Source of the DNA: Paenibacillus sp. MMS20-IR301
Lineage (GTDB): Bacteria > Bacillota > Bacilli > Paenibacillales > Paenibacillaceae
Assembly: GCF_032302195.1 (NCBI RefSeq)
Contig: NZ_CP135275.1
Location: forward strand, 6,647,001 to 6,711,000
Length of the DNA stretch: 64,000 bases
Direction of reading: 5' to 3'
The notes under the pieces are model-generated. The model did no database searches. It had not been told where the DNA came from and saw nothing but the letters and a program-made list of their open reading frames with translations. Below are positions 1 through 64,000 of this stretch, piece by piece. The position numbers were made by a program, and so were the translations under genes. Numbering within the stretch: position 1 is the stretch's first letter; the number at the start of each line of letters is the position of its first letter.

Positions 1-130
1 CGTATGTACCGGATGTATATATTCGCATAAATGCATTTGTTATAATTTTCACTAGTACAGTTACAAGTAGTCTGATTAGCCTACTTTACAGCTGATATTA
101 CCTGTTTTTCACGTCATTACATAACTTTAT

Positions 131-160
131 TTTACATATTATGATATAAATTCTTATTAT
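131..160 (+). promoter_or_regulatory. Putative sigma-A promoter of the Tad locus
   Basis: TTTACA at 131-136 and TATTAT at 155-160 are separated by 18 bases, close to the sigma-A consensus. This would leave a leader of roughly 100 bases before the first gene. The rest of the first 262 bases is AT-rich and shows no convincing gene. Confidence 0.45.
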
Positions 161-268
161 GTCTAATTGTCGAATGAAGGAGGGACCTGCATATCATTGT
201 ATTTTCCTGTGGCTTATGTGTTGAGGTGTAGCCGGGGCTGAACATGTAAATGCAAAGGTATAGTGAAT

Positions 269-949
269 ATGGCCTACATATACGAAGCCGTAAGTCTTCA
301 GAACAGAAGAAAGTCGAATATGGACAGTCTGGTCGTCTGTGAACGGGTTGTCGGAGGAAGAAAAGCTTTGCTCGCAGTAGTCTGTGATGGGGTTGGAAGC
401 ATGTCGGACGGAGGAGTCGCAAGCTCAAGTGCGGTACGGCTGCTTAGCGGGTGGTTTAACAATCTCGGCCATACGGAACGTGTCGGTCTCCGGATGCGGG
501 ATGAGGTCTTATTAATCAATACTTACATAATGAATCTGGCAAGCAGTCAGGGACTGAATACAGCAACAACACTATCGGCGCTGCTCTTGATTGAAGAACA
601 GTATTGTATTGTTCATTCCGGGGACAGCCGGATCTATTGCCTTAGTGAGGCCCGGGGGCTGATGCAGCTGACGGCCGATGATGTTTCCGATACAGGCAGG
701 CTGACTTCTTATATTGGCCATAAAAGCAACCCTGTATTGCATTACGCTGAAGGAACGGCTCCCGGCAAGGTATTTCTGCTGTGCTCAGACGGACTTTATA
801 AGCGGCTCAACACAGATTTGCTTACTCCACATACGAATTTCAGTAACCGGAAATCCATGCAAAGGACTATTAAAGTCCTAACGAATTATGTCATTGAGCA
901 TGGTGAGGAAGACAATATATCCGTAGCGTTCGTAAAAATAGAAAGTTGA
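269..949 (+). CDS. PP2C-family Ser/Thr protein phosphatase
   Basis: A 226-residue metal-dependent phosphatase, expected to remove phosphate from Ser/Thr of cytoplasmic targets. The PP2C metal-binding motifs are all visible: an N-terminal NMDS (NEDA equivalent), VCDGVGSMSDGG, HSGDSRIY, LLCSDGLYKRL and a C-terminal EDNISV. There is no membrane segment, so it is a bare catalytic domain like Stp/PrpC but slightly shorter. A GTG at 263 is in frame; the ATG at 269 is preferred because it lies about 9 bases after AAAGG. It is the first gene of the Tad-type locus, 10 bases before the next gene. The likely opposing enzyme is the membrane kinase at 13064-15913. Confidence 0.88.
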   Translation: MAYIYEAVSLQNRRKSNMDSLVVCERVVGGRKALLAVVCDGVGSMSDGGVASSSAVRLLSGWFNNLGHTERVGLRMRDEVLLINTYIMNLASSQGLNTATTLSALLLIEEQYCIVHSGDSRIYCLSEARGLMQLTADDVSDTGRLTSYIGHKSNPVLHYAEGTAPGKVFLLCSDGLYKRLNTDLLTPHTNFSNRKSMQRTIKVLTNYVIEHGEEDNISVAFVKIES

Positions 950-959
950 GGAATATATT

Positions 960-1979
960 ATGAAAATTCAACTGCTTGTAGCCTTGAGTGACGGAGACTA
1001 TACCGAGCATCTGTCGGCTGTTCTGGCTGAGAAGCACGCTGATACGTTTGAAGTTTCCGTATGTACCTCCAGAGTTTTGTTTGACGACATGCTCGAAAGA
1101 CGTAAATTTGATGTTGCACTGCTCGAGCCGTCGCTGGCTGCCGGTGCGAATCTGCAGAACATCCGGCTCCCGCTTATGGTGTGGGATGGAGCTTCAGCAG
1201 AATCTGCTACGGACAGCAGCCTGCGGCCTATCCGTAAATATCAGCGCATTTCCGAGATTACCAGAGATCTGCTGGAGCAATATGCTGAAGTTGCCTCTGT
1301 GACAGGCGGCTTCGGCTCTGGAAGCGGGAATATAACGGTAGTCTGGTCCCCGGCGGGCGGAACCGGCAAAACAACGGTTGCCCTTGCTTATGCAGCCCAA
1401 AGAGTCGGCGGCGGCAAACAGGTGACCTATCTGGATCTGGAGTATTTCTCGAGTACTTTTGCATACTTCGCTGAGACAGGAAAGAGCATTAGCAGAGCCT
1501 TTGAACGGATTGACGGCAATCTTGAAATTCTGCTGAAGAGCATCAGGCAGCAGGATAACGGTTCAGGTATTACCTACTTTCAGCCGCCGGAAAATTATGA
1601 TGATATGAATGAGCTGACGGTTGAGGACATCGTTGTACTGGCCAGAGCCTGTGCCAAAGGGGTGGATGAACTTGTCATTGACCTGCCGAGTGTGTGCGAC
1701 AAACGGACCAGGCAGCTTATGGACATTGCTGACAAAGTATTGCTTGTCACCGACTATTCCCGCACAGCCCAAGTGAAGCTGGATCAGTTCCTTGCCCAGC
1801 ATAATGTCTTTGAGCGGATCCGGGCCAAAACAAGGCTTGTAGCCAACAAGGGTGCCAAGCTTGGTAAGCTTCCTATCGAAGTGATGTACAGCCTGCCTTA
1901 TGTGCAGCTGGGGGACACCGTTGATGTGTATAAGACCCTTTCAGGTTGTACCCTTCAGGGTATGGGAGTGCATGCATGA
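960..1979 (+). CDS. TadZ/CpaE-like MinD/ParA-type ATPase
   Basis: A 339-residue protein of the TadZ/CpaE type, which places the Tad pilus machine in the cell. The first ~115 residues look like a degenerate receiver-like domain. A deviant Walker A, PAGGTGKTT, follows near residue 132, and the middle contains the LDLEYF and DLPSV strands typical of MinD/ParA folds. The stop overlaps the start of the TadA-like gene as ATGA, indicating translational coupling. The family is known for polar localisation of pili; the role here is inferred from position directly before tadA, tadB and tadC. Confidence 0.85.
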   Translation: MKIQLLVALSDGDYTEHLSAVLAEKHADTFEVSVCTSRVLFDDMLERRKFDVALLEPSLAAGANLQNIRLPLMVWDGASAESATDSSLRPIRKYQRISEITRDLLEQYAEVASVTGGFGSGSGNITVVWSPAGGTGKTTVALAYAAQRVGGGKQVTYLDLEYFSSTFAYFAETGKSISRAFERIDGNLEILLKSIRQQDNGSGITYFQPPENYDDMNELTVEDIVVLARACAKGVDELVIDLPSVCDKRTRQLMDIADKVLLVTDYSRTAQVKLDQFLAQHNVFERIRAKTRLVANKGAKLGKLPIEVMYSLPYVQLGDTVDVYKTLSGCTLQGMGVHA

Positions 1980-3262
1980 GCGATAAAATCCGTAACGATT
2001 TGATCGGCGTATTGAAATCTGAAATTCAGAATCATGCCGATTTGACGATTCTGAGCGACGAAGACCTTCAGTCGCTGATTACGAAGGCACTGGACAACAA
2101 AATTGACTGGGCGCGGGCAAACAGCCCTGAAGCATTCCGTGAGCTTGCGGCGCTTAACTTCAAAGAGAAGAAGCTGATCGCCGGTGCTGTATATGAAGCA
2201 ATACGCGGCTTAGGGGTACTTGGCCAGATTATTGCCGATCCCGATGTAACAGAGGTAATGATCAACGGCTATCAGGATATTTTCATTGAAAAAGCCGGGA
2301 GGCTCTACAAGGATGAACGCCAGTTCGAAAGCCGCCGCGAGCTTGAGATTATTATTGCCAAGTTCGTCTCCATGGCTGGCCGGCAAGTTAATGAAAGCGA
2401 ACCGATTGTCGACACCCGGCTGGATGACGGCTCACGCGTCAACGTGGTCATGCAGCCCGTTGCGCTGAACGGCCCGATCGTTACGATCCGCCGCTTTCCC
2501 AAAGAGGCAATGACCGTCCAGAAGCTGATTCAGTACGGCTCCATTACACCCGAGATTGCTGAAGTGCTGGAGCTGCTGGTGAAATGCAAATACAACATCT
2601 TCGTCAGCGGAGGAACCGGCAGTGGCAAGACCACCTTTCTTAATGCATTGTCCAACTTCATTCCGCGTGATGAACGGATCATCACGATCGAGGACTCGGC
2701 GGAGCTGCAGATTAAGAATATCGATAACCTGGTCCGGCTGGAGACGCGCAATGCAGGCCCGGACGGCAAAGGGGCGATAACCATCCGGGACTTAATTAAG
2801 TCTGCACTGCGGATGCGGCCGGAACGGGTCGTGGTCGGGGAAGTCCGCGGAGCAGAGGCGCTGGATATGCTGCAGGCGATGAATACAGGCCATGACGGCT
2901 CCCTCTCTACCGGGCATGCCAACTCGACCTTCGATATGCTCAGCCGGCTGGAGACCATGGTCCTTCAGGGAGCAGAAGGGCTGCCGCTGGAGGCGATCCG
3001 GCAGCAGATTTCCTCTGCTGTAGATATTATTATCCACCTCTCCCGCCTGCGGGATAAGAGCCGCAAAACGGTTGAAATCGTGGAAATCTTAGGTTATGAC
3101 CCGGAGAACCGGCGAATTATGACGAATGTGTTATACGAGTTCCGGGAAACGAAGACAAACGACAGTGCCCGAAACAAAGTAGTAGGCTCGCTTGTCCGTA
3201 CGGATAAACCAATGCAAAATACTCAAAAACTCGAAAATGCCGGGATCGACCGGGTCATATAG
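1976..3262 (+). CDS. tadA: TadA/CpaF-family secretion ATPase
   Basis: A 428-residue type II/IV secretion ATPase of the CpaF/TadA family, the hexameric motor that drives extension of Tad/Flp pili. Visible motifs are Walker A (SGGTGSGKTT, about residue 205), an Asp box (ITIEDSAEL), Walker B region (RVVVGEVRGAE) and the His box (GHDGSLSTGHANS). The frame is open further upstream to a TTG at 1946, but the ATG at 1976 overlapping the previous stop (ATGA) is the natural start. The C-terminal 50 residues after the ATPase core are polar and look unstructured. Confidence 0.95.
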   Translation: MSDKIRNDLIGVLKSEIQNHADLTILSDEDLQSLITKALDNKIDWARANSPEAFRELAALNFKEKKLIAGAVYEAIRGLGVLGQIIADPDVTEVMINGYQDIFIEKAGRLYKDERQFESRRELEIIIAKFVSMAGRQVNESEPIVDTRLDDGSRVNVVMQPVALNGPIVTIRRFPKEAMTVQKLIQYGSITPEIAEVLELLVKCKYNIFVSGGTGSGKTTFLNALSNFIPRDERIITIEDSAELQIKNIDNLVRLETRNAGPDGKGAITIRDLIKSALRMRPERVVVGEVRGAEALDMLQAMNTGHDGSLSTGHANSTFDMLSRLETMVLQGAEGLPLEAIRQQISSAVDIIIHLSRLRDKSRKTVEIVEILGYDPENRRIMTNVLYEFRETKTNDSARNKVVGSLVRTDKPMQNTQKLENAGIDRVI

Positions 3263-3273
3263 GAGACTATGCT

Positions 3274-4092
3274 GTGGAGAATAATATTTTCGTTCCCTCA
3301 GAGAACACGCACGGGGTGCAATATCAGCAGCAAGGCAGACGAGTGTATGCGCCGGACTATACCGTTACTCCATCAGGAACACTCGATCACATCGCAGCAT
3401 TTCTAATTGGCTTTACTGCAGGCGGGGCTGTACTGTTCATATTCTACAAAATCATCCTGCTGTCTGTTATAGGCGGAGTGCTATTCGGTACCGTCAACAT
3501 CTTTTTGGCTGCGCAGGGTGCGGTCAAGAAGCGCAGATATAAGCTGCGCGTACAATTCTTCGACCTGCTTGAAGCACTTTCAGTAGCGATGAGGGCGGGC
3601 AATCCGCCGCTTAAGGCCCTGCAGAGTGCACGCGAAGATCTGTTGCTCATCTATCCGGAGAGCAGTGACATTATTACAGAGCTTGAGATTATTATCGGCA
3701 AGTTCAATAATGCTGTGCCGTTGTCTGAAGCGTTCACCGACTTTGCAGAGCGCTGCGGGCTTGAGGATGTGTTCAGCTTCGCCTCCATCTACGCTACGAT
3801 CGAAGGGAAATCAAGCAGAACGGATGAGATTGTCCGGGAAACCAAGCAGATCATTTCTGACAAGATGGAAATTGAAATGGAAATTGATACCCTGATGACT
3901 GCAGCCAAATCGGAAGTCAATATTATGCTGCTGATGCCGCTGGTCGTGCTGGGCGTTATCGGTTACGCCGGTGCGGGGTTCATGGATGCGATATACACTA
4001 CCGGGATGGGACGTCTTGTCTCAACCGGAGGGCTGATCGTATTCATCATCAGCTTCGCAATGGCCCGTAAGTTCAGTAACGTCAAGCTATAG
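3274..4092 (+). CDS. tadB: TadB-like inner-membrane platform protein
   Basis: A 272-residue type II secretion F-domain protein, one of the two membrane platform subunits on which the TadA motor acts. Two membrane segments are seen near residues 28-70 and two at the C-terminus (about 213-265), flanking a cytoplasmic T2SSF domain that begins LRVQFFDLLEALSVAMRAG. The start is GTG at 3274, eight bases after AGGAGA. The gene lies 11 bases after tadA and 12 before the tadC-like gene. Confidence 0.88.
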   Translation: MENNIFVPSENTHGVQYQQQGRRVYAPDYTVTPSGTLDHIAAFLIGFTAGGAVLFIFYKIILLSVIGGVLFGTVNIFLAAQGAVKKRRYKLRVQFFDLLEALSVAMRAGNPPLKALQSAREDLLLIYPESSDIITELEIIIGKFNNAVPLSEAFTDFAERCGLEDVFSFASIYATIEGKSSRTDEIVRETKQIISDKMEIEMEIDTLMTAAKSEVNIMLLMPLVVLGVIGYAGAGFMDAIYTTGMGRLVSTGGLIVFIISFAMARKFSNVKL

Positions 4093-4104
4093 GAGGAGAC
4101 AGAA

Positions 4105-5160
4105 TTGCTGATTATCGTGATGACTCTGGCGACGCTTCTTGCAGCTGTATGGTTTGTTCTGCTGGCAATGGTGTCTAAGGAGGACTGGATCGCTGCAGCC
4201 TACAATAAAGTACTCGATAACCGGAATGCGGCGGAGAAGCTTGGCCGGAAGGATCTTGCGAATGCCGGTAAGCTGGCAGAGTATCACGGCTTGGCCGGAG
4301 CAGTGATGCGATTACTTCTCGGCGGCAACTCGGATAAGAAGATTGCCAAGCTGAAGCGGGATAGCGACCGTCTGCAAAACGGTGATCTGAAAGGCCTTAA
4401 CATATTTATTATGCCAGGCTATGTCCTGCAGCGTAAATTTGAGGCTATCGGACGCGGAGGAGTGCACAAAGCAATCCTGCTGAAGAACTTTGAGCTGCAC
4501 GGCAAAAAGCATGCAGCCAACAAGACCAAACAGCTGCTGGCCAAGCTGCTGTCCTTCCCGATTATCGGGGTGTCTTTGTCGCTCTCTATCGGAGCAATGG
4601 CTATTGGTATGGGGAACACGACCGGCGGTCTGGCGGTGCTAACAGTCGGAACATTGCTGGTACTGTTCCTGGTATATGCGCTGTACGATGAAGTAAGCGA
4701 CCAGGTCAATAAGCGGCGGGCAGCCATTGCCAGGCAGTTCCCCAATGTGGTCTCCAAGCTGGCGCTGCTGGTTACATCAGGCATGATTGTGGACAGGGCA
4801 TGGAAGGAAACGGCTGCCAGCCAGGAATCCGAACTATATCAGGAAATGCGCAGAACCTCAGAGGAGCTGGATAATCTGGTTACCCCCGAGCTGGCCTACA
4901 GCAACTTCATTAACCGCTGCAACACGAAAGAGACAGCCAAGCTTGCTTCAGCCATTATGCAGAACTTGTCCAAGGGTAATGCCGAAATCGGATTTCTGCT
5001 GAAGCAAATGGCCAAGGAAGCCTGGCAGGAGCGCCGGCATACGGCAAAGCGGGACGCTGAGAAGGCCAACTCCAAGCTGATGATCCCAACGATGCTGCTG
5101 TTTCTTGCCATCCTTGTAATGCTTATGGTGCCAGTCGCTATGAACTTTAATGTTCTATAG
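4105..5160 (+). CDS. tadC: TadC-like inner-membrane platform protein
   Basis: A 351-residue second F-domain platform protein, partner of TadB. It has an N-terminal membrane segment (residues 1-22), a pair of segments around 150-190, the T2SSF domain (RRAAIARQFPNVVSKLALLV onward) and a C-terminal segment (LMIPTMLLFLAILVMLM). The start is TTG at 4105 preceded by AGGAGGAG at 4091-4098. TadB and TadC normally work as a pair in the cytoplasmic membrane. Confidence 0.87.
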   Translation: MLIIVMTLATLLAAVWFVLLAMVSKEDWIAAAYNKVLDNRNAAEKLGRKDLANAGKLAEYHGLAGAVMRLLLGGNSDKKIAKLKRDSDRLQNGDLKGLNIFIMPGYVLQRKFEAIGRGGVHKAILLKNFELHGKKHAANKTKQLLAKLLSFPIIGVSLSLSIGAMAIGMGNTTGGLAVLTVGTLLVLFLVYALYDEVSDQVNKRRAAIARQFPNVVSKLALLVTSGMIVDRAWKETAASQESELYQEMRRTSEELDNLVTPELAYSNFINRCNTKETAKLASAIMQNLSKGNAEIGFLLKQMAKEAWQERRHTAKRDAEKANSKLMIPTMLLFLAILVMLMVPVAMNFNVL

Positions 5161-5200
5161 CGTAAGTACATAGAACCCAAATGAAAAGGAGGATAAACCT

Positions 5201-5431
5201 ATGATGGAAACATTCAGAAATTATTCGATATCCGCTTACCTATCAGTTAAGGAGGGTATCCGCAGCTTCAAGGAAGACGAGCGCGGACTGTCTGGGGTGG
5301 TAGTGGCAGTGTTATTGATTCTTGTAGCGGTACTTGCAATTGTATTTCTTTGGAGCAGTCTAAGTGATTGGCTTGAGAAATTGTGGGAAAAAATAACAGG
5401 TGCAGGTAATGGTATCGAAGGTATTAAATAA
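5201..5431 (+). CDS. Small Flp/archaeal-like type IV pilin
   Basis: A 76-residue protein with a class III (prepilin) signal: a charged leader ending KEDERG, then the hydrophobic stretch LSGVVVAVLLILVAVLAIVF, then an amphipathic tail. The prepilin peptidase encoded at 9568 would cut after the Gly. It is the best candidate for the major pilus subunit, being small and placed straight after the platform genes with a strong AAAAGGAGG site. Unlike classic Flp pilins the fifth residue of the mature chain is Val, not Glu; the G-LSGVVVAV pattern is closer to archaeal pilins. Function is inferred from this layout. Confidence 0.8.
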   Translation: MMETFRNYSISAYLSVKEGIRSFKEDERGLSGVVVAVLLILVAVLAIVFLWSSLSDWLEKLWEKITGAGNGIEGIK

Positions 5432-5456
5432 TTAGCTTTGAAATTAATTAAAGGAG

Positions 5457-6125
5457 GTGGCCGTTCTGAAAAACCTGAAAAGCCTTTGGAAGGATACCAA
5501 GGGAGATGCGGTGGTCGAAGCGGCCATCCTTTTTCCTGTTATGATTATGATTTTTGCCGCACTAGTACTGCTGGCGATGTATTTGCCTACAAGAGCTGTA
5601 CTGCAGCGCTCCACCCAGATTGCAGCTACGGCTATTGCTACCGAACGCAGTGATACCTGGCTGACCTATGATGAGCAAGCGCTGGATTACAAGTGGAAAA
5701 CGAAGCGGAGTCAACTAGATAACGTGTATGCTGCTGCCGTCAAGTCCTTCTTCTCCGGAGAAGCCTCCGGAAAGGCAGAGACTATAGTCAAGAATGCCGG
5801 GAAGCGGGGAATTATCTCCCCGAAGGGGACACTCACCGTCCAGTACGGTGTTGCGAATTACATTGTCTACAAAGAAATTGTTGTGACAGCTACCCAGATT
5901 ATACCTATGCCTGTTAATTTATCATTCATCGGGTTTCCCACAGAACTTCCCGTTACAGTAACATCTACGGCTACTGTACAAAATGGCGATGAGTTTGTAC
6001 GCAATATGGATTTAGCAGATGGCTTTGTCAAATACATAGATAAAAAATATGAAATCTCAACAAATGAAGTATTCCAGAAGGTAAGCGAAGTTATAGGCAA
6101 ATTCAATGAATTTCTTGGCATATAG
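5457..6125 (+). CDS. TadE-like pseudopilin
   Basis: A 222-residue TadE-like protein. After a short leader (WKDTKG) comes DAVVEAAILFPVMIMIFAAL, with Glu at mature position 5 as in processed pseudopilins, followed by a soluble, Thr/Val-rich outer domain. It is expected to be cleaved by the prepilin peptidase and built into the pilus base or tip. The start is uncertain: the GTG at 5457 lies inside the AAGGAGG site at 5451-5457, so the in-frame CTG at 5466, 8 bases after the site, may be the real initiation codon. Confidence 0.82.
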   Translation: MAVLKNLKSLWKDTKGDAVVEAAILFPVMIMIFAALVLLAMYLPTRAVLQRSTQIAATAIATERSDTWLTYDEQALDYKWKTKRSQLDNVYAAAVKSFFSGEASGKAETIVKNAGKRGIISPKGTLTVQYGVANYIVYKEIVVTATQIIPMPVNLSFIGFPTELPVTVTSTATVQNGDEFVRNMDLADGFVKYIDKKYEISTNEVFQKVSEVIGKFNEFLGI

Positions 6126-6137
6126 GAGAGAACAGGG

Positions 6138-8804
6138 ATGCAAAGGTTTCTGCGCGATTGTAATGCTGCGGTAACAGTGTTTGTGACACTCCTGCTGATA
6201 CCGGCGATCTTGGTCAGCGGCACGGCAGTGGACTTGGCCCGGATCTATACGGCCAAAAGTATTGTTCAGGATGCTAATCAACTTGCTGCCAATTCAGTGC
6301 TGGCCAGCTATGAGGCAATGCTTCAGGATCTGTACGGCGTATTCGGAGTCATGCAGGATGATCCGATTTTGGGTGGCATGCTGGATGAATATATACAGGT
6401 TACGGTGTTCGGAGAGGACTGGAAGAAAACAGGCTCCGGCACATTCCAGTTGTTCTATGGGTCCAACCTGCAGCCGGCGGTTGTCAGTCCGGCGAGGGAG
6501 CAGAATCTCCGCAATGTTGAGGTGCTGCGGCGCCAGATTGAGGAATATGCCAAATACCGTGCTCCGGTAGTTATTGTTCAGGATATATTGGACAGAATCG
6601 AGAGCTTCAAGAAGGTGAAGCATGACGCGGAAGCGATCGACATAAAAATGCAGATTGACAGCAAAATCGGCGAGATCGATAAGCTGTACAGACAGATATT
6701 CAGTCTGATTCAGGAGATTAACGGTTATCAGACCGCAGAAGACAAAGCCTTCGGCTCTATAAATAACATTCTGGACGAAATTAACCAGCAACTGCAGATG
6801 CTGAGGGGCACGCGTAGTGATTATACAGGCAGCTTCAATGCCGGTGACACAGAGGCGGCAGCTGACCATGAACACAAATATAACGCGATAAAAAGTAATA
6901 TCAGGGCGCTCATTGCGGGCGGAACAGTACTCACCCAGTGGCAGCCCGGCACTCCCGGCAGCCCGGGCAGTCCCGGTAGACCGGGTACTCCTGCAAGACC
7001 AGGCGTTCCGGCTACTCCTGCCATTCCCGCTGTTCCGGCCACCCCGGCTACTTCCGGCAGCTGGCTGGGCAGCCGCCACAGTAATGGCCTCACTGCTGCC
7101 ATTGGTGACGGCAAGTCCTCCTTAAAGACCTATAAGGATAAGCTGGATATCTTGGTTCAGAAATGTACAGAAGCTGATATCAAGAAGCAAGAGCTGTCCC
7201 GCCTTGTGGATGAGCTGGACCAGAAGCTGAACAGCGGGGAATGCACGGAAGAGTTAGAAAGGAAAATGGGCTTATTAGTTGCAGATTACCGCAGTCTGCT
7301 GAAGTACGAGCTGAAGAAGATGGCGGAGGCGATGCAAGCCAAGGACGGTCCTTATATAGATAGCGTAATAGCCAAGCTTGATGAAGTCAGTTACGGGAAT
7401 ATAGCAACTAATTCTCCTAGGATCTCAAAGGAAAACTTGCAAATGCTGAGTGCGATTGCAGAGTATGATATTGATTTTGAAATAATTAACAGGCTGAATC
7501 CTGGCCGTCCCGATCCGCTTACTCCATTAGCCGGGCTGGGGAGCAGCCAATACCGGTACCCGGTGCCGCGAGGCTTCGTCCTGTTCCAGAGCCCGGTCTT
7601 CTCCAGTACGGATAACCCGGGGTTCTATAGCGTTTTAAGCCTGTGGTATACAAGCAGTTCGGGCTCGACCCAGCAGCAAAGAGATAACGCTACGGATAAT
7701 ATTACGGGAATCATTGGAGAGGTGCAGGATTTTTTAGAAGGACTACTGGTTTATGATCCTGATCCCGGTGCTGAATATTACAAGCCGCAAAGTGGTGAAA
7801 GTCAGGGCTCATTCGGTACTCCCGGGACCGGAGCAGATGAGATGGCCTCATTCGGAACCGACGGGAACTGGGATGAAGAAGGCGTGGGCATGGAGAAGAC
7901 AAGAGAGGCGCTGGGCAGCAGTATTTTCAGCCAAATCGGTGAGGCCATGGGGAAGGTCGGCGATAAAATCCTCTTGCTGACCTATGACAGCGAAATGTTC
8001 TCAAACTGGACTACGAGTTTTGAGGAGGATCCTATAACCATGTCTGGTGCCCCGCTGGGGAAGGATATCAATTATTTCTACAAGTCAGAGCAGGAATATC
8101 TCATTCATGGCGACGCAGGTAACGCCGCCGCTAACCTGAAGGCTGTCGCGGGATTAACCTTGCTGGTGCGCTTTGTGTTTAACTATACTTCCACATTCAT
8201 CGTGCCTGAGGTTAAGGCGGAGATACTGGAGATCAAAGCGATGTTTACAGCAGTGCCGCCGTTTGCGGTGTTTATCAGCGAGCTGGCACGGGTTGGATAT
8301 GCATTATGTGAATCGGCGTACGATCTGTCCCGGCTGAGAAATAATAAAAAAGTGGTCCTGCTGAAGATGGATTCGGCTGACTGGACCTTTAGCCTGAAGG
8401 GGTTAATCAGTAAACTTGCAGAGCCGAAGGGCAAAGGTACAGCCGTGTCGTTAAGTAAGCAAGAGGATACTATAGCCGTTAAAAATGATGAGAAGGGCCT
8501 GAGCTACAGCGATTATTTGAAGCTCTACCTGTTATTCGTGAACGGGGACACGCTTGCCGCCCGGACGGCGGATCTGATCTCCTTGAATATGACCAACAAG
8601 AAGCTGGGACTGGAGGCTGATGAGGCTGCCATGGCTGGTGCGGAGCTCTTTGATCTTCAAAAGGCTATTACCGGCTTCAGTATACAATCGACAGTAGATT
8701 TAAGAATGCTGTTCCTGTCCATGCCGTTTGCCCAGAAGGGTGTTAATGGTGTGGTTCCGCCGAAGACGCTTCCTATTAACGTTACGGACTACAGGGGGTA
8801 CTAG
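6138..8804 (+). CDS. Large TadG-like pilus-associated protein with collagen-like segment
   Basis: An 888-residue protein with one N-terminal membrane anchor (VTVFVTLLLIPAILVSGTAV) of the TadE/TadG type followed by a very large outer domain. Residues about 160-260 are helical and charged, probably coiled coil. Residues about 268-305 are a low-complexity run of G-x-P triplets changing to x-P-A triplets. A further hydrophobic pair occurs near 675-725. The gene starts ATG at 6138 with AGGAGAGAAC before it and ends 2 bases before the next gene. A role as a surface-exposed pilus tip or adhesin is inferred from position; TadG itself is poorly understood. Confidence 0.75.
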   Translation: MQRFLRDCNAAVTVFVTLLLIPAILVSGTAVDLARIYTAKSIVQDANQLAANSVLASYEAMLQDLYGVFGVMQDDPILGGMLDEYIQVTVFGEDWKKTGSGTFQLFYGSNLQPAVVSPAREQNLRNVEVLRRQIEEYAKYRAPVVIVQDILDRIESFKKVKHDAEAIDIKMQIDSKIGEIDKLYRQIFSLIQEINGYQTAEDKAFGSINNILDEINQQLQMLRGTRSDYTGSFNAGDTEAAADHEHKYNAIKSNIRALIAGGTVLTQWQPGTPGSPGSPGRPGTPARPGVPATPAIPAVPATPATSGSWLGSRHSNGLTAAIGDGKSSLKTYKDKLDILVQKCTEADIKKQELSRLVDELDQKLNSGECTEELERKMGLLVADYRSLLKYELKKMAEAMQAKDGPYIDSVIAKLDEVSYGNIATNSPRISKENLQMLSAIAEYDIDFEIINRLNPGRPDPLTPLAGLGSSQYRYPVPRGFVLFQSPVFSSTDNPGFYSVLSLWYTSSSGSTQQQRDNATDNITGIIGEVQDFLEGLLVYDPDPGAEYYKPQSGESQGSFGTPGTGADEMASFGTDGNWDEEGVGMEKTREALGSSIFSQIGEAMGKVGDKILLLTYDSEMFSNWTTSFEEDPITMSGAPLGKDINYFYKSEQEYLIHGDAGNAAANLKAVAGLTLLVRFVFNYTSTFIVPEVKAEILEIKAMFTAVPPFAVFISELARVGYALCESAYDLSRLRNNKKVVLLKMDSADWTFSLKGLISKLAEPKGKGTAVSLSKQEDTIAVKNDEKGLSYSDYLKLYLLFVNGDTLAARTADLISLNMTNKKLGLEADEAAMAGAELFDLQKAITGFSIQSTVDLRMLFLSMPFAQKGVNGVVPPKTLPINVTDYRGY

Positions 8805-8806
8805 CC

Positions 8807-9568
8807 ATGAAGGAAGATCAGCGGGGGTACATCGTAGTTGAAACTATCGGAACATTTCTGCTCTTTGTGCTCCTGGTCACTTCTATATTGAGCCTTGTGA
8901 ATATCGTTACCCTGCAGGCCCGGGTCCATTATGCGCTTACCCAGGCAGCTGAGACGCTGTCGATTGCCAGCTATCCTCTGGAAGTAACCGGCATGGCGGA
9001 GCATATTATGAAGCTTGATGAGAATGCGGATGGCCTCCGCGAGGAAGCCGATGCCTTCAAGACAGATATCAACGGCATTATTGAAGGCATGAACAGCCTC
9101 TCACCGGGAGAAGTAGAGGAATTCGGTGAGGCAGCCCTCAAACGTGCCTCCGGGTGGGTAGAGAATACCCTTGCCAATCCGCAGGAAACAATCAGAATTA
9201 TGTCTAACTTTGCCTTGAACGAAGGCAAGGGTGCATTAGTCAAAGACCTTGTCCGCCCGCTGGTTGGCCGTTATTTACGAAACGGTACGATGTCCGGGGA
9301 TGAGTATCTGAAGAGTGTTAACGTGACGGACGGTCTTCATGGTCTTACGTTCTATGATTTCAGCCTTACTGATTTTGAGCATTTAGGTAATAACGATACC
9401 CAGTGGCTGGACAAGAACGGCGATATCAAAATCGTCGTCCGCTATGACATTGATTATAAGTTTGGAGCTCTGCCGCTGCCGTTTGGCCCGAAGCTGAGCG
9501 TGACACAAAGTGTCAAGACCAAGGCCTGGCTGGGCGGAAGCGGTGAAGGCTTGGAGGAAGGACCCTGA
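8807..9568 (+). CDS. Second TadE-like pseudopilin
   Basis: A 253-residue protein whose N-terminus MKEDQRG/YIVVETIGTFLLFVLLV is a clear class III prepilin signal with Glu at mature position 5. The remaining ~215 residues form a soluble outer domain with a helical part (about 60-100). It starts 2 bases after the stop of the TadG-like gene and its own stop overlaps the ATG of the prepilin peptidase as TGATG, so the three are translationally coupled. Likely a minor pilin. Confidence 0.78.
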   Translation: MKEDQRGYIVVETIGTFLLFVLLVTSILSLVNIVTLQARVHYALTQAAETLSIASYPLEVTGMAEHIMKLDENADGLREEADAFKTDINGIIEGMNSLSPGEVEEFGEAALKRASGWVENTLANPQETIRIMSNFALNEGKGALVKDLVRPLVGRYLRNGTMSGDEYLKSVNVTDGLHGLTFYDFSLTDFEHLGNNDTQWLDKNGDIKIVVRYDIDYKFGALPLPFGPKLSVTQSVKTKAWLGGSGEGLEEGP

Positions 9569-10110
9569 TGAACATACATAAGCTTAAACCTGTTGTCCCT
9601 TACCTGGGCATACCGGTGCTGGGGTTAGCCTTGTGGCTGATCCACGGGCCCGAATACGATGCCTATACCCTGCTTGCTTACGAATTGCTTATTGGATTCG
9701 GCTACGCTGCTGCGCTGAGTGATTTGCGGTCGAAACGCATTCCTAACGAGTATATCGTGGCTATGCTTGCCGCATGGGTCATGATTATGGTTCCACAGCT
9801 GTTTGTGAACACAGAGAGCGCATTAAGTTCGCTGAAGAATGCTATTGCAGGGTTTGGCCTGGGCGGCATCCTGTTTCTGCTGGTGTACTTGATCAGCCGG
9901 AAAGGTCTGGGCGGCGGTGATGTGAAGCTTATGGCGGCATTCGGATTGTATCTGGGCTTCAGCAACGTGCTCCCGGCAATGCTCTATGGCTCTGTACTGT
10001 CTGCACTCACCGCACTTGTTCTGGTTCTGCTGAAGCGGATTGGACGCAAGGATGCTATACCGCTTGCCCCGTTTTTGTATATCGGCGTGCTGCTGGCAAT
10101 TTTTTTATAA
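9568..10110 (+). CDS. Prepilin peptidase, A24 (TadV/CpaA) family
   Basis: A 180-residue polytopic aspartic protease that cuts the leader from pilins on the cytoplasmic side of the membrane. The two catalytic Asp are recognisable: D52 in SDLRSKRIPN and D118 in GLGGGDVKLM (the GxGD motif). About six membrane segments; there is no N-terminal methyltransferase domain, so it is the short TadV/CpaA type. Its substrates are probably the proteins at 5201, 5457, 8807 and perhaps 6138. Confidence 0.92.
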   Translation: MNIHKLKPVVPYLGIPVLGLALWLIHGPEYDAYTLLAYELLIGFGYAAALSDLRSKRIPNEYIVAMLAAWVMIMVPQLFVNTESALSSLKNAIAGFGLGGILFLLVYLISRKGLGGGDVKLMAAFGLYLGFSNVLPAMLYGSVLSALTALVLVLLKRIGRKDAIPLAPFLYIGVLLAIFL

Positions 10111-10114
10111 ATAT

Positions 10115-10208
10115 ATTTATATGTTTCGGGGTCCCTGCAAAGTACCTGAGTCATCCTCGAAGCCAAAGCCCTACTCTGTGGGGTATCTTGTGTAGGAGGT
10201 AAGCCCTT
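10115..10208 (+). promoter_or_regulatory. Structured intergenic element A, related to the one at 59254
   Basis: The gap between the peptidase and the WG-repeat gene holds two blocks (10115-10138 and 10177-10199) that match 59254-59277 and 59287-59307 closely. In both places CYCTGC can pair with GYGGGG (here CCCTGC 10133-10138 with GTGGGG 10178-10183), and the second block runs into the AGGAGG ribosome site. This suggests a regulatory leader. I could not match it to a known riboswitch. Confidence 0.35.
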
Positions 10209-11531
10209 GTGAAAAAAGCTAACCGTATGCTGCTCGGACTCGGCTTTGTTATATTGCTGCTCATTTCTTGGGCTGCTGCGTTAGGTTCAGAATCCGATGC
10301 TGATAAACAGTCCGTACTTATCCGTCAAGCGGAAGAGCATATCACCGACAAAGAGTACATCGTTGCGGTCCCGCTTCTGGAGGAAGCAGCCGGCTACAAT
10401 GCGTCACATACACTGCAAGCCGAGAATCTCCTTAAGGAGGTTTACCTCCAGTTATTCAAGCTGAGCAAGCAGTATGTGTACAGCAGTAATTACTCCAAGG
10501 TACTGGAGAAGCAAATGGGCCGCAGCAGCGCCACACCCGAGGTGTTCAAAGAAGCTGCGGAATATGAGCTCGGCGACAATAATCTGCCTGCTGCGCTGGC
10601 CGTGCTCAAGCAGGGAGTACTCAAAACCGGGAGTGAAGAGCTTACCGCACTCTACGAAGAGAACCGCTATGCAGTGGAGCTGGGCCGTTCCGTGTATGAG
10701 GAGGTCACTGCCACAAGTAACGGGAAGATTCAGGTCAGACGTGAAGGTCTCTGGGGCCTAGCGAACGCTGCCGGTAATCTGGTTATTCCCTGTGAGTATG
10801 ACAAGATCAGCACATTCAGTACAGACCGCGCTTTTGTTAAGAAGGACGGAGAGGTGTACGGCATTGACAACAACAACAACCGTCTGATTCTGCTCCATGA
10901 GGAAATTGCTGATTTTGGTAATTTCGGGAATGAGCGTATCCCTCTGCGAATCGGAGAGGAATGGAGGCGGGCAAACGGAGAGTTCACGATCGGAAGCACG
11001 GCTTTTGAAGCCATCGGGATGTACTCCAACGGTTATGCCGCTGCCAAGGTGAACGGGAAATGGGGGGTTGTAGACACGGGTTCTGAATGGCTGGTGCCGG
11101 CGGAATATGATGAGATTATCACTGATGAGCTGGGCCGGAGCTATTTCCAGAACGCAGTGTTCGCGAGTAAATCCGGCGCAGTATATCTGATTGTTGACGG
11201 AAAGCCGCTGGCGGAAGCTTATGAGGATGCCCGGCCCTTTTCAGAGAATGGATATGCTGCAGTCAAGAAGAACGGGCAATGGCAGTTCATTGATACGGAA
11301 GGCAAGGTACAGTTCGGCCAGACGTTCGATGATGCATACTCGTTCAGCCAGCATCTGGCCGCTGTCAAGGTAGGAGAGCAATGGGGGTATATCAGCCTGT
11401 CAGGCAAGGTTGTCATTGAGCCGCAGTATCTGGGAGCGAAGAGCTTCGCAGATGGAAGTGCCCCGGTTAAGACGGAGAGCGGCTGGCAGTTTATCACTCT
11501 GCTTGAATATGAGGAAGAGGTGAGCCTGTGA
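10209..11531 (+). CDS. WG-repeat protein with N-terminal membrane anchor
   Basis: A 440-residue protein. Residues 8-27 (LLGLGFVILLLISWAAALG) form a signal anchor. Residues ~35-160 resemble TPR-like helices. From ~170 on there are repeated WG-type units, for example GLWGLANAAGNLVIPCEYD, GKWGVVDTGSEWLVPAEYD, GQWQFIDTEGKVQFGQTFD and EQWGYISLSGKVVIEPQYL, a fold likely to bind protein or peptide outside the membrane. The start is GTG at 10209 after AGGAGG. Its stop overlaps the next start as GTGA. Role in the pilus locus unknown; a surface sensor or scaffold is an inference. Confidence 0.8.
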   Translation: MKKANRMLLGLGFVILLLISWAAALGSESDADKQSVLIRQAEEHITDKEYIVAVPLLEEAAGYNASHTLQAENLLKEVYLQLFKLSKQYVYSSNYSKVLEKQMGRSSATPEVFKEAAEYELGDNNLPAALAVLKQGVLKTGSEELTALYEENRYAVELGRSVYEEVTATSNGKIQVRREGLWGLANAAGNLVIPCEYDKISTFSTDRAFVKKDGEVYGIDNNNNRLILLHEEIADFGNFGNERIPLRIGEEWRRANGEFTIGSTAFEAIGMYSNGYAAAKVNGKWGVVDTGSEWLVPAEYDEIITDELGRSYFQNAVFASKSGAVYLIVDGKPLAEAYEDARPFSENGYAAVKKNGQWQFIDTEGKVQFGQTFDDAYSFSQHLAAVKVGEQWGYISLSGKVVIEPQYLGAKSFADGSAPVKTESGWQFITLLEYEEEVSL

Positions 11532-12901
11532 TATACGATATTCAGAGCAAAAATGATCTAACAGGGTCAATGCTTACGGTTAGAATACCTGAGCAGGAGC
11601 TGGATCACAAAGCGTTATACACAATTCAGCATGCTGCTCCGGAGTTCATTGTGCCCTTTCGGACCCGCAGTATAGACGGGGAGATTGAACTAACCTATCA
11701 GTTGGGCACACGGAGCCGGCTTCAATATTTTTATGGCACCCGCAGCCCGAGGGAGTATGTGGAGCTATGGTCAACTATTCTTACGCCGCTGCTGGATTGT
11801 GACGATTGGTTCATGAATCCGTTCTCCTTTGTACTGCAGACAGAATATTTATATTACGACAAAATCAGCGAAGTGGTCAGCTTCGTATATATCCCTTCTG
11901 TCCGTCCGGCTGCCGATTATGAGGGGTTAAGAACTATGGCGGGAGAGCTGGCAAAGAACTTTCCGGTGACAGATACCCTGCTGGAGAATCAGGTGCTGAG
12001 AGCGCTTATGCAAAGCTTTAATCCGAAACAATTCTTGCAGATGTTAAAAGACTCCTTGCGGCCCGATACGCCTGCTGCACATGTATCAAGTATTCCTGTT
12101 GCCAAACCGATTGCTGCTGAGCAGGTGCAGGTGCCCCGGCAGGAGGCTGTTGTCCGGCAGCCTGAAAGAATGCCGGAGAATGAACCCTGGAAGAAGCCGT
12201 CCAGCCCTTCCGGGCTGTCCGGTGAGCATGGTGATATTCATATCAATCTTGACGGTAACGCCTTTGGCGGTGCAGAGGCTGCGAAGCCGGATAAATGGAA
12301 GCTTTCCTTATTCAATAAAAAAAATGAACCTGAAAAAGCAAAGCCTGAGAAACCCGGAAAACCGGAAAAGCCGAAGAGCCGTTTGTTTGCCGGGAAAAAG
12401 AAGGATGAAGCTAAGGAAGTCATTGTCGGAGCCGCTGCCCGGCAAAATATTGCTTCGCAGCATATCCCTCTCCAGTCTGAGCCGGCAGTTGTTCAAAGCT
12501 ATGGCGGCGGGCCTTACAGCCAGCAGATGGATAATGATGTGACTGAGCTTGAAGAGGATTCGCCGCACAGAGTGCAGCTCCGTTCCATCGGCAACCGTGA
12601 GCTTCCTGAAAGTATAGCGGTTTCCGTCTCCATCGGGCAGGTTTTTACAATAGGGCGCTTCGATGCCTCGGTCGGACGCCAGCAATCCAGCTTTGAATTT
12701 GCCAAAACGCTTAAAGCGATCAGCCGCCGGCATACCGCAATTGAGCGTGCGGCGGACGGATACAGAATTATCGATTTAACCTCCAGTGCCGGAACCTTCG
12801 TTAACAGCCAAAAGCTGGTTCCGGGCAGTCCCCTTAAGCTGAACCGCGGTGATCGTGTATCCTTCGGTAACGCCGGGGCGGATTACATCTGGGAGGAATG
12901 A
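11528..12901 (+). CDS. FHA-domain protein (DUF6382-like N-terminus)
   Basis: A 457-residue cytoplasmic protein. The first ~185 residues resemble the uncharacterised DUF6382 domain found with FHA domains in Firmicutes. A Pro/Lys-rich linker with KPEKPGKPEKP repeats spans about 255-300. Residues ~360-457 are a forkhead-associated domain, with FTIGRFD, ISRRHTAI and TFVNSQKL giving the Arg, Ser-Arg-His and Asn that bind phosphothreonine. It is likely the reader of phosphate marks set by the kinase 160 bases downstream and removed by the phosphatase at the locus start. GTG start overlaps the previous stop. Confidence 0.85.
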   Translation: MIYDIQSKNDLTGSMLTVRIPEQELDHKALYTIQHAAPEFIVPFRTRSIDGEIELTYQLGTRSRLQYFYGTRSPREYVELWSTILTPLLDCDDWFMNPFSFVLQTEYLYYDKISEVVSFVYIPSVRPAADYEGLRTMAGELAKNFPVTDTLLENQVLRALMQSFNPKQFLQMLKDSLRPDTPAAHVSSIPVAKPIAAEQVQVPRQEAVVRQPERMPENEPWKKPSSPSGLSGEHGDIHINLDGNAFGGAEAAKPDKWKLSLFNKKNEPEKAKPEKPGKPEKPKSRLFAGKKKDEAKEVIVGAAARQNIASQHIPLQSEPAVVQSYGGGPYSQQMDNDVTELEEDSPHRVQLRSIGNRELPESIAVSVSIGQVFTIGRFDASVGRQQSSFEFAKTLKAISRRHTAIERAADGYRIIDLTSSAGTFVNSQKLVPGSPLKLNRGDRVSFGNAGADYIWEE

Positions 12902-12905
12902 GGGG

Positions 12906-13052
12906 ATGAGCGGGATGCTTTTCTACGGCGGACTTACCGTTCTGGGGATAGCTTCAGTTGCGGGCGTGATCATGGCGGTAATTCTGCGCTCTGCCCGCCG
13001 TAAGCTGAGAACCCGGCTTGATGCTGAATATGGCGTGAAGCGGCATGGATAA
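12906..13052 (+). CDS. Small single-span membrane protein
   Basis: A 48-residue peptide starting at ATG 12906 (GAGGGG before it), 4 bases after the FHA gene and 11 before the kinase. It has a hydrophobic span (MLFYGGLTVLGIASVAGVIMAVIL) followed by a strongly basic tail (RSARRKLRTRLDAEYGVKRHG). I do not recognise a family. Tight spacing and a ribosome site indicate a real gene; it may bind the membrane kinase or FHA protein, but nothing in its sequence proves that. Confidence 0.62.
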   Translation: MSGMLFYGGLTVLGIASVAGVIMAVILRSARRKLRTRLDAEYGVKRHG

Positions 13053-13063
13053 CAGGAGGGCTT

Positions 13064-15913
13064 ATGCTTCAGATTATAGCGGACACGTATGAAATAGAGC
13101 ATGAGATTGGCTCGGGCGGCGGCGGTATTGTCTATCTGGCGAGACATATCCGGCTGGACAAAAGTGTGGTGCTTAAGGGAGACAAGCGCTCCCTTACAGC
13201 TAAGTCAGAAACCCTGCGCCGCGAAGTGGATGCGCTCAAAAGTCTGAGCCATACCTACATTCCGCAGGTCTATGACTATGTTGAACATGACGGTATTGTC
13301 TACACTGTAATGGATTTCATTGCCGGCGAGAGCTGGGACAAGCCGCTTAAGCGGGGAGAACGGTTCCCGCAGGCACAGGTGATTGAATGGGCCTGCCAGC
13401 TGCTGGAGGCGCTGAAGTATCTGCACGGCAGGCCCCCGCACGGTATTTTGCACGCGGATATCAAGCCGGCGAATGTAATGCTTACACCGGAAGGCACGAT
13501 CAGGCTGATCGATTACAACATCGCGCTGGCACTCGGAGAGGAAGGCGCTGTAGGAGTAGGCCGAAGCTTCGGCTATGCTTCTCCGGAGCATTACGGGGCG
13601 GATTATTCCACCGGCGGCAAGGCACAAAGTGTAACTACTGACTACGTAACGACACAGCTAGTCCCGCAGACTGACGTGAAGACAAGGCTCGAACCGGACC
13701 CGGGCGAGCCTTCCAGTGATACCTCAGGCAAAAAAGTAATTATGCTGGATGTCCGTTCGGATATCTACAGCCTGGGGGCAACGTTGTATCATATCCTGAC
13801 CGGGCAGCGCCCGGCCAGGGAGGCTTCGGAGGTTGTACCGATATCGGGCACGGAATACAGCCCGGCCGTAATTGCCATTATTGCCAAAGCGATGAATCCG
13901 AACCCGGATTTACGTTACCAGTCGGCCGGGGAGATGCTGTACGACCTCGAGCATCTGCATGACAATGATCCGCGGACGAAGCGGTTTAAGCGGACCCGGC
14001 TGATCGGCTTCATGGCTGCCGCTGCCTTGTTTCTTGCCGGAGGCGTGTCAGCGTTTATCGGCCTGAAGCAGATGGAGCAGACGCAGGCTGCATATGCGCT
14101 GGCACAATACTCCGCTGAAGCATTGGCTGCAGGCGACCATGCGAAGGCAGTGTCCCTTGCCCTGCAGGCTCTGCCCGAGCCGAGGAGTATGCTTGCACCG
14201 CCATATACGGTTCAAGCCCAAAAGGCGCTTGCTGATGCGCTTGGCGTATACGAGCTGTCGGACGGCTTCAAGGCATACCGGACAGTGAATGTGAGCTCTG
14301 AGGTAATGAAGACTGCAATCTCTCCGGACGGTACGACCCTGGCAGCGGTCTGCGCCTGGGAGCTTACATTGATAGACACGGAGAGTGGTGAGGTACTTGC
14401 AACTCTTCCGGTGCTGGAGTCCGCGCTGGCTGATGTTGAATTCGTGAATAACGGACTCGTGGCTTACGCCGGGAAAGAGGGGATTGGCCTCTACGATCTG
14501 GCAGAGAGACGGCAGGTCTGGACGGGCAGACTGGCAACAGAAATTGCTGTCTCCGCTGATGGAAGCTCTATTGCAGCAACTTACCGTGATGAGAATATGG
14601 CTGAGGTCTATAAGCTTGACGGTACGGTCAAGGTATCGGTCCCGTTTGGGAACAAACGCCAGCATGCCCCCGTCAATGATGCTTTTGCCAATGCAAATGA
14701 TAATTTGTTTAAGCTGAATTCAGATGGCAGCAAGCTTGCAGTCAGCTTCTCGGACGGCGGACTTACTATATTCGATCTTGCCGACAGCCAGAATAGCCTG
14801 GAGCTCTATGAGACCTCCGAATATACCCACTTTGAAGGCAATTTCAATCATCAATATTTCGCCTTCTCCGCAAGCAGTGCGGACAGTTCGGCATTTAATG
14901 TAATCGATGTAGAGGAGCAGGTGCAGACCGGAGGATTTGAATCCGAACGGCGCTTTGGGGTGGCAGCTGATGAGAGCGGAATCTATGTCTCAAGTGATAA
15001 TCTGATTGTCAGTATTGATCCCGTTACAGGGGAGCAGCAGGAAATCGCCTATGCCGATGCGGATATTGGGGCTTTCTCAGCGGATGCTGAATTTACGCTG
15101 GTTTTGACTACTGATAATACATACTCCATTTACGGTCAGGATGCCAAGCTGATAGACAAGTACGATGCTGACCTTACACATTACGATTTTGTTGAGCTGG
15201 CGGGGCCGTTCGCAGTAATTGGCAGCAGGGATACACCAACGCTGAGAATATTGAAGCTTGAGAATCACTCTGATGCTGAAGTATTCCGGTATGAAGATCC
15301 CGAATACGCGCATGATGAGGCCAGAATCAGTGCAGATGGCTCGAAGCTGATGCTGTTCTCCTACAATAATTTCCGGATCTATGACGGTCAAGGCGGACTG
15401 GTGCGTGAGGTTGAGATTCCTGACGCCGATCATGTCTATGACCAGCAATACCGCAGGGATGAAAAAGGGTCGCGCCTTGAAGTGATTTATAACGACGGTC
15501 TGACCAGAGCGTATTCCGGAGATAACGGCGAGGTGCTTTCTGAGGTTCAGGGGGATAAGCCCGACCTTAGCCTGCTGGAGCAATTCTATACGGATAAGCT
15601 GAGAATAGAATCGCCCCTGCATGGTACGCCTATTGCGTATGACCGTGAATCCGGCAAAGTAGTCCGCGAGCTGGAGAAAAATGCATATCTGACTTACGTT
15701 ACACAGGTCGGTGCGAATGTGATCACAGAATACATCTCGGCCAGCGGAGAGCGTTACGGGTTATTGCTGGATGAGAACTGTGACACGCTGGCTGTACTGC
15801 CCAATCTTTCTGACATTACCGGCAATGAGCTGATCTTCGATTACCACTCGGGGAGCCTGCGGAAAACCCGCATTTATTCCATAGAAGATTTATTAGCATT
15901 ATCCAAATTATAA
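13064..15913 (+). CDS. Membrane Ser/Thr protein kinase with beta-propeller-like outer domain
   Basis: A 949-residue Hanks-type kinase. The N-terminal domain (about 6-300) shows the glycine loop IGSGGGGIVYLA, the Lys in VVLKG, HADIKPANVML with catalytic Asp near 131, IDYN replacing DFG near 149, and SPEHYG for APE. Between SPEHYG and DVRSDIYSLG there is an unusual Thr-rich insertion of about 40 residues. One membrane span (IGFMAAAALFLAGGVSAFIGL, near 310-330) is followed by ~600 residues of repeated beta strands with Asp/Gly turns, resembling a WD40/quinoprotein-type propeller outside the cell. It is not of the PASTA type. It probably senses an envelope signal and marks targets read by the FHA protein. 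Confidence 0.87.
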   Translation: MLQIIADTYEIEHEIGSGGGGIVYLARHIRLDKSVVLKGDKRSLTAKSETLRREVDALKSLSHTYIPQVYDYVEHDGIVYTVMDFIAGESWDKPLKRGERFPQAQVIEWACQLLEALKYLHGRPPHGILHADIKPANVMLTPEGTIRLIDYNIALALGEEGAVGVGRSFGYASPEHYGADYSTGGKAQSVTTDYVTTQLVPQTDVKTRLEPDPGEPSSDTSGKKVIMLDVRSDIYSLGATLYHILTGQRPAREASEVVPISGTEYSPAVIAIIAKAMNPNPDLRYQSAGEMLYDLEHLHDNDPRTKRFKRTRLIGFMAAAALFLAGGVSAFIGLKQMEQTQAAYALAQYSAEALAAGDHAKAVSLALQALPEPRSMLAPPYTVQAQKALADALGVYELSDGFKAYRTVNVSSEVMKTAISPDGTTLAAVCAWELTLIDTESGEVLATLPVLESALADVEFVNNGLVAYAGKEGIGLYDLAERRQVWTGRLATEIAVSADGSSIAATYRDENMAEVYKLDGTVKVSVPFGNKRQHAPVNDAFANANDNLFKLNSDGSKLAVSFSDGGLTIFDLADSQNSLELYETSEYTHFEGNFNHQYFAFSASSADSSAFNVIDVEEQVQTGGFESERRFGVAADESGIYVSSDNLIVSIDPVTGEQQEIAYADADIGAFSADAEFTLVLTTDNTYSIYGQDAKLIDKYDADLTHYDFVELAGPFAVIGSRDTPTLRILKLENHSDAEVFRYEDPEYAHDEARISADGSKLMLFSYNNFRIYDGQGGLVREVEIPDADHVYDQQYRRDEKGSRLEVIYNDGLTRAYSGDNGEVLSEVQGDKPDLSLLEQFYTDKLRIESPLHGTPIAYDRESGKVVRELEKNAYLTYVTQVGANVITEYISASGERYGLLLDENCDTLAVLPNLSDITGNELIFDYHSGSLRKTRIYSIEDLLALSKL

Positions 15914-15925
15914 AGGAGGATAACA

Positions 15926-18900
15926 ATGGCAAAGAAAAGTCTGTCCATGCTTCTTGCAGTAATCATGCTGTTCACGATGCTGCCGGCGGCAGTATTCGGA
16001 GCCGGGGATACAGATGCGGTTACTGATACAGTAATCTATAACCTCGGAAAACAGGAAGTTTCTGTTGGTCCTGAAGTAGAAGCTGCTTTAACAGATGAGC
16101 TGTTCGCGCAGGATGGCAGCTACACGATTCAACTGGAGGATAATGCGTTCTTCCCGTATGAGGTGCAGTTCAAATATAACGGGGAAACCACTACAGAATG
16201 GTTTGATACACCGGAAAGCTCTGTTGTTATCGGCGGTCACACCTTTTATGTAGCTACCGAGCAGAACGATCCGAACCGGCTCTCGCAGATCGGCGTGAAG
16301 ATCGGTAATACTTATGTCGCTGCCAAGCCTGAACCGAAGAATTTCCGGCCGGGAGGCGGATTTACTGCGTTCTCCATGCTGCCGCTGGAAGAATCCCGGG
16401 TCAGCCTCGACTTATCCGCATACAGCCGTCTGGATCTGAAGGCTGTAGAAGTTTCAGCATTGCTAAGCGGTTTAAAAGCGGGCAATTCACATCCGGAAAT
16501 TGATAGTAATGATAAGGTTGTATGGGCTCGTTTATCAAATGATGACTACAAGATCGTCAGCCAAAGCGATAAGATCGATCTGTCTATGTACCAGAATACC
16601 TATGGCTCGTTTTCTCTCGAACTGATTGTCGGCTCAGCCCTGCAGCTGGATCCTGACAACATTAGATACATCGTTAACGTAACTGCATCAACGAATAATA
16701 AATTTGCAGAGCTTGGAATTTATACGGATTCTGATAGTACACGGACAAAGCTTGGTAAAGCTCCGTATGAGTACTATAGTGTTAGTACTGCATATGATTA
16801 TTATGACGTCCGGTTGCCGAAAACTTTTAAAAGCAATTTTGATTTTTATATCGGTCTGAAACTGCCCGAAAGCATTGGTACATATGATGTCTTTGTTTAC
16901 GACGGAGAGTATGATACGGCTGCCCTTGCTGAGGCAGCAGCAGTGCAAGATCCGAGTAAGAACATTACGGCTACTATTCTGGCGGATAGCTATGATGCGG
17001 TTGGCTCAGGTTATCACATCACCTCGACTTATGATTCTTCTTATCAGAGATTGACTTTTGTGGTTAAACAAGGAAATGATGCTGTATTCACTCAAAAGAT
17101 GCTATTGTCCATTAATGTCACTAGCAATGGCCCCGAATATTACTATGGACTATATGCAGAACAAGATGGAAATTGGAATAAAGCAAACGGAGGGTATAGT
17201 TATTCATCCCGAAGCGGACTGGAAACCGTAACGTATGAGATGAATGCGGGAGCTGAGGTTAACGATAACTACCACCTGATACTTGTATACGAGCACAATA
17301 GCAGCAGCAGTTTAAGTAATGCTGCCACTTATGTTACCAAAGCAGTCGTAGGCCACTTCGATTCTCTTGAGTCTGCAACTGCTGAAGCGGACATTAAATC
17401 CCAGTTGTTCCCTAGCAGTTCAGGCAAGGGTAATGGTTACTTGGCGAATTACAGTGGAGATGGACAAAAATTCACGATTTTTGCTGAAGGTGAAGTATTC
17501 AAAATTATCGTCAAGACTATCAAAGGCGATAATCCTGCTACACCGGATAGTGTAATTCCAAATCCAGGCTCTATGGATACAAACTTTTATATCCAAGGTG
17601 CCAGAGACAGCGCTGGTATTAATTTATCCTCAAAAGTTTATGCAGTGCCATATGATGCAGATACTTATTATGATCTAGGCTTCCAGACCTTGCTTATTAA
17701 TGATAGCGATGTAGATCTTTCTAACGTGAAGCCGACATTCTGGGTAAATACCTATGCGAAAACGAAAGCCTACATCGAGACAGAGCAAACCTCAGGCGAA
17801 TCTGTAGTAAACGCCGATCCGGATAAGGGCGGTAAAAGCCCGGTGAACTATGTTGCCAAAGCGGAGAACGGCAAAAACGTTAAAGAATATTGGGTCACGT
17901 TCGCCAAAAAGCAGGCCGGCGGCTCCAAGCTCTTCGTGAACGGAATCAACGGACCTGATGGTGCGAAACGTGAGATCTTCCTCGACTCCATCTATGATTA
18001 CCGTCATGATATCTTTATTGCTAACATTGGCGATGCGGAACTGACCGGATTAACAGCGAAGCTTAGTGATGATGCCGCGCATGTTAAGCTTGATGAATAC
18101 TGGACGGTAGGCGGGGCCGGCAATGATAAGCTTGCCGCATTCAACGGAGTTGCTAGAGAAACCTCTTATGGTGAAATTGCTAATGTTGCCAAAATCCGTA
18201 TCGTTCCAGATGGCACCGGCGATATTTCCGGCAAACTGACCATTTCAGCTGTTGGCCAAGAGGATGTTGTCATTACGCTGACCGGGGTTGCCGGCGATCC
18301 GAAGATCACTACTGACAGTGTACCTAAGGCGGTTAAGTATGTACCTTATTCCGTAATGATGCATACCAGCAACAAATATGACTGGAACACAGTGAAATGG
18401 CAGCTTGCCGGCGGCACTCTGCCGAAGGGCATGACTCTTTACGAGAATGGAGAGCTCTACGGGGTTCCGCAGGAGACGGGTACATTCACGTTCTGGGCCC
18501 GGGCGGAATTTAACCCGCGGTTCCCGAGCGATATGAAACAATTCACACTGAACGTAGCGGACAATACTGCTGAGGATGTATTTAATGCCAGTGATTATGT
18601 AACCGACTGGCCGAATCAGCTAACGACCATTAACAGCTACGCTGATAAAGTCTTCAAAATCGAGCATGCTTTCAGTGAGTTCACCGACAAGTTCTTCCTC
18701 GATGGTAAAGAACTGATCAAAGATACAGATTATCTGGCTGAAGAAGGAAGTACGAAGATCACCATCCGTGCCCAAACCTTCCAGAACAGCGGCAGCGGCA
18801 CTCACACTATTGCTGCCGAGTTCCGTAATGACCAAGGTAAAGGTACAGATATGAAGAAAGCTGCCCGGAACTATACGCTTGACCTGAACACCCCGAGCAG

Positions 18901-19627
18901 CACTACGAAGCCTTCAACCAGCGGATCCGGCTCCAACCCGACTCCGACGCCAAGTGCAACACCAAAGCCAACTGCAACTGCAACACCAACGCCAAAACCA
19001 ACTGCAACACCAGCACCTAGTGCTACTCCTAAGCCAACATCAGCCCCTTCGCAGGCCCCAACCTCGAAGCTGTACAGTGATGTCAGAATAGCAGACTGGT
19101 TCAGAGCCGATGTAGAATGGGCAAATGAACAAGGGCTGATGACAGGAGTCGGTAATAACAAATTTGCTCCACAAACCAAAATTTCCGGAGCAACTGTGGT
19201 TGCGGTACTGTCCAGACTAGCCAAGATCGATTTGAACTTATATACAGACACTGCCTATGCGGATATCCCGAATGATCAGTGGTACAGCAAAGCAGCCAAA
19301 TGGGCCAAGTCCACAGGGCTGCTCGGAACCGATCCATTCCAGCCGAACACTCCTATTGTACGCGGAGAGCTGGCGGTCATTCTCGTTAAATATCTGGACC
19401 AGCAAGGTATTAAATACGAAGCAACCGGAGCAGCAGCTGTATTCTCTGATGCTAGCCTGATGACAGCAGAACAGAAGACGGCATTCCAGGTTCTGTACAA
19501 GCTGGGTATTTTCAACGGTAAGAACAATGGAGTGATGGATCCTAAAGGAGCTACAACCCGTGCGGAGCTGGCTACATTGCTTCACCGGGTGGCAGTATTC
19601 GTTGAGAGCCATCAGTCCGGCGAGTAA
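15926..19627 (+). CDS. Secreted S-layer-homology surface protein
   Basis: A 1233-residue exported protein. A signal peptide (MAKKSLSMLLAVIMLFTMLP, cut near AVFGA) is followed by ~800 residues of beta-rich modules, then a putative Ig-like module near 790-870 (LPKGMTLYENGELYGVPQETG), a Thr/Pro linker of TPKPTATPTP type around 1000-1040, and three SLH domains at the C-terminus (YSDVRIADWF, YADIPNDQWY, FSDASLMTAE starts), which bind pyruvylated wall polymer. It starts 12 bases after the kinase with AAAGGAGG. The Tad locus probably delivers or displays it, or it is an adhesin co-regulated with the pili. Confidence 0.86.
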   Translation: MAKKSLSMLLAVIMLFTMLPAAVFGAGDTDAVTDTVIYNLGKQEVSVGPEVEAALTDELFAQDGSYTIQLEDNAFFPYEVQFKYNGETTTEWFDTPESSVVIGGHTFYVATEQNDPNRLSQIGVKIGNTYVAAKPEPKNFRPGGGFTAFSMLPLEESRVSLDLSAYSRLDLKAVEVSALLSGLKAGNSHPEIDSNDKVVWARLSNDDYKIVSQSDKIDLSMYQNTYGSFSLELIVGSALQLDPDNIRYIVNVTASTNNKFAELGIYTDSDSTRTKLGKAPYEYYSVSTAYDYYDVRLPKTFKSNFDFYIGLKLPESIGTYDVFVYDGEYDTAALAEAAAVQDPSKNITATILADSYDAVGSGYHITSTYDSSYQRLTFVVKQGNDAVFTQKMLLSINVTSNGPEYYYGLYAEQDGNWNKANGGYSYSSRSGLETVTYEMNAGAEVNDNYHLILVYEHNSSSSLSNAATYVTKAVVGHFDSLESATAEADIKSQLFPSSSGKGNGYLANYSGDGQKFTIFAEGEVFKIIVKTIKGDNPATPDSVIPNPGSMDTNFYIQGARDSAGINLSSKVYAVPYDADTYYDLGFQTLLINDSDVDLSNVKPTFWVNTYAKTKAYIETEQTSGESVVNADPDKGGKSPVNYVAKAENGKNVKEYWVTFAKKQAGGSKLFVNGINGPDGAKREIFLDSIYDYRHDIFIANIGDAELTGLTAKLSDDAAHVKLDEYWTVGGAGNDKLAAFNGVARETSYGEIANVAKIRIVPDGTGDISGKLTISAVGQEDVVITLTGVAGDPKITTDSVPKAVKYVPYSVMMHTSNKYDWNTVKWQLAGGTLPKGMTLYENGELYGVPQETGTFTFWARAEFNPRFPSDMKQFTLNVADNTAEDVFNASDYVTDWPNQLTTINSYADKVFKIEHAFSEFTDKFFLDGKELIKDTDYLAEEGSTKITIRAQTFQNSGSGTHTIAAEFRNDQGKGTDMKKAARNYTLDLNTPSSTTKPSTSGSGSNPTPTPSATPKPTATATPTPKPTATPAPSATPKPTSAPSQAPTSKLYSDVRIADWFRADVEWANEQGLMTGVGNNKFAPQTKISGATVVAVLSRLAKIDLNLYTDTAYADIPNDQWYSKAAKWAKSTGLLGTDPFQPNTPIVRGELAVILVKYLDQQGIKYEATGAAAVFSDASLMTAEQKTAFQVLYKLGIFNGKNNGVMDPKGATTRAELATLLHRVAVFVESHQSGE

Positions 19628-19700
19628 GCCGGCTTCATTCGAGCGATGATTAGTTAAAGCAATAAGCTGCCTCTGCACCAGCGTAAAGCTGATGCAGATA

Positions 19701-19776
19701 ATAATCCCTTCAAGCAGACACTCTGGTAAGGCCGCATAGCGGTATAGGCAGGTGTCCTTGAGGGGATATTTTATTG
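19701..19776 (+). terminator. Long branched hairpin closing the Tad locus
   Basis: AATCCCTTCAAG...ACAC at 19703-19722 pairs imperfectly with GTGTCCTTGAGGGGAT at 19753-19767, enclosing a smaller CCGC-ATA-GCGG hairpin, and TTTTATT follows. It lies 75 bases after the SLH gene and just before the next promoter. Confidence 0.6.
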
Positions 19777-19819
19777 GGATAAATATGAAGTTATAGTATG
19801 ATAGATTAAATCATTTAAT
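19774..19819 (+). promoter_or_regulatory. Promoter with palindromic operator candidate
   Basis: TTGGGA (19774-19779), 17 bases, then TATGAT (19797-19802) give a plausible sigma-A promoter for the isochorismatase-like gene. The perfect inverted repeat ATTAAA-TCA-TTTAAT at 19805-19819 covers the expected transcription start and could be a repressor site. Confidence 0.45.
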
Positions 19820-19843
19820 GACTTCATACGGGAGGAAGAATAC

Positions 19844-20332
19844 ATGAAAATCGGTTTTCTAATCATTGATCTGCAGGAGGTTCATCTGGGCAAGGTCGAG
19901 CAACGGGCGATTGATACCGCCTGCAAATATATTAACCACGTGTCAGAGCTGCTGCGCTCCAAGAACCACACCGTCATTCATATCCAGGATATCGAGGGCA
20001 TGCAGGCCGGGGATGAAGCGAAGTTCGAGGTCATTTCCGGTATTCAGATTGCGGATACAGATCTTAGAGTGACGAAGGAGTATTCAAATGCGTTCTGGAA
20101 GACGAATCTGGAGGAGCTTGTGCGGGAGCAGGGCATCGATCTGCTGATTCTCTCCGGGTATGCGGCAGAATACTGCGTTCTATTCACTTACAATGGGGCC
20201 GAGGAAAGAGGCTTTAAGCCTGTGCTTTTACAAAATGGCATTCTAAGCTCGAAGAGTGATGTAATTCCTGCAGCCTACAGGGACCGGAATCTGATTTCGT
20301 ATCCTGTTGTTGAAGCGCTGGTGCAGGGGTAA
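19844..20332 (+). CDS. Isochorismatase-family cysteine hydrolase
   Basis: A 162-residue protein of the isochorismatase/nicotinamidase-like superfamily. The catalytic triad is visible: D9 in LIIDLQ, K78 in RVTKEYSNAF and C111 in SGYAAEYCVLF. The cis-peptide turn before the Cys (SGY) fits. The family hydrolyses amides or vinyl ethers; substrate cannot be assigned. The start has GGAGGAAG 8 bases upstream. It is followed after 31 bases by an unknown gene and may form a two-gene unit with it. Confidence 0.85.
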   Translation: MKIGFLIIDLQEVHLGKVEQRAIDTACKYINHVSELLRSKNHTVIHIQDIEGMQAGDEAKFEVISGIQIADTDLRVTKEYSNAFWKTNLEELVREQGIDLLILSGYAAEYCVLFTYNGAEERGFKPVLLQNGILSSKSDVIPAAYRDRNLISYPVVEALVQG

Positions 20333-20363
20333 GAAGCACTTTTACTGGACTGGAGGGTATTCC

Positions 20364-20768
20364 ATGGGACGGTATGTAGTCTATAACCCGGAGAGCAACA
20401 GTGAAGTAGTTGTTGCGCTCCCGGCGCTGGCTGAATCTGAGCGTTGTTTATTCAAAGGGATTTTAAAGGATAACTTTGTTGTGCAAGAGGGCATATACAC
20501 ACACCATAGCCGTGAATACGCACTTAATAGTCTTAGTACTGAAGTAGCCGTTACTGATTATTGCCTGAAGGAAGCTCAAGGCAATCCTATCTTACTGCTG
20601 CTCGCTGAAGCGAGTATGGATGAATTCAGTCTGGAGAAAATGAGGAGCTTCCAAGAGATTCATCGAGAGGCGAAAGTAACTGTCATTGGGAACGGATACC
20701 ACTTCTTGCCGGTTACGAACTCTGTAGAAGTGGCAGCTGCGGTACGGGGGCAATTACATTCAGTCTAA
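20364..20768 (+). CDS. Hypothetical protein
   Basis: A 134-residue soluble protein of unknown family. The frame is open from 20307 inside the previous gene, but ATG 20364, preceded by TGGAGGG, is the sensible start. The middle reads as alternating strands and helices (NPILLLLAEASMDEFSLEKM, REAKVTVIGNGYHFLPV). No motif that would fix a function is seen. It lies between the isochorismatase-like gene and a strong terminator, so the two may be co-transcribed. Confidence 0.6.
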   Translation: MGRYVVYNPESNSEVVVALPALAESERCLFKGILKDNFVVQEGIYTHHSREYALNSLSTEVAVTDYCLKEAQGNPILLLLAEASMDEFSLEKMRSFQEIHREAKVTVIGNGYHFLPVTNSVEVAAAVRGQLHSV

Positions 20769-20802
20769 CTCAATGCTCACGTTGATCCTATTCCAAAAAA
20801 AA

Positions 20803-20850
20803 GGAGCTGTCCCAAGCAGCCGTTTCATGGCTTATGGGACAGCTCTTTTA
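20803..20850. terminator. Bidirectional terminator
   Basis: GGAGCTGTCCCA (20803-20814) pairs with TGGGACAGCTCTT (20835-20847). An A tract precedes and TTTT closes it, so it serves the convergent genes on both sides. Confidence 0.88.
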
Positions 20851-20863
20851 TGTTAAAGCTCGA

Positions 20864-21934
20864 TTATTTACCCCGGGTCCGCGCCAGCTCCTTATGCACA
20901 ATAGGAGCAACCTTGGTGCCCAGCAGCTCGATGGCACGCAGCACCTCGCGGTGCGGCATGGTGCCGACGTTCACATGCAGGAAGAAGCGCGTCACTCCGA
21001 GGTTTTTGCGCAGCAGGATGATCTTCTCGGCGACATACTCGGCATCGCCGACATAGAGGGCGCCGCGCAGGCTGCGGGCATCGTCAAAGGCTGCGCGGTT
21101 GTAGGTTCCGCCCCAGCCGCGTTCGCGTCCGATGACATTCATCTGAGCGGCGGTGGAAGGGTAGAACAAGGCTGCCGCCTGTTCATTGGTTTCGCCTACG
21201 AAGCCGTGGGAATGGGTGGCAATCTGCAGCTTGTCAGGATTATGCCCCGCGCGGACGGCGGCTTCCTTGTACAGGGCGACGAGCGGGGCGAACCGCTCGG
21301 GCATACCGCCGATAATTGCGAAGGCAATCGGCAATCCGAGTGTTCCGGCGCGCACAGCGGATTCCGGATTGCCGCCGCTGGCAACCCAGACCGGGAGCGG
21401 GTCCTGCACTGCACGGGGGTAGACCGGGAGATTATGGATCGCCGGCCGGTGGCCGCCGCGCCAGGTGACCTTCTCGGAGGCACGGATGGCGAGCAGCAGC
21501 TCCAGGTTCTCCTCGAACAATTCATCGTAATCGTCCAGGCTGTAGCCAAACAGCGGGAAGGACTCGATGAATGAGCCGCGTCCGGCCATAATCTCGGCCC
21601 GGCCGTTCGACAGGCCGTCCAGGGTAGCGAAATCCTGGTATACCCGGACCGGGTCAGCCGATGAGATTACGCTGACCGCACTGGTCAGCCGGATGTGCTT
21701 AGTCGCAGCAGCTGCGGCAGCCAGTACAACCGCTGGCGCACTGCCGGCATAATCGGCCCGGTGATGCTCGCCAATTCCGTATACATCGAGGCCTGACTGG
21801 TCAGCCAGCACCATTTCCTCCACAGCCTCACGCAGTCTTTCTGCATGGCTGATTGTTTTGCCGGTTACCGGATCAGGTGTAGTCTCCAAAAACGTGCTGA
21901 TTCCTATTTCCATTAATTTCTTCTCCTCGGCCAT
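20864..21934 (-). CDS. LLM-class flavin-dependent oxidoreductase
   Basis: A 356-residue luciferase-like monooxygenase (TIM barrel). Typical features are VYGIGEHHRADYA near residue 55, TSAVSVISSADPVRVYQDFA and GRAEIMAGRGSFIESFPLFG. Such enzymes use FMNH2 (some F420) from a partner reductase to oxidise small substrates; none of this fixes the substrate. The start ATG at 21934 has GAAAGGGGCGG upstream; an in-frame ATG lies 7 codons on. It is a paralogue-like relative of the enzyme at 48961-50097. It stands alone, convergent with the hydrolase pair. Confidence 0.88.
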   Translation of the reverse strand: MAEEKKLMEIGISTFLETTPDPVTGKTISHAERLREAVEEMVLADQSGLDVYGIGEHHRADYAGSAPAVVLAAAAAATKHIRLTSAVSVISSADPVRVYQDFATLDGLSNGRAEIMAGRGSFIESFPLFGYSLDDYDELFEENLELLLAIRASEKVTWRGGHRPAIHNLPVYPRAVQDPLPVWVASGGNPESAVRAGTLGLPIAFAIIGGMPERFAPLVALYKEAAVRAGHNPDKLQIATHSHGFVGETNEQAAALFYPSTAAQMNVIGRERGWGGTYNRAAFDDARSLRGALYVGDAEYVAEKIILLRKNLGVTRFFLHVNVGTMPHREVLRAIELLGTKVAPIVHKELARTRGK

Positions 21935-22099
21935 CTCAATCCGCCCCTTTCTTCATATCTGTATTCTACTATACTTTTTAATGTTTCTCAACTTTAGTAA
22001 GTGAAAAAAGAAAAATCCGCTAACTTGGCCACATCCGCCGTTACCTCCGCTTACCGTGGACATACATATATTGTAATACGCGAGAAAGCGGTGAGCAAA

Positions 22100-23803
22100 A
22101 TGGGAAAAGGGGTAGGAAATACAGCGAGCGGCTTTGCCGCGTCGGCAGAAGGGCTGAATACCACGGCAAGCGGAGCAGCCGCTCATTCTGAAGGTTACTC
22201 CACACTTGCCAGCGGAGACACCTCACATGCGGAAGGCAATTCGACGATTGCCAGCGGAAGCGCAGCACATGCTGAAGGTCATCTGACCCAGGCAACGAAT
22301 GATACGGCGCATGCGGAAGGCACTTCGACCATTGCCAGCGGGGTGGCCGCGCATGCCGAAGGTTATCAAACGAATGCAGCGGGGGAAAGCTCGCATGCGG
22401 AAGGCTCGATGACGCTGGCCGCCGGGCTGGAAGCCCATTCCGAAGGATACGGCACCCAGGCCTGGGGCGCACGTTCCCATACGGAGGGCTTCAACACTTC
22501 CACACAGACGACGGCCGTCAATGCTCATGCGGAAGGGGAGGGCAATTCCGCCAGCGGCCGGGCTTCCCACGTGGAAGGAGGCGGAACAGATCCGCTGGGC
22601 AATGCCGCCCCGAACTTTGCCAGCGGCTCCGGCTCTCACGCGGAAGGGGTCGGCAGCACCTCGATGGGCTTTGCTTCGCATGCCGAAGGCGGCACTGCGG
22701 ATATTACAGCCGCGTCCGGTCCTTCGGCGCTGGGCGATTTCTCCCACGCTGAAGGGCAGAACACTACTGCCAGCGGCTCAGCTTCGCATGCTGAAGGGCT
22801 GGCCACCTTAGCCAGCGGCAATGTAGGTGCCCACGCAGAAGGGCAAAATACAATAGCCAGCGGAACAGCCTCCCATGCGGAAGGCTTCCAGACGCTGGCC
22901 AGCGGACCTTCAGGCCATGCAGAGGGAGCGAATACACGCGCCGGGGGTTCCTTTTCCCATGCGGAGGGCGTAGGGACACTGGCCAGCGGCGGATATGCGC
23001 ATGCGGAAGGTGCGGACACTACCGCCTCCGGCCAGGCTTCGCATGCTGAGGGCTTCCAGACCCAGGCGTTTGCTCCCAACTCCCATGCAGAGGGAGAAGC
23101 TACAATTGTACTTGCAGAGCATACAGGTTCCCACATTATGGGGCATAACGGGTCTACCCGGTTCCCGTATTCCTGGCATCTGGCCAACGGGCTTGCGGTG
23201 GGGCCGAGCTTCAACTCCGCAGTCATCGAAGGGCTGACCGGTAATCTGTACCTGGATGGGACTCTGCAGTCTCCGGGTGCAGCGGATTATGCGGAAATGT
23301 TCGAGACCTCGGACGGGCTGGCGATTGACGCCGGATATTTCGTTACCTTTGACGGGGCAAGTGACCGTATCCGCAAGGCCAGGGCAGCAGATGAATATAT
23401 TCTGGGCGTCATCAGCGCAAGACCGGCCATCGTTGCCGATTCAAGCGACCTGCGCTGGAACGGGATGTTCGCTACCGATGAATGGGACCGGATTCTGTAT
23501 CATGAGGTAGAGGTTCCGGAGGTGAAGAATGAATACGGGCATATCGTCCGTGAAGCCGGTACGAAGACAGAGCCGGTGCTGAATCCGGAGTGGGATGACT
23601 CGCAGGAATATATCTCCCGCCAGGATAGGGAGGAATGGGTAGCCGTAGGAATTATCGGCAAGCTGCTTGTCCGCGATGACGGCACCTGTGAGGCAGGAGG
23701 GTACTGCCGGCCGGACGATAACGGAATGGCTACAGCAGCGGCAGCAGGCTACAGGGTAATGAAACGTACCGGCGAGCGGCAGATCCGGATATTTGTAAAA
23801 TAA
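22100..23803 (+). CDS. YadA-head-like repeat protein with peptidase_G2-type C-terminus
   Basis: About 567 residues from ATG 22100 (in-frame GTGs at 22091 and 22001 are alternatives; none has a strong ribosome site). Residues ~5-340 are some 22 copies of a 12-20 residue unit with core (S/A)HAEG-x3-T-xASG, as in trimeric YadA/hemagglutinin head beta-rolls. The last ~200 residues (from GAADYAEMFE) resemble the peptidase_G2 domain, an intramolecular chaperone/autoprotease found on phage tail fibres and appendages. There is no signal peptide and no other phage gene nearby. A trimeric fibre that trims its own C-terminus is the likely product; whether it is a phage relic, spore or surface protein is open. 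Confidence 0.8.
   Translation: MGKGVGNTASGFAASAEGLNTTASGAAAHSEGYSTLASGDTSHAEGNSTIASGSAAHAEGHLTQATNDTAHAEGTSTIASGVAAHAEGYQTNAAGESSHAEGSMTLAAGLEAHSEGYGTQAWGARSHTEGFNTSTQTTAVNAHAEGEGNSASGRASHVEGGGTDPLGNAAPNFASGSGSHAEGVGSTSMGFASHAEGGTADITAASGPSALGDFSHAEGQNTTASGSASHAEGLATLASGNVGAHAEGQNTIASGTASHAEGFQTLASGPSGHAEGANTRAGGSFSHAEGVGTLASGGYAHAEGADTTASGQASHAEGFQTQAFAPNSHAEGEATIVLAEHTGSHIMGHNGSTRFPYSWHLANGLAVGPSFNSAVIEGLTGNLYLDGTLQSPGAADYAEMFETSDGLAIDAGYFVTFDGASDRIRKARAADEYILGVISARPAIVADSSDLRWNGMFATDEWDRILYHEVEVPEVKNEYGHIVREAGTKTEPVLNPEWDDSQEYISRQDREEWVAVGIIGKLLVRDDGTCEAGGYCRPDDNGMATAAAAGYRVMKRTGERQIRIFVK
22113..23090 (+). repeat. Tandem head-repeat units inside the fibre gene
   Basis: Degenerate repeats of 36-60 bases coding the HAEG...ASG unit, for example CATGCGGAAGG recurring throughout. 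They vary in length and sequence and are protein-level repeats rather than a CRISPR or satellite. Confidence 0.8.
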
Positions 23804-23845
23804 CGGGCCAGACCGGTTGTCCGGCCGGATGGATCGGGTATGTAA

Positions 23846-23897
23846 GCAAACGAAGCCAAGCGAACCGGGAGCGGCCCCGGGTTCGCCTGGCTGTTTG
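23846..23897. terminator. Long GC-rich hairpin
   Basis: GCAAAC, AGCCA and GCGAACC on the left pair with GGTTCGC, TGGCT and GTTTGC on the right, interrupted by 1-2 base bulges. It sits between the fibre gene and the small peptide gene on the other strand and could terminate both. Confidence 0.65.
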
Positions 23898-23902
23898 CCG
23901 CC

Positions 23903-23983
23903 TCAGGATTTCCCCTTTTTGACGGCAAGCTGTACGATCATAATGACAAGAACGAGCAATGCGATGAGCTGATCTGTACTCAT
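23903..23983 (-). CDS. 26-residue membrane peptide, type I toxin-like
   Basis: A short gene reading MSTDQLIALLVLVIMIVQLA then VKKGKS: one hydrophobic span with a basic tail. GGAGG lies 11 bases before the ATG at 23983 and a long hairpin follows the stop. Size and layout resemble the annotated putative holin-like toxin peptides of Firmicutes, many of them held silent by an antisense RNA. No antisense promoter is identified here, so toxicity is an inference. Confidence 0.55.
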   Translation of the reverse strand: MSTDQLIALLVLVIMIVQLAVKKGKS

Positions 23984-24252
23984 GGTAGTCCGGACCTCCA
24001 ATCCTCTGACAAGGATGGCTCTTCGGACCTGCATCTCCTCTCCAGAAGCTGCTGTCTTCCCCATACTTCAGCCTATGAGCTGCGGTCTGCATTTAGTACT
24101 GATTTCTGCCTGATTTCGGCGGCATCAGACTTTTTTCTTGCCCTTTTCACGGGGCTGATTTAGTGTAGTAGCATTGGCTTATTACATATATAAAAGTTTG
24201 CTGGAGGAGTGCTGCAGGAAATGCTGCTGTGGGTCAAACGGGAGGCTGAACA

Positions 24253-25542
24253 ATGATTGTTGCAGCCGGTCTTATTTTTGTTATTACTTTGGTCTTTGTC
24301 ATCTGGCAGCCGCGGAATTTATCCATCGGCTGGTCGGCCTGCGGAGGTGCGCTGCTGGCCCTGCTGGCCGGTGTGGTCAGCTTCGGGGATGTCCGCGATG
24401 TGACGCTGATTGTATGGAACGCTACACTCGCTTTTGTCGCCATCATTCTAATTTCATTAATCCTCGACAAAATTGGCTTCTTCGAATGGGCAGCGCTGCA
24501 TATGGCACGGGCGGCACGCGGCAACGGCACGCTGATGTTCATTTACGTTATCGTACTGGGGGCCGTTGTGGCGGCTCTGTTCGCCAATGACGGGGCGGCG
24601 CTGATTCTGACGCCGATTGTGCTGGCGATGGTGCGGGCGCTGAATTTTGATGAGCGAAAAGTGTTTCCGTTCATCATCGCGAGCGGATTCATTGCCGATA
24701 CAACCTCGCTTCCGCTGATCGTCAGCAATCTGGTCAACATCGTATCCGCTGACTTCTTCGGGATCAGCTTCACGGAATACGCGGGACGGATGCTGCTGCC
24801 TACGCTGTTCGCGCTTGCTGCCAGTATTCTGGTCCTGTATCTGTTCTTCCGGGGAAGTATTCCGGGAGCCTATGACACGGCGGGAATGAAGCATCCGCAG
24901 GAGGCAATTAAGGACAAGCGGATGTTCCGGTTATCCTGGGGCGTACTGGCTCTCTTGCTGGCAGGCTATTTCGTCAGTGAGTTCCTGCATATTCCGGTAT
25001 CAGCAGTGGCCGGTATAATTGCGGTTCTATTCCTGCTGATGGCCCGCAGAAGCCCGTACGTGAAGACCATGGAAGTGGTCAAGGGTGCGCCGTGGGCCAT
25101 TGTCTTTTTCTCCATCGGGATGTATGTCGTGGTGTATGGTCTGCGTAATGCCGGGCTGACAGATGTACTCGCCGGACTGATCAGTACGACTGCTGAGCAC
25201 GGATTGTTCGCAGCGACGATGGGAATGGGCTTCCTTGCCGCTGTTCTTTCCTCTGTGATGAATAATCTGCCGACGGTGCTGATCGGGGCACTGGCTATTG
25301 ATACGGCACACGCTAGCGGACTTATTAAGGAAGCGCTGATCTATGCGAACGTAATCGGCTCCGATCTCGGCCCGAAGATTACACCTATCGGCTCGCTGGC
25401 TACCCTGCTGTGGCTGCATGTGCTGTCTGCCAAAGGCGTGAAGATCTCCTGGGGCACGTATTTCAAAACAGGAATTATTCTGACGATTCCGACCTTATTT
25501 ATTACTCTGCTCGGCTTATATTTGGAATTGAAGCTGTTCTGA
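24253..25542 (+). CDS. ArsB-type arsenite/anion efflux permease
   Basis: A 429-residue membrane protein with about 11 spans, of the ArsB family in the ion transporter superfamily. Marks include [40 protein letters not shown] and the second-half counterpart [20 protein letters not shown], with [19 protein letters not shown] near the end. ArsB exports arsenite and antimonite. No arsR or arsC lies beside it, so physiological substrate is uncertain. ATG 24253, with GGGAGG upstream. Converges on the bicupin gene. Confidence 0.85.
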
Positions 25543-25561
25543 GCCGGATAAACCCGCACTT

Positions 25562-26740
25562 TTAGAATCCCGGATATTTCACCACCGGCCATTTCACCTT
25601 GCGCAGAGCGTCCATCAGCTCCGGCCCGGCATGCAGATTACTGCTGACCAGCTCATGGGGGGTGAGCGCCATCCATTGATTCAGGGAGACATCGGCGAAC
25701 CGGTCGCTTTTGAAGATTTCCAGGAACCAGAGCGTGTCTGTCCCGGTGTTCTGAATATAATGCCCTTGTGCAAAAGGCACGTACCCGACATCCCCGGCCC
25801 GGACATTATAGGTGCGCGCAGCCCCGTCACCGCCGAATACCGTCATCCGGCCCTGTCCGGTAAGGTAATATTGCCACTCGTCATTGTTCGGATGCCAGTG
25901 GAGCTCCCGCATCGCACCGGGCTCAATTTCCACCAGCGCTGCGGCGATTTTCTGTGAAACCGGAAAGTTGGTGGAATCCACAATGCGCACACTGCCGCCT
26001 GGTGTCCTCAGCGGCGGCTGGGCCAGCAGCTGATGCTTGAAGCTTAGTGGAATCTCCCCGTAAGGCGATTCTACCTTTTGGCTCTGGAGCGGACCCGGCA
26101 CCTGGTCCTGATAAATGTACACCTGCTCCTTCGGAATACACGCGAAGGCCGATTCCGGCACCCCGAAGTTGGCTGACAGCACCTCTGGCGGCGTATGGGC
26201 GAACCAGTCGGAGATCGACAGCGTGTTGAGATCCGAGAAGCCGCCGTCGTCGAACACCAGCAGGAACTCGCAGCCTTCCGCCAGCCCCTGGATGGAATGC
26301 GGGATACCCGGCGGGAAATACCAGAGGTCCCCCGGGCCGACATCGGCAATGAAGTTCCGCCCGTTCTGGTCCACTGCCGTAATCCGGGCACTGCCAAGCA
26401 GCATATAGGACCATTCGGCCTGCTGGTGCCAGTGGAGCTCGCGGACTCCGCCCGGGGTTAAGCTCATATTCACTCCGGCAAGTGTGGTAGCTATGGGCAG
26501 CTCCCTGACTGTAATCTCCCGTGACCAGCCGCCGTGGTTCAGCTGCATGTGGGTATCGGAGAAGGAGAAGCGCAGATTGGGGATCAGCCCGTTATCTGTA
26601 ACCGGAGGTACCAGCATATCGGGATTCTCCAGATCCCGCATATAATCGCGGGGGCCAAGGTCGACATTGCCGGCGCCATCACTGCGGATGGGCTGAGGAA
26701 CGCGGTTGTTGTCCTTTAATTCAGATGCTGGGTCGTGCAT
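25562..26740 (-). CDS. Bicupin of the oxalate decarboxylase family
   Basis: A 392-residue double cupin, close in length and order to OxdC/OxdD, Mn enzymes that split oxalate to formate and CO2. Site 1: H103, H105, E109 ([10 protein letters not shown]) and H148 (PPGIPHSI). Site 2: HWHPNNDEW and GHYIQN, with the Glu in [11 protein letters not shown]. The site-1 lid, SENST in B. subtilis OxdC, reads SDLNT (169-173), so the catalytic Glu is replaced by Asp. That may change the activity, for example towards oxidase. No signal peptide. ATG 26740 has GGGAGG upstream, and TATAAT (26780-26785, minus strand) may be its -10. Confidence 0.83.
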
Positions 26741-26838
26741 GAAAACAGCCTCCCTTCCGGATCATACAAACATCATAGAATTATATGCGCAGTTCCTCTG
26801 GATATGAGCTGCAGGAGGGTGCATATTAGCCGGAGCAG

Positions 26839-26868
26839 TTGACAAAACCGGGCAAAAGACCAGAATAG
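26839..26868 (+). promoter_or_regulatory. Possible promoter of the methyltransferase gene
   Basis: A perfect TTGACA at 26839-26844 stands 77 bases before the gene. The -10 is weak (GAATAG at 26863-26868, 18-base spacer). Confidence 0.35.
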
Positions 26869-26920
26869 AAGTTGGCAGTCTGCCATTTCAAACGATAATC
26901 AGAGAGCAGGGTTACAACTA

Positions 26921-28477
26921 ATGACAATAGACGGACAAATACGCTACCGCTTCAGTGAAGCGCCAATCTGGGAGCTGCAGCGCACCTATTATGAGCAGCT
27001 GGGACTCCAGGCATGGGTGAATGATCAGGTTCCGCAATATATTACAAGCAATCCGATGATCGGCACTGCCTATGCGGAGATGATCTTCGGCTTCCTGCAG
27101 GACCGTGCAGCGAAGGGGCAAACTGCCGAACCGGTCGTTATTCTGGAGCTGGGAGCGGGAGCAGGACGGCTTGCCTTTCATGTGCTTCAACAGCTGTGTG
27201 AGCTGATTCAGTATGCGGGTGTACCGCTGCCGCCGTTCCGCTATGTCATGAGTGATCTCCCCTGGAAAAATATCAAAGGCTGGCAGGAGCATCCCGGCTT
27301 GCAGCCTTTTGTAGCACAGGGCATTCTTGATTTCGCCCGCTTCGATGCCGTGCAGGATACGGAGCTTCACCTTACAGAAAGCGGACAGGTGATTGCACCG
27401 GGCGGCTTGCAGCAGCCGCTGATGGTCATCGCCAACTATTTCTTCGACAGTATTCAGCAGGAGCTGCTGTATATTGATGAAGGCAAGGTGTTTGAATGCG
27501 AGGTCTCGCTGAAATATCCGGAGCAGTCTGATTCCATGGGGCCCTCCGAGGTGCTCCGCGATCTGGTGCCGGAATATTATTACAAGCGGGCTGCGGGCTA
27601 TGAAGACCCCTCTTACCGGTACCATGAAGTCATCTCCTTCTACCTGGACAAGCTGGAGGATTCGCATATCCTGTTCCCGGAAGCAGCCCTTTCCTGCATG
27701 GAACGGCTTGGGGCACTTTCACAGGACAGCTTCCTGCTGCTTACCGCAGACAAGGGCGATCACCGGCTGGAGAACTGGGAATTCGCCGAGCCGCCGAAGC
27801 TGATTCACCACGGCAGCATTTCACTTACGGCCAATTACCATGCGCTGGTGAACTACTTTGAACGGAAGGGTGCACAGTCCTACTTCACGCAGCATCATTA
27901 TAAAAACCTGAATGTCGGCTGTATTCTGATGCTGGAAGAGCCGGTGCTTCACCCCCATACAAGACTCGCTTACCGGCGGTTTGTAGACCGGTTCGGGCCG
28001 GATGATTTCTTCAGCCTGAAGGTGTGGATCGATAAAAACTACGATACGATCGGGATGCAGCAGATTCTGGCCTTCTGGCGGCTGGGCGGCTATGATGCCG
28101 AGCTGTTCATCCAGAGCGCAGAGCGGATCTCCGCACTGCTGCCGGATGCCAGTGATGAAGAGCTGCTGGATTTGCAGCGGGGGATCGGGCGGATGTGGAA
28201 CGGCTTCTATCCGATGCCGCAGAAGTATGATCTGGCCCTCGACTGCGGCCTGCTGCTGTTCGAGATGGAGCAGTACGCGGAGTCCCGCCGCTTCCTTGAG
28301 CATTCGCTTGCCTCAAGCGACGAGGAGCCGGTAATTACCGTGCTGTATTGCCTGGCCATCTGCAGCTACGAGCTGGAGGATGATGAAGCCGCGCTCGATT
28401 ATACCCGCAGATCGCTGGAGATTGAGCCGGAGCATGAGGAAGCTCTGGAGCTGCTGGCGGCACTCAGCCAGGGATAA
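26921..28477 (+). CDS. SAM-dependent methyltransferase with TPR tail
   Basis: A 518-residue protein. Residues ~15-330 resemble the MidA/Methyltransf_28 fold: motif I ILELGAGAGRLAFHVLQQL near 70, then MSDLPWKN and VIANYFFDSIQQELLYI. Residues ~400-518 contain TPR-like helices (ALDCGLLLFEMEQYAESRRF, VLYCLAICSYELEDDEAALD). MidA-type enzymes methylate protein arginine in respiratory complex I assembly, but the TPR addition and the setting do not tell whether that applies. Monocistronic. Confidence 0.72.
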   Translation: MTIDGQIRYRFSEAPIWELQRTYYEQLGLQAWVNDQVPQYITSNPMIGTAYAEMIFGFLQDRAAKGQTAEPVVILELGAGAGRLAFHVLQQLCELIQYAGVPLPPFRYVMSDLPWKNIKGWQEHPGLQPFVAQGILDFARFDAVQDTELHLTESGQVIAPGGLQQPLMVIANYFFDSIQQELLYIDEGKVFECEVSLKYPEQSDSMGPSEVLRDLVPEYYYKRAAGYEDPSYRYHEVISFYLDKLEDSHILFPEAALSCMERLGALSQDSFLLLTADKGDHRLENWEFAEPPKLIHHGSISLTANYHALVNYFERKGAQSYFTQHHYKNLNVGCILMLEEPVLHPHTRLAYRRFVDRFGPDDFFSLKVWIDKNYDTIGMQQILAFWRLGGYDAELFIQSAERISALLPDASDEELLDLQRGIGRMWNGFYPMPQKYDLALDCGLLLFEMEQYAESRRFLEHSLASSDEEPVITVLYCLAICSYELEDDEAALDYTRRSLEIEPEHEEALELLAALSQG

Positions 28478-28529
28478 ATCCCGCCAGCAGCCGGAAAAGA
28501 GGGCCGGATTATGCCCTTCGGGGTCCGTC

Positions 28530-28559
28530 TTTACAACCGCGCCTGAAGTTTGCTATCCT
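28530..28559 (+). promoter_or_regulatory. Promoter of the glnS T-box unit
   Basis: TTTACA (28530-28535) and TATCCT (28554-28559) with an 18-base spacer put the transcript start just before the T-box stem I. Confidence 0.5.
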
Positions 28560-28579
28560 GTATCAAAGTAATCAAACGC

Positions 28580-28866
28580 GATGACGAGAAGAGTAAGTCC
28601 ATTTCTTCCCTCACAGAGAGCTCCGGCTGGTGTGAAGGAGCAGGGAAGGCTGGACCGAAACAAGCCTCTGAGCGGTATTCCGGAACCGGCCTGAGCCGGG
28701 GATGGGATGACAGGAGCTCCTGTTACAGAGCTAGAGTATAAGCCCTGCCCTCCGGCAGCGCCGTACTTGATGAGATTAATATGGCGACATATTAATGAAC
28801 CTGGGGTGGTACCGCGAGAATCTCGTCCCCAAGACTACAGTCTTGGAGGTGAGGTTCTTTTTTGTT
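28580..28866 (+). ncRNA. T-box leader, Gln (CAA) specifier
   Basis: The 5' part has the GACGAGAAGAGTAAG and AGAGAG elements of stem I. The specifier loop reads CCGAA-A-CAA-GCC before TCTGAG, giving codon CAA (28661-28663) for glutamine. The T-box sequence GGGGTGGTACCGCG lies at 28803-28816 and overlaps a terminator. Uncharged tRNA-Gln would stabilise the antiterminator and switch on the GlnRS gene. Confidence 0.9.
28818..28863 (+). terminator. T-box terminator before glnS
   Basis: GAATCTCGTCCCCAAGACT pairs with AGTCTTGGAGGTGAGGTTC (28839-28857), followed by six T. The left arm shares bases with the antiterminator. Confidence 0.9.
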
Positions 28867-28906
28867 GCTCCGTAAAGGGCAGGTATCACCAATACAGGAG
28901 GGGATT

Positions 28907-30619
28907 ATGATGACTGATCTTAATGCTAAACTTGATGAGAGCGGTCCGGCTGTGCCGGAGAATTATATGGATAAGCTGATCAGAGAGGATGCGGAGAGCG
29001 GTGCCTACAGCAGGGACATCTGCACGAGGTTCCCGCCGGAGCCGAACGGCTATCTGCATATCGGCAGTGCTTTTGCCATCCACACGAATTATGAGCTTGC
29101 CCGCCGGAACGGCGGCAGATTCCATCTGCGCTTCGATGACACCAATCCGCTGAAGGAGGATGTGGAATATGTGCAGGCGATCATCCGGGATATCGGTTGG
29201 CTGGGCTGCAGCCCGGGAGAGCATATCTACTACGGCTCCGACTATTCGGAGGAAATCTGCCGCAGTGCCGAGAGACTGATCCTGAAGGGCAAAGCTTATG
29301 TCTGTGACCTGACCCCGGAGGAAGTGACGGCCTACCGCGGGACATTAACGGAGTCCGGCACAAACAGCCCTTACCGCGACCGGACACCGGAAGAGAATCT
29401 GAGGCTGTTCCGGGAGATGCGCGAAGGGAAATATCCGAATGGTGCAAAGGTGCTGCGGGCCAAAATCGACATGGGCTCGCCGAACATCAATCTGCGGGAC
29501 CCGATATTATACCGGATTATTCATGCGGAGCATTACCGCACGGGGGATGCCTGGTGCATCTATCCGATGTATGATTTTGCCCATCCAATTCAGGATGCCA
29601 TTGAAGGGGTGACACATTCGCTCTGCTCGATTGAATTCAAGGATCACCGTCCGCTGTATGAGTGGGTACTGAGTGAGCTGGATACCCCGGAGCCGCCGAG
29701 GCAGAGGGAATTCGGCCGGGTTAATCTGACGGGAGTGGTCACGAGCAAACGCCATCTCCGGGCGCTGGTTGCCGGGGGATACGTCGACGGCTGGGATGAT
29801 CCGCGCCTGCCGACACTCGCCGGACTGCGCAGACGCGGATTTACACCGGAGAGCATCAAGGACTTTGTCAGGGAGATCGGAATGGTCCGCAATACGGCAA
29901 TGGTCGACTTCTCGCTGCTGGAGCACTGTGTCAGACAGGATCTGAAGGCGAAGGTGCCGGCAGTCATGGGTGTGCTGAACCCGCTGAAGGTCGTGCTTAC
30001 AAACTATAAGTCGGGAATTTCCGAGCTAATGGTCATAGATAACAACAGTGAGAACCCTGAGCTGGGAGCAAGGGAGGTTCCGTTCTCCGGAATACTCTAC
30101 ATTGAGCGGGAGGACTTCATGGAAGAGCCTGTGAAAGGCTTCCGCAGACTGGTTCCGGGCGGTGAGGTACGGCTGAAGGGCGGATATATTATCCGCTGCG
30201 ATGATGTGCTCAAGGATGCTGTAACGGGAGAGATCAGCGAGCTCCGCTGCAGCTATGATCCCTTGACCCGAAGCGGCGGTCCGCTGAGCGGGCGTAAGGT
30301 CAAAGGAACCATTCACTGGGTGTCGGCTGCCCATGCGGTCAAGAGTGAGGTCCGCCTGTACGGGCGGCTGCTCAAAGACAATGACGGCCCGAAGGCAGAG
30401 GGGGAGGGCTGGGAGAGCTATATCAATCCGGATTCTGTTACTGTGCTGAAGAATTGTCTGCTTGAGCCTTATGCGGCTGATGCCAATCCGGAGGATAAAT
30501 TTCAGTTCATGCGCCACGGTTATTTCTGCGTAGACAGCAAGTGCAGCAGGGAGGGGAGGCTGGTGTTCAACCGGATCGTTCCGCTCAAAGATACCTGGAA
30601 AGCCGGGGGAGGGAAATAG
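28907..30619 (+). CDS. glnS: Glutaminyl-tRNA synthetase
   Basis: A 570-residue class I synthetase that charges tRNA-Gln directly. The N-terminal catalytic part has FPPEPNGYLHIGS (residues 42-54) and NLTGVVTSKRHLRALV in place of KMSKS. The C-terminal anticodon-binding barrels contain REDFMEEPVKGFRRLVPGGE and GRKVKGTIHWVSAAHA, diagnostic for GlnRS over GluRS. The HIGH box ends in Ser and the MSKR box begins with Thr, both divergent. Start ATG 28907 (or 28910) follows AGGAGGGG; the open frame extends back to 28862 within the T-box terminator. Most Firmicutes make Gln-tRNA by GatCAB, so this enzyme may have been acquired. Confidence 0.92.
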   Translation: MMTDLNAKLDESGPAVPENYMDKLIREDAESGAYSRDICTRFPPEPNGYLHIGSAFAIHTNYELARRNGGRFHLRFDDTNPLKEDVEYVQAIIRDIGWLGCSPGEHIYYGSDYSEEICRSAERLILKGKAYVCDLTPEEVTAYRGTLTESGTNSPYRDRTPEENLRLFREMREGKYPNGAKVLRAKIDMGSPNINLRDPILYRIIHAEHYRTGDAWCIYPMYDFAHPIQDAIEGVTHSLCSIEFKDHRPLYEWVLSELDTPEPPRQREFGRVNLTGVVTSKRHLRALVAGGYVDGWDDPRLPTLAGLRRRGFTPESIKDFVREIGMVRNTAMVDFSLLEHCVRQDLKAKVPAVMGVLNPLKVVLTNYKSGISELMVIDNNSENPELGAREVPFSGILYIEREDFMEEPVKGFRRLVPGGEVRLKGGYIIRCDDVLKDAVTGEISELRCSYDPLTRSGGPLSGRKVKGTIHWVSAAHAVKSEVRLYGRLLKDNDGPKAEGEGWESYINPDSVTVLKNCLLEPYAADANPEDKFQFMRHGYFCVDSKCSREGRLVFNRIVPLKDTWKAGGGK

Positions 30620-30723
30620 GCTTTAACATATTTTCTCCACAAACAGCCCTGCAAAATGAATAAATGCGCACCGATATCCGCAGCCTTAATCCGTAGACAG
30701 TGTGAACAGACTGCAATTCACAG

Positions 30724-30769
30724 CGGGCGAGAATCAGGGGGAACCTCCTGAGGCTCGTCCGTTTTTTTT
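30724..30769 (+). terminator. Terminator after glnS
   Basis: CGGGCGAG..TCAGG on the left pairs with CCTGA..CTCGTCCG on the right, followed by eight T (30762-30769). Confidence 0.82.
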
Positions 30770-30910
30770 GTATATGGCTTGAATTATGTCATCTTGGCGG
30801 GGGCCTCACTTTATGGCGGGTTCGCACATAATATAATTCAAGTTATGCGGGCAGGTGCCGGGGCGCAGAAATAGCATTTTTGCCCATATGAAAAAACTCA
30901 TGAAAATGCA

Positions 30911-30939
30911 TTTACATTTCTCATTAAGCGGATTATAAT
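30911..30939 (+). promoter_or_regulatory. mntH promoter
   Basis: TTTACA (30911-30916), a 17-base spacer and a perfect TATAAT (30934-30939). The transcript would start near 30946 and run 70 bases to mntH. Confidence 0.8.
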
Positions 30940-30951
30940 AAAAACAGATCA

Positions 30952-30973
30952 AATGTTGCACCAGGGAAACTTT
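30952..30973 (+). promoter_or_regulatory. MntR-like operator
   Basis: GTTGCACCAGGGAAACTTT closely resembles the B. subtilis MntR box (TTTGCATNAGGGAAACT type). It covers the start of transcription, where bound Mn-MntR would block mntH. Confidence 0.72.
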
Positions 30974-31016
30974 CGTGTAGGAAGACAACTTTTTCCGGGC
31001 AAGAGGAGGGAAAGAA

Positions 31017-32315
31017 ATGATGGAGCAGAACGTAACTGTAGAATCATCCCCAATATTAAAGAGCCATACTAATAAACATTCGGCACAATCGGTGCTTAAC
31101 GGAGAGGTCAGAGGCTTGAAGCGGCTCCTGCCATTCCTGGGCCCGGCCTTTATTGCTTCTGTAGCATATTTGGATCCAGGCAATTTCGCCACGAATATTA
31201 CCGCAGGCTCGAAATACGGATACCTGTTACTATGGGTCATCTTCGCCTCGAACCTGATGGCCGTTCTTATACAATCCTTATCTGCTAAGCTGGGTATTGC
31301 TACCGGCAAGAATCTGCCGGAGGTCGCGCGGGAGAAATTCCCGAAGGGTGTGACGATCTTCCTCTGGATTCAGAGTGAGCTGGTTATCATCGCCACTGAT
31401 CTGGCAGAGTTTATCGGGGCAGCCCTCGGATTATATCTGTTATTCGGCATCCCCATGCTGCCGGCTGCAATCATTACCGCGATCGGTTCATTCGCCATTC
31501 TGGAGCTTCAGCGGCGCGGCTACCGGACCCTTGAGGCAGGGATTGCCGGGATGGTGATGATTGTTGTTCTTGCTTTTGTATTCCAGGTTATTATGGCCAA
31601 ACCGGATGCGGGCAGTGTAGTTGCCGGCATGTTTACACCAAGATTCGAAGGGATAGACAGCATTCTGCTGGCTGCCGGTATTCTCGGTGCGACCGTTATG
31701 CCGCATGCCATCTATCTGCATTCCTCGCTGACCCAGAACCGTGTTGTCGGAATTGATGAACGGGAGAAGAAGCAGATTTTCCGGCTGGAATTCATTGACA
31801 TTCTGATCGCCATGCTGATTGCCGGTGCGGTAAATATGGCGATGGTGATCGTCGCAGCTGCCCTGTTCTTCAAGAACGGGCTGGTCGTTGAGGATTTGGA
31901 TATCGCGTTTGAACAATTCCGCAATCTGGCGGGTCCGGTTACGGCCGTCTCCTTCGGTCTGAGCCTGCTGATTGCCGGGCTGTCCAGCTCGTCGGTCGGT
32001 ACAATGGCTGGTGACGTCGTTATGCAGGGCTTCATCAATAAAAGAATCAATCTCTACCTGCGGCGGGCGATTACAATTATTCCTCCGCTGGCCATCATCG
32101 CCTTCGGCATTAATGCGACAAGCGCCCTGGTCATGAGCCAGGTGGTCCTGTCCTTCGGGATCGCCTTCGCCCTCATTCCGCTGGTGATCTTCACCAGTGA
32201 CCGCAAGATTATGAAGGGCCTGGTAAATCACCGGATTACGGCGGTGCTGGGCTGGATCATCTCCGCGCTGGTGGTGTCGCTGAACCTGTTCCTGATTGTA
32301 GAGATGTTTGTGTAA
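31017..32315 (+). CDS. mntH: Nramp-family manganese transporter
   Basis: A 432-residue proton-coupled Mn(II) importer with 11 predicted spans. The metal-site signatures are present: YLDPGNFATNI in span 1 and VMPHAIYLHSSLTQ in span 6. Also GIATGKNLPEVAREKFPKG, the loop typical of the family. An N-terminal polar tail of ~35 residues precedes span 1. Start ATG 31017 after AGAGGAGGGAAAG. A near-consensus promoter and an MntR-like box lie upstream, so Mn repression is expected. A terminator follows. Confidence 0.93.
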   Translation: MMEQNVTVESSPILKSHTNKHSAQSVLNGEVRGLKRLLPFLGPAFIASVAYLDPGNFATNITAGSKYGYLLLWVIFASNLMAVLIQSLSAKLGIATGKNLPEVAREKFPKGVTIFLWIQSELVIIATDLAEFIGAALGLYLLFGIPMLPAAIITAIGSFAILELQRRGYRTLEAGIAGMVMIVVLAFVFQVIMAKPDAGSVVAGMFTPRFEGIDSILLAAGILGATVMPHAIYLHSSLTQNRVVGIDEREKKQIFRLEFIDILIAMLIAGAVNMAMVIVAAALFFKNGLVVEDLDIAFEQFRNLAGPVTAVSFGLSLLIAGLSSSSVGTMAGDVVMQGFINKRINLYLRRAITIIPPLAIIAFGINATSALVMSQVVLSFGIAFALIPLVIFTSDRKIMKGLVNHRITAVLGWIISALVVSLNLFLIVEMFV

Positions 32316-32350
32316 GCTGAGCAAGAGATTGAAGATTTCGGGCTATACCT

Positions 32351-32399
32351 GCAAAGAGCAGTCGTTCTCCGCTATTGGAGAGCCGCTGCTCTTTTTGCC
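32351..32399 (+). terminator. Terminator after mntH
   Basis: GCAAAGAGCAG pairs with CTGCTCTTTTTGC around an inner TTCTCC/GGAGAG stem; the T run follows the stem. Confidence 0.75.
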
Positions 32400-32523
32400 G
32401 TACAGGAAAATATGCTGGATAGCTTTAAGTGGAGAAAATCCATTTATTTCGATAACAGCCCAGCTATTGTACAGCAAGCAGCCCGAGTTCGTTCGGAGGT
32501 GATTTTATTCTTGCAGAAGCGGG

Positions 32524-32551
32524 TTGTAAAAATCCTCCCGGGGCATATTAA
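32524..32551 (+). promoter_or_regulatory. Possible promoter of the YhgE/Pip gene
   Basis: TTGTAA (32524-32529), a 16-base spacer and TATTAA (32546-32551), 32 bases before the start codon. Confidence 0.4.
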
Positions 32552-32583
32552 AATATCCAAAAACGGGCGGAAGGTGGATTAGT

Positions 32584-35355
32584 ATGGGAAATATATGGCG
32601 GATCTATCTGAATGACTGGCGGAATCTGTTCAAGGTTCCCGTAGCTGTACTGCTGGTGGCGGCGCTTGTCGTGCTGCCGTCCGTCTACGACTGGGTCAAC
32701 GTCGCCGCCGTATGGGATCCGTACAGCAACACTTCGGGAATCAGGATAGCCGTGTCGAGCCTGGACCAGGGGGCTGAGGTGAAGGGGAAGAGCTTCAACA
32801 TCGGTGAGGAGGTGCTGGCCAGCCTGCAGTCTAACCATTCGCTGGGCTGGACTTTTGTGGCGCCGGAGGCGGCGGTTGCCGGTGTCCGCCGCGGGGATTA
32901 TTACGCCAGCATCCTGATCCCTGCGGACTTCTCACAGCGGATGGCCGGAATTCTGGAAGGAAGGCTGATTAAGCCTGAGGTGCAGTATACCGTTAACGAA
33001 AAAATAAATGCCATTGCCCCGAAAATCACCAATAAAGGGGCCTCGTCCATCACTGCGCAGATCAGCGAAAAGTTCACAGAGACGCTAAGCAGTACAGTGC
33101 TTAGCGCCTTGCAGGAAGCAGATGAGACCTTTCAGTCAGAGCTTCCCGTGATCCGCAGGGTGGAGCAGGGACTGTTTCAGCTTGAGGAGAACCTGCCGGA
33201 GATTGAAAAGGCGGGCCGGCTTGTGCTGAAGCTACAGCAGGACTGGCCGGATATTTCCGCCTCCGCTTCTCGGCTTATCCAGCTTCAGGACAAGCTCCCG
33301 CTTGCCGAGCAGGCGGGGGCCGCGGCGGAGCTGCTCGATGAACACTGGTCGCAGATCAGCGCTTCGGCTGCCCTGCTGCAGAAGCTGGAGGGTCATCTGC
33401 CGGAGCTGAAGCAGGCCGCCGGGCTGGTTGCGGAGCTGGACAGCCGGTTCAGTGATGTAGAGACTGTCATGGAGAAGGCTTCCGGAAGACTGGCAGAGGC
33501 AGAAAGGATTGTGGACGCAGCCGCACAGGCGCTGCCGCAAGCGGACCGGCTGGTGGAAGCCGGAGGCGGATTCGGCCGGGAGCTGGAGCAGTTCCTGGCC
33601 GACAGCAGCACAGCGTTCACCGCTGTCACGCAGGCGGTCCGGCAGAATCTGTATCTCCTGCAGCAGACGGCAGATGCTTCGGCTCAGCTTGCCGGACAGA
33701 TGCTGGCTGACAGCGCAGGAGCTGACGCTGTGCAGGCCGAAGATGAGCAGGGCAGCTCCGGGAGCCCGGCCGCCGAAGCGGCCGGGGCAGGGAGCAGAGC
33801 TGCGGATACGCAGCCGCGGATCAACGCGGCCAGCGGGCTAAGCCAGGCGGCTGCACGGCTGGCCGCCGGCAGTGAGATGCTGCAGCATACCTCTGCGCTG
33901 CTCAGCGCCGTTGACCTGCTGGCGCCCGGAACCGTGGGCGCCGGGGATTTGCGCGCGCTGGAGGACGCGCGCGCACAGTTCGCTGCCGCCGCTTCGCAGG
34001 CCGGCAGCCTGGCAGCGGTGCGGCCGGACGGTGCGGGACCCGGCCGCGAGGCACTCCGGCAGTTCAGCCTCACGGCCGGGAAGCTCAAGCTGGCCGCGGC
34101 CGGGCTGCTGCCCCGCATCGGCGGGCAGACGCTGCCTGCCGTGGAAGCCGGGCTGCAGCAGCTGAGCGGATCTGCCCAGACGGCGGCCGCGGCGCTACAG
34201 CAGGCTCCCCGGCGCCTGGAGTCGCTGGACACGGTGCTCGCTGAGGCGGGGAAGATCATCCTCTCCGGGCAGGAGGCTCTGGCTGCATTGCAGCAGTATT
34301 TGCCTGCCGTCCGGAGTGAAGTGCATGCAGCGGCCGGCGGGATCAGCGATCCTATGGCGGCATTCGGCAGCTTCGTCACTGACGGCCTGCCGCGGATTCT
34401 GGATACGCTGCCTGCCGCAGGCTCGGCTATTCATGAGGCTGCCGAATTTGCCCGCAAGGATCTGCCGGCTGCGGAGCAGAGGTTCCGCAGTGCGGCTGAG
34501 CTGATCCGCACGGGACTTCCGCAGGCCCGGCAGGGAGTGGAGCGGGCTGCCGGGCTGGTCCGGGAAGATCTTCCGGCACTGGAGAATGCCGTCCGCAAGG
34601 CAGCTGACACGGTCCGGCGGGTCAAGGAGGATGTGAATCTGGATGAGATTGCCCAGCTGCTCGGCGGTGATATTAAGAGCGAAAGCGATTTTCTGGCGAA
34701 TCCGGTTATACTGGCTGAACATCAGCTGTATCCTATCCCCAACTACGGCTCAGCCATGACACCATTCTATGTCGTGTTATCTTTGTGGGTCGGAGGGACG
34801 CTGCTCGTTTCGCTGCTCCGCACCGGAGTGGACACCGGAGGCAGGAGGTACCGGGGGCATGAGCTGTATTTCGGCCGTCTGTTTACCTTCTTAACTGTAG
34901 GCATTCTGCAGGCGCTGGTGGCGGCGCTGGGGAATCTGTTTATACTGAATTGTTATGTTGCTGACAAGGGCTGGTTTGTCCTCTTTGCCGCGCTGATCAG
35001 CATAGTGTTCGTCACCACCATATTCACGCTTGTAGCGGTGTTCGGCAACATCGGTAAGGGGATTGCGATTGTTTTTATGATCCTGCAATTCTCCAGCTCC
35101 GGCGGCACCTTCCCCATCAGCACGACCGCTCATGTCTTTCAGGCGCTGAACCCGTTCATGCCGTTTACCTATGCGATCAGCCTGCTGCGCGAGGCTGTGG
35201 GCGGCATTCTGCCGGAAGTGGCTGTCCGTGATGCGCTGTTCCTCATCCTCTTTGGTCTGCTGGCCCTGCTGCTGGCGCTGCTGCTGCAAAAGCCGCTAGC
35301 TCCCTTTATCCGCAAATCTGCTGAGCAGGCTGAGAAGTCCAAGCTGATTTCATAG
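32584..35355 (+). CDS. YhgE/Pip-family ABC-2-like membrane protein
   Basis: A 923-residue protein of the YhgE/Pip (phage infection protein) family. One N-terminal span (VPVAVLLVAALVVLPSVYDW) precedes the family hallmark VNVAAVWDPYSNTSGIRIAV. A very long outer segment (~190-690) is Ala/Leu/Gln-rich with heptad-like repeats, probably extended coiled coil. The C-terminal ~200 residues carry about six spans of the ABC-2 permease type. Relatives act as phage receptors in lactococci or as ESX/EsaA-like transport parts. No WXG100 or EssC gene is near. The middle third is noticeably more GC-rich than its surroundings. ATG 32584, GGAAGG upstream. Confidence 0.85.
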   Translation: MGNIWRIYLNDWRNLFKVPVAVLLVAALVVLPSVYDWVNVAAVWDPYSNTSGIRIAVSSLDQGAEVKGKSFNIGEEVLASLQSNHSLGWTFVAPEAAVAGVRRGDYYASILIPADFSQRMAGILEGRLIKPEVQYTVNEKINAIAPKITNKGASSITAQISEKFTETLSSTVLSALQEADETFQSELPVIRRVEQGLFQLEENLPEIEKAGRLVLKLQQDWPDISASASRLIQLQDKLPLAEQAGAAAELLDEHWSQISASAALLQKLEGHLPELKQAAGLVAELDSRFSDVETVMEKASGRLAEAERIVDAAAQALPQADRLVEAGGGFGRELEQFLADSSTAFTAVTQAVRQNLYLLQQTADASAQLAGQMLADSAGADAVQAEDEQGSSGSPAAEAAGAGSRAADTQPRINAASGLSQAAARLAAGSEMLQHTSALLSAVDLLAPGTVGAGDLRALEDARAQFAAAASQAGSLAAVRPDGAGPGREALRQFSLTAGKLKLAAAGLLPRIGGQTLPAVEAGLQQLSGSAQTAAAALQQAPRRLESLDTVLAEAGKIILSGQEALAALQQYLPAVRSEVHAAAGGISDPMAAFGSFVTDGLPRILDTLPAAGSAIHEAAEFARKDLPAAEQRFRSAAELIRTGLPQARQGVERAAGLVREDLPALENAVRKAADTVRRVKEDVNLDEIAQLLGGDIKSESDFLANPVILAEHQLYPIPNYGSAMTPFYVVLSLWVGGTLLVSLLRTGVDTGGRRYRGHELYFGRLFTFLTVGILQALVAALGNLFILNCYVADKGWFVLFAALISIVFVTTIFTLVAVFGNIGKGIAIVFMILQFSSSGGTFPISTTAHVFQALNPFMPFTYAISLLREAVGGILPEVAVRDALFLILFGLLALLLALLLQKPLAPFIRKSAEQAEKSKLIS

Positions 35356-35535
35356 CTGTACTTTGTACAGTAGAAAGTGGTTAAATCCGCCTGAAAATAG
35401 AATCTAATGTATTTCGTACAGCAGATTTTCAGGTTTCAGGCACTTTAAGCTCATTTCACTGAAATCAATTGTACGAAATACAATAGAATGGATGATTCGA
35501 GCTTTTCTGAAGGATTCAATTGTACAAAGTACAAT
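35356..35535. repeat. Cluster of TGTAC palindromes
   Basis: Four related near-palindromes fall in 180 bases: 35356-35370 (CTGTACTTTGTACAG), 35408-35420 (TGTATTTCGTACA), 35468-35484 (ATTGTACGAAATACAAT) and 35519-35535 (ATTGTACAAAGTACAAT). A hairpin CCTGAAAAT/ATTTTCAGG (35390-35432) encloses the second. They look like a dispersed intergenic repeat family or multiple operator sites. Apart from these and the terminator the gap 35356-35703 is empty. Confidence 0.6.
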
Positions 35536-35603
35536 CACTCTGAGGTATCGCATAGGGCTGTAATCCCAGGGTTTACTATAGAGCTTTTATGATTGCGAAC
35601 ACC

Positions 35604-35639
35604 AAAAGCCCGAGACGTTAACTCTGTCTCGGGCTTTTA
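35604..35639. terminator. Bidirectional terminator
   Basis: AAAAGCCCGAGAC pairs perfectly with GTCTCGGGCTTTT around a 9-base loop, serving the YhgE gene and the convergent sugar importer operon. Confidence 0.92.
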
Positions 35640-35703
35640 GCGGATGATCTTAGATTCCATGCCTAAGCCGTTTAGGCTTGTAGAGGCACCCCCGCTGTAA
35701 ATA

Positions 35704-37020
35704 TTATTGCTTCACAATATCCTGCACAGCCTTATCCAGCTTCTCCAGCAGCTTATCACGGTCCAGCTGGCCGCCGAGATATTCCTGCATCGCAGCGCCG
35801 AAGCCCTGGGTTACACCGTCAGGGAACATATCCCAGTTCCAGCCGAGGGCAGTAGCGGATTTCTCCTGCACAGCTACGGCAACCTGGCCGATATCTGCCG
35901 CGTCAGCAGTAACATTGGTCTCTGCCGGGATGAACTTGAACTCCTTGGTCAGATACTTCATGCCGGTTTCCGAGCTTACAAGCCAGTTCAGGAACGCTTT
36001 GGCTTCTTCCGGATGTGCGGATTTGCTGTTTACAATGTAGTTGTTAGGCACGCCTACAAGGATTGTGCCGGCTTCGTCGCTGATCGGAAGCGGAAGGAGG
36101 CCGAGATTCAGTGCAGGGTCGATTTTGTCGATATCGCCTTGTGTCCAGTTACCCTGCAGCATCATTGCCGCTTTGCCGGAGGCAAATTCAGCAACCTGAG
36201 TCGCATAGTCTGTTGTCATCTTGTTATCCTGGGCGTTGTCGAAGATTACATCAACGAGGTCGAGCCATTGCTCGAATACCGCATTGCCTTTGATCGTCTG
36301 CGTACCGGCTTTGACATCCTCGATGAACTGCTTCGGATCAGGCTGATGGGCCAAACCTACGTTCACGAGGTGAATCCCCATCGACCACCACTCATTGGTC
36401 GCTTCGAACGGTGTGATGCCTGCCGCTTTCAGCTTGGCTGCCGCATCCTTCAGCTGCGAGAGCGTCTGAGGCTCTTCCGTAATGCCAGCTTTAGTGAACA
36501 GATCCTTGTTGTAGATCAGCCCGTAGCCCTCCACGTTCATCGGCATGCCGTAGAGCTTGCCGTCCACGGTGGCCGGCGTCTTGGAGGTCGGAATCAGATT
36601 AGCCGCCCAAGGCTCATTCGTCAGATCGGTTGCACGGTCCATATAAGGAACGAGAGCTGTATAGCCGCCGTTATTGAAAATTTCCGGCTCCGAGCCGGAA
36701 GCAATCTCCGCCTTCAGCAACGCACCGTAATCCTCACCGCCGCCGTGGGTTTCCACTTCAACCTTCACGCCGGTTTCTTTCTCATATTCTTCGGCCAGCG
36801 CATTCAGCTGCTCGGCAATCTCAACCTTGAACTGGAACATTTTAATCGTAACATCCTTGGCAGGGGCTGTAGTTGCTTCTGGTGCTGCTGTCTCTGCTGC
36901 GTTGTTAGGAGCACTGGTAGCATTGCCATTGCTTGCGGAATTCGTGTTGCCGCTATTGCCGCAACCTGCGATAATAAGTGTGCAAACGGTTGCGATAATG
37001 AACGCGAACTTTCTTTTCAT
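35704..37020 (-). CDS. Sugar ABC transporter, lipoprotein binding component
   Basis: A 438-residue family 1 extracellular solute-binding protein. The start ATG at 37020 (GGGAGG upstream) gives a lipoprotein signal MKRKFAFIIATVCTLIIAGC with lipobox IAGC, then a Ser/Thr/Ala-rich linker and the binding fold (KDVTIKMFQFKVEIAEQLNA, GKAAMMLQGNWTQGDID). It captures an oligosaccharide or sugar outside the membrane. Last gene of a three-gene minus-strand operon; no ATPase is encoded, so a shared MsmX-type ATPase is expected. Confidence 0.92.
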   Translation of the reverse strand: MKRKFAFIIATVCTLIIAGCGNSGNTNSASNGNATSAPNNAAETAAPEATTAPAKDVTIKMFQFKVEIAEQLNALAEEYEKETGVKVEVETHGGGEDYGALLKAEIASGSEPEIFNNGGYTALVPYMDRATDLTNEPWAANLIPTSKTPATVDGKLYGMPMNVEGYGLIYNKDLFTKAGITEEPQTLSQLKDAAAKLKAAGITPFEATNEWWSMGIHLVNVGLAHQPDPKQFIEDVKAGTQTIKGNAVFEQWLDLVDVIFDNAQDNKMTTDYATQVAEFASGKAAMMLQGNWTQGDIDKIDPALNLGLLPLPISDEAGTILVGVPNNYIVNSKSAHPEEAKAFLNWLVSSETGMKYLTKEFKFIPAETNVTADAADIGQVAVAVQEKSATALGWNWDMFPDGVTQGFGAAMQEYLGGQLDRDKLLEKLDKAVQDIVKQ

Positions 37021-37137
37021 ACTATAACCTCCCTGGTCTGTGGTTCCTGCAAATAAATCGTAATGCAAATGAGAGTGGACTTACACTTAATATTTTGCCG
37101 GGAAAAGTGGATATTGTTGCAAAGGCGAGCTATTAAC

Positions 37138-37974
37138 TCATCCTTTAATGGAGCCGGTGGTTACCCCTTCGACAATATAGCGCTGCAGGGACAGGAAGAA
37201 GATCAGAATCGGTGTGATGGCCATGACCAGGCCGGCGAGGGCCAAATCCCACTTCTTGGTGTACTGTCCGAAGAACTTCGTTACGGCGACCGGGAGGGTC
37301 GTCAGATCTTTATTTCCCCCGATTACTAGCACCGGCAGCAAATAGTCATTCCAGATCCACAGCGTGTTCAGGATAATTACGGTGACAATAATCGGCATCA
37401 GGAGCGGGAATACAATTTTGAAGAATACACCATACGGATTAGAACCGTCCACCCGGGCCGCTTCCTCCAGCTCAAAGGGGACAGTCTTGATGAACCCGTG
37501 GAACAGAAAGACCGACAGCGGCATGCCGAAGCCGAGATAGCAGGCCACGATTCCGTACAACTCCCCGCGCAGCTCCAGGATACTGGTCACCCGGACTAAT
37601 TGTAACATCAGCGACTGGAAAGGGATAATCATGGCCGAGACCAGCAGCAGGAAGACGAAGGAATTGAAGCGCGTCGGTTTCCGTACAATCTGATAGGCAG
37701 CCATCGAGCTGAACAGGACAATGAAGATTACACTCAGAATCGTGATCTGCAGTGAGTTGAAGAAGGCTTGCGGGAAGTCAATCGCATCCCAGACCTTGGA
37801 GTAATTATCCCAGTGAAACACCTGAGGCCAGGAAGCGGCATCAATCAGAATATCCTTAAGCCCCTTAACCGAATTGCTCAGCACCAGGTAAAAAGGGGAC
37901 AGGAACACAATAGCCAGCAGGATGGCGGCAATTTCGAGCACGAAGTTTCGCGGACGGTATCTGCTGCTGTTCAT
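37138..37974 (-). CDS. Sugar ABC transporter permease (MalG-like)
   Basis: A 278-residue inner-membrane permease with six spans and the EAA loop EEAARVDGSNPYGVFFKIVFP that contacts the ATPase. It ends LQRYIVEGVTTGSIKG, the usual MalG-type C-terminus. Its ATG overlaps the stop of the preceding permease by one base (TAATG), so the two are made together. Confidence 0.92.
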   Translation of the reverse strand: MNSSRYRPRNFVLEIAAILLAIVFLSPFYLVLSNSVKGLKDILIDAASWPQVFHWDNYSKVWDAIDFPQAFFNSLQITILSVIFIVLFSSMAAYQIVRKPTRFNSFVFLLLVSAMIIPFQSLMLQLVRVTSILELRGELYGIVACYLGFGMPLSVFLFHGFIKTVPFELEEAARVDGSNPYGVFFKIVFPLLMPIIVTVIILNTLWIWNDYLLPVLVIGGNKDLTTLPVAVTKFFGQYTKKWDLALAGLVMAITPILIFFLSLQRYIVEGVTTGSIKG

Positions 37975-38864
37975 TAGGCGGACACCTCTTTTCTTTTGGT
38001 GAGCCAGACTTGGGTAACGGTAATCAGGGATACGGCAGCGAAGAAGAGCAGCGCCTTGGCGGTACCGAGGCCGTAGCGGTTGTTGATCAGTGCTTCCGCG
38101 TAAATGTTATAGGCCAGTGACTGGGTCGAGGTGCCCGGTCCGCCTTTGGTCAGCGACAGGTTGAGGTCGAACATCTTGAAGGCATTTGAAGTCGTCAGGA
38201 ACAGGCAGATCGTAATCGCCGGCATAATCAGCGGCACATAGACACTCTTGAACAGCTGCGGGGCGCGGGCGCCGTCAATCTTGGCCGCTTCCACCAGATC
38301 CTTCGGGATACCGGCCAGCGCAGCGATATAAATAACCATCATATAACCGGCTGTCTGCCAGACGAACACGATGACGAGGCCCCAGAAGCCGGTGTTTGGA
38401 GTTCCGAGCCAGGGAAGCTTGAAGAATGCAATACCAGTGAGCTCGCCGATGGTGGAGAAGCCTTTGGTGAAGATGAACTGCCAGATGTAGCCGAGCAGAA
38501 TGCCTCCGATGACATTGGGCATGAAAAATACTGTACGCAGCAGCTTCTTCGTCTTCAGCGTGGTCATCAGGATGAACGCCAGCAGCAGGGCCAGAATGTT
38601 GGCGGCCGCTACGGAAATCAAGGTGAAGCGGAGCGTGAAGAGCAGGGATTCCCAGAACTTATCGTCATTCGTAAAAATCCGTTTCCAGTTGGCCGCGCCG
38701 GTCCAGACCGCTTTGTCCAGATCCAGCCCGTTCCAGTCGGTGGAAGAATAGTAGAAGCCAAGGAAGAACGGGGTAACTACAATGGTCAGGAAAAAGAGCA
38801 GGCAGGGGCCGAGAAATACGATTTGCTGTCCCCAGCCGCGTTGCAGGCGCAGAGCTTTTCTCAT
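37974..38864 (-). CDS. Sugar ABC transporter permease (MalF-like)
   Basis: A 296-residue permease with six spans, EAA loop VEAAKIDGARAPQLFKSVYV and C-terminal LTKGGPGTSTQSLAYNIY, typical of the UgpA/MalF type. First gene of the importer operon, 119 bases from the divergent sensor kinase gene. TATAAT on the minus strand at 38908-38913 is a likely -10. The adjoining YesM/YesN pair probably controls the operon. Confidence 0.92.
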   Translation of the reverse strand: MRKALRLQRGWGQQIVFLGPCLLFFLTIVVTPFFLGFYYSSTDWNGLDLDKAVWTGAANWKRIFTNDDKFWESLLFTLRFTLISVAAANILALLLAFILMTTLKTKKLLRTVFFMPNVIGGILLGYIWQFIFTKGFSTIGELTGIAFFKLPWLGTPNTGFWGLVIVFVWQTAGYMMVIYIAALAGIPKDLVEAAKIDGARAPQLFKSVYVPLIMPAITICLFLTTSNAFKMFDLNLSLTKGGPGTSTQSLAYNIYAEALINNRYGLGTAKALLFFAAVSLITVTQVWLTKRKEVSA

Positions 38865-38907
38865 ATGGGATCTCCTTTGTATAATATTTCTACGGTTTCA
38901 CAGCTTC

Positions 38908-38913
38908 ATTATA
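38908..38913 (-). promoter_or_regulatory. Likely -10 of the sugar importer operon
   Basis: Minus-strand TATAAT. No good -35 is seen at the right distance, fitting a promoter that needs an activator such as the AraC-type regulator encoded at 40886. Confidence 0.4.
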
Positions 38914-38983
38914 GAAAGCGCAGACATTCCCCAACACTCAATTTGATGATGATTAAAGTGGATTATATTGCAGGAGGTCTATC

Positions 38984-40834
38984 ATGTTCAAAAACAGCAT
39001 CCGTACGCGGCTGATGGCTCTTGTGCTGCTGGCATCAGTGATTCCGTCGGGCATATCGGTTACGTTCTCCTATCTGTATACGAAGAAGTCGGTTACCGAG
39101 CAGTCCGTGAAGCAGAATACGAAGCTGCTGACGCTGGGGGAAGCGAATCTCAGCAGTTATTTCAGCGGTATGAACCAGCGGGCCATGTCGCTGTACAGCG
39201 GGATTAATGTGCCAAGCTCCTTCTACACCACCCTGTTGACCGCCAAAAGCGAGGATCGGGTGCCCGAAGGGGTGATTGTGCCGGATACCCGTGCAGTGAT
39301 CTCCACCCAGCTGTACAATCTTTTTCTCTCCGACCGGAATACCTTCCAGATCCACTTATATGTCAGGGCGGCCCGGCAGTCTAACCTTGTACGCGGCGGT
39401 CTGTTCCGCCGTGAGGTTAATGGGGAGTATGCAGCATCCATTCCGCCGGGCGGCACGTACAAGCCCTATCTCGAAGTGACGCATATGGATCATCAATACC
39501 GTATGAAGTCGGGATTCCCCAATCTGAAGCCGGGAAGTGTGCCTGTCTTTACCGCCCATTTCCCGATCTACCGGACACCCAGTGACAGTGTGCTGGCCGA
39601 CTTGTCGATTGATTACACCCTGGAGGAGCTGGAGGGCATCGTCAAGTCGATGTACAATTCGGATACCGAGCAGCTGTATGTACTGAATGAACAGGGACAG
39701 GCGCTGTTTGCTTCTGATCCGGACTGGGTCGGCAAGACGGTCGATACGGGCTGGAGCCGCCTTCCCGCCGGCAGTGACAGCGGCCACTTCACCTGGAAAA
39801 AGTACGGCTTTCAGGGGATCGTTATGTACCGCCATATCCAGAACACACTGTTCAGCGGCAGTATCATCAAGCTGGTGCCTTATGAGGATCTTTACAGTGA
39901 TGCGCGCGTCACCACCCGGTTCAATATGGGAATCGGCCTGCTGTTCCTCCTGATCGGCGGCATCAGTGCGGTGCTGATCTCCTTCGGCTTCACCCGGCCG
40001 ATCAAGAAGCTGATTAACTTCACCCAGAAGGTGCAGATCGGCCAGCTGGATGCGCATATGGATGCTGAGCGTGAGGATGAATTCGGTCTCCTGACCCGCA
40101 AAATAACCGGCATGACCCGGACGATCAACGATCTGATCGTCAAGGAATACCGGCTGGAGCTGGCGAACAAAACCAATCAGCTGAATGCGCTGCAGGCCCA
40201 GGTCAATCCGCATTTCCTCTACAATGCGCTGCAGTCCATCGCCAGCCTGTCCTTGCGCTATAATGCGCCGAAGGTGTATGATCTCATCTATTCCCTGGGC
40301 AGTATGATGCGCTACTCCATGAATACGGAGCGGACGCAGGTGCCGCTGCGTGATGAACTTGAGCATGTGGAGAATTATGTGATTCTGCAGCGGGAACGGT
40401 TCGGTGAGGAGAATCTGCAGCTGGAGGTCCATGCGGCGGAGGGAACGCCCGAGATTATTGTGCCGAAGATGATTCTGCAGCCCATTGTGGAGAATATCTT
40501 CAAGCACGGCTTTGCCGACGGAATCCATGGAGGCATCATCCGCGTGGAGTGCACGCTTGAGCAGATGGAGGGGCAATCCCGGCTGATTCTGGCCGTCAAG
40601 GACAACGGCAAAGGCATTACTCCGGCGCGGCTGGAAGAGATTACAGCCGGACTTAAGAGCAGCGGACGCTCAGAGCATGAGGAGATCGGGCTGTATAATG
40701 TGCTTACAAGGCTGCGGCTGCAGCTAAGCAGGGAAGCGGAGCTGACCCTGGAGAATGAGCAGGGCCAAGGGCTTACCGTCCGGCTGGTGATTCCGCTGGA
40801 GGGACCGGATAGCGAGGCCCGGCTGCAGGAGTAG
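38984..40834 (+). CDS. YesM-type sensor histidine kinase
   Basis: A 616-residue membrane kinase. Span 1 near residues 5-28, an outer sensor domain of ~280 residues, span 2 near 310-332 (MGIGLLFLLIGGISAVLISF), a HAMP domain (FTRPIKKLINFTQKV), the His_kinase motif LQAQVNPHFLYNALQSI near 405 with its phosphorylatable His, and an ATPase domain ending with DNGKGI. Start ATG 38984 after CAGGAGG. It pairs with the regulator 51 bases downstream and faces the importer, as in known YesMN/carbohydrate loci. Confidence 0.92.
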   Translation: MFKNSIRTRLMALVLLASVIPSGISVTFSYLYTKKSVTEQSVKQNTKLLTLGEANLSSYFSGMNQRAMSLYSGINVPSSFYTTLLTAKSEDRVPEGVIVPDTRAVISTQLYNLFLSDRNTFQIHLYVRAARQSNLVRGGLFRREVNGEYAASIPPGGTYKPYLEVTHMDHQYRMKSGFPNLKPGSVPVFTAHFPIYRTPSDSVLADLSIDYTLEELEGIVKSMYNSDTEQLYVLNEQGQALFASDPDWVGKTVDTGWSRLPAGSDSGHFTWKKYGFQGIVMYRHIQNTLFSGSIIKLVPYEDLYSDARVTTRFNMGIGLLFLLIGGISAVLISFGFTRPIKKLINFTQKVQIGQLDAHMDAEREDEFGLLTRKITGMTRTINDLIVKEYRLELANKTNQLNALQAQVNPHFLYNALQSIASLSLRYNAPKVYDLIYSLGSMMRYSMNTERTQVPLRDELEHVENYVILQRERFGEENLQLEVHAAEGTPEIIVPKMILQPIVENIFKHGFADGIHGGIIRVECTLEQMEGQSRLILAVKDNGKGITPARLEEITAGLKSSGRSEHEEIGLYNVLTRLRLQLSREAELTLENEQGQGLTVRLVIPLEGPDSEARLQE

Positions 40835-40885
40835 CAGACATAGAGATCAAAGAATATACCCGGATACTAAAAGGAGCGGCAGGAT

Positions 40886-42463
40886 ATGAAAGTGCTGATT
40901 GTGGATGATGAGAAGCATGTGCGGGAAGCAATCCGTTATTTTGTACCGTGGGATAAATATAATATTTCCGCAATTTACGAGGCGACTAACGGGCAGGAAG
41001 CGACCCTGATTATGCAGGAGCATCAGCCGAATATCGTCTTCACGGATATGCGGATGCCGCTGATGGACGGGGCCGAGCTGCTGGAATGGCTGCATGCCCA
41101 TTACCCGAATACGAAGACGATTGTAATCAGCGGCTATCAGGACTTCAATTATGTGAAGCCGGCGATTGTGTACGGCGGGACGGACTATCTGCTGAAGCCG
41201 CTGAACAGCAAGCAGCTGATTGCCTCAGCCGAGCATGCCTTCAAGCTGTGGCTCGAGGAGGAAGCCGGGCGGCGGCAGTCGCAGCAGCAGAGTATGCAGC
41301 TGAATGTGCTGCGGCCGCTGTACTGGGACAAGGTGCTGTCCGATCTGGTCTATGGACGCAGCTCCTTTCAGGAGCATCAGCTGGCGCTGTGCGAGGAGCT
41401 GGGGATGCCGATTGCAGCGGCAGAATGCAGAGTGGGGGTAATCTCACTGCAGGGCACAGACTGCCGTCTGCTGCAGAGATTTCATGGTGATGTGGCCCTG
41501 ACGGCGTTCGTACTGGCCAACGTCTGCAATGAGGTTATGGCTCCCGAGCAGAGCGGCTATGCCTTCCGGAGCCTGCAGGGTGAAGGGGAGCTGGTCGTGC
41601 TGCTCTGGAATGCCGCCGCGCAGGCAGAAGCGGTGCTGGCTGCAATGAATGAAGCGATCCGCCAGGCGTATGGGGTTCAGGTGGATATCGGGCTAAGCCG
41701 GCCGAATCCGCTGCCGGAGGGGCTGCAGCAGGCGTATACCCAGGCACGGGAGGGGCTGGAGGAACGGAATCTGCTCCAGCGGGAGGGGCGCATCCACAGC
41801 TGGAGAGCCCTGCCGGGCGGGAGTAGACCTGCAGAAGACCACGCACTGGATGTGAGGCTGGAGAAGCTGCGGATCGCGGTGTTATCCGGCGATGACGAGC
41901 GGATGCAGCGGGTCGTGGAGGAGTGGGCCGGGCAGCTTGCCGGGCTTCCGCTGCTGACAGAGAGCAGCTTCCTGCACCAGCAGGAAGAGATTCTGGCTGT
42001 GCTGAGGCGCTGGCGCCCCGAAGAAGAGATTCATCTCGGGCTGTGCTACGATGCTGAGGGGCTGTTCTCGGTTGAGCACTGGCAGAGCCAGCTGAAGTCC
42101 TTGCTCCAGCGGCTCTCCAGCGGCACGGGACAGGCACAGGGCAGCCGGCTTGTGCTGGAGATCAGGGAATACCTGAACCAGAACTATGCGCAGGATATGA
42201 CACTCCAGCATATTGCGGAACGCTTTTTCATCAGCAGGGAGAATGTGTCCCGTAAGTTCAAGCAGATTACCGGGGAGAATCTGTCCGATTATTTGACTAA
42301 TCTCAGAGTGGAGAAGGCGAAGATGCTGCTGCAGAATACGAATTTGCGGCTGTCGCAGATTTCGGAGCTGGTAGGCTATGAGGATGAGAAATACTTTAGC
42401 CGGGTTTTCAAAAAATCCACCGGAGTAACCCCCCGTGAGTACCGCAAGCATGAGGAAAAATAG
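40886..42463 (+). CDS. YesN-type response regulator, AraC family
   Basis: A 525-residue regulator. The receiver domain (1-120) has acidic pocket VDDEKH, phosphorylation Asp in VFTDMRMPLMD (near 55) and Lys in YLLKPL. A ~270-residue middle segment of unclear fold follows. The last ~100 residues are two AraC helix-turn-helix motifs (MTLQHIAERFFISRENVSRK; KYFSRVFKKSTGVTPREYRK). It likely activates the divergent sugar importer in response to the adjoining kinase. Confidence 0.93.
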   Translation: MKVLIVDDEKHVREAIRYFVPWDKYNISAIYEATNGQEATLIMQEHQPNIVFTDMRMPLMDGAELLEWLHAHYPNTKTIVISGYQDFNYVKPAIVYGGTDYLLKPLNSKQLIASAEHAFKLWLEEEAGRRQSQQQSMQLNVLRPLYWDKVLSDLVYGRSSFQEHQLALCEELGMPIAAAECRVGVISLQGTDCRLLQRFHGDVALTAFVLANVCNEVMAPEQSGYAFRSLQGEGELVVLLWNAAAQAEAVLAAMNEAIRQAYGVQVDIGLSRPNPLPEGLQQAYTQAREGLEERNLLQREGRIHSWRALPGGSRPAEDHALDVRLEKLRIAVLSGDDERMQRVVEEWAGQLAGLPLLTESSFLHQQEEILAVLRRWRPEEEIHLGLCYDAEGLFSVEHWQSQLKSLLQRLSSGTGQAQGSRLVLEIREYLNQNYAQDMTLQHIAERFFISRENVSRKFKQITGENLSDYLTNLRVEKAKMLLQNTNLRLSQISELVGYEDEKYFSRVFKKSTGVTPREYRKHEEK

Positions 42464-42567
42464 GAAAATATAGCTACGTATAACTTTCAGCATTTTCCAG
42501 ACTTAAACCGATAATATGTATATGACAATGTATATTTTGTTGCCGTTACATAGGAGGATTGGTTGGT

Positions 42568-43575
42568 ATGGACAAGTATTTAGGGCGAACGATTAAGAAT
42601 GATCTGATCAATGCATACGGCGTTACGGTTATCCCTGCAATGAGTATCCTGAATACCGGGCACCTGGAGCTGATCCAGAAGCAGAGGATTGATATTTTTG
42701 ACATTATTTTTGTAGAGCAGGAACAGGAACAGGCGCCTCCTTACCAGCAAGCCGTAGACAGTATAGTTGACACCTCCAGGGACTTGTTTGAATCGTACAG
42801 GATAACTGGGGAGATTCCGCTGACGGATATTAAGAAGGAGGTTGTTCCGGCCATTCAGGAAATTTCCCGTAATCCTGATATTTTTGCCTTGTTCAATGCG
42901 GTAAGAGGAAAAGATGATTATACATACCAGCACAATATTGGAGTCGGTGTTCTGTCTACCCTGATGGGCAGATGGCTGGAGATGGGCGAGGAAGAGCTGT
43001 CCTTACTCTCACTCGCGGCAACTCTGCATGATATCGGCAAGCTGAAGATCCCGGACGAGATTCTGAATAAGCCCGGCAAGCTGACTGAGGATGAATTCAG
43101 TCTGGTCAAGAAGCATACGCTGTTCGGTTATGAGATGCTGAAGGAAAGAATGGGCGGAGACTCGCCTGTAGCTCTGGCAGCTCTGCAGCATCATGAGCGC
43201 AATGACGGCGGAGGTTACCCGCATGGTCTTAAGGAAGAACAGATCGGATTCTTCAGTAAGATTATCGCGGTTGCTGATATTTTTCATGCGATGTCCAGCA
43301 AACGCCCTTATCATGAGCCTATACCCTTCCATATCATTGTGGATCAGATGAGAAGAGGCAGCTTTGGCGCGCTGGATCCGCATATTGTTGCTGTATTCCT
43401 TGAGAATATAGTGAAGCGTACCGTAGGCCGGGGGGTCGTCTTAACCGATGGCCGGGTTGGCGAGATCGTCTATTTGAATCCGCATAATATCGAAACTCCG
43501 CTGATCCGCATTGGCGACGAATATATTGACCTCAGCAAAAGAACAGAGCTAAACATCCGGGAAATCAGCATCTAG
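42568..43575 (+). CDS. HD-GYP phosphodiesterase
   Basis: A 335-residue protein that probably hydrolyses cyclic di-GMP. The C-terminal domain has HDIGK (H154-D155), H183, HHERNDGGGYP with HH 208-209 and GYP 216-218, all metal and signature residues intact. The N-terminal ~105 residues resemble the regulatory segment of Bacillus-type HD-GYP proteins (DUF3391-like position but not confirmed). A TTG at 42559 is in frame, but ATG 42568 sits 10 bases after AGGAGG. Converges on the amidase gene, 28 bases away. Confidence 0.92.
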   Translation: MDKYLGRTIKNDLINAYGVTVIPAMSILNTGHLELIQKQRIDIFDIIFVEQEQEQAPPYQQAVDSIVDTSRDLFESYRITGEIPLTDIKKEVVPAIQEISRNPDIFALFNAVRGKDDYTYQHNIGVGVLSTLMGRWLEMGEEELSLLSLAATLHDIGKLKIPDEILNKPGKLTEDEFSLVKKHTLFGYEMLKERMGGDSPVALAALQHHERNDGGGYPHGLKEEQIGFFSKIIAVADIFHAMSSKRPYHEPIPFHIIVDQMRRGSFGALDPHIVAVFLENIVKRTVGRGVVLTDGRVGEIVYLNPHNIETPLIRIGDEYIDLSKRTELNIREISI

Positions 43576-43603
43576 CAACAGCCTGTTCCGGATGTTCTGC
43601 CTG

Positions 43604-44770
43604 TCAGTTCCCGAAATAATCAGCCAGCCCTGCGGCAATGGCCTGCGCGGCCTTCCGCTGATAGGCTGCCTTCCGCACAATGGACTCGTCAACCGGATTG
43701 CTGAGGAACCCGAGCTCCACCAGCGCAGCCGGGATGCTGTTCTCACGCAGAATATGATAGTTTCCGTAGGACAGTCCGTTGCTCTTCAGCCCGGTATCTG
43801 CCCCGAGCAGCCGGGTTTCAATAGCGCGGGCCAGCCGCAAATCATCCTGCTCCGAGTAGAAGAAGGTCAGTGTGCCGGACACCTTCTTCGGGGATGAGTT
43901 GTAATGGATGCTGACGAAGGCGTCCGCTCCGAGACGCTGCCCGGTCTGTACCCTCTGGGAGAGCGAAGGCTTCTGGTCTTCCCGCGTGCGGGTCAGCTCG
44001 ACCCTTGCCCCCTTGGCAGTAAGGTAATCCCGCAAGTACAGGGAGGTCTGCAAAGTGAGATCCTTCTCCATCGTGCCGTAGGTTGTGCCGAGCATGCCCG
44101 GATCATTGCCGCCATGGCCGGGATCAACGATAATCAGCTTGCCGCGGATCGTGCCGGACTTCTGCTTAATTCCACTGCTGCTGTTGCTGTTGCCGGCTGC
44201 AGCAGTGCTGCCGGCAGTCTTAACGCTGCCGCCGGCAAGATACTGGCTGGATACCCAGCCGGTTACCCCGCTGGCTGCCCGGATTCTCGACCACTCCCCC
44301 TGGCGCTGCAGTACGGTTACCGCATTACCGGCCTGCAAGGACCCGATGGTCTCATAGCCTGTTCCCGGCCCTCCCCGGATACGCAGGGAAGAAGCGGTGA
44401 CGGTAGCAGAGCTGCCGGAGGCTGACGCGGCCTTGATATTGCCGGTGGAGCTGGAGCCTGATGAGGCTGCAGCGGCGGAGGCGGAGGATACGCCGCTGGT
44501 TGGCTTGAGATAATATCCGGCTACCCAGCCTGACACTGAGCCTGCCTTTACTTTAAGCCAGCCATGCTGCTCGCTGGTAACCGTAACTACTGCCCCGCTC
44601 GTCAGTATGCCTGTAATACCGGCGCCTGCGGCTGGTTCACTGCGCACATTCAGAGAGCTCGCATAGACTTTAGCGGTGTATGTATCTGCAGCATGGGCGG
44701 CCGGAGCCGGCACCATGGAGGAGGCCAGCAAGGCAGCTGCCAGTACGGCAGTATATATTATTTTGTTCAT
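43604..44770 (-). CDS. N-acetylmuramoyl-L-alanine amidase with two SH3 domains
   Basis: A 388-residue secreted cell-wall hydrolase. Signal peptide 1-27 (cut near AAHA), bacterial SH3 domain ~30-85, Ser/Gly/Ala linker, second SH3 ~118-176, another linker, and a zinc amidase_3 domain ~205-385. Zinc and catalytic residues are seen in IVDPGHGGNDPG, TMEKDLTLQ, VSIHYNSS and ALVELGFLSN. It cuts the bond between muramic acid and L-Ala of the stem peptide. Monocistronic. Confidence 0.93.
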   Translation of the reverse strand: MNKIIYTAVLAAALLASSMVPAPAAHAADTYTAKVYASSLNVRSEPAAGAGITGILTSGAVVTVTSEQHGWLKVKAGSVSGWVAGYYLKPTSGVSSASAAAASSGSSSTGNIKAASASGSSATVTASSLRIRGGPGTGYETIGSLQAGNAVTVLQRQGEWSRIRAASGVTGWVSSQYLAGGSVKTAGSTAAAGNSNSSSGIKQKSGTIRGKLIIVDPGHGGNDPGMLGTTYGTMEKDLTLQTSLYLRDYLTAKGARVELTRTREDQKPSLSQRVQTGQRLGADAFVSIHYNSSPKKVSGTLTFFYSEQDDLRLARAIETRLLGADTGLKSNGLSYGNYHILRENSIPAALVELGFLSNPVDESIVRKAAYQRKAAQAIAAGLADYFGN

Positions 44771-44981
44771 CGTAAGCCTCGTTTCACGGATAGATAAATT
44801 TCTATTACCCGTTTCATCGGCAGGAGAACGCTATTTTATTAAAATTACAAATATATACAGCCCGGTTATTCGGCTAACAACCCTGCTGTGCGCAGCGGAT
44901 GAGGCAGCAGTCCTCTGTTCCTTGATGGTGAAAGCCTGTATAATTATTACATATTGGGGAAACAGACAAGGGAGTGCCGCC

Positions 44982-45983
44982 GTGACCAGACCTAAATTAT
45001 TCATTGGTTCCTCCAGAGAATCCATCCGCTATGCCAGAGCGATTCATGAACAGCTGAGACGGACAGCTGAGGTTCATCCCTGGTACGCCGCTGCCTTCCG
45101 GGCGAATGAATACACTATGGAAGCATTGGAGCGTAACCTGGATATCAGTGATTTTGCCGTATTTGTGTTCTCGCCGGATGATGTGGCCCGTATCCGGGGT
45201 AAATATTATTATGTTACGCGGGACAATACCCAGTTCGAGATGGGCTTGTTCTGGGCCAGGCTGAGGCGGGGAAGGGTCTTCTGCCTGCTGCCGGATCAGG
45301 TGCCGCCGCGCAGTGACCTGATTCCGGGGGAGAATGTGGAGGAATACCATCTGCTGTCCGATCTGTCCGGGCTGACACCGCTGGAATACGAATGGCAGCA
45401 TGAGAATGTAACTGCGGCCGTTGATGTCAGCTGCGGCAAGATACTGGATATAATCGCCGAGCAGGGCAGCTATCAGGACCCGGCGGCAGAGCTTAGGCTG
45501 CTAAAGGCAGAGCTTAGGCGAAAAGAAAGTATCCTTCACTTCTTTTGGCAATATAATAATAATGTGGCACCTGCCCCGCCGGAGGAGAAATATCAGGCGC
45601 TCAGTGAAGCAGTCCGCAACTCCTTCCTGCCTGCGGACAATTGCCGGGTCACCGGAGCCGCCATGTGGCGGGCGGAAGAGGATGCAGGGCTCAGGCAGGT
45701 AGGCGGGAATGTCGGCCGCGGGCATTATTATCCGTTCTCCTCCTCTGAAGGCGGAGGCGGAAAACCCGGAGTGCTGGATGCTTTTTTAACAGGGGAATGG
45801 GCCTTTTTACAGCGTACGGAAGTTGCTGAGGTATATATCCTGTGCTATCCTTTAGGTAAGAAGCATGTGCTGTCTGTGCATTTCTCCGGTAACGAGAAGT
45901 TGTCAGCAGAGGAGCTTACATCCGTTGTTGCGTTTAACCGGGATTTGTTCCGCACCGTCAATCATTTAGTGGGAGGGGACTAA
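44982..45983 (+). CDS. TIR-like (CAP12/PF10137-type) protein with GAF-like C-terminus
   Basis: A 333-residue soluble protein from GTG 44982 (AAGGGAG 8 bases before; TATAAT at 44939-44944 makes longer starts unlikely). Residues 4-105 match the nucleotide-binding TIR-like pattern: KLFIGSSRES at the first strand, MEALERNLDISDFAVFVFSP, DDVAR, and RDNTQFEMGLFWARLRRGRV with Glu86 in the position of the TIR NADase catalytic Glu. After a helix (~165-190) residues ~200-330 read like a GAF domain. Relatives act as NAD-degrading effectors in CBASS-type phage defence; here no cyclase is adjacent. The function is inferred, and a sensory role is possible. Confidence 0.7.
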   Translation: MTRPKLFIGSSRESIRYARAIHEQLRRTAEVHPWYAAAFRANEYTMEALERNLDISDFAVFVFSPDDVARIRGKYYYVTRDNTQFEMGLFWARLRRGRVFCLLPDQVPPRSDLIPGENVEEYHLLSDLSGLTPLEYEWQHENVTAAVDVSCGKILDIIAEQGSYQDPAAELRLLKAELRRKESILHFFWQYNNNVAPAPPEEKYQALSEAVRNSFLPADNCRVTGAAMWRAEEDAGLRQVGGNVGRGHYYPFSSSEGGGGKPGVLDAFLTGEWAFLQRTEVAEVYILCYPLGKKHVLSVHFSGNEKLSAEELTSVVAFNRDLFRTVNHLVGGD

Positions 45984-45987
45984 CAGG

Positions 45988-46221
45988 ATGAAGAACATGA
46001 AGAATGCAGTCAGTCTGTCCAGTACTGTCCGCCGGTCTGCAAGCGGTAGCGGCAACATTGCAGGGAGCGGAGGCAAAGGCCGTTCCAGACGCAAAGCCGG
46101 CACCAAGCTGTCGCCTTCTGCGCTCAACGTATATCTGGCACCTTCGCTGGAGGGCGGAGATGAGGAGTACAAGAAGCTGGTCAGCGGTAAGGTTGACAAC
46201 GGTAAGCCATCATTCGCGTAA
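45988..46221 (+). CDS. Small basic Ser/Gly-rich protein after the TIR-like gene
   Basis: A 77-residue protein starting 4 bases after the TIR-like stop, with GGGAGGGGAC upstream. Residues 1-40 are Ser/Gly/Arg-rich and basic (GKGRSRRKAGTK); the C-terminal half is acidic-mixed (LEGGDEEYKKLVSGK). No membrane span, no family recognised. The spacing implies co-expression with the TIR-like protein. An overlapping frame (46004-46225) is considered a shadow. Confidence 0.55.
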   Translation: MKNMKNAVSLSSTVRRSASGSGNIAGSGGKGRSRRKAGTKLSPSALNVYLAPSLEGGDEEYKKLVSGKVDNGKPSFA

Positions 46222-46248
46222 TTAATACTCTTAAGGCACTCAACAAGT

Positions 46249-46275
46249 CTCCGGTATCTGCCGGAGGCTTTTTTT
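46249..46275 (+). terminator. Terminator after the TIR-like pair
   Basis: CTCCGG (46249-46254) pairs with CCGGAG (46261-46266), followed by GC and seven T. Confidence 0.82.
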
Positions 46276-46405
46276 GCGGGAATGGGTGCATTTCGGGATT
46301 CCTCCAAAAGTACCTTAGTGATCACCCGAGGTCCAAGCCCTCACGCGGGGGATTTGGTGTGGAGGGAAAGGGAGAGATACAGTATCTTTGACCGGATTCT
46401 TTTTT

Positions 46406-46583
46406 ACGGATACCACAGCTCTTATTTTCCTCAAAATAGCCTGTTTGGCGGGCTTGCGGACACCACAGCCTTTATTCGCCACTGCTCGCGGGATAACGCC
46501 GCTTTTCACGCCTAATAACGGCGCTGGTGTCCGCAAGGACGGGCACTCGGGTGCTTTTCCGCAAATTAACGTCTGTGTCCGTA
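46406..46583. repeat. Four inverted/direct copies of a ~21-base intergenic repeat
   Basis: Copies read approximately GCGGACACCACAGCCTTTAT: 46406-46427 and 46456-46476 on the plus strand, 46514-46534 and 46564-46583 on the minus strand. Units 1-2 face units 3-4, so the block could fold as a large hairpin. The rest of the gap 46222-46639 holds no convincing gene. Confidence 0.6.
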
Positions 46584-46639
46584 ACGCTGGGCCCTTAACT
46601 TGAAAAACCGTGGCGTGACTCTCTGCTGGCTGATTCCCC

Positions 46640-47905
46640 TTACGCCCCCTCCGGGTGAGCCTCCTTATCCTTATCGTTACCGTTGCAGTCTGCCGCCTGC
46701 CGGCCTCTCCGCAGATGTTTGCTCCGGGCCGTGCCAATGAAGCCGGCTCCGGCAGCGGTGATGCAGCCGATCAGGCCGAATACCGGTAGCGGCGAATCCG
46801 CCCCGTACAATCCCAGTAATCCGGACCCCAGCACGGGGCCGAAGGTGGTCCCGATCTTCACAAGCTCTGAACAGCCGAAGTATAGACCCTTGTTGTTATC
46901 CGAAGCTAATTCATCAACCAAGGTGTCAAACCGGGCACCGATCAGCAGCTCTCCGAGACTGAACACTGTAATGAACAGCAGCGGCATCACCGGCGAGACT
47001 GGCAGAACGAAGAACAGGAAGCTTGCGGCAATCAGCAGATTGCTGGCCAGTACAACGTTAAAGGGATTCCAGCGGGAGATCCAGCGGAGTACGGCAAACT
47101 GCGCAGCGAGAATTATGGCTGCATTGGCTGACAGAATGATGGAGTAGATCCGTGTGCCGTCTGCGAGGGCGGAGGTGCCGGCTAAATACTGTGATACCGT
47201 TCCATTCAGCTGGGAGTACCCGAAGAACGAGAAGCTCATTCCGGCCAGCAGGAGCAGAAATACATAATCTTTGCGGATAGCGCCAAGCTCTTTGAAGCTG
47301 CGTATACTCCGGGAAGGCGCCGCACTGGTAATCCGGCCGGCATGCCGGAAGAAGAAAATTGTGGATGCCCCGTACAGAATATAAAGCATGCCGAGAATGA
47401 CATAAGGAAAAAGTGTCAGCTTCATATTGAACAGCAGGCTTAGCAGGGGACCGGCAAAACACCCCAGGTTAATCGCTGCATACCGCAGGTTAAAGACAAG
47501 CAGCCGGTTCTCCGGAAGCGTTTCGCTGGACAGCACTTTTTTACTGGCCGGCTCGAAGATGGAATAGCATAACCCGTTTAGCCCGTTAAGCAGCAGGAAG
47601 ACGGGGAAGCTGTCAGCATAGTAGAAGAGAATGAACACGATTCCCCAAACCACAGGAACAACAGCGATGATTCTATGCAGGGGCAGCCGGTCTGCAAGCG
47701 CTCCGCCGAAGCTGCTGAAGGCCACATTCACAAGCGGATTGATGCTGAGAACACAGCCGGCGAGGAAGAGGGAGAGGTGCTTTTCATGGGTAAGAAAGAT
47801 GGCTAAATACGGGACGCTCATAAAAAGAGCAGTTCTTGTGAACAGGGTGCCGGCCAGAATATTCCATACTCTGCTGTTTAATTTCCTGGATAGCTGAATG
47901 CGCAT
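46640..47905 (-). CDS. Major facilitator superfamily transporter
   Basis: A 421-residue membrane protein with about 12 spans. The MFS loop 2-3 signature appears as FGGALADRLPLHRI. The C-terminus is a polar tail. Resembles drug/metabolite exporters (DHA1-like), substrate unknown. ATG 47905 has GGAGG upstream. Divergent from an Rgg-like regulator with an inverted repeat between them, so it is probably that regulator's target. Confidence 0.85.
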   Translation of the reverse strand: MRIQLSRKLNSRVWNILAGTLFTRTALFMSVPYLAIFLTHEKHLSLFLAGCVLSINPLVNVAFSSFGGALADRLPLHRIIAVVPVVWGIVFILFYYADSFPVFLLLNGLNGLCYSIFEPASKKVLSSETLPENRLLVFNLRYAAINLGCFAGPLLSLLFNMKLTLFPYVILGMLYILYGASTIFFFRHAGRITSAAPSRSIRSFKELGAIRKDYVFLLLLAGMSFSFFGYSQLNGTVSQYLAGTSALADGTRIYSIILSANAAIILAAQFAVLRWISRWNPFNVVLASNLLIAASFLFFVLPVSPVMPLLFITVFSLGELLIGARFDTLVDELASDNNKGLYFGCSELVKIGTTFGPVLGSGLLGLYGADSPLPVFGLIGCITAAGAGFIGTARSKHLRRGRQAADCNGNDKDKEAHPEGA

Positions 47906-47930
47906 TGCTGTTCTTCCTCCATAAATTGTA

Positions 47931-47964
47931 TTTTTATTGTGCCGAGTGTAGCATACAATAAAAA
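47931..47964. promoter_or_regulatory. Inverted repeat between MFS and Rgg-like genes
   Basis: TTTTTATTGT (47931-47940) and ACAATAAAAA (47955-47964) form a perfect 10-base inverted repeat with a 14-base spacer in the shared promoter region. It is the obvious candidate binding site for the Rgg-like protein. Confidence 0.55.
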
Positions 47965-48024
47965 TTAGCTTTGTTAATTGTGCCGTATACTCACATTGTG
48001 CAAACGGAACGGAGTGGGGAAGTC

Positions 48025-48897
48025 ATGCATTTAGGTCCAGTAATTAAACGGGTCCGTACCTCAAAGGGCATCAGGCAGTCGGTTCTGGCGGACGGGATTA
48101 TGAGCCGCTCCAATCTGTCGCGCTTTGAGGGCGGCAAATATTATCCAGGGTATGACAAGCTGATTCTGCTGCTGGACAAGCTTGAAATGTCACTTGAGGA
48201 GCTGCTGTTTCTGCATTATGAATATGCGCAGCCGGTGAAGCGGAGCCTGCACCTGAGTCTGGTCGAGGCCGCGAACCGTTATGAATTCGGCAAGGTGCGG
48301 ACAGTCAGCCATGAGTGCCGCTCTATGTACGAGGAGACAGGCACCGAGGCTTATCACCATTTGTATCTGCTGGGTCAGGGTTTTCTGCTCCGCTATCAGC
48401 GGGAGGACGAGATCGGGCAGCTTAGCCGGATCGCCGGGGCAATCAAGCCGTATCTGCTGGGAGTAGACCGTTGGTTTCTGTATGAATTTAAGCTGCTTAA
48501 TAATTTCCTGTTCACACTTAGCAGCGGCGATGCGGTCTTTTTTGGGAACCGGGCGGCGGCTGAGTTTGAGAAGTACCAGGATTTTGCCGAGAGCCGGACG
48601 GTTAAGCAGCACCTGATGAAGAATATTGCCACCGTCTGCCTTAAGGAGCATAACTACGGGCAAAGCCTCTATTTCCTGAGCAAAGCCTTGCCGTTAGCCG
48701 ATAAAACCAATCTCCTCTACGATAAAATTGAGACTTTGGTGTACTACGAGGTTACGCTGCTCTGCCTGAAGCAGAAAGACAGCCCGGCCGAACTGCTTAA
48801 TTACCTGAATATTCTCCGGCAGCTCGAGTTCACGGACAGCTATGAGGCGCTGAAGCAGGTATGCCGGCGGCATCTGCCTGATGTTTTTGATACATAA
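48025..48897 (+). CDS. Rgg/GadR/MutR-like transcriptional regulator
   Basis: A 290-residue regulator. Residues ~6-62 are an XRE helix-turn-helix (VIKRVRTSKGIRQSVLADGI, MSRSNLSRFEGGKYYP), and the remainder is an all-helical TPR-like domain (LLGQGFLLRYQREDEIGQLS, YGQSLYFLSKALPLADKTN) as in peptide-sensing Rgg proteins. Start ATG 48025 after GGAGTGGGG; the frame extends to 47971 but covers the promoter region. No obvious short pheromone gene lies next to it. Probably controls the divergent MFS exporter. Confidence 0.8.
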   Translation: MHLGPVIKRVRTSKGIRQSVLADGIMSRSNLSRFEGGKYYPGYDKLILLLDKLEMSLEELLFLHYEYAQPVKRSLHLSLVEAANRYEFGKVRTVSHECRSMYEETGTEAYHHLYLLGQGFLLRYQREDEIGQLSRIAGAIKPYLLGVDRWFLYEFKLLNNFLFTLSSGDAVFFGNRAAAEFEKYQDFAESRTVKQHLMKNIATVCLKEHNYGQSLYFLSKALPLADKTNLLYDKIETLVYYEVTLLCLKQKDSPAELLNYLNILRQLEFTDSYEALKQVCRRHLPDVFDT

Positions 48898-48918
48898 GCT
48901 CCTATTCCACATAAAAAA

Positions 48919-48951
48919 GCAGTGCCGCCCCTATCCGGGCAGCACTGCTAA
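48919..48951. terminator. Terminator between Rgg-like and LLM genes
   Basis: AGCAGTGC and GCCC pair with GGGC and GCACTGCT; an A run precedes the stem, so it mainly serves the minus-strand gene. Confidence 0.65.
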
Positions 48952-48960
48952 TAGGTTGTG

Positions 48961-50097
48961 TTACTGCTTCGCGAGGCTTCCGCTCCGCTTCTTCGCGAGT
49001 TCACGCCGGACTACAGGGGCTACCTCCGTAGCCAGCAGTTCGATGGCTTCCGCAACCTTGGCATACGGCAGGCCGCCTATATCCAGCTGGGTCATGAAGC
49101 GGTTATGGCCGAACAGCTCATGCTGATAGAGAATCTTCTCAATAATCTGCTGCGGACTGCCCACAGCCAGTGTGTCATCAGGAGAGGTGAACCGGCCGAA
49201 TTCGCTGCGTGATACGCGGTATTCCTGTCCGGGCTTCGGGCTGATTGCGTTACGGTAGCTGTAGTAATAAGGATAATACTCATCCAGTGCCTGCTGCGAG
49301 GTCTTGGCAATATAACCGTGACTTGTAATGGCGATCTTAAGGTCCTCCGGCCGGTGCCCGGCTGCAGCACCCGCCCGGCGGTAGGTGTCGGCCAGATTCT
49401 GGAACGGCTCCGGACTGCCGCTAAGAATAGCGATCGCCATACCGATGCCAAGCGTACCGGCCCGTTCGGCGCTTTCCGCGGAGCCGCCGATGCCGATCCA
49501 GAGCGGAAGCTTCTGCTGCAGCGGACGCGGGGCGATCTCGGCGTTATGCAGCGGAGAGCGGAATTTGCCTTCCCAGTTCATTACTTCATGCTGATTCAGA
49601 GTAAGCAGCAGGTCGAGATTCTCACTGAACAGCAGCTTGTAATCCTCCAGCTCATAGCCGAACAGCGGGAAGGACTCGAGGAAGGCGCCGCGCCCGGCAA
49701 TAATCTCCGCCCGGCCGGCTGAGAGCAGATCCAGCGTGGCGAAATCCTCGAAGACCCGGACCGGATCAATGGTGCTCAGCACCGTAGTTGCGCTGGTCAG
49801 CTTAATCCGCTGCGTAATCTGGGCAATGGCGGCCAGCACGACCGGCACCGAAGAAATGACGAAATCCAGCCGGTGATGCTCACCTACGCCGAATACATCC
49901 AGCCCCGCTTCATCGGCCAGCCTGGCAGCGGCAATGACTTCATCCAGCCGCTGGCGGGGGCTGATCCGCTGTCCGGTATGACAATCGGTTACTATATCCC
50001 CGAGTGTATAAATGCCGAACTCGAACTCCGGTTCAGCAGCTTGCTGCGCTTGATTATTCTTTTGAGTATCCCCTTGAATGTTCCCTTCGTTGTTCAT
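48961..50097 (-). CDS. LLM-class flavin-dependent oxidoreductase, second copy
   Basis: A 378-residue luciferase-like monooxygenase. It shares VFGVGEHHRLDFV, TSATTVLSTIDPVRVFEDFA and GRAEIIAGRGAFLESFPLFG with the enzyme at 20864, showing common descent. An N-terminal Gln/Asn-rich tail (~25 residues) and a basic C-terminal tail frame the barrel. Substrate unknown. It is divergent from the ABC/AprAB-like operon, and a perfect palindrome overlaps its promoter. A role in sulfur-compound oxidation (as for SsuD) is possible but not shown. Confidence 0.87.
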   Translation of the reverse strand: MNNEGNIQGDTQKNNQAQQAAEPEFEFGIYTLGDIVTDCHTGQRISPRQRLDEVIAAARLADEAGLDVFGVGEHHRLDFVISSVPVVLAAIAQITQRIKLTSATTVLSTIDPVRVFEDFATLDLLSAGRAEIIAGRGAFLESFPLFGYELEDYKLLFSENLDLLLTLNQHEVMNWEGKFRSPLHNAEIAPRPLQQKLPLWIGIGGSAESAERAGTLGIGMAIAILSGSPEPFQNLADTYRRAGAAAGHRPEDLKIAITSHGYIAKTSQQALDEYYPYYYSYRNAISPKPGQEYRVSRSEFGRFTSPDDTLAVGSPQQIIEKILYQHELFGHNRFMTQLDIGGLPYAKVAEAIELLATEVAPVVRRELAKKRSGSLAKQ

Positions 50098-50175
50098 TGG
50101 TACTAACCCCTTATTATGCAGAATATTTAATATAGTTAAAGCTTATGCTTGTCCGTTACAGCGAGAATATACTCT

Positions 50176-50205
50176 ACTATAGCACATATACTTACAAAAT
50201 GTAAG
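50176..50205 (-). promoter_or_regulatory. Promoter of the second LLM gene
   Basis: On the minus strand CTTACA (50200-50205) and TATAGT (50176-50181) are 18 bases apart. The -35 lies inside the palindrome at 50185-50211. Confidence 0.5.
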
Positions 50206-50211
50206 TATATG
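50185..50211. promoter_or_regulatory. Perfect 12-base palindrome, probable repressor operator
   Basis: CATATACTTACA-AAA-TGTAAGTATATG, with a further half site TGTAAGT at 50214-50220. Overlap with the LLM promoter indicates repression. TACTTACA-type sites are bound by MarR/HxlR-like and TetR-like redox regulators, but no such gene is in the window. Confidence 0.75.
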
Positions 50212-50311
50212 AGTGTAAGTTTGTTTGATGTGTTGTACGAAAAAAAAGCACAAACAAACCGAAAAGTCAGTAGTGAAATACATTATTCCGGGCGGAATTT
50301 GTGTATTTTTA

Positions 50312-50340
50312 TTGACAGGTTTATAGAATGATGATATTTT
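50312..50340 (+). promoter_or_regulatory. Promoter of the ABC/AprAB-like operon
   Basis: A perfect TTGACA (50312-50317), a 17-base spacer and TATTTT (50335-50340). The leader would be about 150 bases and contains a terminator. Confidence 0.6.
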
Positions 50341-50394
50341 AAATTTACAAATTCCAATTGAATTACTTTGAATTAAATTTAGCCGACTGTACAA

Positions 50395-50440
50395 ACAGAG
50401 GTGCCACGCATATGCCAGTGCGGGGTTCCTCTGTTTTTTT
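50395..50440 (+). terminator. Terminator-like hairpin in the operon leader
   Basis: AACAGAGG pairs with CCTCTGTT, closed by GTGCCACGCATATGCCAGTG, and eight T follow. It lies between the promoter and the first gene, so it may be an attenuator, or may end a short separate transcript. Confidence 0.65.
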
Positions 50441-50493
50441 TGTTAATGAAGAATTATCTGCTGTGTATGATAACACCCGAAGGAGGAGCAGAC

Positions 50494-51270
50494 ATGGGAG
50501 AGGCTTTGCTGGACATTGCCGGGCTGAATAAGCGTTTTGATACTGCTGGAGGAGCTGTAATTGCACTGGAGAATGTAGATCTGCAGGTGCAGGAGGGGGA
50601 ATTCATTACGGTGATCGGTCCCAGCGGCTGCGGCAAAAGCACGCTGCTGCGCATCGTCGCCGGCCTCGATACCGGCTATACCGGGAAGGTTACGCTTGAG
50701 GGGGCGGAGATTGGCGGGCCGGGTATCGATAAGGGGTTTATTTTTCAGGAGCACCGCTTGTTCCCCTGGCTGACGGTAGAGAAGAATATCGCCTCCGATC
50801 TGCCGCTTGGCAGGCCGGATATACGCCAGCGGGTAGATGAGCTGATTGAGCTGGTGAAGCTAAGCGGATTTGAGAAATCGTATCCCCGGGAGCTGTCGGG
50901 CGGGATGGCCCAGCGGGTGGCGATTGCCCGGGCGCTGCTGCGGAATCCGAAGATTCTGCTGCTGGATGAACCGTTCGGTGCACTGGACGCCTTCACCCGG
51001 GCGCATATGCAGACGGTGCTGCTCGACATCTGGCGGCGGAACCGGACCACGATGATTTTTGTAACCCATGATATTGATGAAGCTGTATTCCTGGGCAACA
51101 GAGTGGTAATTCTGGAACCCCGTCCGGGCAAAATCCGCAAGATCGTTCCGGTTGATCTGCCGTATCCGCGTAAGAAGACAACCACCTCGTTTCAGGAGCT
51201 GCGCCTGAAGGTGCTGAATTATTTCGAGAAGGTGGATGAACTGGAGCTGAAGGACGGGGCCGGAATATAG
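50494..51270 (+). CDS. ABC transporter ATPase, SsuB/TauB/NrtD type
   Basis: A 258-residue ATPase for uptake of sulfonates, nitrate or related anions. Walker [11 protein letters not shown] loop FQEHRLFPW, signature [16 protein letters not shown], Walker [13 protein letters not shown] and switch His in [10 protein letters not shown] are all intact. The frame opens at 50401 within the leader hairpin; ATG 50494, 6 bases after AGGAGGAG, is the real start. It energises the two permeases that follow. Confidence 0.92.
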
Positions 51271-51310
51271 CATAATTCCTGTGATTTGGAAATGGAAAGG
51301 AGGAACAGCG

Positions 51311-52147
51311 ATGGCTGAGCGGGCTATAGCAGCGAATGCCGGGAATGCCGGGAATGCCGGAAGAACGCGAAGATCCCAAGGGCCGGGAAAAGCGGCAATT
51401 GCCGGACTCGGGCTGCTGCTGCCGGCAGGCGTATTAATCCTGTGGCAGATATTAGGACATTACGGGCTGATCTCGGAGATGCTCTTTCCGGCGCCTTATA
51501 CGATTGCCCTGTCCTTCCTTGCGCTGGCTTCTGCCGGAGACTTATGGAATAACTTCAGCATCAGTGCGGTACGGGCACTTTCAGGGTTCCTGCTGGGCAG
51601 CGGGCTTGGACTGCTGTTCGGGATTCTGGTCGGATTGTTCCGCAGATCGGAGAAGCTGCTTGATCCTTCGCTGCAGATGATCCGGATGATCCCCAGCCTG
51701 GCAGTCGTGCCGCTGTTCATTCTCTGGTTCGGCATCGGCGAAGAATCCAAGGTGCTGCTGATCGCCAAGGGCGCGTTTTTCCCCTTGTATATTAATACCT
51801 TCATGGGAATACGGGGGACCGATAATAAGCTTTTCGAGGTAGCCCGGGTGCTGGGCTTCAGCAGAGGGAAGCAGATTTTGCGGCTGGTGCTGCCGGCGGC
51901 AGTGCCGAATATCATGCTCGGTGTACGGCTGTCGCTGGGCCTCTCATGGCTGGGTCTGGTGGTGGCGGAGCTGATTGCTTCCACCTCGGGAATCGGCTAC
52001 ATGATGTCGGATGCCCGGCAGTTTGCCGATACGCCTGTCGTATTTGTCGGAATTATTGTTTTTGCTGCTGCAGGCCTGATCAGCGATACGATGGTCCGTC
52101 TGATTGAACGGCGGCTGCTGCGGTGGCGGGACAGCTATCAAGGATAG
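51311..52147 (+). CDS. ABC permease, SsuC type (first copy)
   Basis: A 278-residue permease with about six spans and EAA loop FEVARVLGFSRGKQILRLVLP. The N-terminus carries a NAGNAGNAG run coded by three exact copies of a 9-base unit. ATG 51311 after AAAGGAGGAAC. Paired with the next permease, suggesting a heterodimeric channel rather than the usual SsuC homodimer. Confidence 0.9.
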   Translation: MAERAIAANAGNAGNAGRTRRSQGPGKAAIAGLGLLLPAGVLILWQILGHYGLISEMLFPAPYTIALSFLALASAGDLWNNFSISAVRALSGFLLGSGLGLLFGILVGLFRRSEKLLDPSLQMIRMIPSLAVVPLFILWFGIGEESKVLLIAKGAFFPLYINTFMGIRGTDNKLFEVARVLGFSRGKQILRLVLPAAVPNIMLGVRLSLGLSWLGLVVAELIASTSGIGYMMSDARQFADTPVVFVGIIVFAAAGLISDTMVRLIERRLLRWRDSYQG

Positions 52148-52162
52148 GAGGGAAAGAACCGC

Positions 52163-53050
52163 ATGAGTGAAGGGATAGAAGCAATAATCAAGACCGCCAA
52201 GGGGGTAAGGGAAGCCCGTGATTATAGCGGAACAGCTTCAATTACTACGCATAACAACAAGAGAAGATTAACTGTTGCTTCCTGGAAATCTCTTTTGTCC
52301 GACTGGGGCACCGGGGCGCTAATTCCCGTAGCAGTAATCGCCGTATGGCAGCTTGCCGGGAGTGCCGGATGGATCTCGCCGGAATTTCTTCCGGCACCGC
52401 TGACGATTCTCTCCGCATTTGCCGAGTTGGCCGTAAGCGGGGAGCTTACTCATCATCTGGGCGTCAGTATCGGAAGGGCAGGCATCGGATTCCTGATTGG
52501 AGGAATTCTCGGCCTCCTGCTGGGGACGCTGACCGGCCTGTTCCGGACAGCAGCTTATCTGCTGGACCCGAGTGTGCAGATTCTGCGGCTGGTTCCCCAT
52601 CTGGCCATAGCACCGCTGATTATTCTGTGGTTCGGCTTCGGGGAAATTTCGAAGGTGGTTATTATTATGAGCGGCGCTTTCTTTCCGCTCTATATTAATA
52701 CATTTATGGGCATCCGGGGAGTGGACAACAAACTGTTTGAAGTGTCCCGGGTGCTCGGGTTCAGCCCGCTGCAGAAGCTGAGGCGGCTGATCCTGCCGGC
52801 AGCGCTGCCCGGTATTCTGCTGGGCCTGCGCCTGTCGATGGCTGTAGCCTGGATTGGCCTGGTTGTTGCTGAGCTGATCGGCTCACAGTCAGGGGTCGGG
52901 TTTCTGATTAATGAAGCGAAGCAGAACTCCAATACGGCGGTGATTTTTGTCGGAATTATTATTTTCGCAGTGGTAGGCAAGCTGATCGATTCTCTGTTCC
53001 GCGTGATCGAACGCAAATTCCTGTACTGGCGTGACAGCTATCAAGGCTGA
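52163..53050 (+). CDS. ABC permease, SsuC type (second copy)
   Basis: A 295-residue permease clearly homologous to the preceding one: EVSRVLGFSPLQKLRRLILP matches its EAA loop, and both end in DSYQG. A polar ~50-residue N-terminal tail precedes span 1. It starts 15 bases after the first copy, with AGGAGGGAAAG. Confidence 0.9.
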   Translation: MSEGIEAIIKTAKGVREARDYSGTASITTHNNKRRLTVASWKSLLSDWGTGALIPVAVIAVWQLAGSAGWISPEFLPAPLTILSAFAELAVSGELTHHLGVSIGRAGIGFLIGGILGLLLGTLTGLFRTAAYLLDPSVQILRLVPHLAIAPLIILWFGFGEISKVVIIMSGAFFPLYINTFMGIRGVDNKLFEVSRVLGFSPLQKLRRLILPAALPGILLGLRLSMAVAWIGLVVAELIGSQSGVGFLINEAKQNSNTAVIFVGIIIFAVVGKLIDSLFRVIERKFLYWRDSYQG

Positions 53051-53084
53051 AGGCTAAGGCTAATGAAACCAAGGGGGCAAGAAC

Positions 53085-54692
53085 ATGAACCAACCGGCAC
53101 TAAAGGAAACATTGACACTGACAGCGGATGTACTGGTAATCGGCGGAGGTCCGGCAGGAACATGGGCGGCACTTACAGCTGCAGCCAAGGGGGCCAAGGT
53201 GATCCTGGCTGATAAGGGGTACTGCGGCTCCAGCGGCGCGACGGCCCCGTCAGGCACCGGAGTCTGGTATGTGAAGCCGGAGGCGGAGCTGCGCGAGGCA
53301 GCCAAGGCCAGCCGCTATGCGATGGGCGGCAAGCTGGCCGAGCACCGCTGGATGGACCGGGTGCTGGACCGTACCTACGAGAATATGAACAGGCTTGGGG
53401 TTGCCGGCTATCCGTTCCCGGTGGATGAGGAAGGGAATCAATACCGCCGCAGCCTGCAGGGACCTGAATATATGCGCCTTATGCGCAAGCTGGTGAAGAA
53501 GGCGGGAGTGAAGATTCTGGACCACAGCCCGGTGCTGGAGCTGCTTGCTGATGAGCACGGTGTAGCCGGAGCCGCCGGGATACAGACGCAAGGCGGAGCA
53601 GCCTGGAGCGTGCATGCCGGGGCGGTAGTGATTGCTACCGGAGGCTGTGCATTCCTCAGCAGGGCGCTGGGCTGCAATGTTCTGACGGGTGACGGCTACT
53701 TATTCGCGGCTGAAGCAGGGGCGAGCCTGTCGGGCATGGAGTTCTCGAATGCCTATGCGATCTGCCCGACCTTCTCCTCTGTAACGAAGACCGCATATTA
53801 CAGCTACGCCAGCTTCTATTATGAGGACGGCAGTGTAGTGGAAGGAGCAGGCTCCAAGAAGGGCCGTTCCGTAATTGCCAGGAATCTGCTGGCGGGCCGC
53901 CAGGTATTCGCTAAGCTGGACGGGGCTGATGAAGCACTGCAGCCGCTGCTGCGGGTGGCCCAGACGAATTTCTTCCTGCCGTTTGACCGGCGGGAGATCA
54001 ATCCCTTCAAGGATGCATTCCCGGTAACGCTGCGGCTGGAAGGGACTGTCCGCGGAACAGGCGGCATCCGGATTACAGATGAGAGCTGCGGCACAGGCGT
54101 ACCAGGGCTATATGCTGCAGGCGATGCGGCTACCCGTGAGCTGATCTGCGGCGGGTTCACCGGAGGGGGAAGCCATAATGCCGCCTGGGCGATGTCTTCC
54201 GGCTCCTTCGCCGGAGAAGGCGCGGCAGCCTATGCAGCCGGGCTCGGCCGGCACTCGGATCACCGTGCCCCATCCGGACTGTCCTCTTCACCGCTGGTTC
54301 ACCAGGAAGTGAGAGCGGGAGCGGCAGCCAGAACTGCGGAATATGTAGAGGCAGTGCAGGCGGAGGTCAAACCGTACGACATCAATCTGTTCCGCACAGA
54401 GCAGGGGCTGGCCGCCTCGCTGGAACGTCTGGATGGACTGTGGAAAGAGCAGCGCAGCCGGGAGATCCAGCGCACGCCGGAGGGCGTGAAGGCGCGGGAA
54501 GCAGAGGCGATGACGGCAACGGCCCGCTGGATGTACAGCTCCGCACTGGCCCGCACTGAAACCCGGGGAATGCATAAACGCGAGGACTTCAAGGGAAGCG
54601 ACGACAGCCAGCATCACCGGCTGATCAGCGGCGGGCTGGACCAGATCTGGGTTAAGGCAGAAGAGGTAGCGAAGGAGAGTGTACTGCTGTGA
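53085..54692 (+). CDS. AprA-like FAD-dependent oxidoreductase (first copy)
   Basis: A 535-residue flavoprotein of the fumarate reductase/adenylylsulfate reductase alpha family. FAD site: VLVIGGGPAGTWAALTAAAK at the N-terminus and a second glycine-rich region (GVPGLYAAGDAATRELICGG) near 340. Also ATAPSGTG and ALGCNVLTGDGYLFAAEAGA. Its stop overlaps the ferredoxin start (GTGA), giving an AprA/AprB-like pair. No signal peptide, so it is cytoplasmic. The substrate is unknown; context in a sulfonate-type importer operon suggests reduction of a sulfur or related compound. Confidence 0.85.
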   Translation: MNQPALKETLTLTADVLVIGGGPAGTWAALTAAAKGAKVILADKGYCGSSGATAPSGTGVWYVKPEAELREAAKASRYAMGGKLAEHRWMDRVLDRTYENMNRLGVAGYPFPVDEEGNQYRRSLQGPEYMRLMRKLVKKAGVKILDHSPVLELLADEHGVAGAAGIQTQGGAAWSVHAGAVVIATGGCAFLSRALGCNVLTGDGYLFAAEAGASLSGMEFSNAYAICPTFSSVTKTAYYSYASFYYEDGSVVEGAGSKKGRSVIARNLLAGRQVFAKLDGADEALQPLLRVAQTNFFLPFDRREINPFKDAFPVTLRLEGTVRGTGGIRITDESCGTGVPGLYAAGDAATRELICGGFTGGGSHNAAWAMSSGSFAGEGAAAYAAGLGRHSDHRAPSGLSSSPLVHQEVRAGAAARTAEYVEAVQAEVKPYDINLFRTEQGLAASLERLDGLWKEQRSREIQRTPEGVKAREAEAMTATARWMYSSALARTETRGMHKREDFKGSDDSQHHRLISGGLDQIWVKAEEVAKESVLL

Positions 54693-55021
54693 TTGAAGTA
54701 ATCAGCGCGGACAGATGTATAGAATGCAATCAGTGTGTATCCGTCTGCCCGACCAATGTATTCGACCGGGTGGAGGACGGAATACCCGTCATCGCCCGGC
54801 AGAGCGACTGCCAGACCTGCTTCATGTGCGAGCTGTACTGTCCGGTAGACGCTCTGTATGTGGCTCCCGATTCCGAGGAGATTACCGGAATTACTGAAGC
54901 GGAGCTGGAGCAGCAGGGACTGCTCGGCGGGTACCGCGAGAAGGTGGGCTGGGGCAGGGGGAGACAGCCGGTGGCCGCTCATGAATTCATGTATCAGCTG
55001 GCGGCCAGGGCAGGGTTCTGA
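54689..55021 (+). CDS. 2x[4Fe-4S] ferredoxin (first copy)
   Basis: A 110-residue ferredoxin. Two clusters are bound by CIECNQCVSVCP and CQTCFMCELYCP, each CxxCxxCxxxCP. About 45 extra residues follow, somewhat like the tail of AprB. GTG 54689 overlaps the flavoprotein stop. It would pass electrons to the preceding flavoprotein. Confidence 0.9.
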   Translation: MIEVISADRCIECNQCVSVCPTNVFDRVEDGIPVIARQSDCQTCFMCELYCPVDALYVAPDSEEITGITEAELEQQGLLGGYREKVGWGRGRQPVAAHEFMYQLAARAGF

Positions 55022-55083
55022 AGCAGGCAGTAACCAATAACAATATCAAACATCCGGCAGATGACTGAGGGGAGAACAGGGCA

Positions 55084-56154
55084 ATGAATAAATTGTACAG
55101 AGAGATTACTGGTGTATGGAGTACAAGGGGGCGCCTCACGCTGATCGCAGGTGTGGTGATGATTATGCTGGTGCTGCAGGCCTGCGCCAATAATGCCGGC
55201 TCCGGGAACAGCGGCAGTGCAGCAAACGGCGGCGGAACGGATACAGCCGAGGCGGCAGGCAGTGGAGAGGCCGGCAATGCTCCGGCGGTACTGAATTTCG
55301 GGTTCATCGGCTCGAACAAGCTGAATCTGCCCGGCGGTGCAGAGGGCTGGGGCTTATACAAAGGAATTATTCAGGAAGAGCTGAAGCAATACGGGATTAC
55401 GGAAGTGAAGCTGACCGGCTTCCCGAACGGCCCGGACCAGACAGAATCACTGATTAGCGGACGGCTGGATTTCGGCAGTCTGGGGGACACCCCGGCCATT
55501 ATTGCCTATGCTTCGGGAGCCAAGACCCGGCTGATCGGCCAAAGCTCGGCCCATACGGTCGGTTATCTGATCGGGAAGAAGGATGGACCGAAGACTGTAC
55601 AGGATCTGAAGGGCAAGACGATTGCGATTCAAAAAGGCTCGTTCATGCACCGTTATGTTGTCGGCCTGCTGCAGCAGGAGGGGATTACGGACTATAAGCT
55701 GGTTCATATGCTGATTCCGGATGCGACTGCAGCGCTTGCCCGCGGAGATGTGGATGCGACCACGAATCTCGGTGTGCCTGCGCTGAAGCTGATTGAGCAG
55801 GGCTATACCCACCTGGATGATGCGTCGAGTCATCCGGATCTGCTCGGAAGCAGTGCGACGGTTGTATCGGAGGAATATCTTAAGAAGTTCCCTGATTTCC
55901 CTAAAGCGTGGAATGCAGCGCGGGAGAAGGCGCTGGCTGACCTGAAGCAGCATGAAGATGAGTATTATGCATTCCTGGCCGAGATCGGGGATACCACCCC
56001 GGAGCTTGCGAAGCAGGTGAATCCGATCAGTGATATCAAGGATACAGCGTTCACGGACGAAGGCACGAAGCTGCTGGAGGGAACCAAGAATTTCCTGGTT
56101 GATGAGAAGCTGGCCAAGAAGGATTTCAATATCAGCGACTGGCAGCTTAAGTAA
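55084..56154 (+). CDS. ABC transporter substrate-binding lipoprotein, SsuA/NrtA type
   Basis: A 356-residue lipoprotein. After a basic start the signal (LIAGVVMIMLVLQAC) ends in lipobox LQAC, then a Gly/Ser/Asn linker, then the NMT1/SsuA-like fold with GFPNGPDQTESLISGRLDFG, DLKGKTIAIQKGSFMHRY and DATAALARGDVDATTNLG. It captures the anion outside the cell and delivers it to the permeases at 51311 and 52163. It lies between the two flavoprotein-ferredoxin pairs. Confidence 0.9.
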   Translation: MNKLYREITGVWSTRGRLTLIAGVVMIMLVLQACANNAGSGNSGSAANGGGTDTAEAAGSGEAGNAPAVLNFGFIGSNKLNLPGGAEGWGLYKGIIQEELKQYGITEVKLTGFPNGPDQTESLISGRLDFGSLGDTPAIIAYASGAKTRLIGQSSAHTVGYLIGKKDGPKTVQDLKGKTIAIQKGSFMHRYVVGLLQQEGITDYKLVHMLIPDATAALARGDVDATTNLGVPALKLIEQGYTHLDDASSHPDLLGSSATVVSEEYLKKFPDFPKAWNAAREKALADLKQHEDEYYAFLAEIGDTTPELAKQVNPISDIKDTAFTDEGTKLLEGTKNFLVDEKLAKKDFNISDWQLK

Positions 56155-56188
56155 GATTAAGAACGGTGAACCGAAGGGAGGCAGCAGA

Positions 56189-57805
56189 ATGCCGCAGCAG
56201 CATCAGCAGGTAACGACAGATGTACTAGTGCTGGGCGGAGGGCCAGCCGGAGCATGGGCGGCATGGAGTGCAGCCTCGCAGGGTGCAAAGGTCATTCTGG
56301 CTGACAAAGGATATCTTGGAACAAGCGGGGCCACTGCGCCGGGCGGAACAACGCTCCTGGTCATTCCCCCGGTGGCAGAGCTGCGGGAGCAGGCCGTGCA
56401 GGCCAGGCTGAAGGCAGGCGGTTATCTCTCGGAGAATGCCTGGATTCACCGTGTGCTGGATCAGGTGGAGCAGAATCTGACACTGGTCGGGGAATGGGGA
56501 TATCCCTTCCCGAAGGATGAAGACGGCAGGCCGCTGCGGACGCATCTGCACGGGCCTGAGTATATGAAAATTATGCGCAGGGCAGTCCGCAAGGCGGGCG
56601 TGCGCATATGGGATCAGTCTCCGGCGCTTGAGCTGCTGCATGATCAGCACGGGGCAGGCGGTGCACGCGGTATCAACCGCCTGACCGGAGAGCGCTGGGA
56701 GGTGAAGGCGAATGCGGTGGTTATGGCGACAGGCGGCTGCACCTTCCTCAGCAAGGGACTGGGCTGCAATGTGCTGACCGGGGAGGGGCTGCTGATGTCA
56801 GCCGAAGCCGGGGCCGAATTGTCCGGCATGGAATTCAGCCGCCAGTATGCCCCGAGCTTCGCGGATGGAACAGTGACACGCGGGCGCATGCTGGCCTGGG
56901 CCACGCTGTATGACGCTGCGGGGAAGCCGCTGCACCGCGGCGACCGCACCTTCGGCAGCATCCCCGAGCTGATGCTGAAGGGGCCGGTCTATGCTTCGCT
57001 GGATCTGGCGGATACGGCGGAGAAGCAGGCATTCCTGCGGAAAGCCCACCCGATCTTCTTCATGCCGCTGGAGCGGGCGGGAATTAATCCGTTCAAGGAT
57101 AAATTCCCGCTCACGCTCCGCTATGAAGGCACGATGCGCGGCACGGGCGGCCTGCGCCTGGCGGGCACCGATTGTGGCACATCGGTGCCCGGCCTGTACG
57201 CCGCGGGAGATGCCGCCTCCCGCGAGAAAGTGACCGGCGCCATCTCCGGCGGCGGCGCCTACAATGCATCCTGGGCCATCTGCAGCGGCAGCTGGGCAGG
57301 AGCAGGCGCAGCGCGGCACGCTTTGCGCGGGCCGCGCCCGGCGGACAGCCGGCTGCTCCGCGCGGCAGGCCGCTACGGGTTGCCGGCTGGCGCCGGCTCC
57401 GCAAGGGCGCTGGACGCGAAGCCGCTGATTGCGGCCGTCCAGCGGGAGATCCTGCCGCTGCAGATCAATTACTTCCGCAGCGAGCCCGTGGTCGCTGCAA
57501 GCCTGCAGCGGCTGAACAGCTTGATGCCCGGACTGGGCGGGCAGGTGCCCGCGACGGTTCAGGGCATCGTGCAGAGCCGTGAAGCGGCCGCCATGCTGAC
57601 TGTCGGCCGCTGGATATACACCGCTGCGCTGGCCCGCAAGGAGAGCCGCGGGCTGCAGCACCTGGCCGAGTACCCGGTGCTGGACCCGCGCCAGACCCAC
57701 CGCCTGATTCTCTCCGGCATTGAGCGGATCAGCATACGGACCGAAAGCGTGCCGCATGCCCATGAACTGCATGCCCGCACGCCGGGAGAGGAGCGGGCGA
57801 TATGA
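56189..57805 (+). CDS. AprA-like FAD-dependent oxidoreductase (second copy)
   Basis: A 538-residue paralogue of the enzyme at 53085. FAD motif VLVLGGGPAGAWAAWSAASQ, then GATAPGGTTLL, GLGCNVLTGEGLLMSAEAGA and GLYAAGDAASREKVTGAISGG. The frame extends back to 56030 inside the previous gene; ATG 56189 after AAGGGAGG is chosen. The C-terminal third is more GC-rich than the first copy. The stop overlaps the next ferredoxin start (ATGA). Divergence from copy one in the active-site region suggests a different substrate or step. Confidence 0.85.
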   Translation: MPQQHQQVTTDVLVLGGGPAGAWAAWSAASQGAKVILADKGYLGTSGATAPGGTTLLVIPPVAELREQAVQARLKAGGYLSENAWIHRVLDQVEQNLTLVGEWGYPFPKDEDGRPLRTHLHGPEYMKIMRRAVRKAGVRIWDQSPALELLHDQHGAGGARGINRLTGERWEVKANAVVMATGGCTFLSKGLGCNVLTGEGLLMSAEAGAELSGMEFSRQYAPSFADGTVTRGRMLAWATLYDAAGKPLHRGDRTFGSIPELMLKGPVYASLDLADTAEKQAFLRKAHPIFFMPLERAGINPFKDKFPLTLRYEGTMRGTGGLRLAGTDCGTSVPGLYAAGDAASREKVTGAISGGGAYNASWAICSGSWAGAGAARHALRGPRPADSRLLRAAGRYGLPAGAGSARALDAKPLIAAVQREILPLQINYFRSEPVVAASLQRLNSLMPGLGGQVPATVQGIVQSREAAAMLTVGRWIYTAALARKESRGLQHLAEYPVLDPRQTHRLILSGIERISIRTESVPHAHELHARTPGEERAI

Positions 57806-58158
57806 TTGAGCTGGTGAGCCAGGACCGCTGCATCGGCTGCAGTCTGTGTGTGAAGGTGTGTCCGACCCATGTGTTCGAGCTGCAAGGCAAGCTTGCTGTA
57901 ATTGCCCGCCAGGAGGATTGCCAGACCTGCTTCATGTGTGAGGCTTATTGTCCGGTGGACGCGCTGTATGTAGCGCCGCAAGCAGAGATATTGGCTCATC
58001 CTGAGGAGCAGGAGCTTATAGCCTCAGGCCTGCTCGGCAGCTGGCGGGCAGAGATCGGCTGGAATCCCGGTGCGGAGGAGACGATGGCCGGGCGGGATAC
58101 GACGCCATTTTTTGAGGTTTTTACCGAGGCGAACCGGAACCCGGGAGGAAGCGAATAA
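57802..58158 (+). CDS. 2x[4Fe-4S] ferredoxin (second copy)
   Basis: A 118-residue ferredoxin homologous to that at 54689: CIGCSLCVKVCP and CQTCFMCEAYCP, followed by the same style of tail (SGLLGSWRAEIGW). Last gene of the eight-gene operon. It should serve the second flavoprotein. Confidence 0.9.
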   Translation: MIELVSQDRCIGCSLCVKVCPTHVFELQGKLAVIARQEDCQTCFMCEAYCPVDALYVAPQAEILAHPEEQELIASGLLGSWRAEIGWNPGAEETMAGRDTTPFFEVFTEANRNPGGSE

Positions 58159-58181
58159 CGGTGATACCCGGCTATACTATT

Positions 58182-58220
58182 GGAGTGCAGGCTAATAACA
58201 GCTTCTGCACTTCTTTTTTT
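58182..58220 (+). terminator. Terminator of the ABC/AprAB-like operon
   Basis: GAGTGCAG (58183-58190) pairs with CTGCACTT (58205-58212, one G-T pair), followed by a T-rich run to 58220. The rest of the gap to 58439 shows no gene. Confidence 0.65.
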
Positions 58221-58439
58221 GCAACTTTTTTCCAAAATATCCGTCTGCATAAGAGGCAGGAGGAGCTGGCAAAGGTAAAAATATACTTGCTGCGGTATTT
58301 GGCTGGACGTAAAGTTTGGTATATACGAACCCGGTATTTTAAGATTATACTGAATTGAACGAACCGTTACTTCAGCAGGCGGAGTTTCTCCCCATACACG
58401 TATACACAGACACAAGAATATTATGCTGGAGGAAATTGA

Positions 58440-59114
58440 ATGAGCAATACAGAACTTGCTAGCCAGCTTTCCAGTTTTACGGGAAGACTACTGCGGGAAC
58501 GCTTCGGGAAGGGACCTGAGTCGATACATGCTTCTATCGGAGAGCAATGTATCGCACTGCATATCCGCAACTTTATCGGGCCTGTGGAGAGATTTTTGTT
58601 AAGTAAGGAAGAAGAACAGGCATTTCGCTACACCCGTGAGCTGCTGATGAAGTCCCTGCTCCCTGAATTGTCGGCGTACCTGAAGGATAATATGGCTATT
58701 GAGGTCGGCGAGCTTTTCTATGATTGGGGCATACATAACGCGTCGGGGATGATCGTTGCACTTATCAAGAATGACAGTGTGGTTACCGACAATTATGCAG
58801 GGCGTGAAGAGGTTCATTCCCAGATTAACGAAGTGAGCAGCAAGGTGCAGAAGGAACCGGTCTTTACCGACTCCTGGTGGCTTGGTCCGCGTATTCTGAT
58901 TATCAAGCGTGAAGGTATTCTTATTCCGCTGGAGAAGGAACTGATCGGGCTCGGCTATGAGAATACACTGAAGACGACCAAACGCAAGATGGAGAAGCGA
59001 TATTTGGAAGATACCACCACAATTGCCCCGATGCTCGGCAAGGAGCTGTCGGATATTTATGTGGACTGGGATTTCGACAAAGATACCAGTGTGATAGCGT
59101 ACACTTTTCAATAA
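58440..59114 (+). CDS. MpsC-family (DUF2294) protein
   Basis: A 224-residue soluble protein with two related halves: FTGRLLRERFGKGPESIHAS in the first and KRKMEKRYLEDTTTIAPMLG in the second, as in the DUF2294/MpsC family. MpsC belongs to a sodium-linked membrane-potential/CO2 system in staphylococci; in bacilli the domain occurs alone. No mpsAB genes are adjacent, so the role is unclear. ATG 58440 after GGAGG. Confidence 0.75.
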   Translation: MSNTELASQLSSFTGRLLRERFGKGPESIHASIGEQCIALHIRNFIGPVERFLLSKEEEQAFRYTRELLMKSLLPELSAYLKDNMAIEVGELFYDWGIHNASGMIVALIKNDSVVTDNYAGREEVHSQINEVSSKVQKEPVFTDSWWLGPRILIIKREGILIPLEKELIGLGYENTLKTTKRKMEKRYLEDTTTIAPMLGKELSDIYVDWDFDKDTSVIAYTFQ

Positions 59115-59168
59115 GTAAACTGCAAACAGGGTGGAAATGAGTCGGACATGACAATGAGCCGAACATGA

Positions 59169-59207
59169 GCCGAAGAAGGGGGATTCGTCCCTTTCTTCGG
59201 TTTTTTT
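59169..59207 (+). terminator. Terminator after the MpsC-family gene
   Basis: CCGAAGAAGGG (59170-59180) pairs with CCCTTTCTTCGG (59189-59200), followed by seven T. Confidence 0.88.
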
Positions 59208-59253
59208 ATTTTCCGCCTGTTTACAGCCTATTGTGCCGGACTTTGGAGATACA

Positions 59254-59316
59254 ATTTTTATGTTTTGGGGTCTCTGCTGAGTCCTTTGCGGGGATATTTA
59301 TAGGAGGATACGCCGG
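59254..59316 (+). promoter_or_regulatory. Structured leader element B, related to the one at 10115
   Basis: Block 59254-59277 differs from 10115-10138 at only 3 of 24 positions, two of them C/T changes that keep pairing to G. CTCTGC (59272-59277) pairs with GCGGGG (59288-59293), and the second block ends in TAGGAGG before the receiver gene. Confidence 0.35.
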
Positions 59317-59706
59317 ATGGAGGAGTACAAGCGGACAGTACTATATGTGGAAGATAATCAGCTCAACATGGCTTTAATGCATCATATCTTCAAAAGAAAT
59401 CTGCCCTCCGTATTGCTGCTGAAAGCTGAAACGGCAGAGCTCGGCCTGACAATAGCCCGGGAGATGCTGCCGGACTTGATCATTCTGGATATCGGGCTTC
59501 CCGGCCTTAACGGATATGAAGCCATGGAAATCCTGCAGCAGGATGAGGCGACCTGCCGTATTCCTGTGCTGGGAACCAGCGCATTTGCTCAAGCATCGGA
59601 TATTGAGAAAGCCCGTAATAAAGGCTTTGCTGCCTATATCACCAAGCCCTTTCAGGTCAAGCTGTTGACTGCAACCGTAGAACGGCTGCTGGAAGGGTCA
59701 GTGTAG
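59317..59706 (+). CDS. Single-domain response regulator
   Basis: A 129-residue CheY-like receiver without output domain. Acidic pocket ED at 12-13, phosphorylation Asp58 in LIILDIGLPG, Thr/Ser in GTSAF and Lys in YITKPF. Start ATG 59317 after AGGAGG. It probably takes phosphate from the hybrid kinase encoded 220 bases downstream, acting as a relay or by protein contact. Confidence 0.9.
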   Translation: MEEYKRTVLYVEDNQLNMALMHHIFKRNLPSVLLLKAETAELGLTIAREMLPDLIILDIGLPGLNGYEAMEILQQDEATCRIPVLGTSAFAQASDIEKARNKGFAAYITKPFQVKLLTATVERLLEGSV

Positions 59707-59926
59707 ACGGGCAGAGATTACAAGTAATAGGGGATTAACTAAAGGCGGGGAACTGGGGAGAACTCTGTCTGAAGTCCGGTTCGCGGGGTGCAATATCTGC
59801 TTCACCTTTGATTGCCCATACACTGGCAGAATCATTTGACTTTCGCCCGATTATGCAAGATATTTATATTACAGATTTAATATAAATGACTTGTATTTAT
59901 TACTCCACAAACGGGCGGTGGATCTT

Positions 59927-62200
59927 ATGCTAAGACAGCATACGGAGGCGTCTTCTCCATTTGAACATGCATTCAGGACGGGAACAGCCGGAGTCGCATT
60001 TCTGTCCATGTCGGAAGAGTGGAGCAGTGTGAATCCGGCCGTAATCCTGCTGCTCGGGTATACGGAAGAACAATTACTGGGACAACAATTTACGGAATTC
60101 TTATATGGGGATTCCCTGGAAATATATAGGCACAGGATGGGGACTTTAACAGCGGGGGAAGCCCCCTTCTTTGAAGTGGAGACCCGGATGCGTCATGCGG
60201 ACGGCTCTGCGGTTCTGTTGCTGCTGCATGTGGCACTGGTCAGGGAGCCTTCAAGCGGGGCGGGGCTGTATTATATCGTTCATCTGACCGGGGTTTCCGG
60301 CAGGGAGACCGGGGAAGGGCTCTCTCCGCAGGCTGATGAGAAGCTGTACCGGCTGATTGCGGATCATATCAGGGATATCGTTTATTTGGCTACACCGGGC
60401 GGAGTCTGCAGGTACTGCTCACCTTCCGTTCTGGAAGTGCTGGGGTATAAGCCGGAAGAGCTCATCGGCAGGAATCTGCGCAGCCTGATCCATCCGGAGG
60501 ACCTGGACTCTGCGGCTGCTGCACAGCCTGCGGAGCAGCAGAATATACAGCTGCGGGTGCTGAATGCCGGCGGGGAATACCTCTGGATCGAGTTCAGCCT
60601 GAGCATTGTGGAAGACGGCGGAGTGCCAAACGTGCTGGCTTCGGGGCGTGATGTCACCTGGCGCAAGCTTGTGGAGCAGAAGCTGCAGGAGACGGTTGAG
60701 CGTTACACCTCACTGAAGAAGTATAACCATGATGCCATCATATCGCTTGATCTGGAAGGGAAGATCATCAATGGCAATGAGAAGGCCGTCCAGCTTACCG
60801 GCTATACGATTCCGGAGCTGGCCGGAATCAGCGTCGGGCGGCTTATCGGGGATCATCACCTGCAGGATGTGATCGGCTCCAGCCATGCGCAGGGCTTCAC
60901 AGAACGCAGTATTGACCATGTCCGGCATAAGGACGGGCATTCTGTAGAGGTGCTGACCACCATAGCCCCGATTATTATCCATCAGGCTACGGTCGGCTTT
61001 TACATCATCGTCAAGGATATTACGGAGCAGAAGAAGCTGCTCATTGCCAAGGAAACCGCAGAGAATACGAACCGGGCCAAAAGTGAATTTCTGGCGATGA
61101 TGAGCCATGAAATCCGTACGCCGATGAACGGCGTAATCGGGATGACGGATCTGCTGCTGGACCTCGTGGGTCCGGCTTCACAGCAGCGGGAGTACCTGGA
61201 GATTATCCGCCAGAGCGGGGAATCCCTGCTGAATATCATTAACGATATTCTGGATCTCTCGAAGATTGAAGCCGGCAAAACCCAGCTGCATGAAGAGCCG
61301 TTTGTGCTGAAGCATTGCATGGATTCTGCTCTTGAGCTGCTGGTGCACAAGGCGGAGGGCAAAGGGCTTGCGCTCAGAGTCGAGGTGAATCCGGACGTGC
61401 CGCAGCAGCTGCTTGGCGACGGCGAAAGACTGAAGCAGATTCTGCTTAATCTGGTCGGCAATGCGGTAAAGTTTACCTGCACAGGCGAGGTTAAGGTTAG
61501 CGTGCAGAAGCTGCCGGAGGAAGAGACGGATCAAAGAGTAACCCTGCAATTTACAGTAGCCGATACGGGAATAGGTATTCCGGAAGCTGCCCGCAGCCGG
61601 TTATTTGAGCCGTTCTATCAGCTGGAGCAGTTCATGAGCCGTAAGGCTGAAGGTACCGGCCTGGGGCTGGCAATCAGCAAACAGCTGGTGGAGCTGATGG
61701 GCGGACGTATTGATCTGGATGCAACAGCAGGGCAAGGGGCGACCTTTGTATTTACCGTAGTTCTTCAGGAAGAAAAGTCCGTAGCCCCTGCTGAAGCGGG
61801 CTCAGCGGCGGTACAGAATTCACTGCCGCCGAGCCGGTCCTTGCGGATTCTGGTGGCTGAAGATAATGCGGTTAATCAAATTGTGCTGCGCAAAATTCTG
61901 GAGAAGCGCGGATTTACCGTTGATGTTGCGGAAGACGGGCTGCAGGTGCTGGAGATGACCGGCCGTGACAGCTACGATCTGATCTTCATGGATGTGCAGA
62001 TGCCGGGTATGAACGGTCTTGTGGCAACCTCCAGAATCCGGGAGACACAGCCGGCGGACAAGCAGCCGGTCATTATTGCAGTAACGGCCAACGCGCTCAA
62101 AGGCGACCGGGAAATCTGCCTTGCAGCAGGAATGAATGAGTATATCAGCAAGCCGCTGAGAAGCGAAGCCATTGCTGAGATGATCCGGAAATTTTTCTGA
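59927..62200 (+). CDS. Hybrid histidine kinase: PAS x3 - HisKA - HATPase - receiver
   Basis: About 757 residues, no membrane span. Three PAS domains (residues ~8-125, ~140-255, ~270-380), HisKA with phospho-His in MMSHEIRTPMNGVIGM near 400, HATPase motifs GNAVKFT, DTGIGIPEAA and GTGLGLAISK, and a C-terminal receiver with EDNAVN, FMDVQMPGMNG and YISKPL. In-frame starts at 59891 (TTG) and 59918 (GTG) are possible; none has a good ribosome site. A possible promoter is TTGACT 59836-59841 with GATATT 59859-59864. The cytoplasmic PAS set suggests redox, light or small-ligand sensing. Confidence 0.9.
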   Translation: MLRQHTEASSPFEHAFRTGTAGVAFLSMSEEWSSVNPAVILLLGYTEEQLLGQQFTEFLYGDSLEIYRHRMGTLTAGEAPFFEVETRMRHADGSAVLLLLHVALVREPSSGAGLYYIVHLTGVSGRETGEGLSPQADEKLYRLIADHIRDIVYLATPGGVCRYCSPSVLEVLGYKPEELIGRNLRSLIHPEDLDSAAAAQPAEQQNIQLRVLNAGGEYLWIEFSLSIVEDGGVPNVLASGRDVTWRKLVEQKLQETVERYTSLKKYNHDAIISLDLEGKIINGNEKAVQLTGYTIPELAGISVGRLIGDHHLQDVIGSSHAQGFTERSIDHVRHKDGHSVEVLTTIAPIIIHQATVGFYIIVKDITEQKKLLIAKETAENTNRAKSEFLAMMSHEIRTPMNGVIGMTDLLLDLVGPASQQREYLEIIRQSGESLLNIINDILDLSKIEAGKTQLHEEPFVLKHCMDSALELLVHKAEGKGLALRVEVNPDVPQQLLGDGERLKQILLNLVGNAVKFTCTGEVKVSVQKLPEEETDQRVTLQFTVADTGIGIPEAARSRLFEPFYQLEQFMSRKAEGTGLGLAISKQLVELMGGRIDLDATAGQGATFVFTVVLQEEKSVAPAEAGSAAVQNSLPPSRSLRILVAEDNAVNQIVLRKILEKRGFTVDVAEDGLQVLEMTGRDSYDLIFMDVQMPGMNGLVATSRIRETQPADKQPVIIAVTANALKGDREICLAAGMNEYISKPLRSEAIAEMIRKFF

Positions 62201-62277
62201 ACAGCAGCATTTCCAGGTGTTTATTCACACTCTGTACACAATACTGCGTTAAAGCTGTAATGCGTTCTCGTGACATC

Positions 62278-62306
62278 TTGCATGTGGAAGTCATTTTGAT
62301 TAAGAT
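62278..62306 (+). promoter_or_regulatory. Possible promoter of the aroA T-box unit
   Basis: TTGCAT (62278-62283), a 17-base spacer and TAAGAT (62301-62306), just before the T-box leader. Confidence 0.4.
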
Positions 62307-62353
62307 AGCAGAAACCAGATGCATAAGACGCATCAATATACCATGTAATGACA

Positions 62354-62650
62354 ATGACGAAGAGAGTAAGCACTGACAGCGGATCTTAACAGGGAAGGCG
62401 TGCCGGAGACTGAGAGCACCCTCATTTGACGCTTAGTGCCGAAGTTCACTTCCGAGTCGGTCCCTGAAGTACCTCGCTGCAGCAGGTATGTGTAGGGAGG
62501 CCCGCTTCCAGCGTTAAAGGGTGTAAGACAGAGTTAGTCCCAGGCCGGGAGGTTCACAGAAGTTCCCGGGTGCCGATGCTACGGCAGGATAAAACTCTAA
62601 ATAAGGGTGGTACCACGGCTCCTCGTCCCTTGCGGCGGGGGGCCTTTTTG
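62354..62650 (+). ncRNA. T-box leader, Phe (TTC) specifier
   Basis: Stem I begins TGACGAAGAGAGTAAG. The specifier loop reads CCGAA-G-TTC-AC before TCCGAG, giving TTC (62445-62447) for phenylalanine with the same spacing as in the T-box at 28580. T-box sequence AAGGGTGGTACCAC lies at 62603-62616. Uncharged tRNA-Phe would turn on the first enzyme of the aromatic pathway. Confidence 0.9.
62617..62649 (+). terminator. T-box terminator before the DAHP synthase gene
   Basis: GGCTCCTCGTC pairs with GGCGGGGGGCC (11 pairs, several G-T) around CCTTGC, followed by five T. Confidence 0.85.
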
Positions 62651-62699
62651 CGTTCGTTCATAGGCTTAACCATTAACTACAAAAAGGGAGTGTCAGGTA

Positions 62700-63776
62700 A
62701 TGAGCAATGTTGAATTGGATAACTTGAGAGCAAGACTGGATGAGATTAACGGGCAATTGCTGGAGCTGATTTCGGAGCGTGCCGGAATTGTTCAGGAGAT
62801 TGGTGTCCTCAAAGAAAAGCAGGGCGTGCCGAAGTTCGATCCTGAGCGCGAGAAGGCAATGCTGGAGAAATTAGTGGCGAGCAACAAGGGGCCTTTCACC
62901 AGCGGAACCATCCGTACACTGTTCAAACAGATTTTCTCCGCCTCGCTCGACCTGCAAAGTACAGAGCACAAGAAATCCCTGCTGGTTGCACGGAAAAATC
63001 ATGCCGAGGATACCGTTATTGTGCTTCCGGGAGACGTTACTGTCGGCGGTCTCTCTTCGCTGATGGTTGCCGGCCCGTGCTCGGTGGAGAGCGAGCTGCA
63101 GACCCGTACCGTTGCTGCTGCCCTGCAGAAGGCCGGAGTAAAGGTTATGCGCGGCGGAGCCTTCAAGCCCCGTACCTCGCCTTATGACTTCCAGGGTCTG
63201 GGCATGGACGGTCTGAGAATTCTCCGTGAAGCCGCTAATGAATACGGGCTTCTGACGATCAGTGAGATTGTGGATCCCCGTCATATTGAAGAGGCGCTCG
63301 ACTATGTGGATGTCATTCAGGTCGGCGCACGGAATATGCATAACTTCGAGCTGCTCAAGGCGGTAGGTGAAGTGAACAAGCCGGTGCTGCTGAAGCGCGG
63401 GCTGTCGGCAACACTGGACGAGTTCGTGCATGCGGCTGAGTACATCATGTCCCGGGGGAACATGGAGATTATGCTGATTGAACGCGGTATCCGCACTTAT
63501 GAGAAATCGACCCGCAATACACTCGACATCTCTGCTGTGCCGATTCTGAAGCAGGAATGCCATTTGCCGGTGCTGGTTGATGTAACCCACTCCACCGGAC
63601 GCAAGGATATCCTGATTCCATGTGCCAAAGCGGCACTTGCTGCCGGAGCCGACGGAATTATGGTGGAGGTGCATCCGGATCCGGCCACAGCCTTGTCCGA
63701 CGCCCAGCAGCAGCTGAATATTGAGGAATTCAACCACTTCTTCAATGAAGTGAAGGCATCCGGGTTATACCGTTAA
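62700..63776 (+). CDS. aroA: Bifunctional chorismate mutase / DAHP synthase
   Basis: A 358-residue protein, the same length as B. subtilis AroA. Residues 1-90 are an AroQ-type chorismate mutase ([34 protein letters not shown]). Residues ~100-355 are a class I-beta DAHP synthase: [63 protein letters not shown] and [14 protein letters not shown]. It joins PEP and erythrose-4-phosphate at the head of the shikimate pathway; the mutase domain also senses chorismate/prephenate. Control by the Phe T-box upstream is expected. Confidence 0.95.
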
Positions 63777-63860
63777 TCTGATTAACTAGTATTTTGGCGC
63801 AAGTAGAAGGATTAACGAGATTAGAAGGGGAGATATCGCTTACAAGCAAGGGTTGTCCTT

Positions 63861-63890
63861 TTGTGGAGGTTAAGGCGGGTCAGGTACAAT
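63861..63890 (+). promoter_or_regulatory. Possible promoter of the gene leaving the window
   Basis: TTGTGG (63861-63866) and TACAAT (63885-63890) with an 18-base spacer. Confidence 0.35.
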
Positions 63891-63972
63891 ATTAGGCATT
63901 GGCGTTGCACCGGACCCGGGCTTTGCAGCAAAAGCCTGAAACCTATAACAGGACACAGGAGGAAGAGCATTC

Positions 63973-64000
63973 TTGAAACAGCTAAGTTCATACAACAACG
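63973..64000 (+). CDS. Start of an unidentified gene, cut by the window end
   Basis: TTG at 63973 follows AGGAGGAAG by about 9 bases and opens MKQLSSYNN. Only nine codons are visible, too few to name it. Confidence 0.45.

Follow-up and report, generated by a model that had tools for sequence, protein, structure and literature searches.

The assimilatory routes known for sulfonates rely on FMN monooxygenases, on 2-oxoglutarate oxygenases and, in one anaerobic case, on a nitrogenase-like system. A report on the isethionate reductase IsrBHDK of R. capsulatus describes an anaerobic assimilatory sulfonate route that works with the importer SsuCAB, and also an unexplained aerobic route for isethionate and the co-induction, within the IsrBHDK/SsuCAB locus, of rcc02232, a FAD-dependent oxidoreductase gene of unknown function (PMC11423573). 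The operon described here, from a soil bacterium of the Paenibacillus family, joins an Ssu-type importer to two copies of a different redox enzyme, composed of a FAD flavoprotein (A) and a small ferredoxin subunit (B). In distant bacteria, too, relatives of AB are often found next to an importer of this type, which suggests that organic compounds are used as a sulfur source by a route not yet described. Among open-licence PMC papers, the AB family was named in no title or abstract opening that was found, and "AprAB-like" combined with "sulfonate" gave no match.

The operon occupies positions 50494-58158 of the window (the whole stretch of DNA that was analysed, 64,000 nucleotides), and its eight genes, of five kinds, are separated by short gaps or overlap (Table 1). 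An SsuB-type ATPase is followed by two SsuC-type permeases, A1 and B1, an SsuA-type lipoprotein, and A2 and B2, all on the plus strand, which bears out the original prediction of one operon combining an importer with two flavoprotein/ferredoxin pairs. Domain matches were obtained to ABC_tran, BPD_transp_1 (twice), FAD_binding_2/Succ_DH_flav_C, Fer4, and NMT1. The start of each B gene overlaps the stop of the A gene that precedes it. The two permeases are 57% identical across 247 residues, B1 and B2 are 57% identical, and A1 and A2 are 48-51% identical. The ATG codons at 50494, 51311, and 56189 were chosen as in-frame starts, the mechanical open reading frames being longer there. Searches by ORF, family, and domain found neither a monooxygenase of the SsuD or NtaA type nor a TauD among the eight genes; the predicted absence of ssuD and tauD is thus true of the operon, and an SsuD scoring above the cut-off is encoded elsewhere in the same genome (G000:334232-335269). 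The neighbouring LLM gene (48961-50097) was rejected as a part of the system, since it persists in a genome without the operon (G449) and its best family match falls below the cut-off.

Table 1. Features of the operon and of the region upstream of it, in window coordinates.
Feature	Position	Strand	Basis
Putative promoter, TTGACA-17 bases-TATTTT	50312..50340	+	A comparable sequence precedes the operon in relatives
Conserved leader, probable attenuator	50344..50440	+	Alignment; model R1 matches the window here
ABC importer ATPase, SsuB/TauB/NrtD type	50494..51270	+	NCBIfam best SaoA, NtrCD, TauB; SsuB listed too; all below cut-off
ABC permease 1, SsuC type	51311..52147	+	PRK11365 SsuC 243 bits, cut-off 347
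ABC permease 2, SsuC type	52163..53050	+	Paralogue of permease 1
A1, FAD flavoprotein, FrdA/NadB/AprA fold, uncharacterised family, clade I	53085..54692	+	
B1, small 2x[4Fe-4S] ferredoxin subunit	54689..55021	+	
Substrate-binding lipoprotein, SsuA type	55084..56154	+	TIGR01728 140.9 bits, cut-off 163.5
A2, second FAD flavoprotein, clade II of the A1 family	56189..57805	+	
B2, second 2x[4Fe-4S] ferredoxin subunit	57802..58158	+	

All 46 Bacillales loci and 21 of the 34 other loci have some part of an importer no more than 4 kb from the A gene, with none found within that distance at the remaining 13, and the grouping therefore goes beyond chance. A binding protein of the window's type directly adjoins the A gene at 41/46 Bacillales loci and 19/34 others, and importer genes of this type accompany A-B at seven of ten annotated plasmid loci and are absent at three. 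In Nostocales, the neighbours of AB include SsuD, DszC/SfnB-like, and TauD-like genes; NtaA/DmoA-type FMN monooxygenase genes lie near AB in Shinella, Pseudonocardia, and Sphingobium; annotated plasmid loci contain an annotated SfnB, a TauD/TfdA family gene, and an annotated arylsulfatase, atsA; and cysDN is close to one plasmid copy. Taken with the nearby importer parts, these genes make the link of the AB operon to sulfur well supported, and importer and AB can be regarded, as had been proposed, as a conserved unit tied to organosulfur uptake. A large redox family accompanies sulfonate-type importers across several phyla, and at most of the Bacillales loci examined no enzyme other than AB was observed alongside the importer.

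In the minimal operon AB is the sole component with a catalytic role, and the explanation that we favour, giving it about an even chance, is that the operon is a sulfur-scavenging module in which AB carries out a ferredoxin-linked two-electron step on an imported organosulfur compound. The SsuABC-type importer would take up an organosulfur anion, and the binding protein and the neighbours in relatives make a sulfonate the likeliest one. A1B1 and A2B2 would be paralogous versions of one enzyme type, each consisting of a FAD subunit and a coupled 2x[4Fe-4S] ferredoxin subunit that, judging from the overlapping genes, probably bind one another. Electrons would move between a cellular donor or acceptor, both clusters, and the FAD, where the two-electron step would be performed, either on the compound as it is taken up or on the first product made from it, to give sulfite or sulfide for cysteine synthesis. 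The step may be reductive, or may be a dehydrogenation that prepares C-S cleavage, and we lean slightly toward the reductive direction. The two pairs would be alternatives, perhaps differing in substrate range, and not consecutive steps. A bolder version, which we consider unlikely, is that AB is a new stand-alone desulfurising enzyme with FAD and 2x[4Fe-4S] that acts on imported sulfonates or related compounds without O2, as a further route that rhizobia, cyanobacteria, and aerobic bacteria of the soil would use, in some cases in addition to SsuD.

The conserved leader, which contains an imperfect palindrome, AATTC...GAATT (50350-50374), and a small CTGT-ACAG hairpin, probably makes transcription of the module responsive to the supply of sulfur. 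An intrinsic terminator, ACAGAGG...CCTCTGT followed by a T run, is located at about 50395-50441, before the first gene, and the leader is a probable attenuator. The leader model R1 gave seven matches in 21 genomes, including the window's own. The match in G448 leads the same operon, and the one in G457 precedes a C-terminal fragment of A1 by about 400 bases. The leader in G449, where no A gene is found at E 1e-40, is a relic, and the match in G447 (E 0.003) seems fortuitous; the remaining matches come from the AB genomes G013 and G029. No other sulfur operon with an R1 leader was found in the 21 genomes, where the matches in G448, G449, G457, and G447 were read, and this counts against control by sulfur. 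Control by a riboswitch or T-box was rejected: no Rfam family reached its gathering score upstream, and the 14 matches of a permissive scan all fell far below.

The strongest alternative, which we hold to be unlikely, is that AB supplies electrons or reduced flavin to two-component flavin monooxygenases of the SsuD, NtaA/DmoA, DszC/SfnB, and HpaB types, replacing a flavin reductase, and that the oxygenase opens the sulfur compound. AB could serve such enzymes because it is adjacent to them in Nostocales, Proteobacteria, and a few Paenibacillaceae. One operon (G078) has the order lipoprotein-SsuD-permease-ATPase-A1, an NtaA-family gene lies less than 2 kb from the A gene in G133 and G082, HpaB-like genes stand beside AB at G092, L072, L078, and L083, and DszC/SfnB-like neighbours occur at 8 of the 34 non-Bacillales loci. 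SsuD above the cut-off is also commoner in AB genomes than in others (20/38 vs 30/110, p 0.0056 without correction for kinship). However, single-query BLAST, which likely undercounts, detected an oxygenase neighbour at 3 of the 46 Bacillales loci, leaving 43 with none detected, compared with 17/34 elsewhere, and genome-wide monooxygenase searches, which covered SsuD and the NtaA family, found neither at E 1e-60 in three genomes with A genes (G102, G118, and G028). Moreover, flavin-independent TauD-like genes neighbour AB too, and two copies paired with an importer would be odd for a general reductase. An enzyme encoded elsewhere in the genome may nevertheless complete the sulfur path.

Very unlikely, in our estimate, is the oxygen-independent reductive route of the original prediction, in which the two pairs act in succession on the imported compound. 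The FAD and 2x[4Fe-4S] parts do resemble those of the reductases MtPAPSR, AprAB, and FrdAB, the operon is without an oxygenase, and in the IsrBHDK system sulfonates are in fact assimilated anaerobically with the help of SsuCAB (PMC11423573). However, 15 of the 38 AB genomes have a single A gene, and the operon of G448, which is adjoined by a sulfatase-like gene and a gene for an SsuA-family binding protein, runs ATPase-permease-permease-lipoprotein-A2-B2 without A1; either pair can therefore serve the importer alone, which argues against two successive steps. Nor does the distribution suit a route peculiar to anaerobes: in a draw of genomes across Bacillota, AB was found in 3 of 299, namely the source genome and two others of its genus, and the named AB hosts fall mostly in lineages generally known as aerobic, the lifestyle of a host being distinct from the oxygen need of the enzyme itself.

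The chance is likewise small that the operon is unrelated to sulfur, with the importer taking another NMT1-type ligand (nitrate, a pyrimidine, or other) on which AB would act. The Pfam NMT1 match, the closeness of the ATPase to nitrate NtrCD, and the presence among the lipoprotein's near solved relatives, together with SsuA 3uif and TauA, of 3e4r, deposited as a nitrate transport protein, are consistent with such a ligand. Against it, the best match of the binding protein is the SsuA family, and sulfur genes recur close by in several phyla. The nearest solved structure to the lipoprotein is SsuA 2x26 (E 1.2e-17), and the importer parts match Ssu types best or nearly best, all below curated cut-offs. 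SaoA/SaoP was rejected as the importer's identity on scores below the cut-off.

The label "AprAB-like" in the original prediction is apt for the fold and unsupported for the chemistry. The A fold is that of FrdA/SdhA/NadB, AprA, and MtPAPSR, by sequence and by model, and the cofactor motifs are likewise seen. A has, in addition, a conserved GGG-x-x-N stretch. No NCBIfam model among those listed scored above its cut-off for the A family; against the AprA model TIGR02061 (cut-off 641.75), A2 scored 40.6-42 bits and A1 27.8 bits, and this model is absent from the 25 best families listed for A1. The residues that we take to form the APS site of AprA are N74, W234, F261, R265, and H398, of which the letters N74, W234, R265, and H398 were confirmed in 1jnr. 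All five are gapped or changed in 33/33 rows of the A family in a sequence alignment, where the gaps are perhaps partly alignment effects, and they are retained in all five usable AprA rows besides A. fulgidus (one further row was left out of the count) and in three of three PAPSR-like rows. The B proteins have ordinary ferredoxin spacing and the motif CQ[TS]C (102/102), with Gln where AprB has its electron-transfer Trp, whereas the beta proteins of AprB/PAPSR-like type, found in 12 loci, have CW[ED]C (10/10). It is thus most improbable that AB is an AprAB-kind APS/PAPS reductase or sulfite oxidase handling inorganic sulfur freed by other enzymes, for all that the fold of MtPAPSR and AprA, the ferredoxin subunit, and the plasmid-borne cysDN would fit, as the substrate residues and the Trp are missing and CysH is already present in 147 of 148 genomes (the exception, G096, is not an AB genome); the view that the pairs are not ordinary APS reductases is upheld.

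Compared with the described systems, A and B are, as far as alignment can tell, not AprAB: the fold of A, the FAD, and a 2x[4Fe-4S] partner are alike, whereas A is shorter than AprA. The assimilatory PAPS reductase of Methanothermococcus (MtPAPSR, 8a8o) keeps all five AprA residues and the A family none. The positions of the dicarboxylate-site His and Arg of FrdA/SdhA/NadB, presumably H232, H355, and R390 for the fumarate site of E. coli FrdA, hold other residues in A in a sequence-only profile alignment to FrdA, and A further differs from FrdA/SdhA and the L-aspartate oxidase NadB in having a small ferredoxin as its partner. With SsuABC, which works with SsuD/SsuE, the operon shares the types of ATPase, permease, and lipoprotein and a binder nearest to solved SsuA; it differs in its two permeases, its AB redox pairs, its lack of both SsuD and SsuE, and its profile scores below curated cut-offs. 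R. capsulatus is named nowhere among the 120 best matches listed in the A-family protein searches. IsrBHDK with SsuCAB resembles the AB operon in serving an assimilatory sulfonate route with an SsuCAB-type importer, and differs in that catalysis is by nitrogenase-like and radical SAM proteins; if rcc02232 were a member of the A family, it might account for the aerobic use of isethionate that is left unexplained there (PMC11423573). Once its substrate is found, AB would add to these systems either a new type of chemistry at the C-S bond or a new helper for oxygenases that are already known.

The original prediction had singled out the right operon: it comprises eight genes on one strand, and the evidence below indicates that it is a genuine, conserved importer and redox module for sulfur scavenging, whose enzyme family is uncharacterised. 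The stop codons of the flavoprotein genes A1 and A2 are overlapped by the genes for their ferredoxin partners, B1 and B2, respectively, as expected of coupled subunits. The two permeases are 57% identical, as are B1 and B2, and A1 and A2 share 48-51% identity. The genome (G000) measures 7.69 Mb, and the named species with the proteins closest to its A1 are Paenibacillus phytohabitans (97% identity) and P. silagei (96%). In a quick maximum-likelihood tree built from 125 proteins, a branch with SH-aLRT support of 93 set the A2-like sequences apart; the other large group, of A1 type, took in six plasmid sequences together with proteins from Bacillota, Cyanobacteria, and one MAG each of Capsulimonas and Polyangiaceae, and three further plasmid sequences fell outside on long branches, their placement being unsure. 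A1 and A2 are therefore most probably paralogues of old origin rather than products of a recent tandem duplication.

Features of the window (G000:C1:6647001-6711000) and of related genomes and loci
Feature	Sequence	Position	Strand	Remarks
T-box leader	window	28572-28833		110 bits, above gathering score
Glutaminyl-tRNA synthetase-like gene	window	28862-30619		directly 3′ of T-box leader; named by sequence reading
Luciferase-like monooxygenase (LLM) gene	window	48961-50097	-	adjoins operon; nearest family Atu2307/SP_0267, score below its cut-off
Leader	window	50350-50441		palindrome and small hairpin overlapping terminator arm; conserved in Paenibacillus
Operon	window	50494-58158		SsuB-type ATPase, two SsuC-type permeases, A1, B1, SsuA-type lipoprotein, A2, B2
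MpsC-domain gene	window	58440-59114		directly 3′ of operon; same place in several relatives
SsuD gene	G000	334232-335269		
Leader and A1 remnant	G457:C1	1118074-1119126		
YcnI-like and CopD-like genes	locus L152	3119-5453		near A-B pair; Paenibacillaceae; by sequence reading
YcnI-like and CopD-like genes	locus L123	2957-4932		near A-B pair; Paracoccus methylovorus; by annotation
Sulfatase-like gene, SsuA-family binding protein, importer parts	locus L154	12242-16448		few kb from the A2-B2-only operon of G448

The association with an importer was examined in the best 80 of 533 loci from named genomes encoding a relative, sorted by record titles into 46 Bacillales and 34 others. Within these 80, a window-type binding protein directly adjoined an A gene in 41 Bacillales and 19 other loci, any importer part lay within 4 kb of it in all 46 and in 21, and an importer part occurred anywhere in the locus in all 46 and in 26. 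Oxygenases of the SsuD, TauD-like, DszC/SfnB-like, NtaA, or HpaB-like types were found in 3/46 and 17/34 of the same loci, by single-query BLAST that probably undercounts. The SsuD of a Nostoc locus scored above the NCBIfam cut-off; the TauD-like and DszC/SfnB-like proteins scored below theirs. Four Nostocales loci (L085, L093, L098, and L106) have an A gene without a B gene directly after it, and in L085, L098, and L106 an MFS-like transporter follows.

Ten annotated plasmid loci were read out of 59 records, and window-type importer genes lay beside A-B in seven. LLM oxidoreductases were encoded in the loci of Shinella, Pseudonocardia, Rhizobium etli, and Paracoccus methylovorus, SfnB in those of Agrobacterium and R. 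etli, a TauD/TfdA dioxygenase in Pseudonocardia, a 2-oxoglutarate oxygenase with an amidohydrolase in Azospirillum, an arylsulfatase with two monooxygenases in Sphingobium, and cysD with cysN in Paracoccus aminophilus. Four of the plasmid-locus monooxygenases were tested, and scored above the NtaA/DmoA family cut-off. Importer genes occur with no accompanying sulfur oxygenase in the loci of Sinorhizobium meliloti Ak57 and P. cellulositrophicus. What adjoins A-B in Agrobacterium and R. etli is not the window-type importer but a PhnD/SsuA-family binding protein with dipeptide-type transporters, and the Sphingobium locus has no importer genes of the window's kind. Among further Paenibacillaceae genomes, lipoprotein, SsuD, permease, and ATPase genes lie directly 5′ of A1 in G078, HpaB-like genes adjoin B1 and A1 in G092, and an NtaA-family gene lies less than 2 kb from an A gene in G133 and G082.

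The proposal that the pairs perform two consecutive reductive steps is unsupported. Among 148 genomes drawn from the family, 15 of the 38 with an A gene carry only one; many of these are drafts, but G028, G078, G084, and G115 are assembled in one or two contigs. G448 encodes ATPase, permease, permease, lipoprotein, A2, and B2, without A1. These single-pair genomes are the main evidence against consecutive steps, and the two pairs need not act jointly. AprA-type chemistry likewise found no support, and doubt that the pairs are ordinary APS reductases was justified. CysH is present in 147 of the 148 genomes and the sole exception, G096, has no A gene; APS reduction thus does not require the pairs. 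Nor are they a simple replacement for SsuD, which scored above cut-off in 20/38 genomes with an A gene, versus 30/110 others (Fisher p 0.0056, uncorrected for kinship). The NtaA family exceeded its cut-off in 109/148 genomes; neither it nor SsuD was found at E 1e-60 in G102, G118, and G028, which have A genes.

A special anaerobic role is also unsupported. At E 1e-60, A1 relatives were found in 3 of 299 drawn Bacillota genomes, one being the window's own genome and the other two belonging to its genus. AprA scored above its cut-off in 9 of 249 genomes and AprA-like proteins were detected at E 1e-60 in 47 of the 249, none of them from the window's family. Named hosts, drawn partly from the best 80 of 533 loci, include Paenibacillus, Cohnella, Bacillaceae, Nostocales, rhizobia, Azospirillum, Cupriavidus, Paracoccus, and Nocardia, which are mostly aerobes. 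Such a host range counts against an anaerobe-specific system; it does not count against oxygen-independent catalysis within aerobes.

Ahead of the ATPase gene, a promoter-like TTGACA-17-TATTTT precedes a leader in which the palindrome AATTC...GAATT comes before a small hairpin and then an intrinsic terminator; this leader is a possible operon-specific attenuator. Applied to 23 upstream regions, a simple rule picked out 18 leaders, and nine of these, aligned with a mean identity of 73%, were used to build a search model, which gave seven matches in 21 genomes, including G448, G449, G457, G447, and the A-gene-bearing G013 and G029. The G447 match looks like chance. In G448 the leader heads the same operon. 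In G449 (locus L155) it is kept and the interval between the LLM and MpsC neighbours lacks the operon, no A gene being found at E 1e-40 (genome 95% complete), and in G457 it is followed only by residues 354-535 of A1, a C-terminal fragment. The leader therefore accompanies the operon, which acts as a losable unit. The decaying copy of G457 and the lost one of G449 form a natural deletion series with the leader retained; the LLM gene is still present in G449.

Among the open-licence papers searched, the nearest counterpart is the anaerobic isethionate pathway IsrBHDK of Rhodobacter capsulatus, which has an SsuCAB importer. Its 26-kb locus holds an FAD-dependent oxidoreductase gene, rcc02232, and an NtaA-annotated gene, rcc02222, with isethionate-to-sulfate transcript ratios of ~4000 and ~5000, respectively, yet single mutants retained anoxic growth on isethionate (PMC11423573). 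The same study describes an unexplained aerobic isethionate route that depends on neither Xsc nor Isr, in an organism whose genome lacks ssuED (PMC11423573). As a lead, rcc02232 is a candidate member of the A family.
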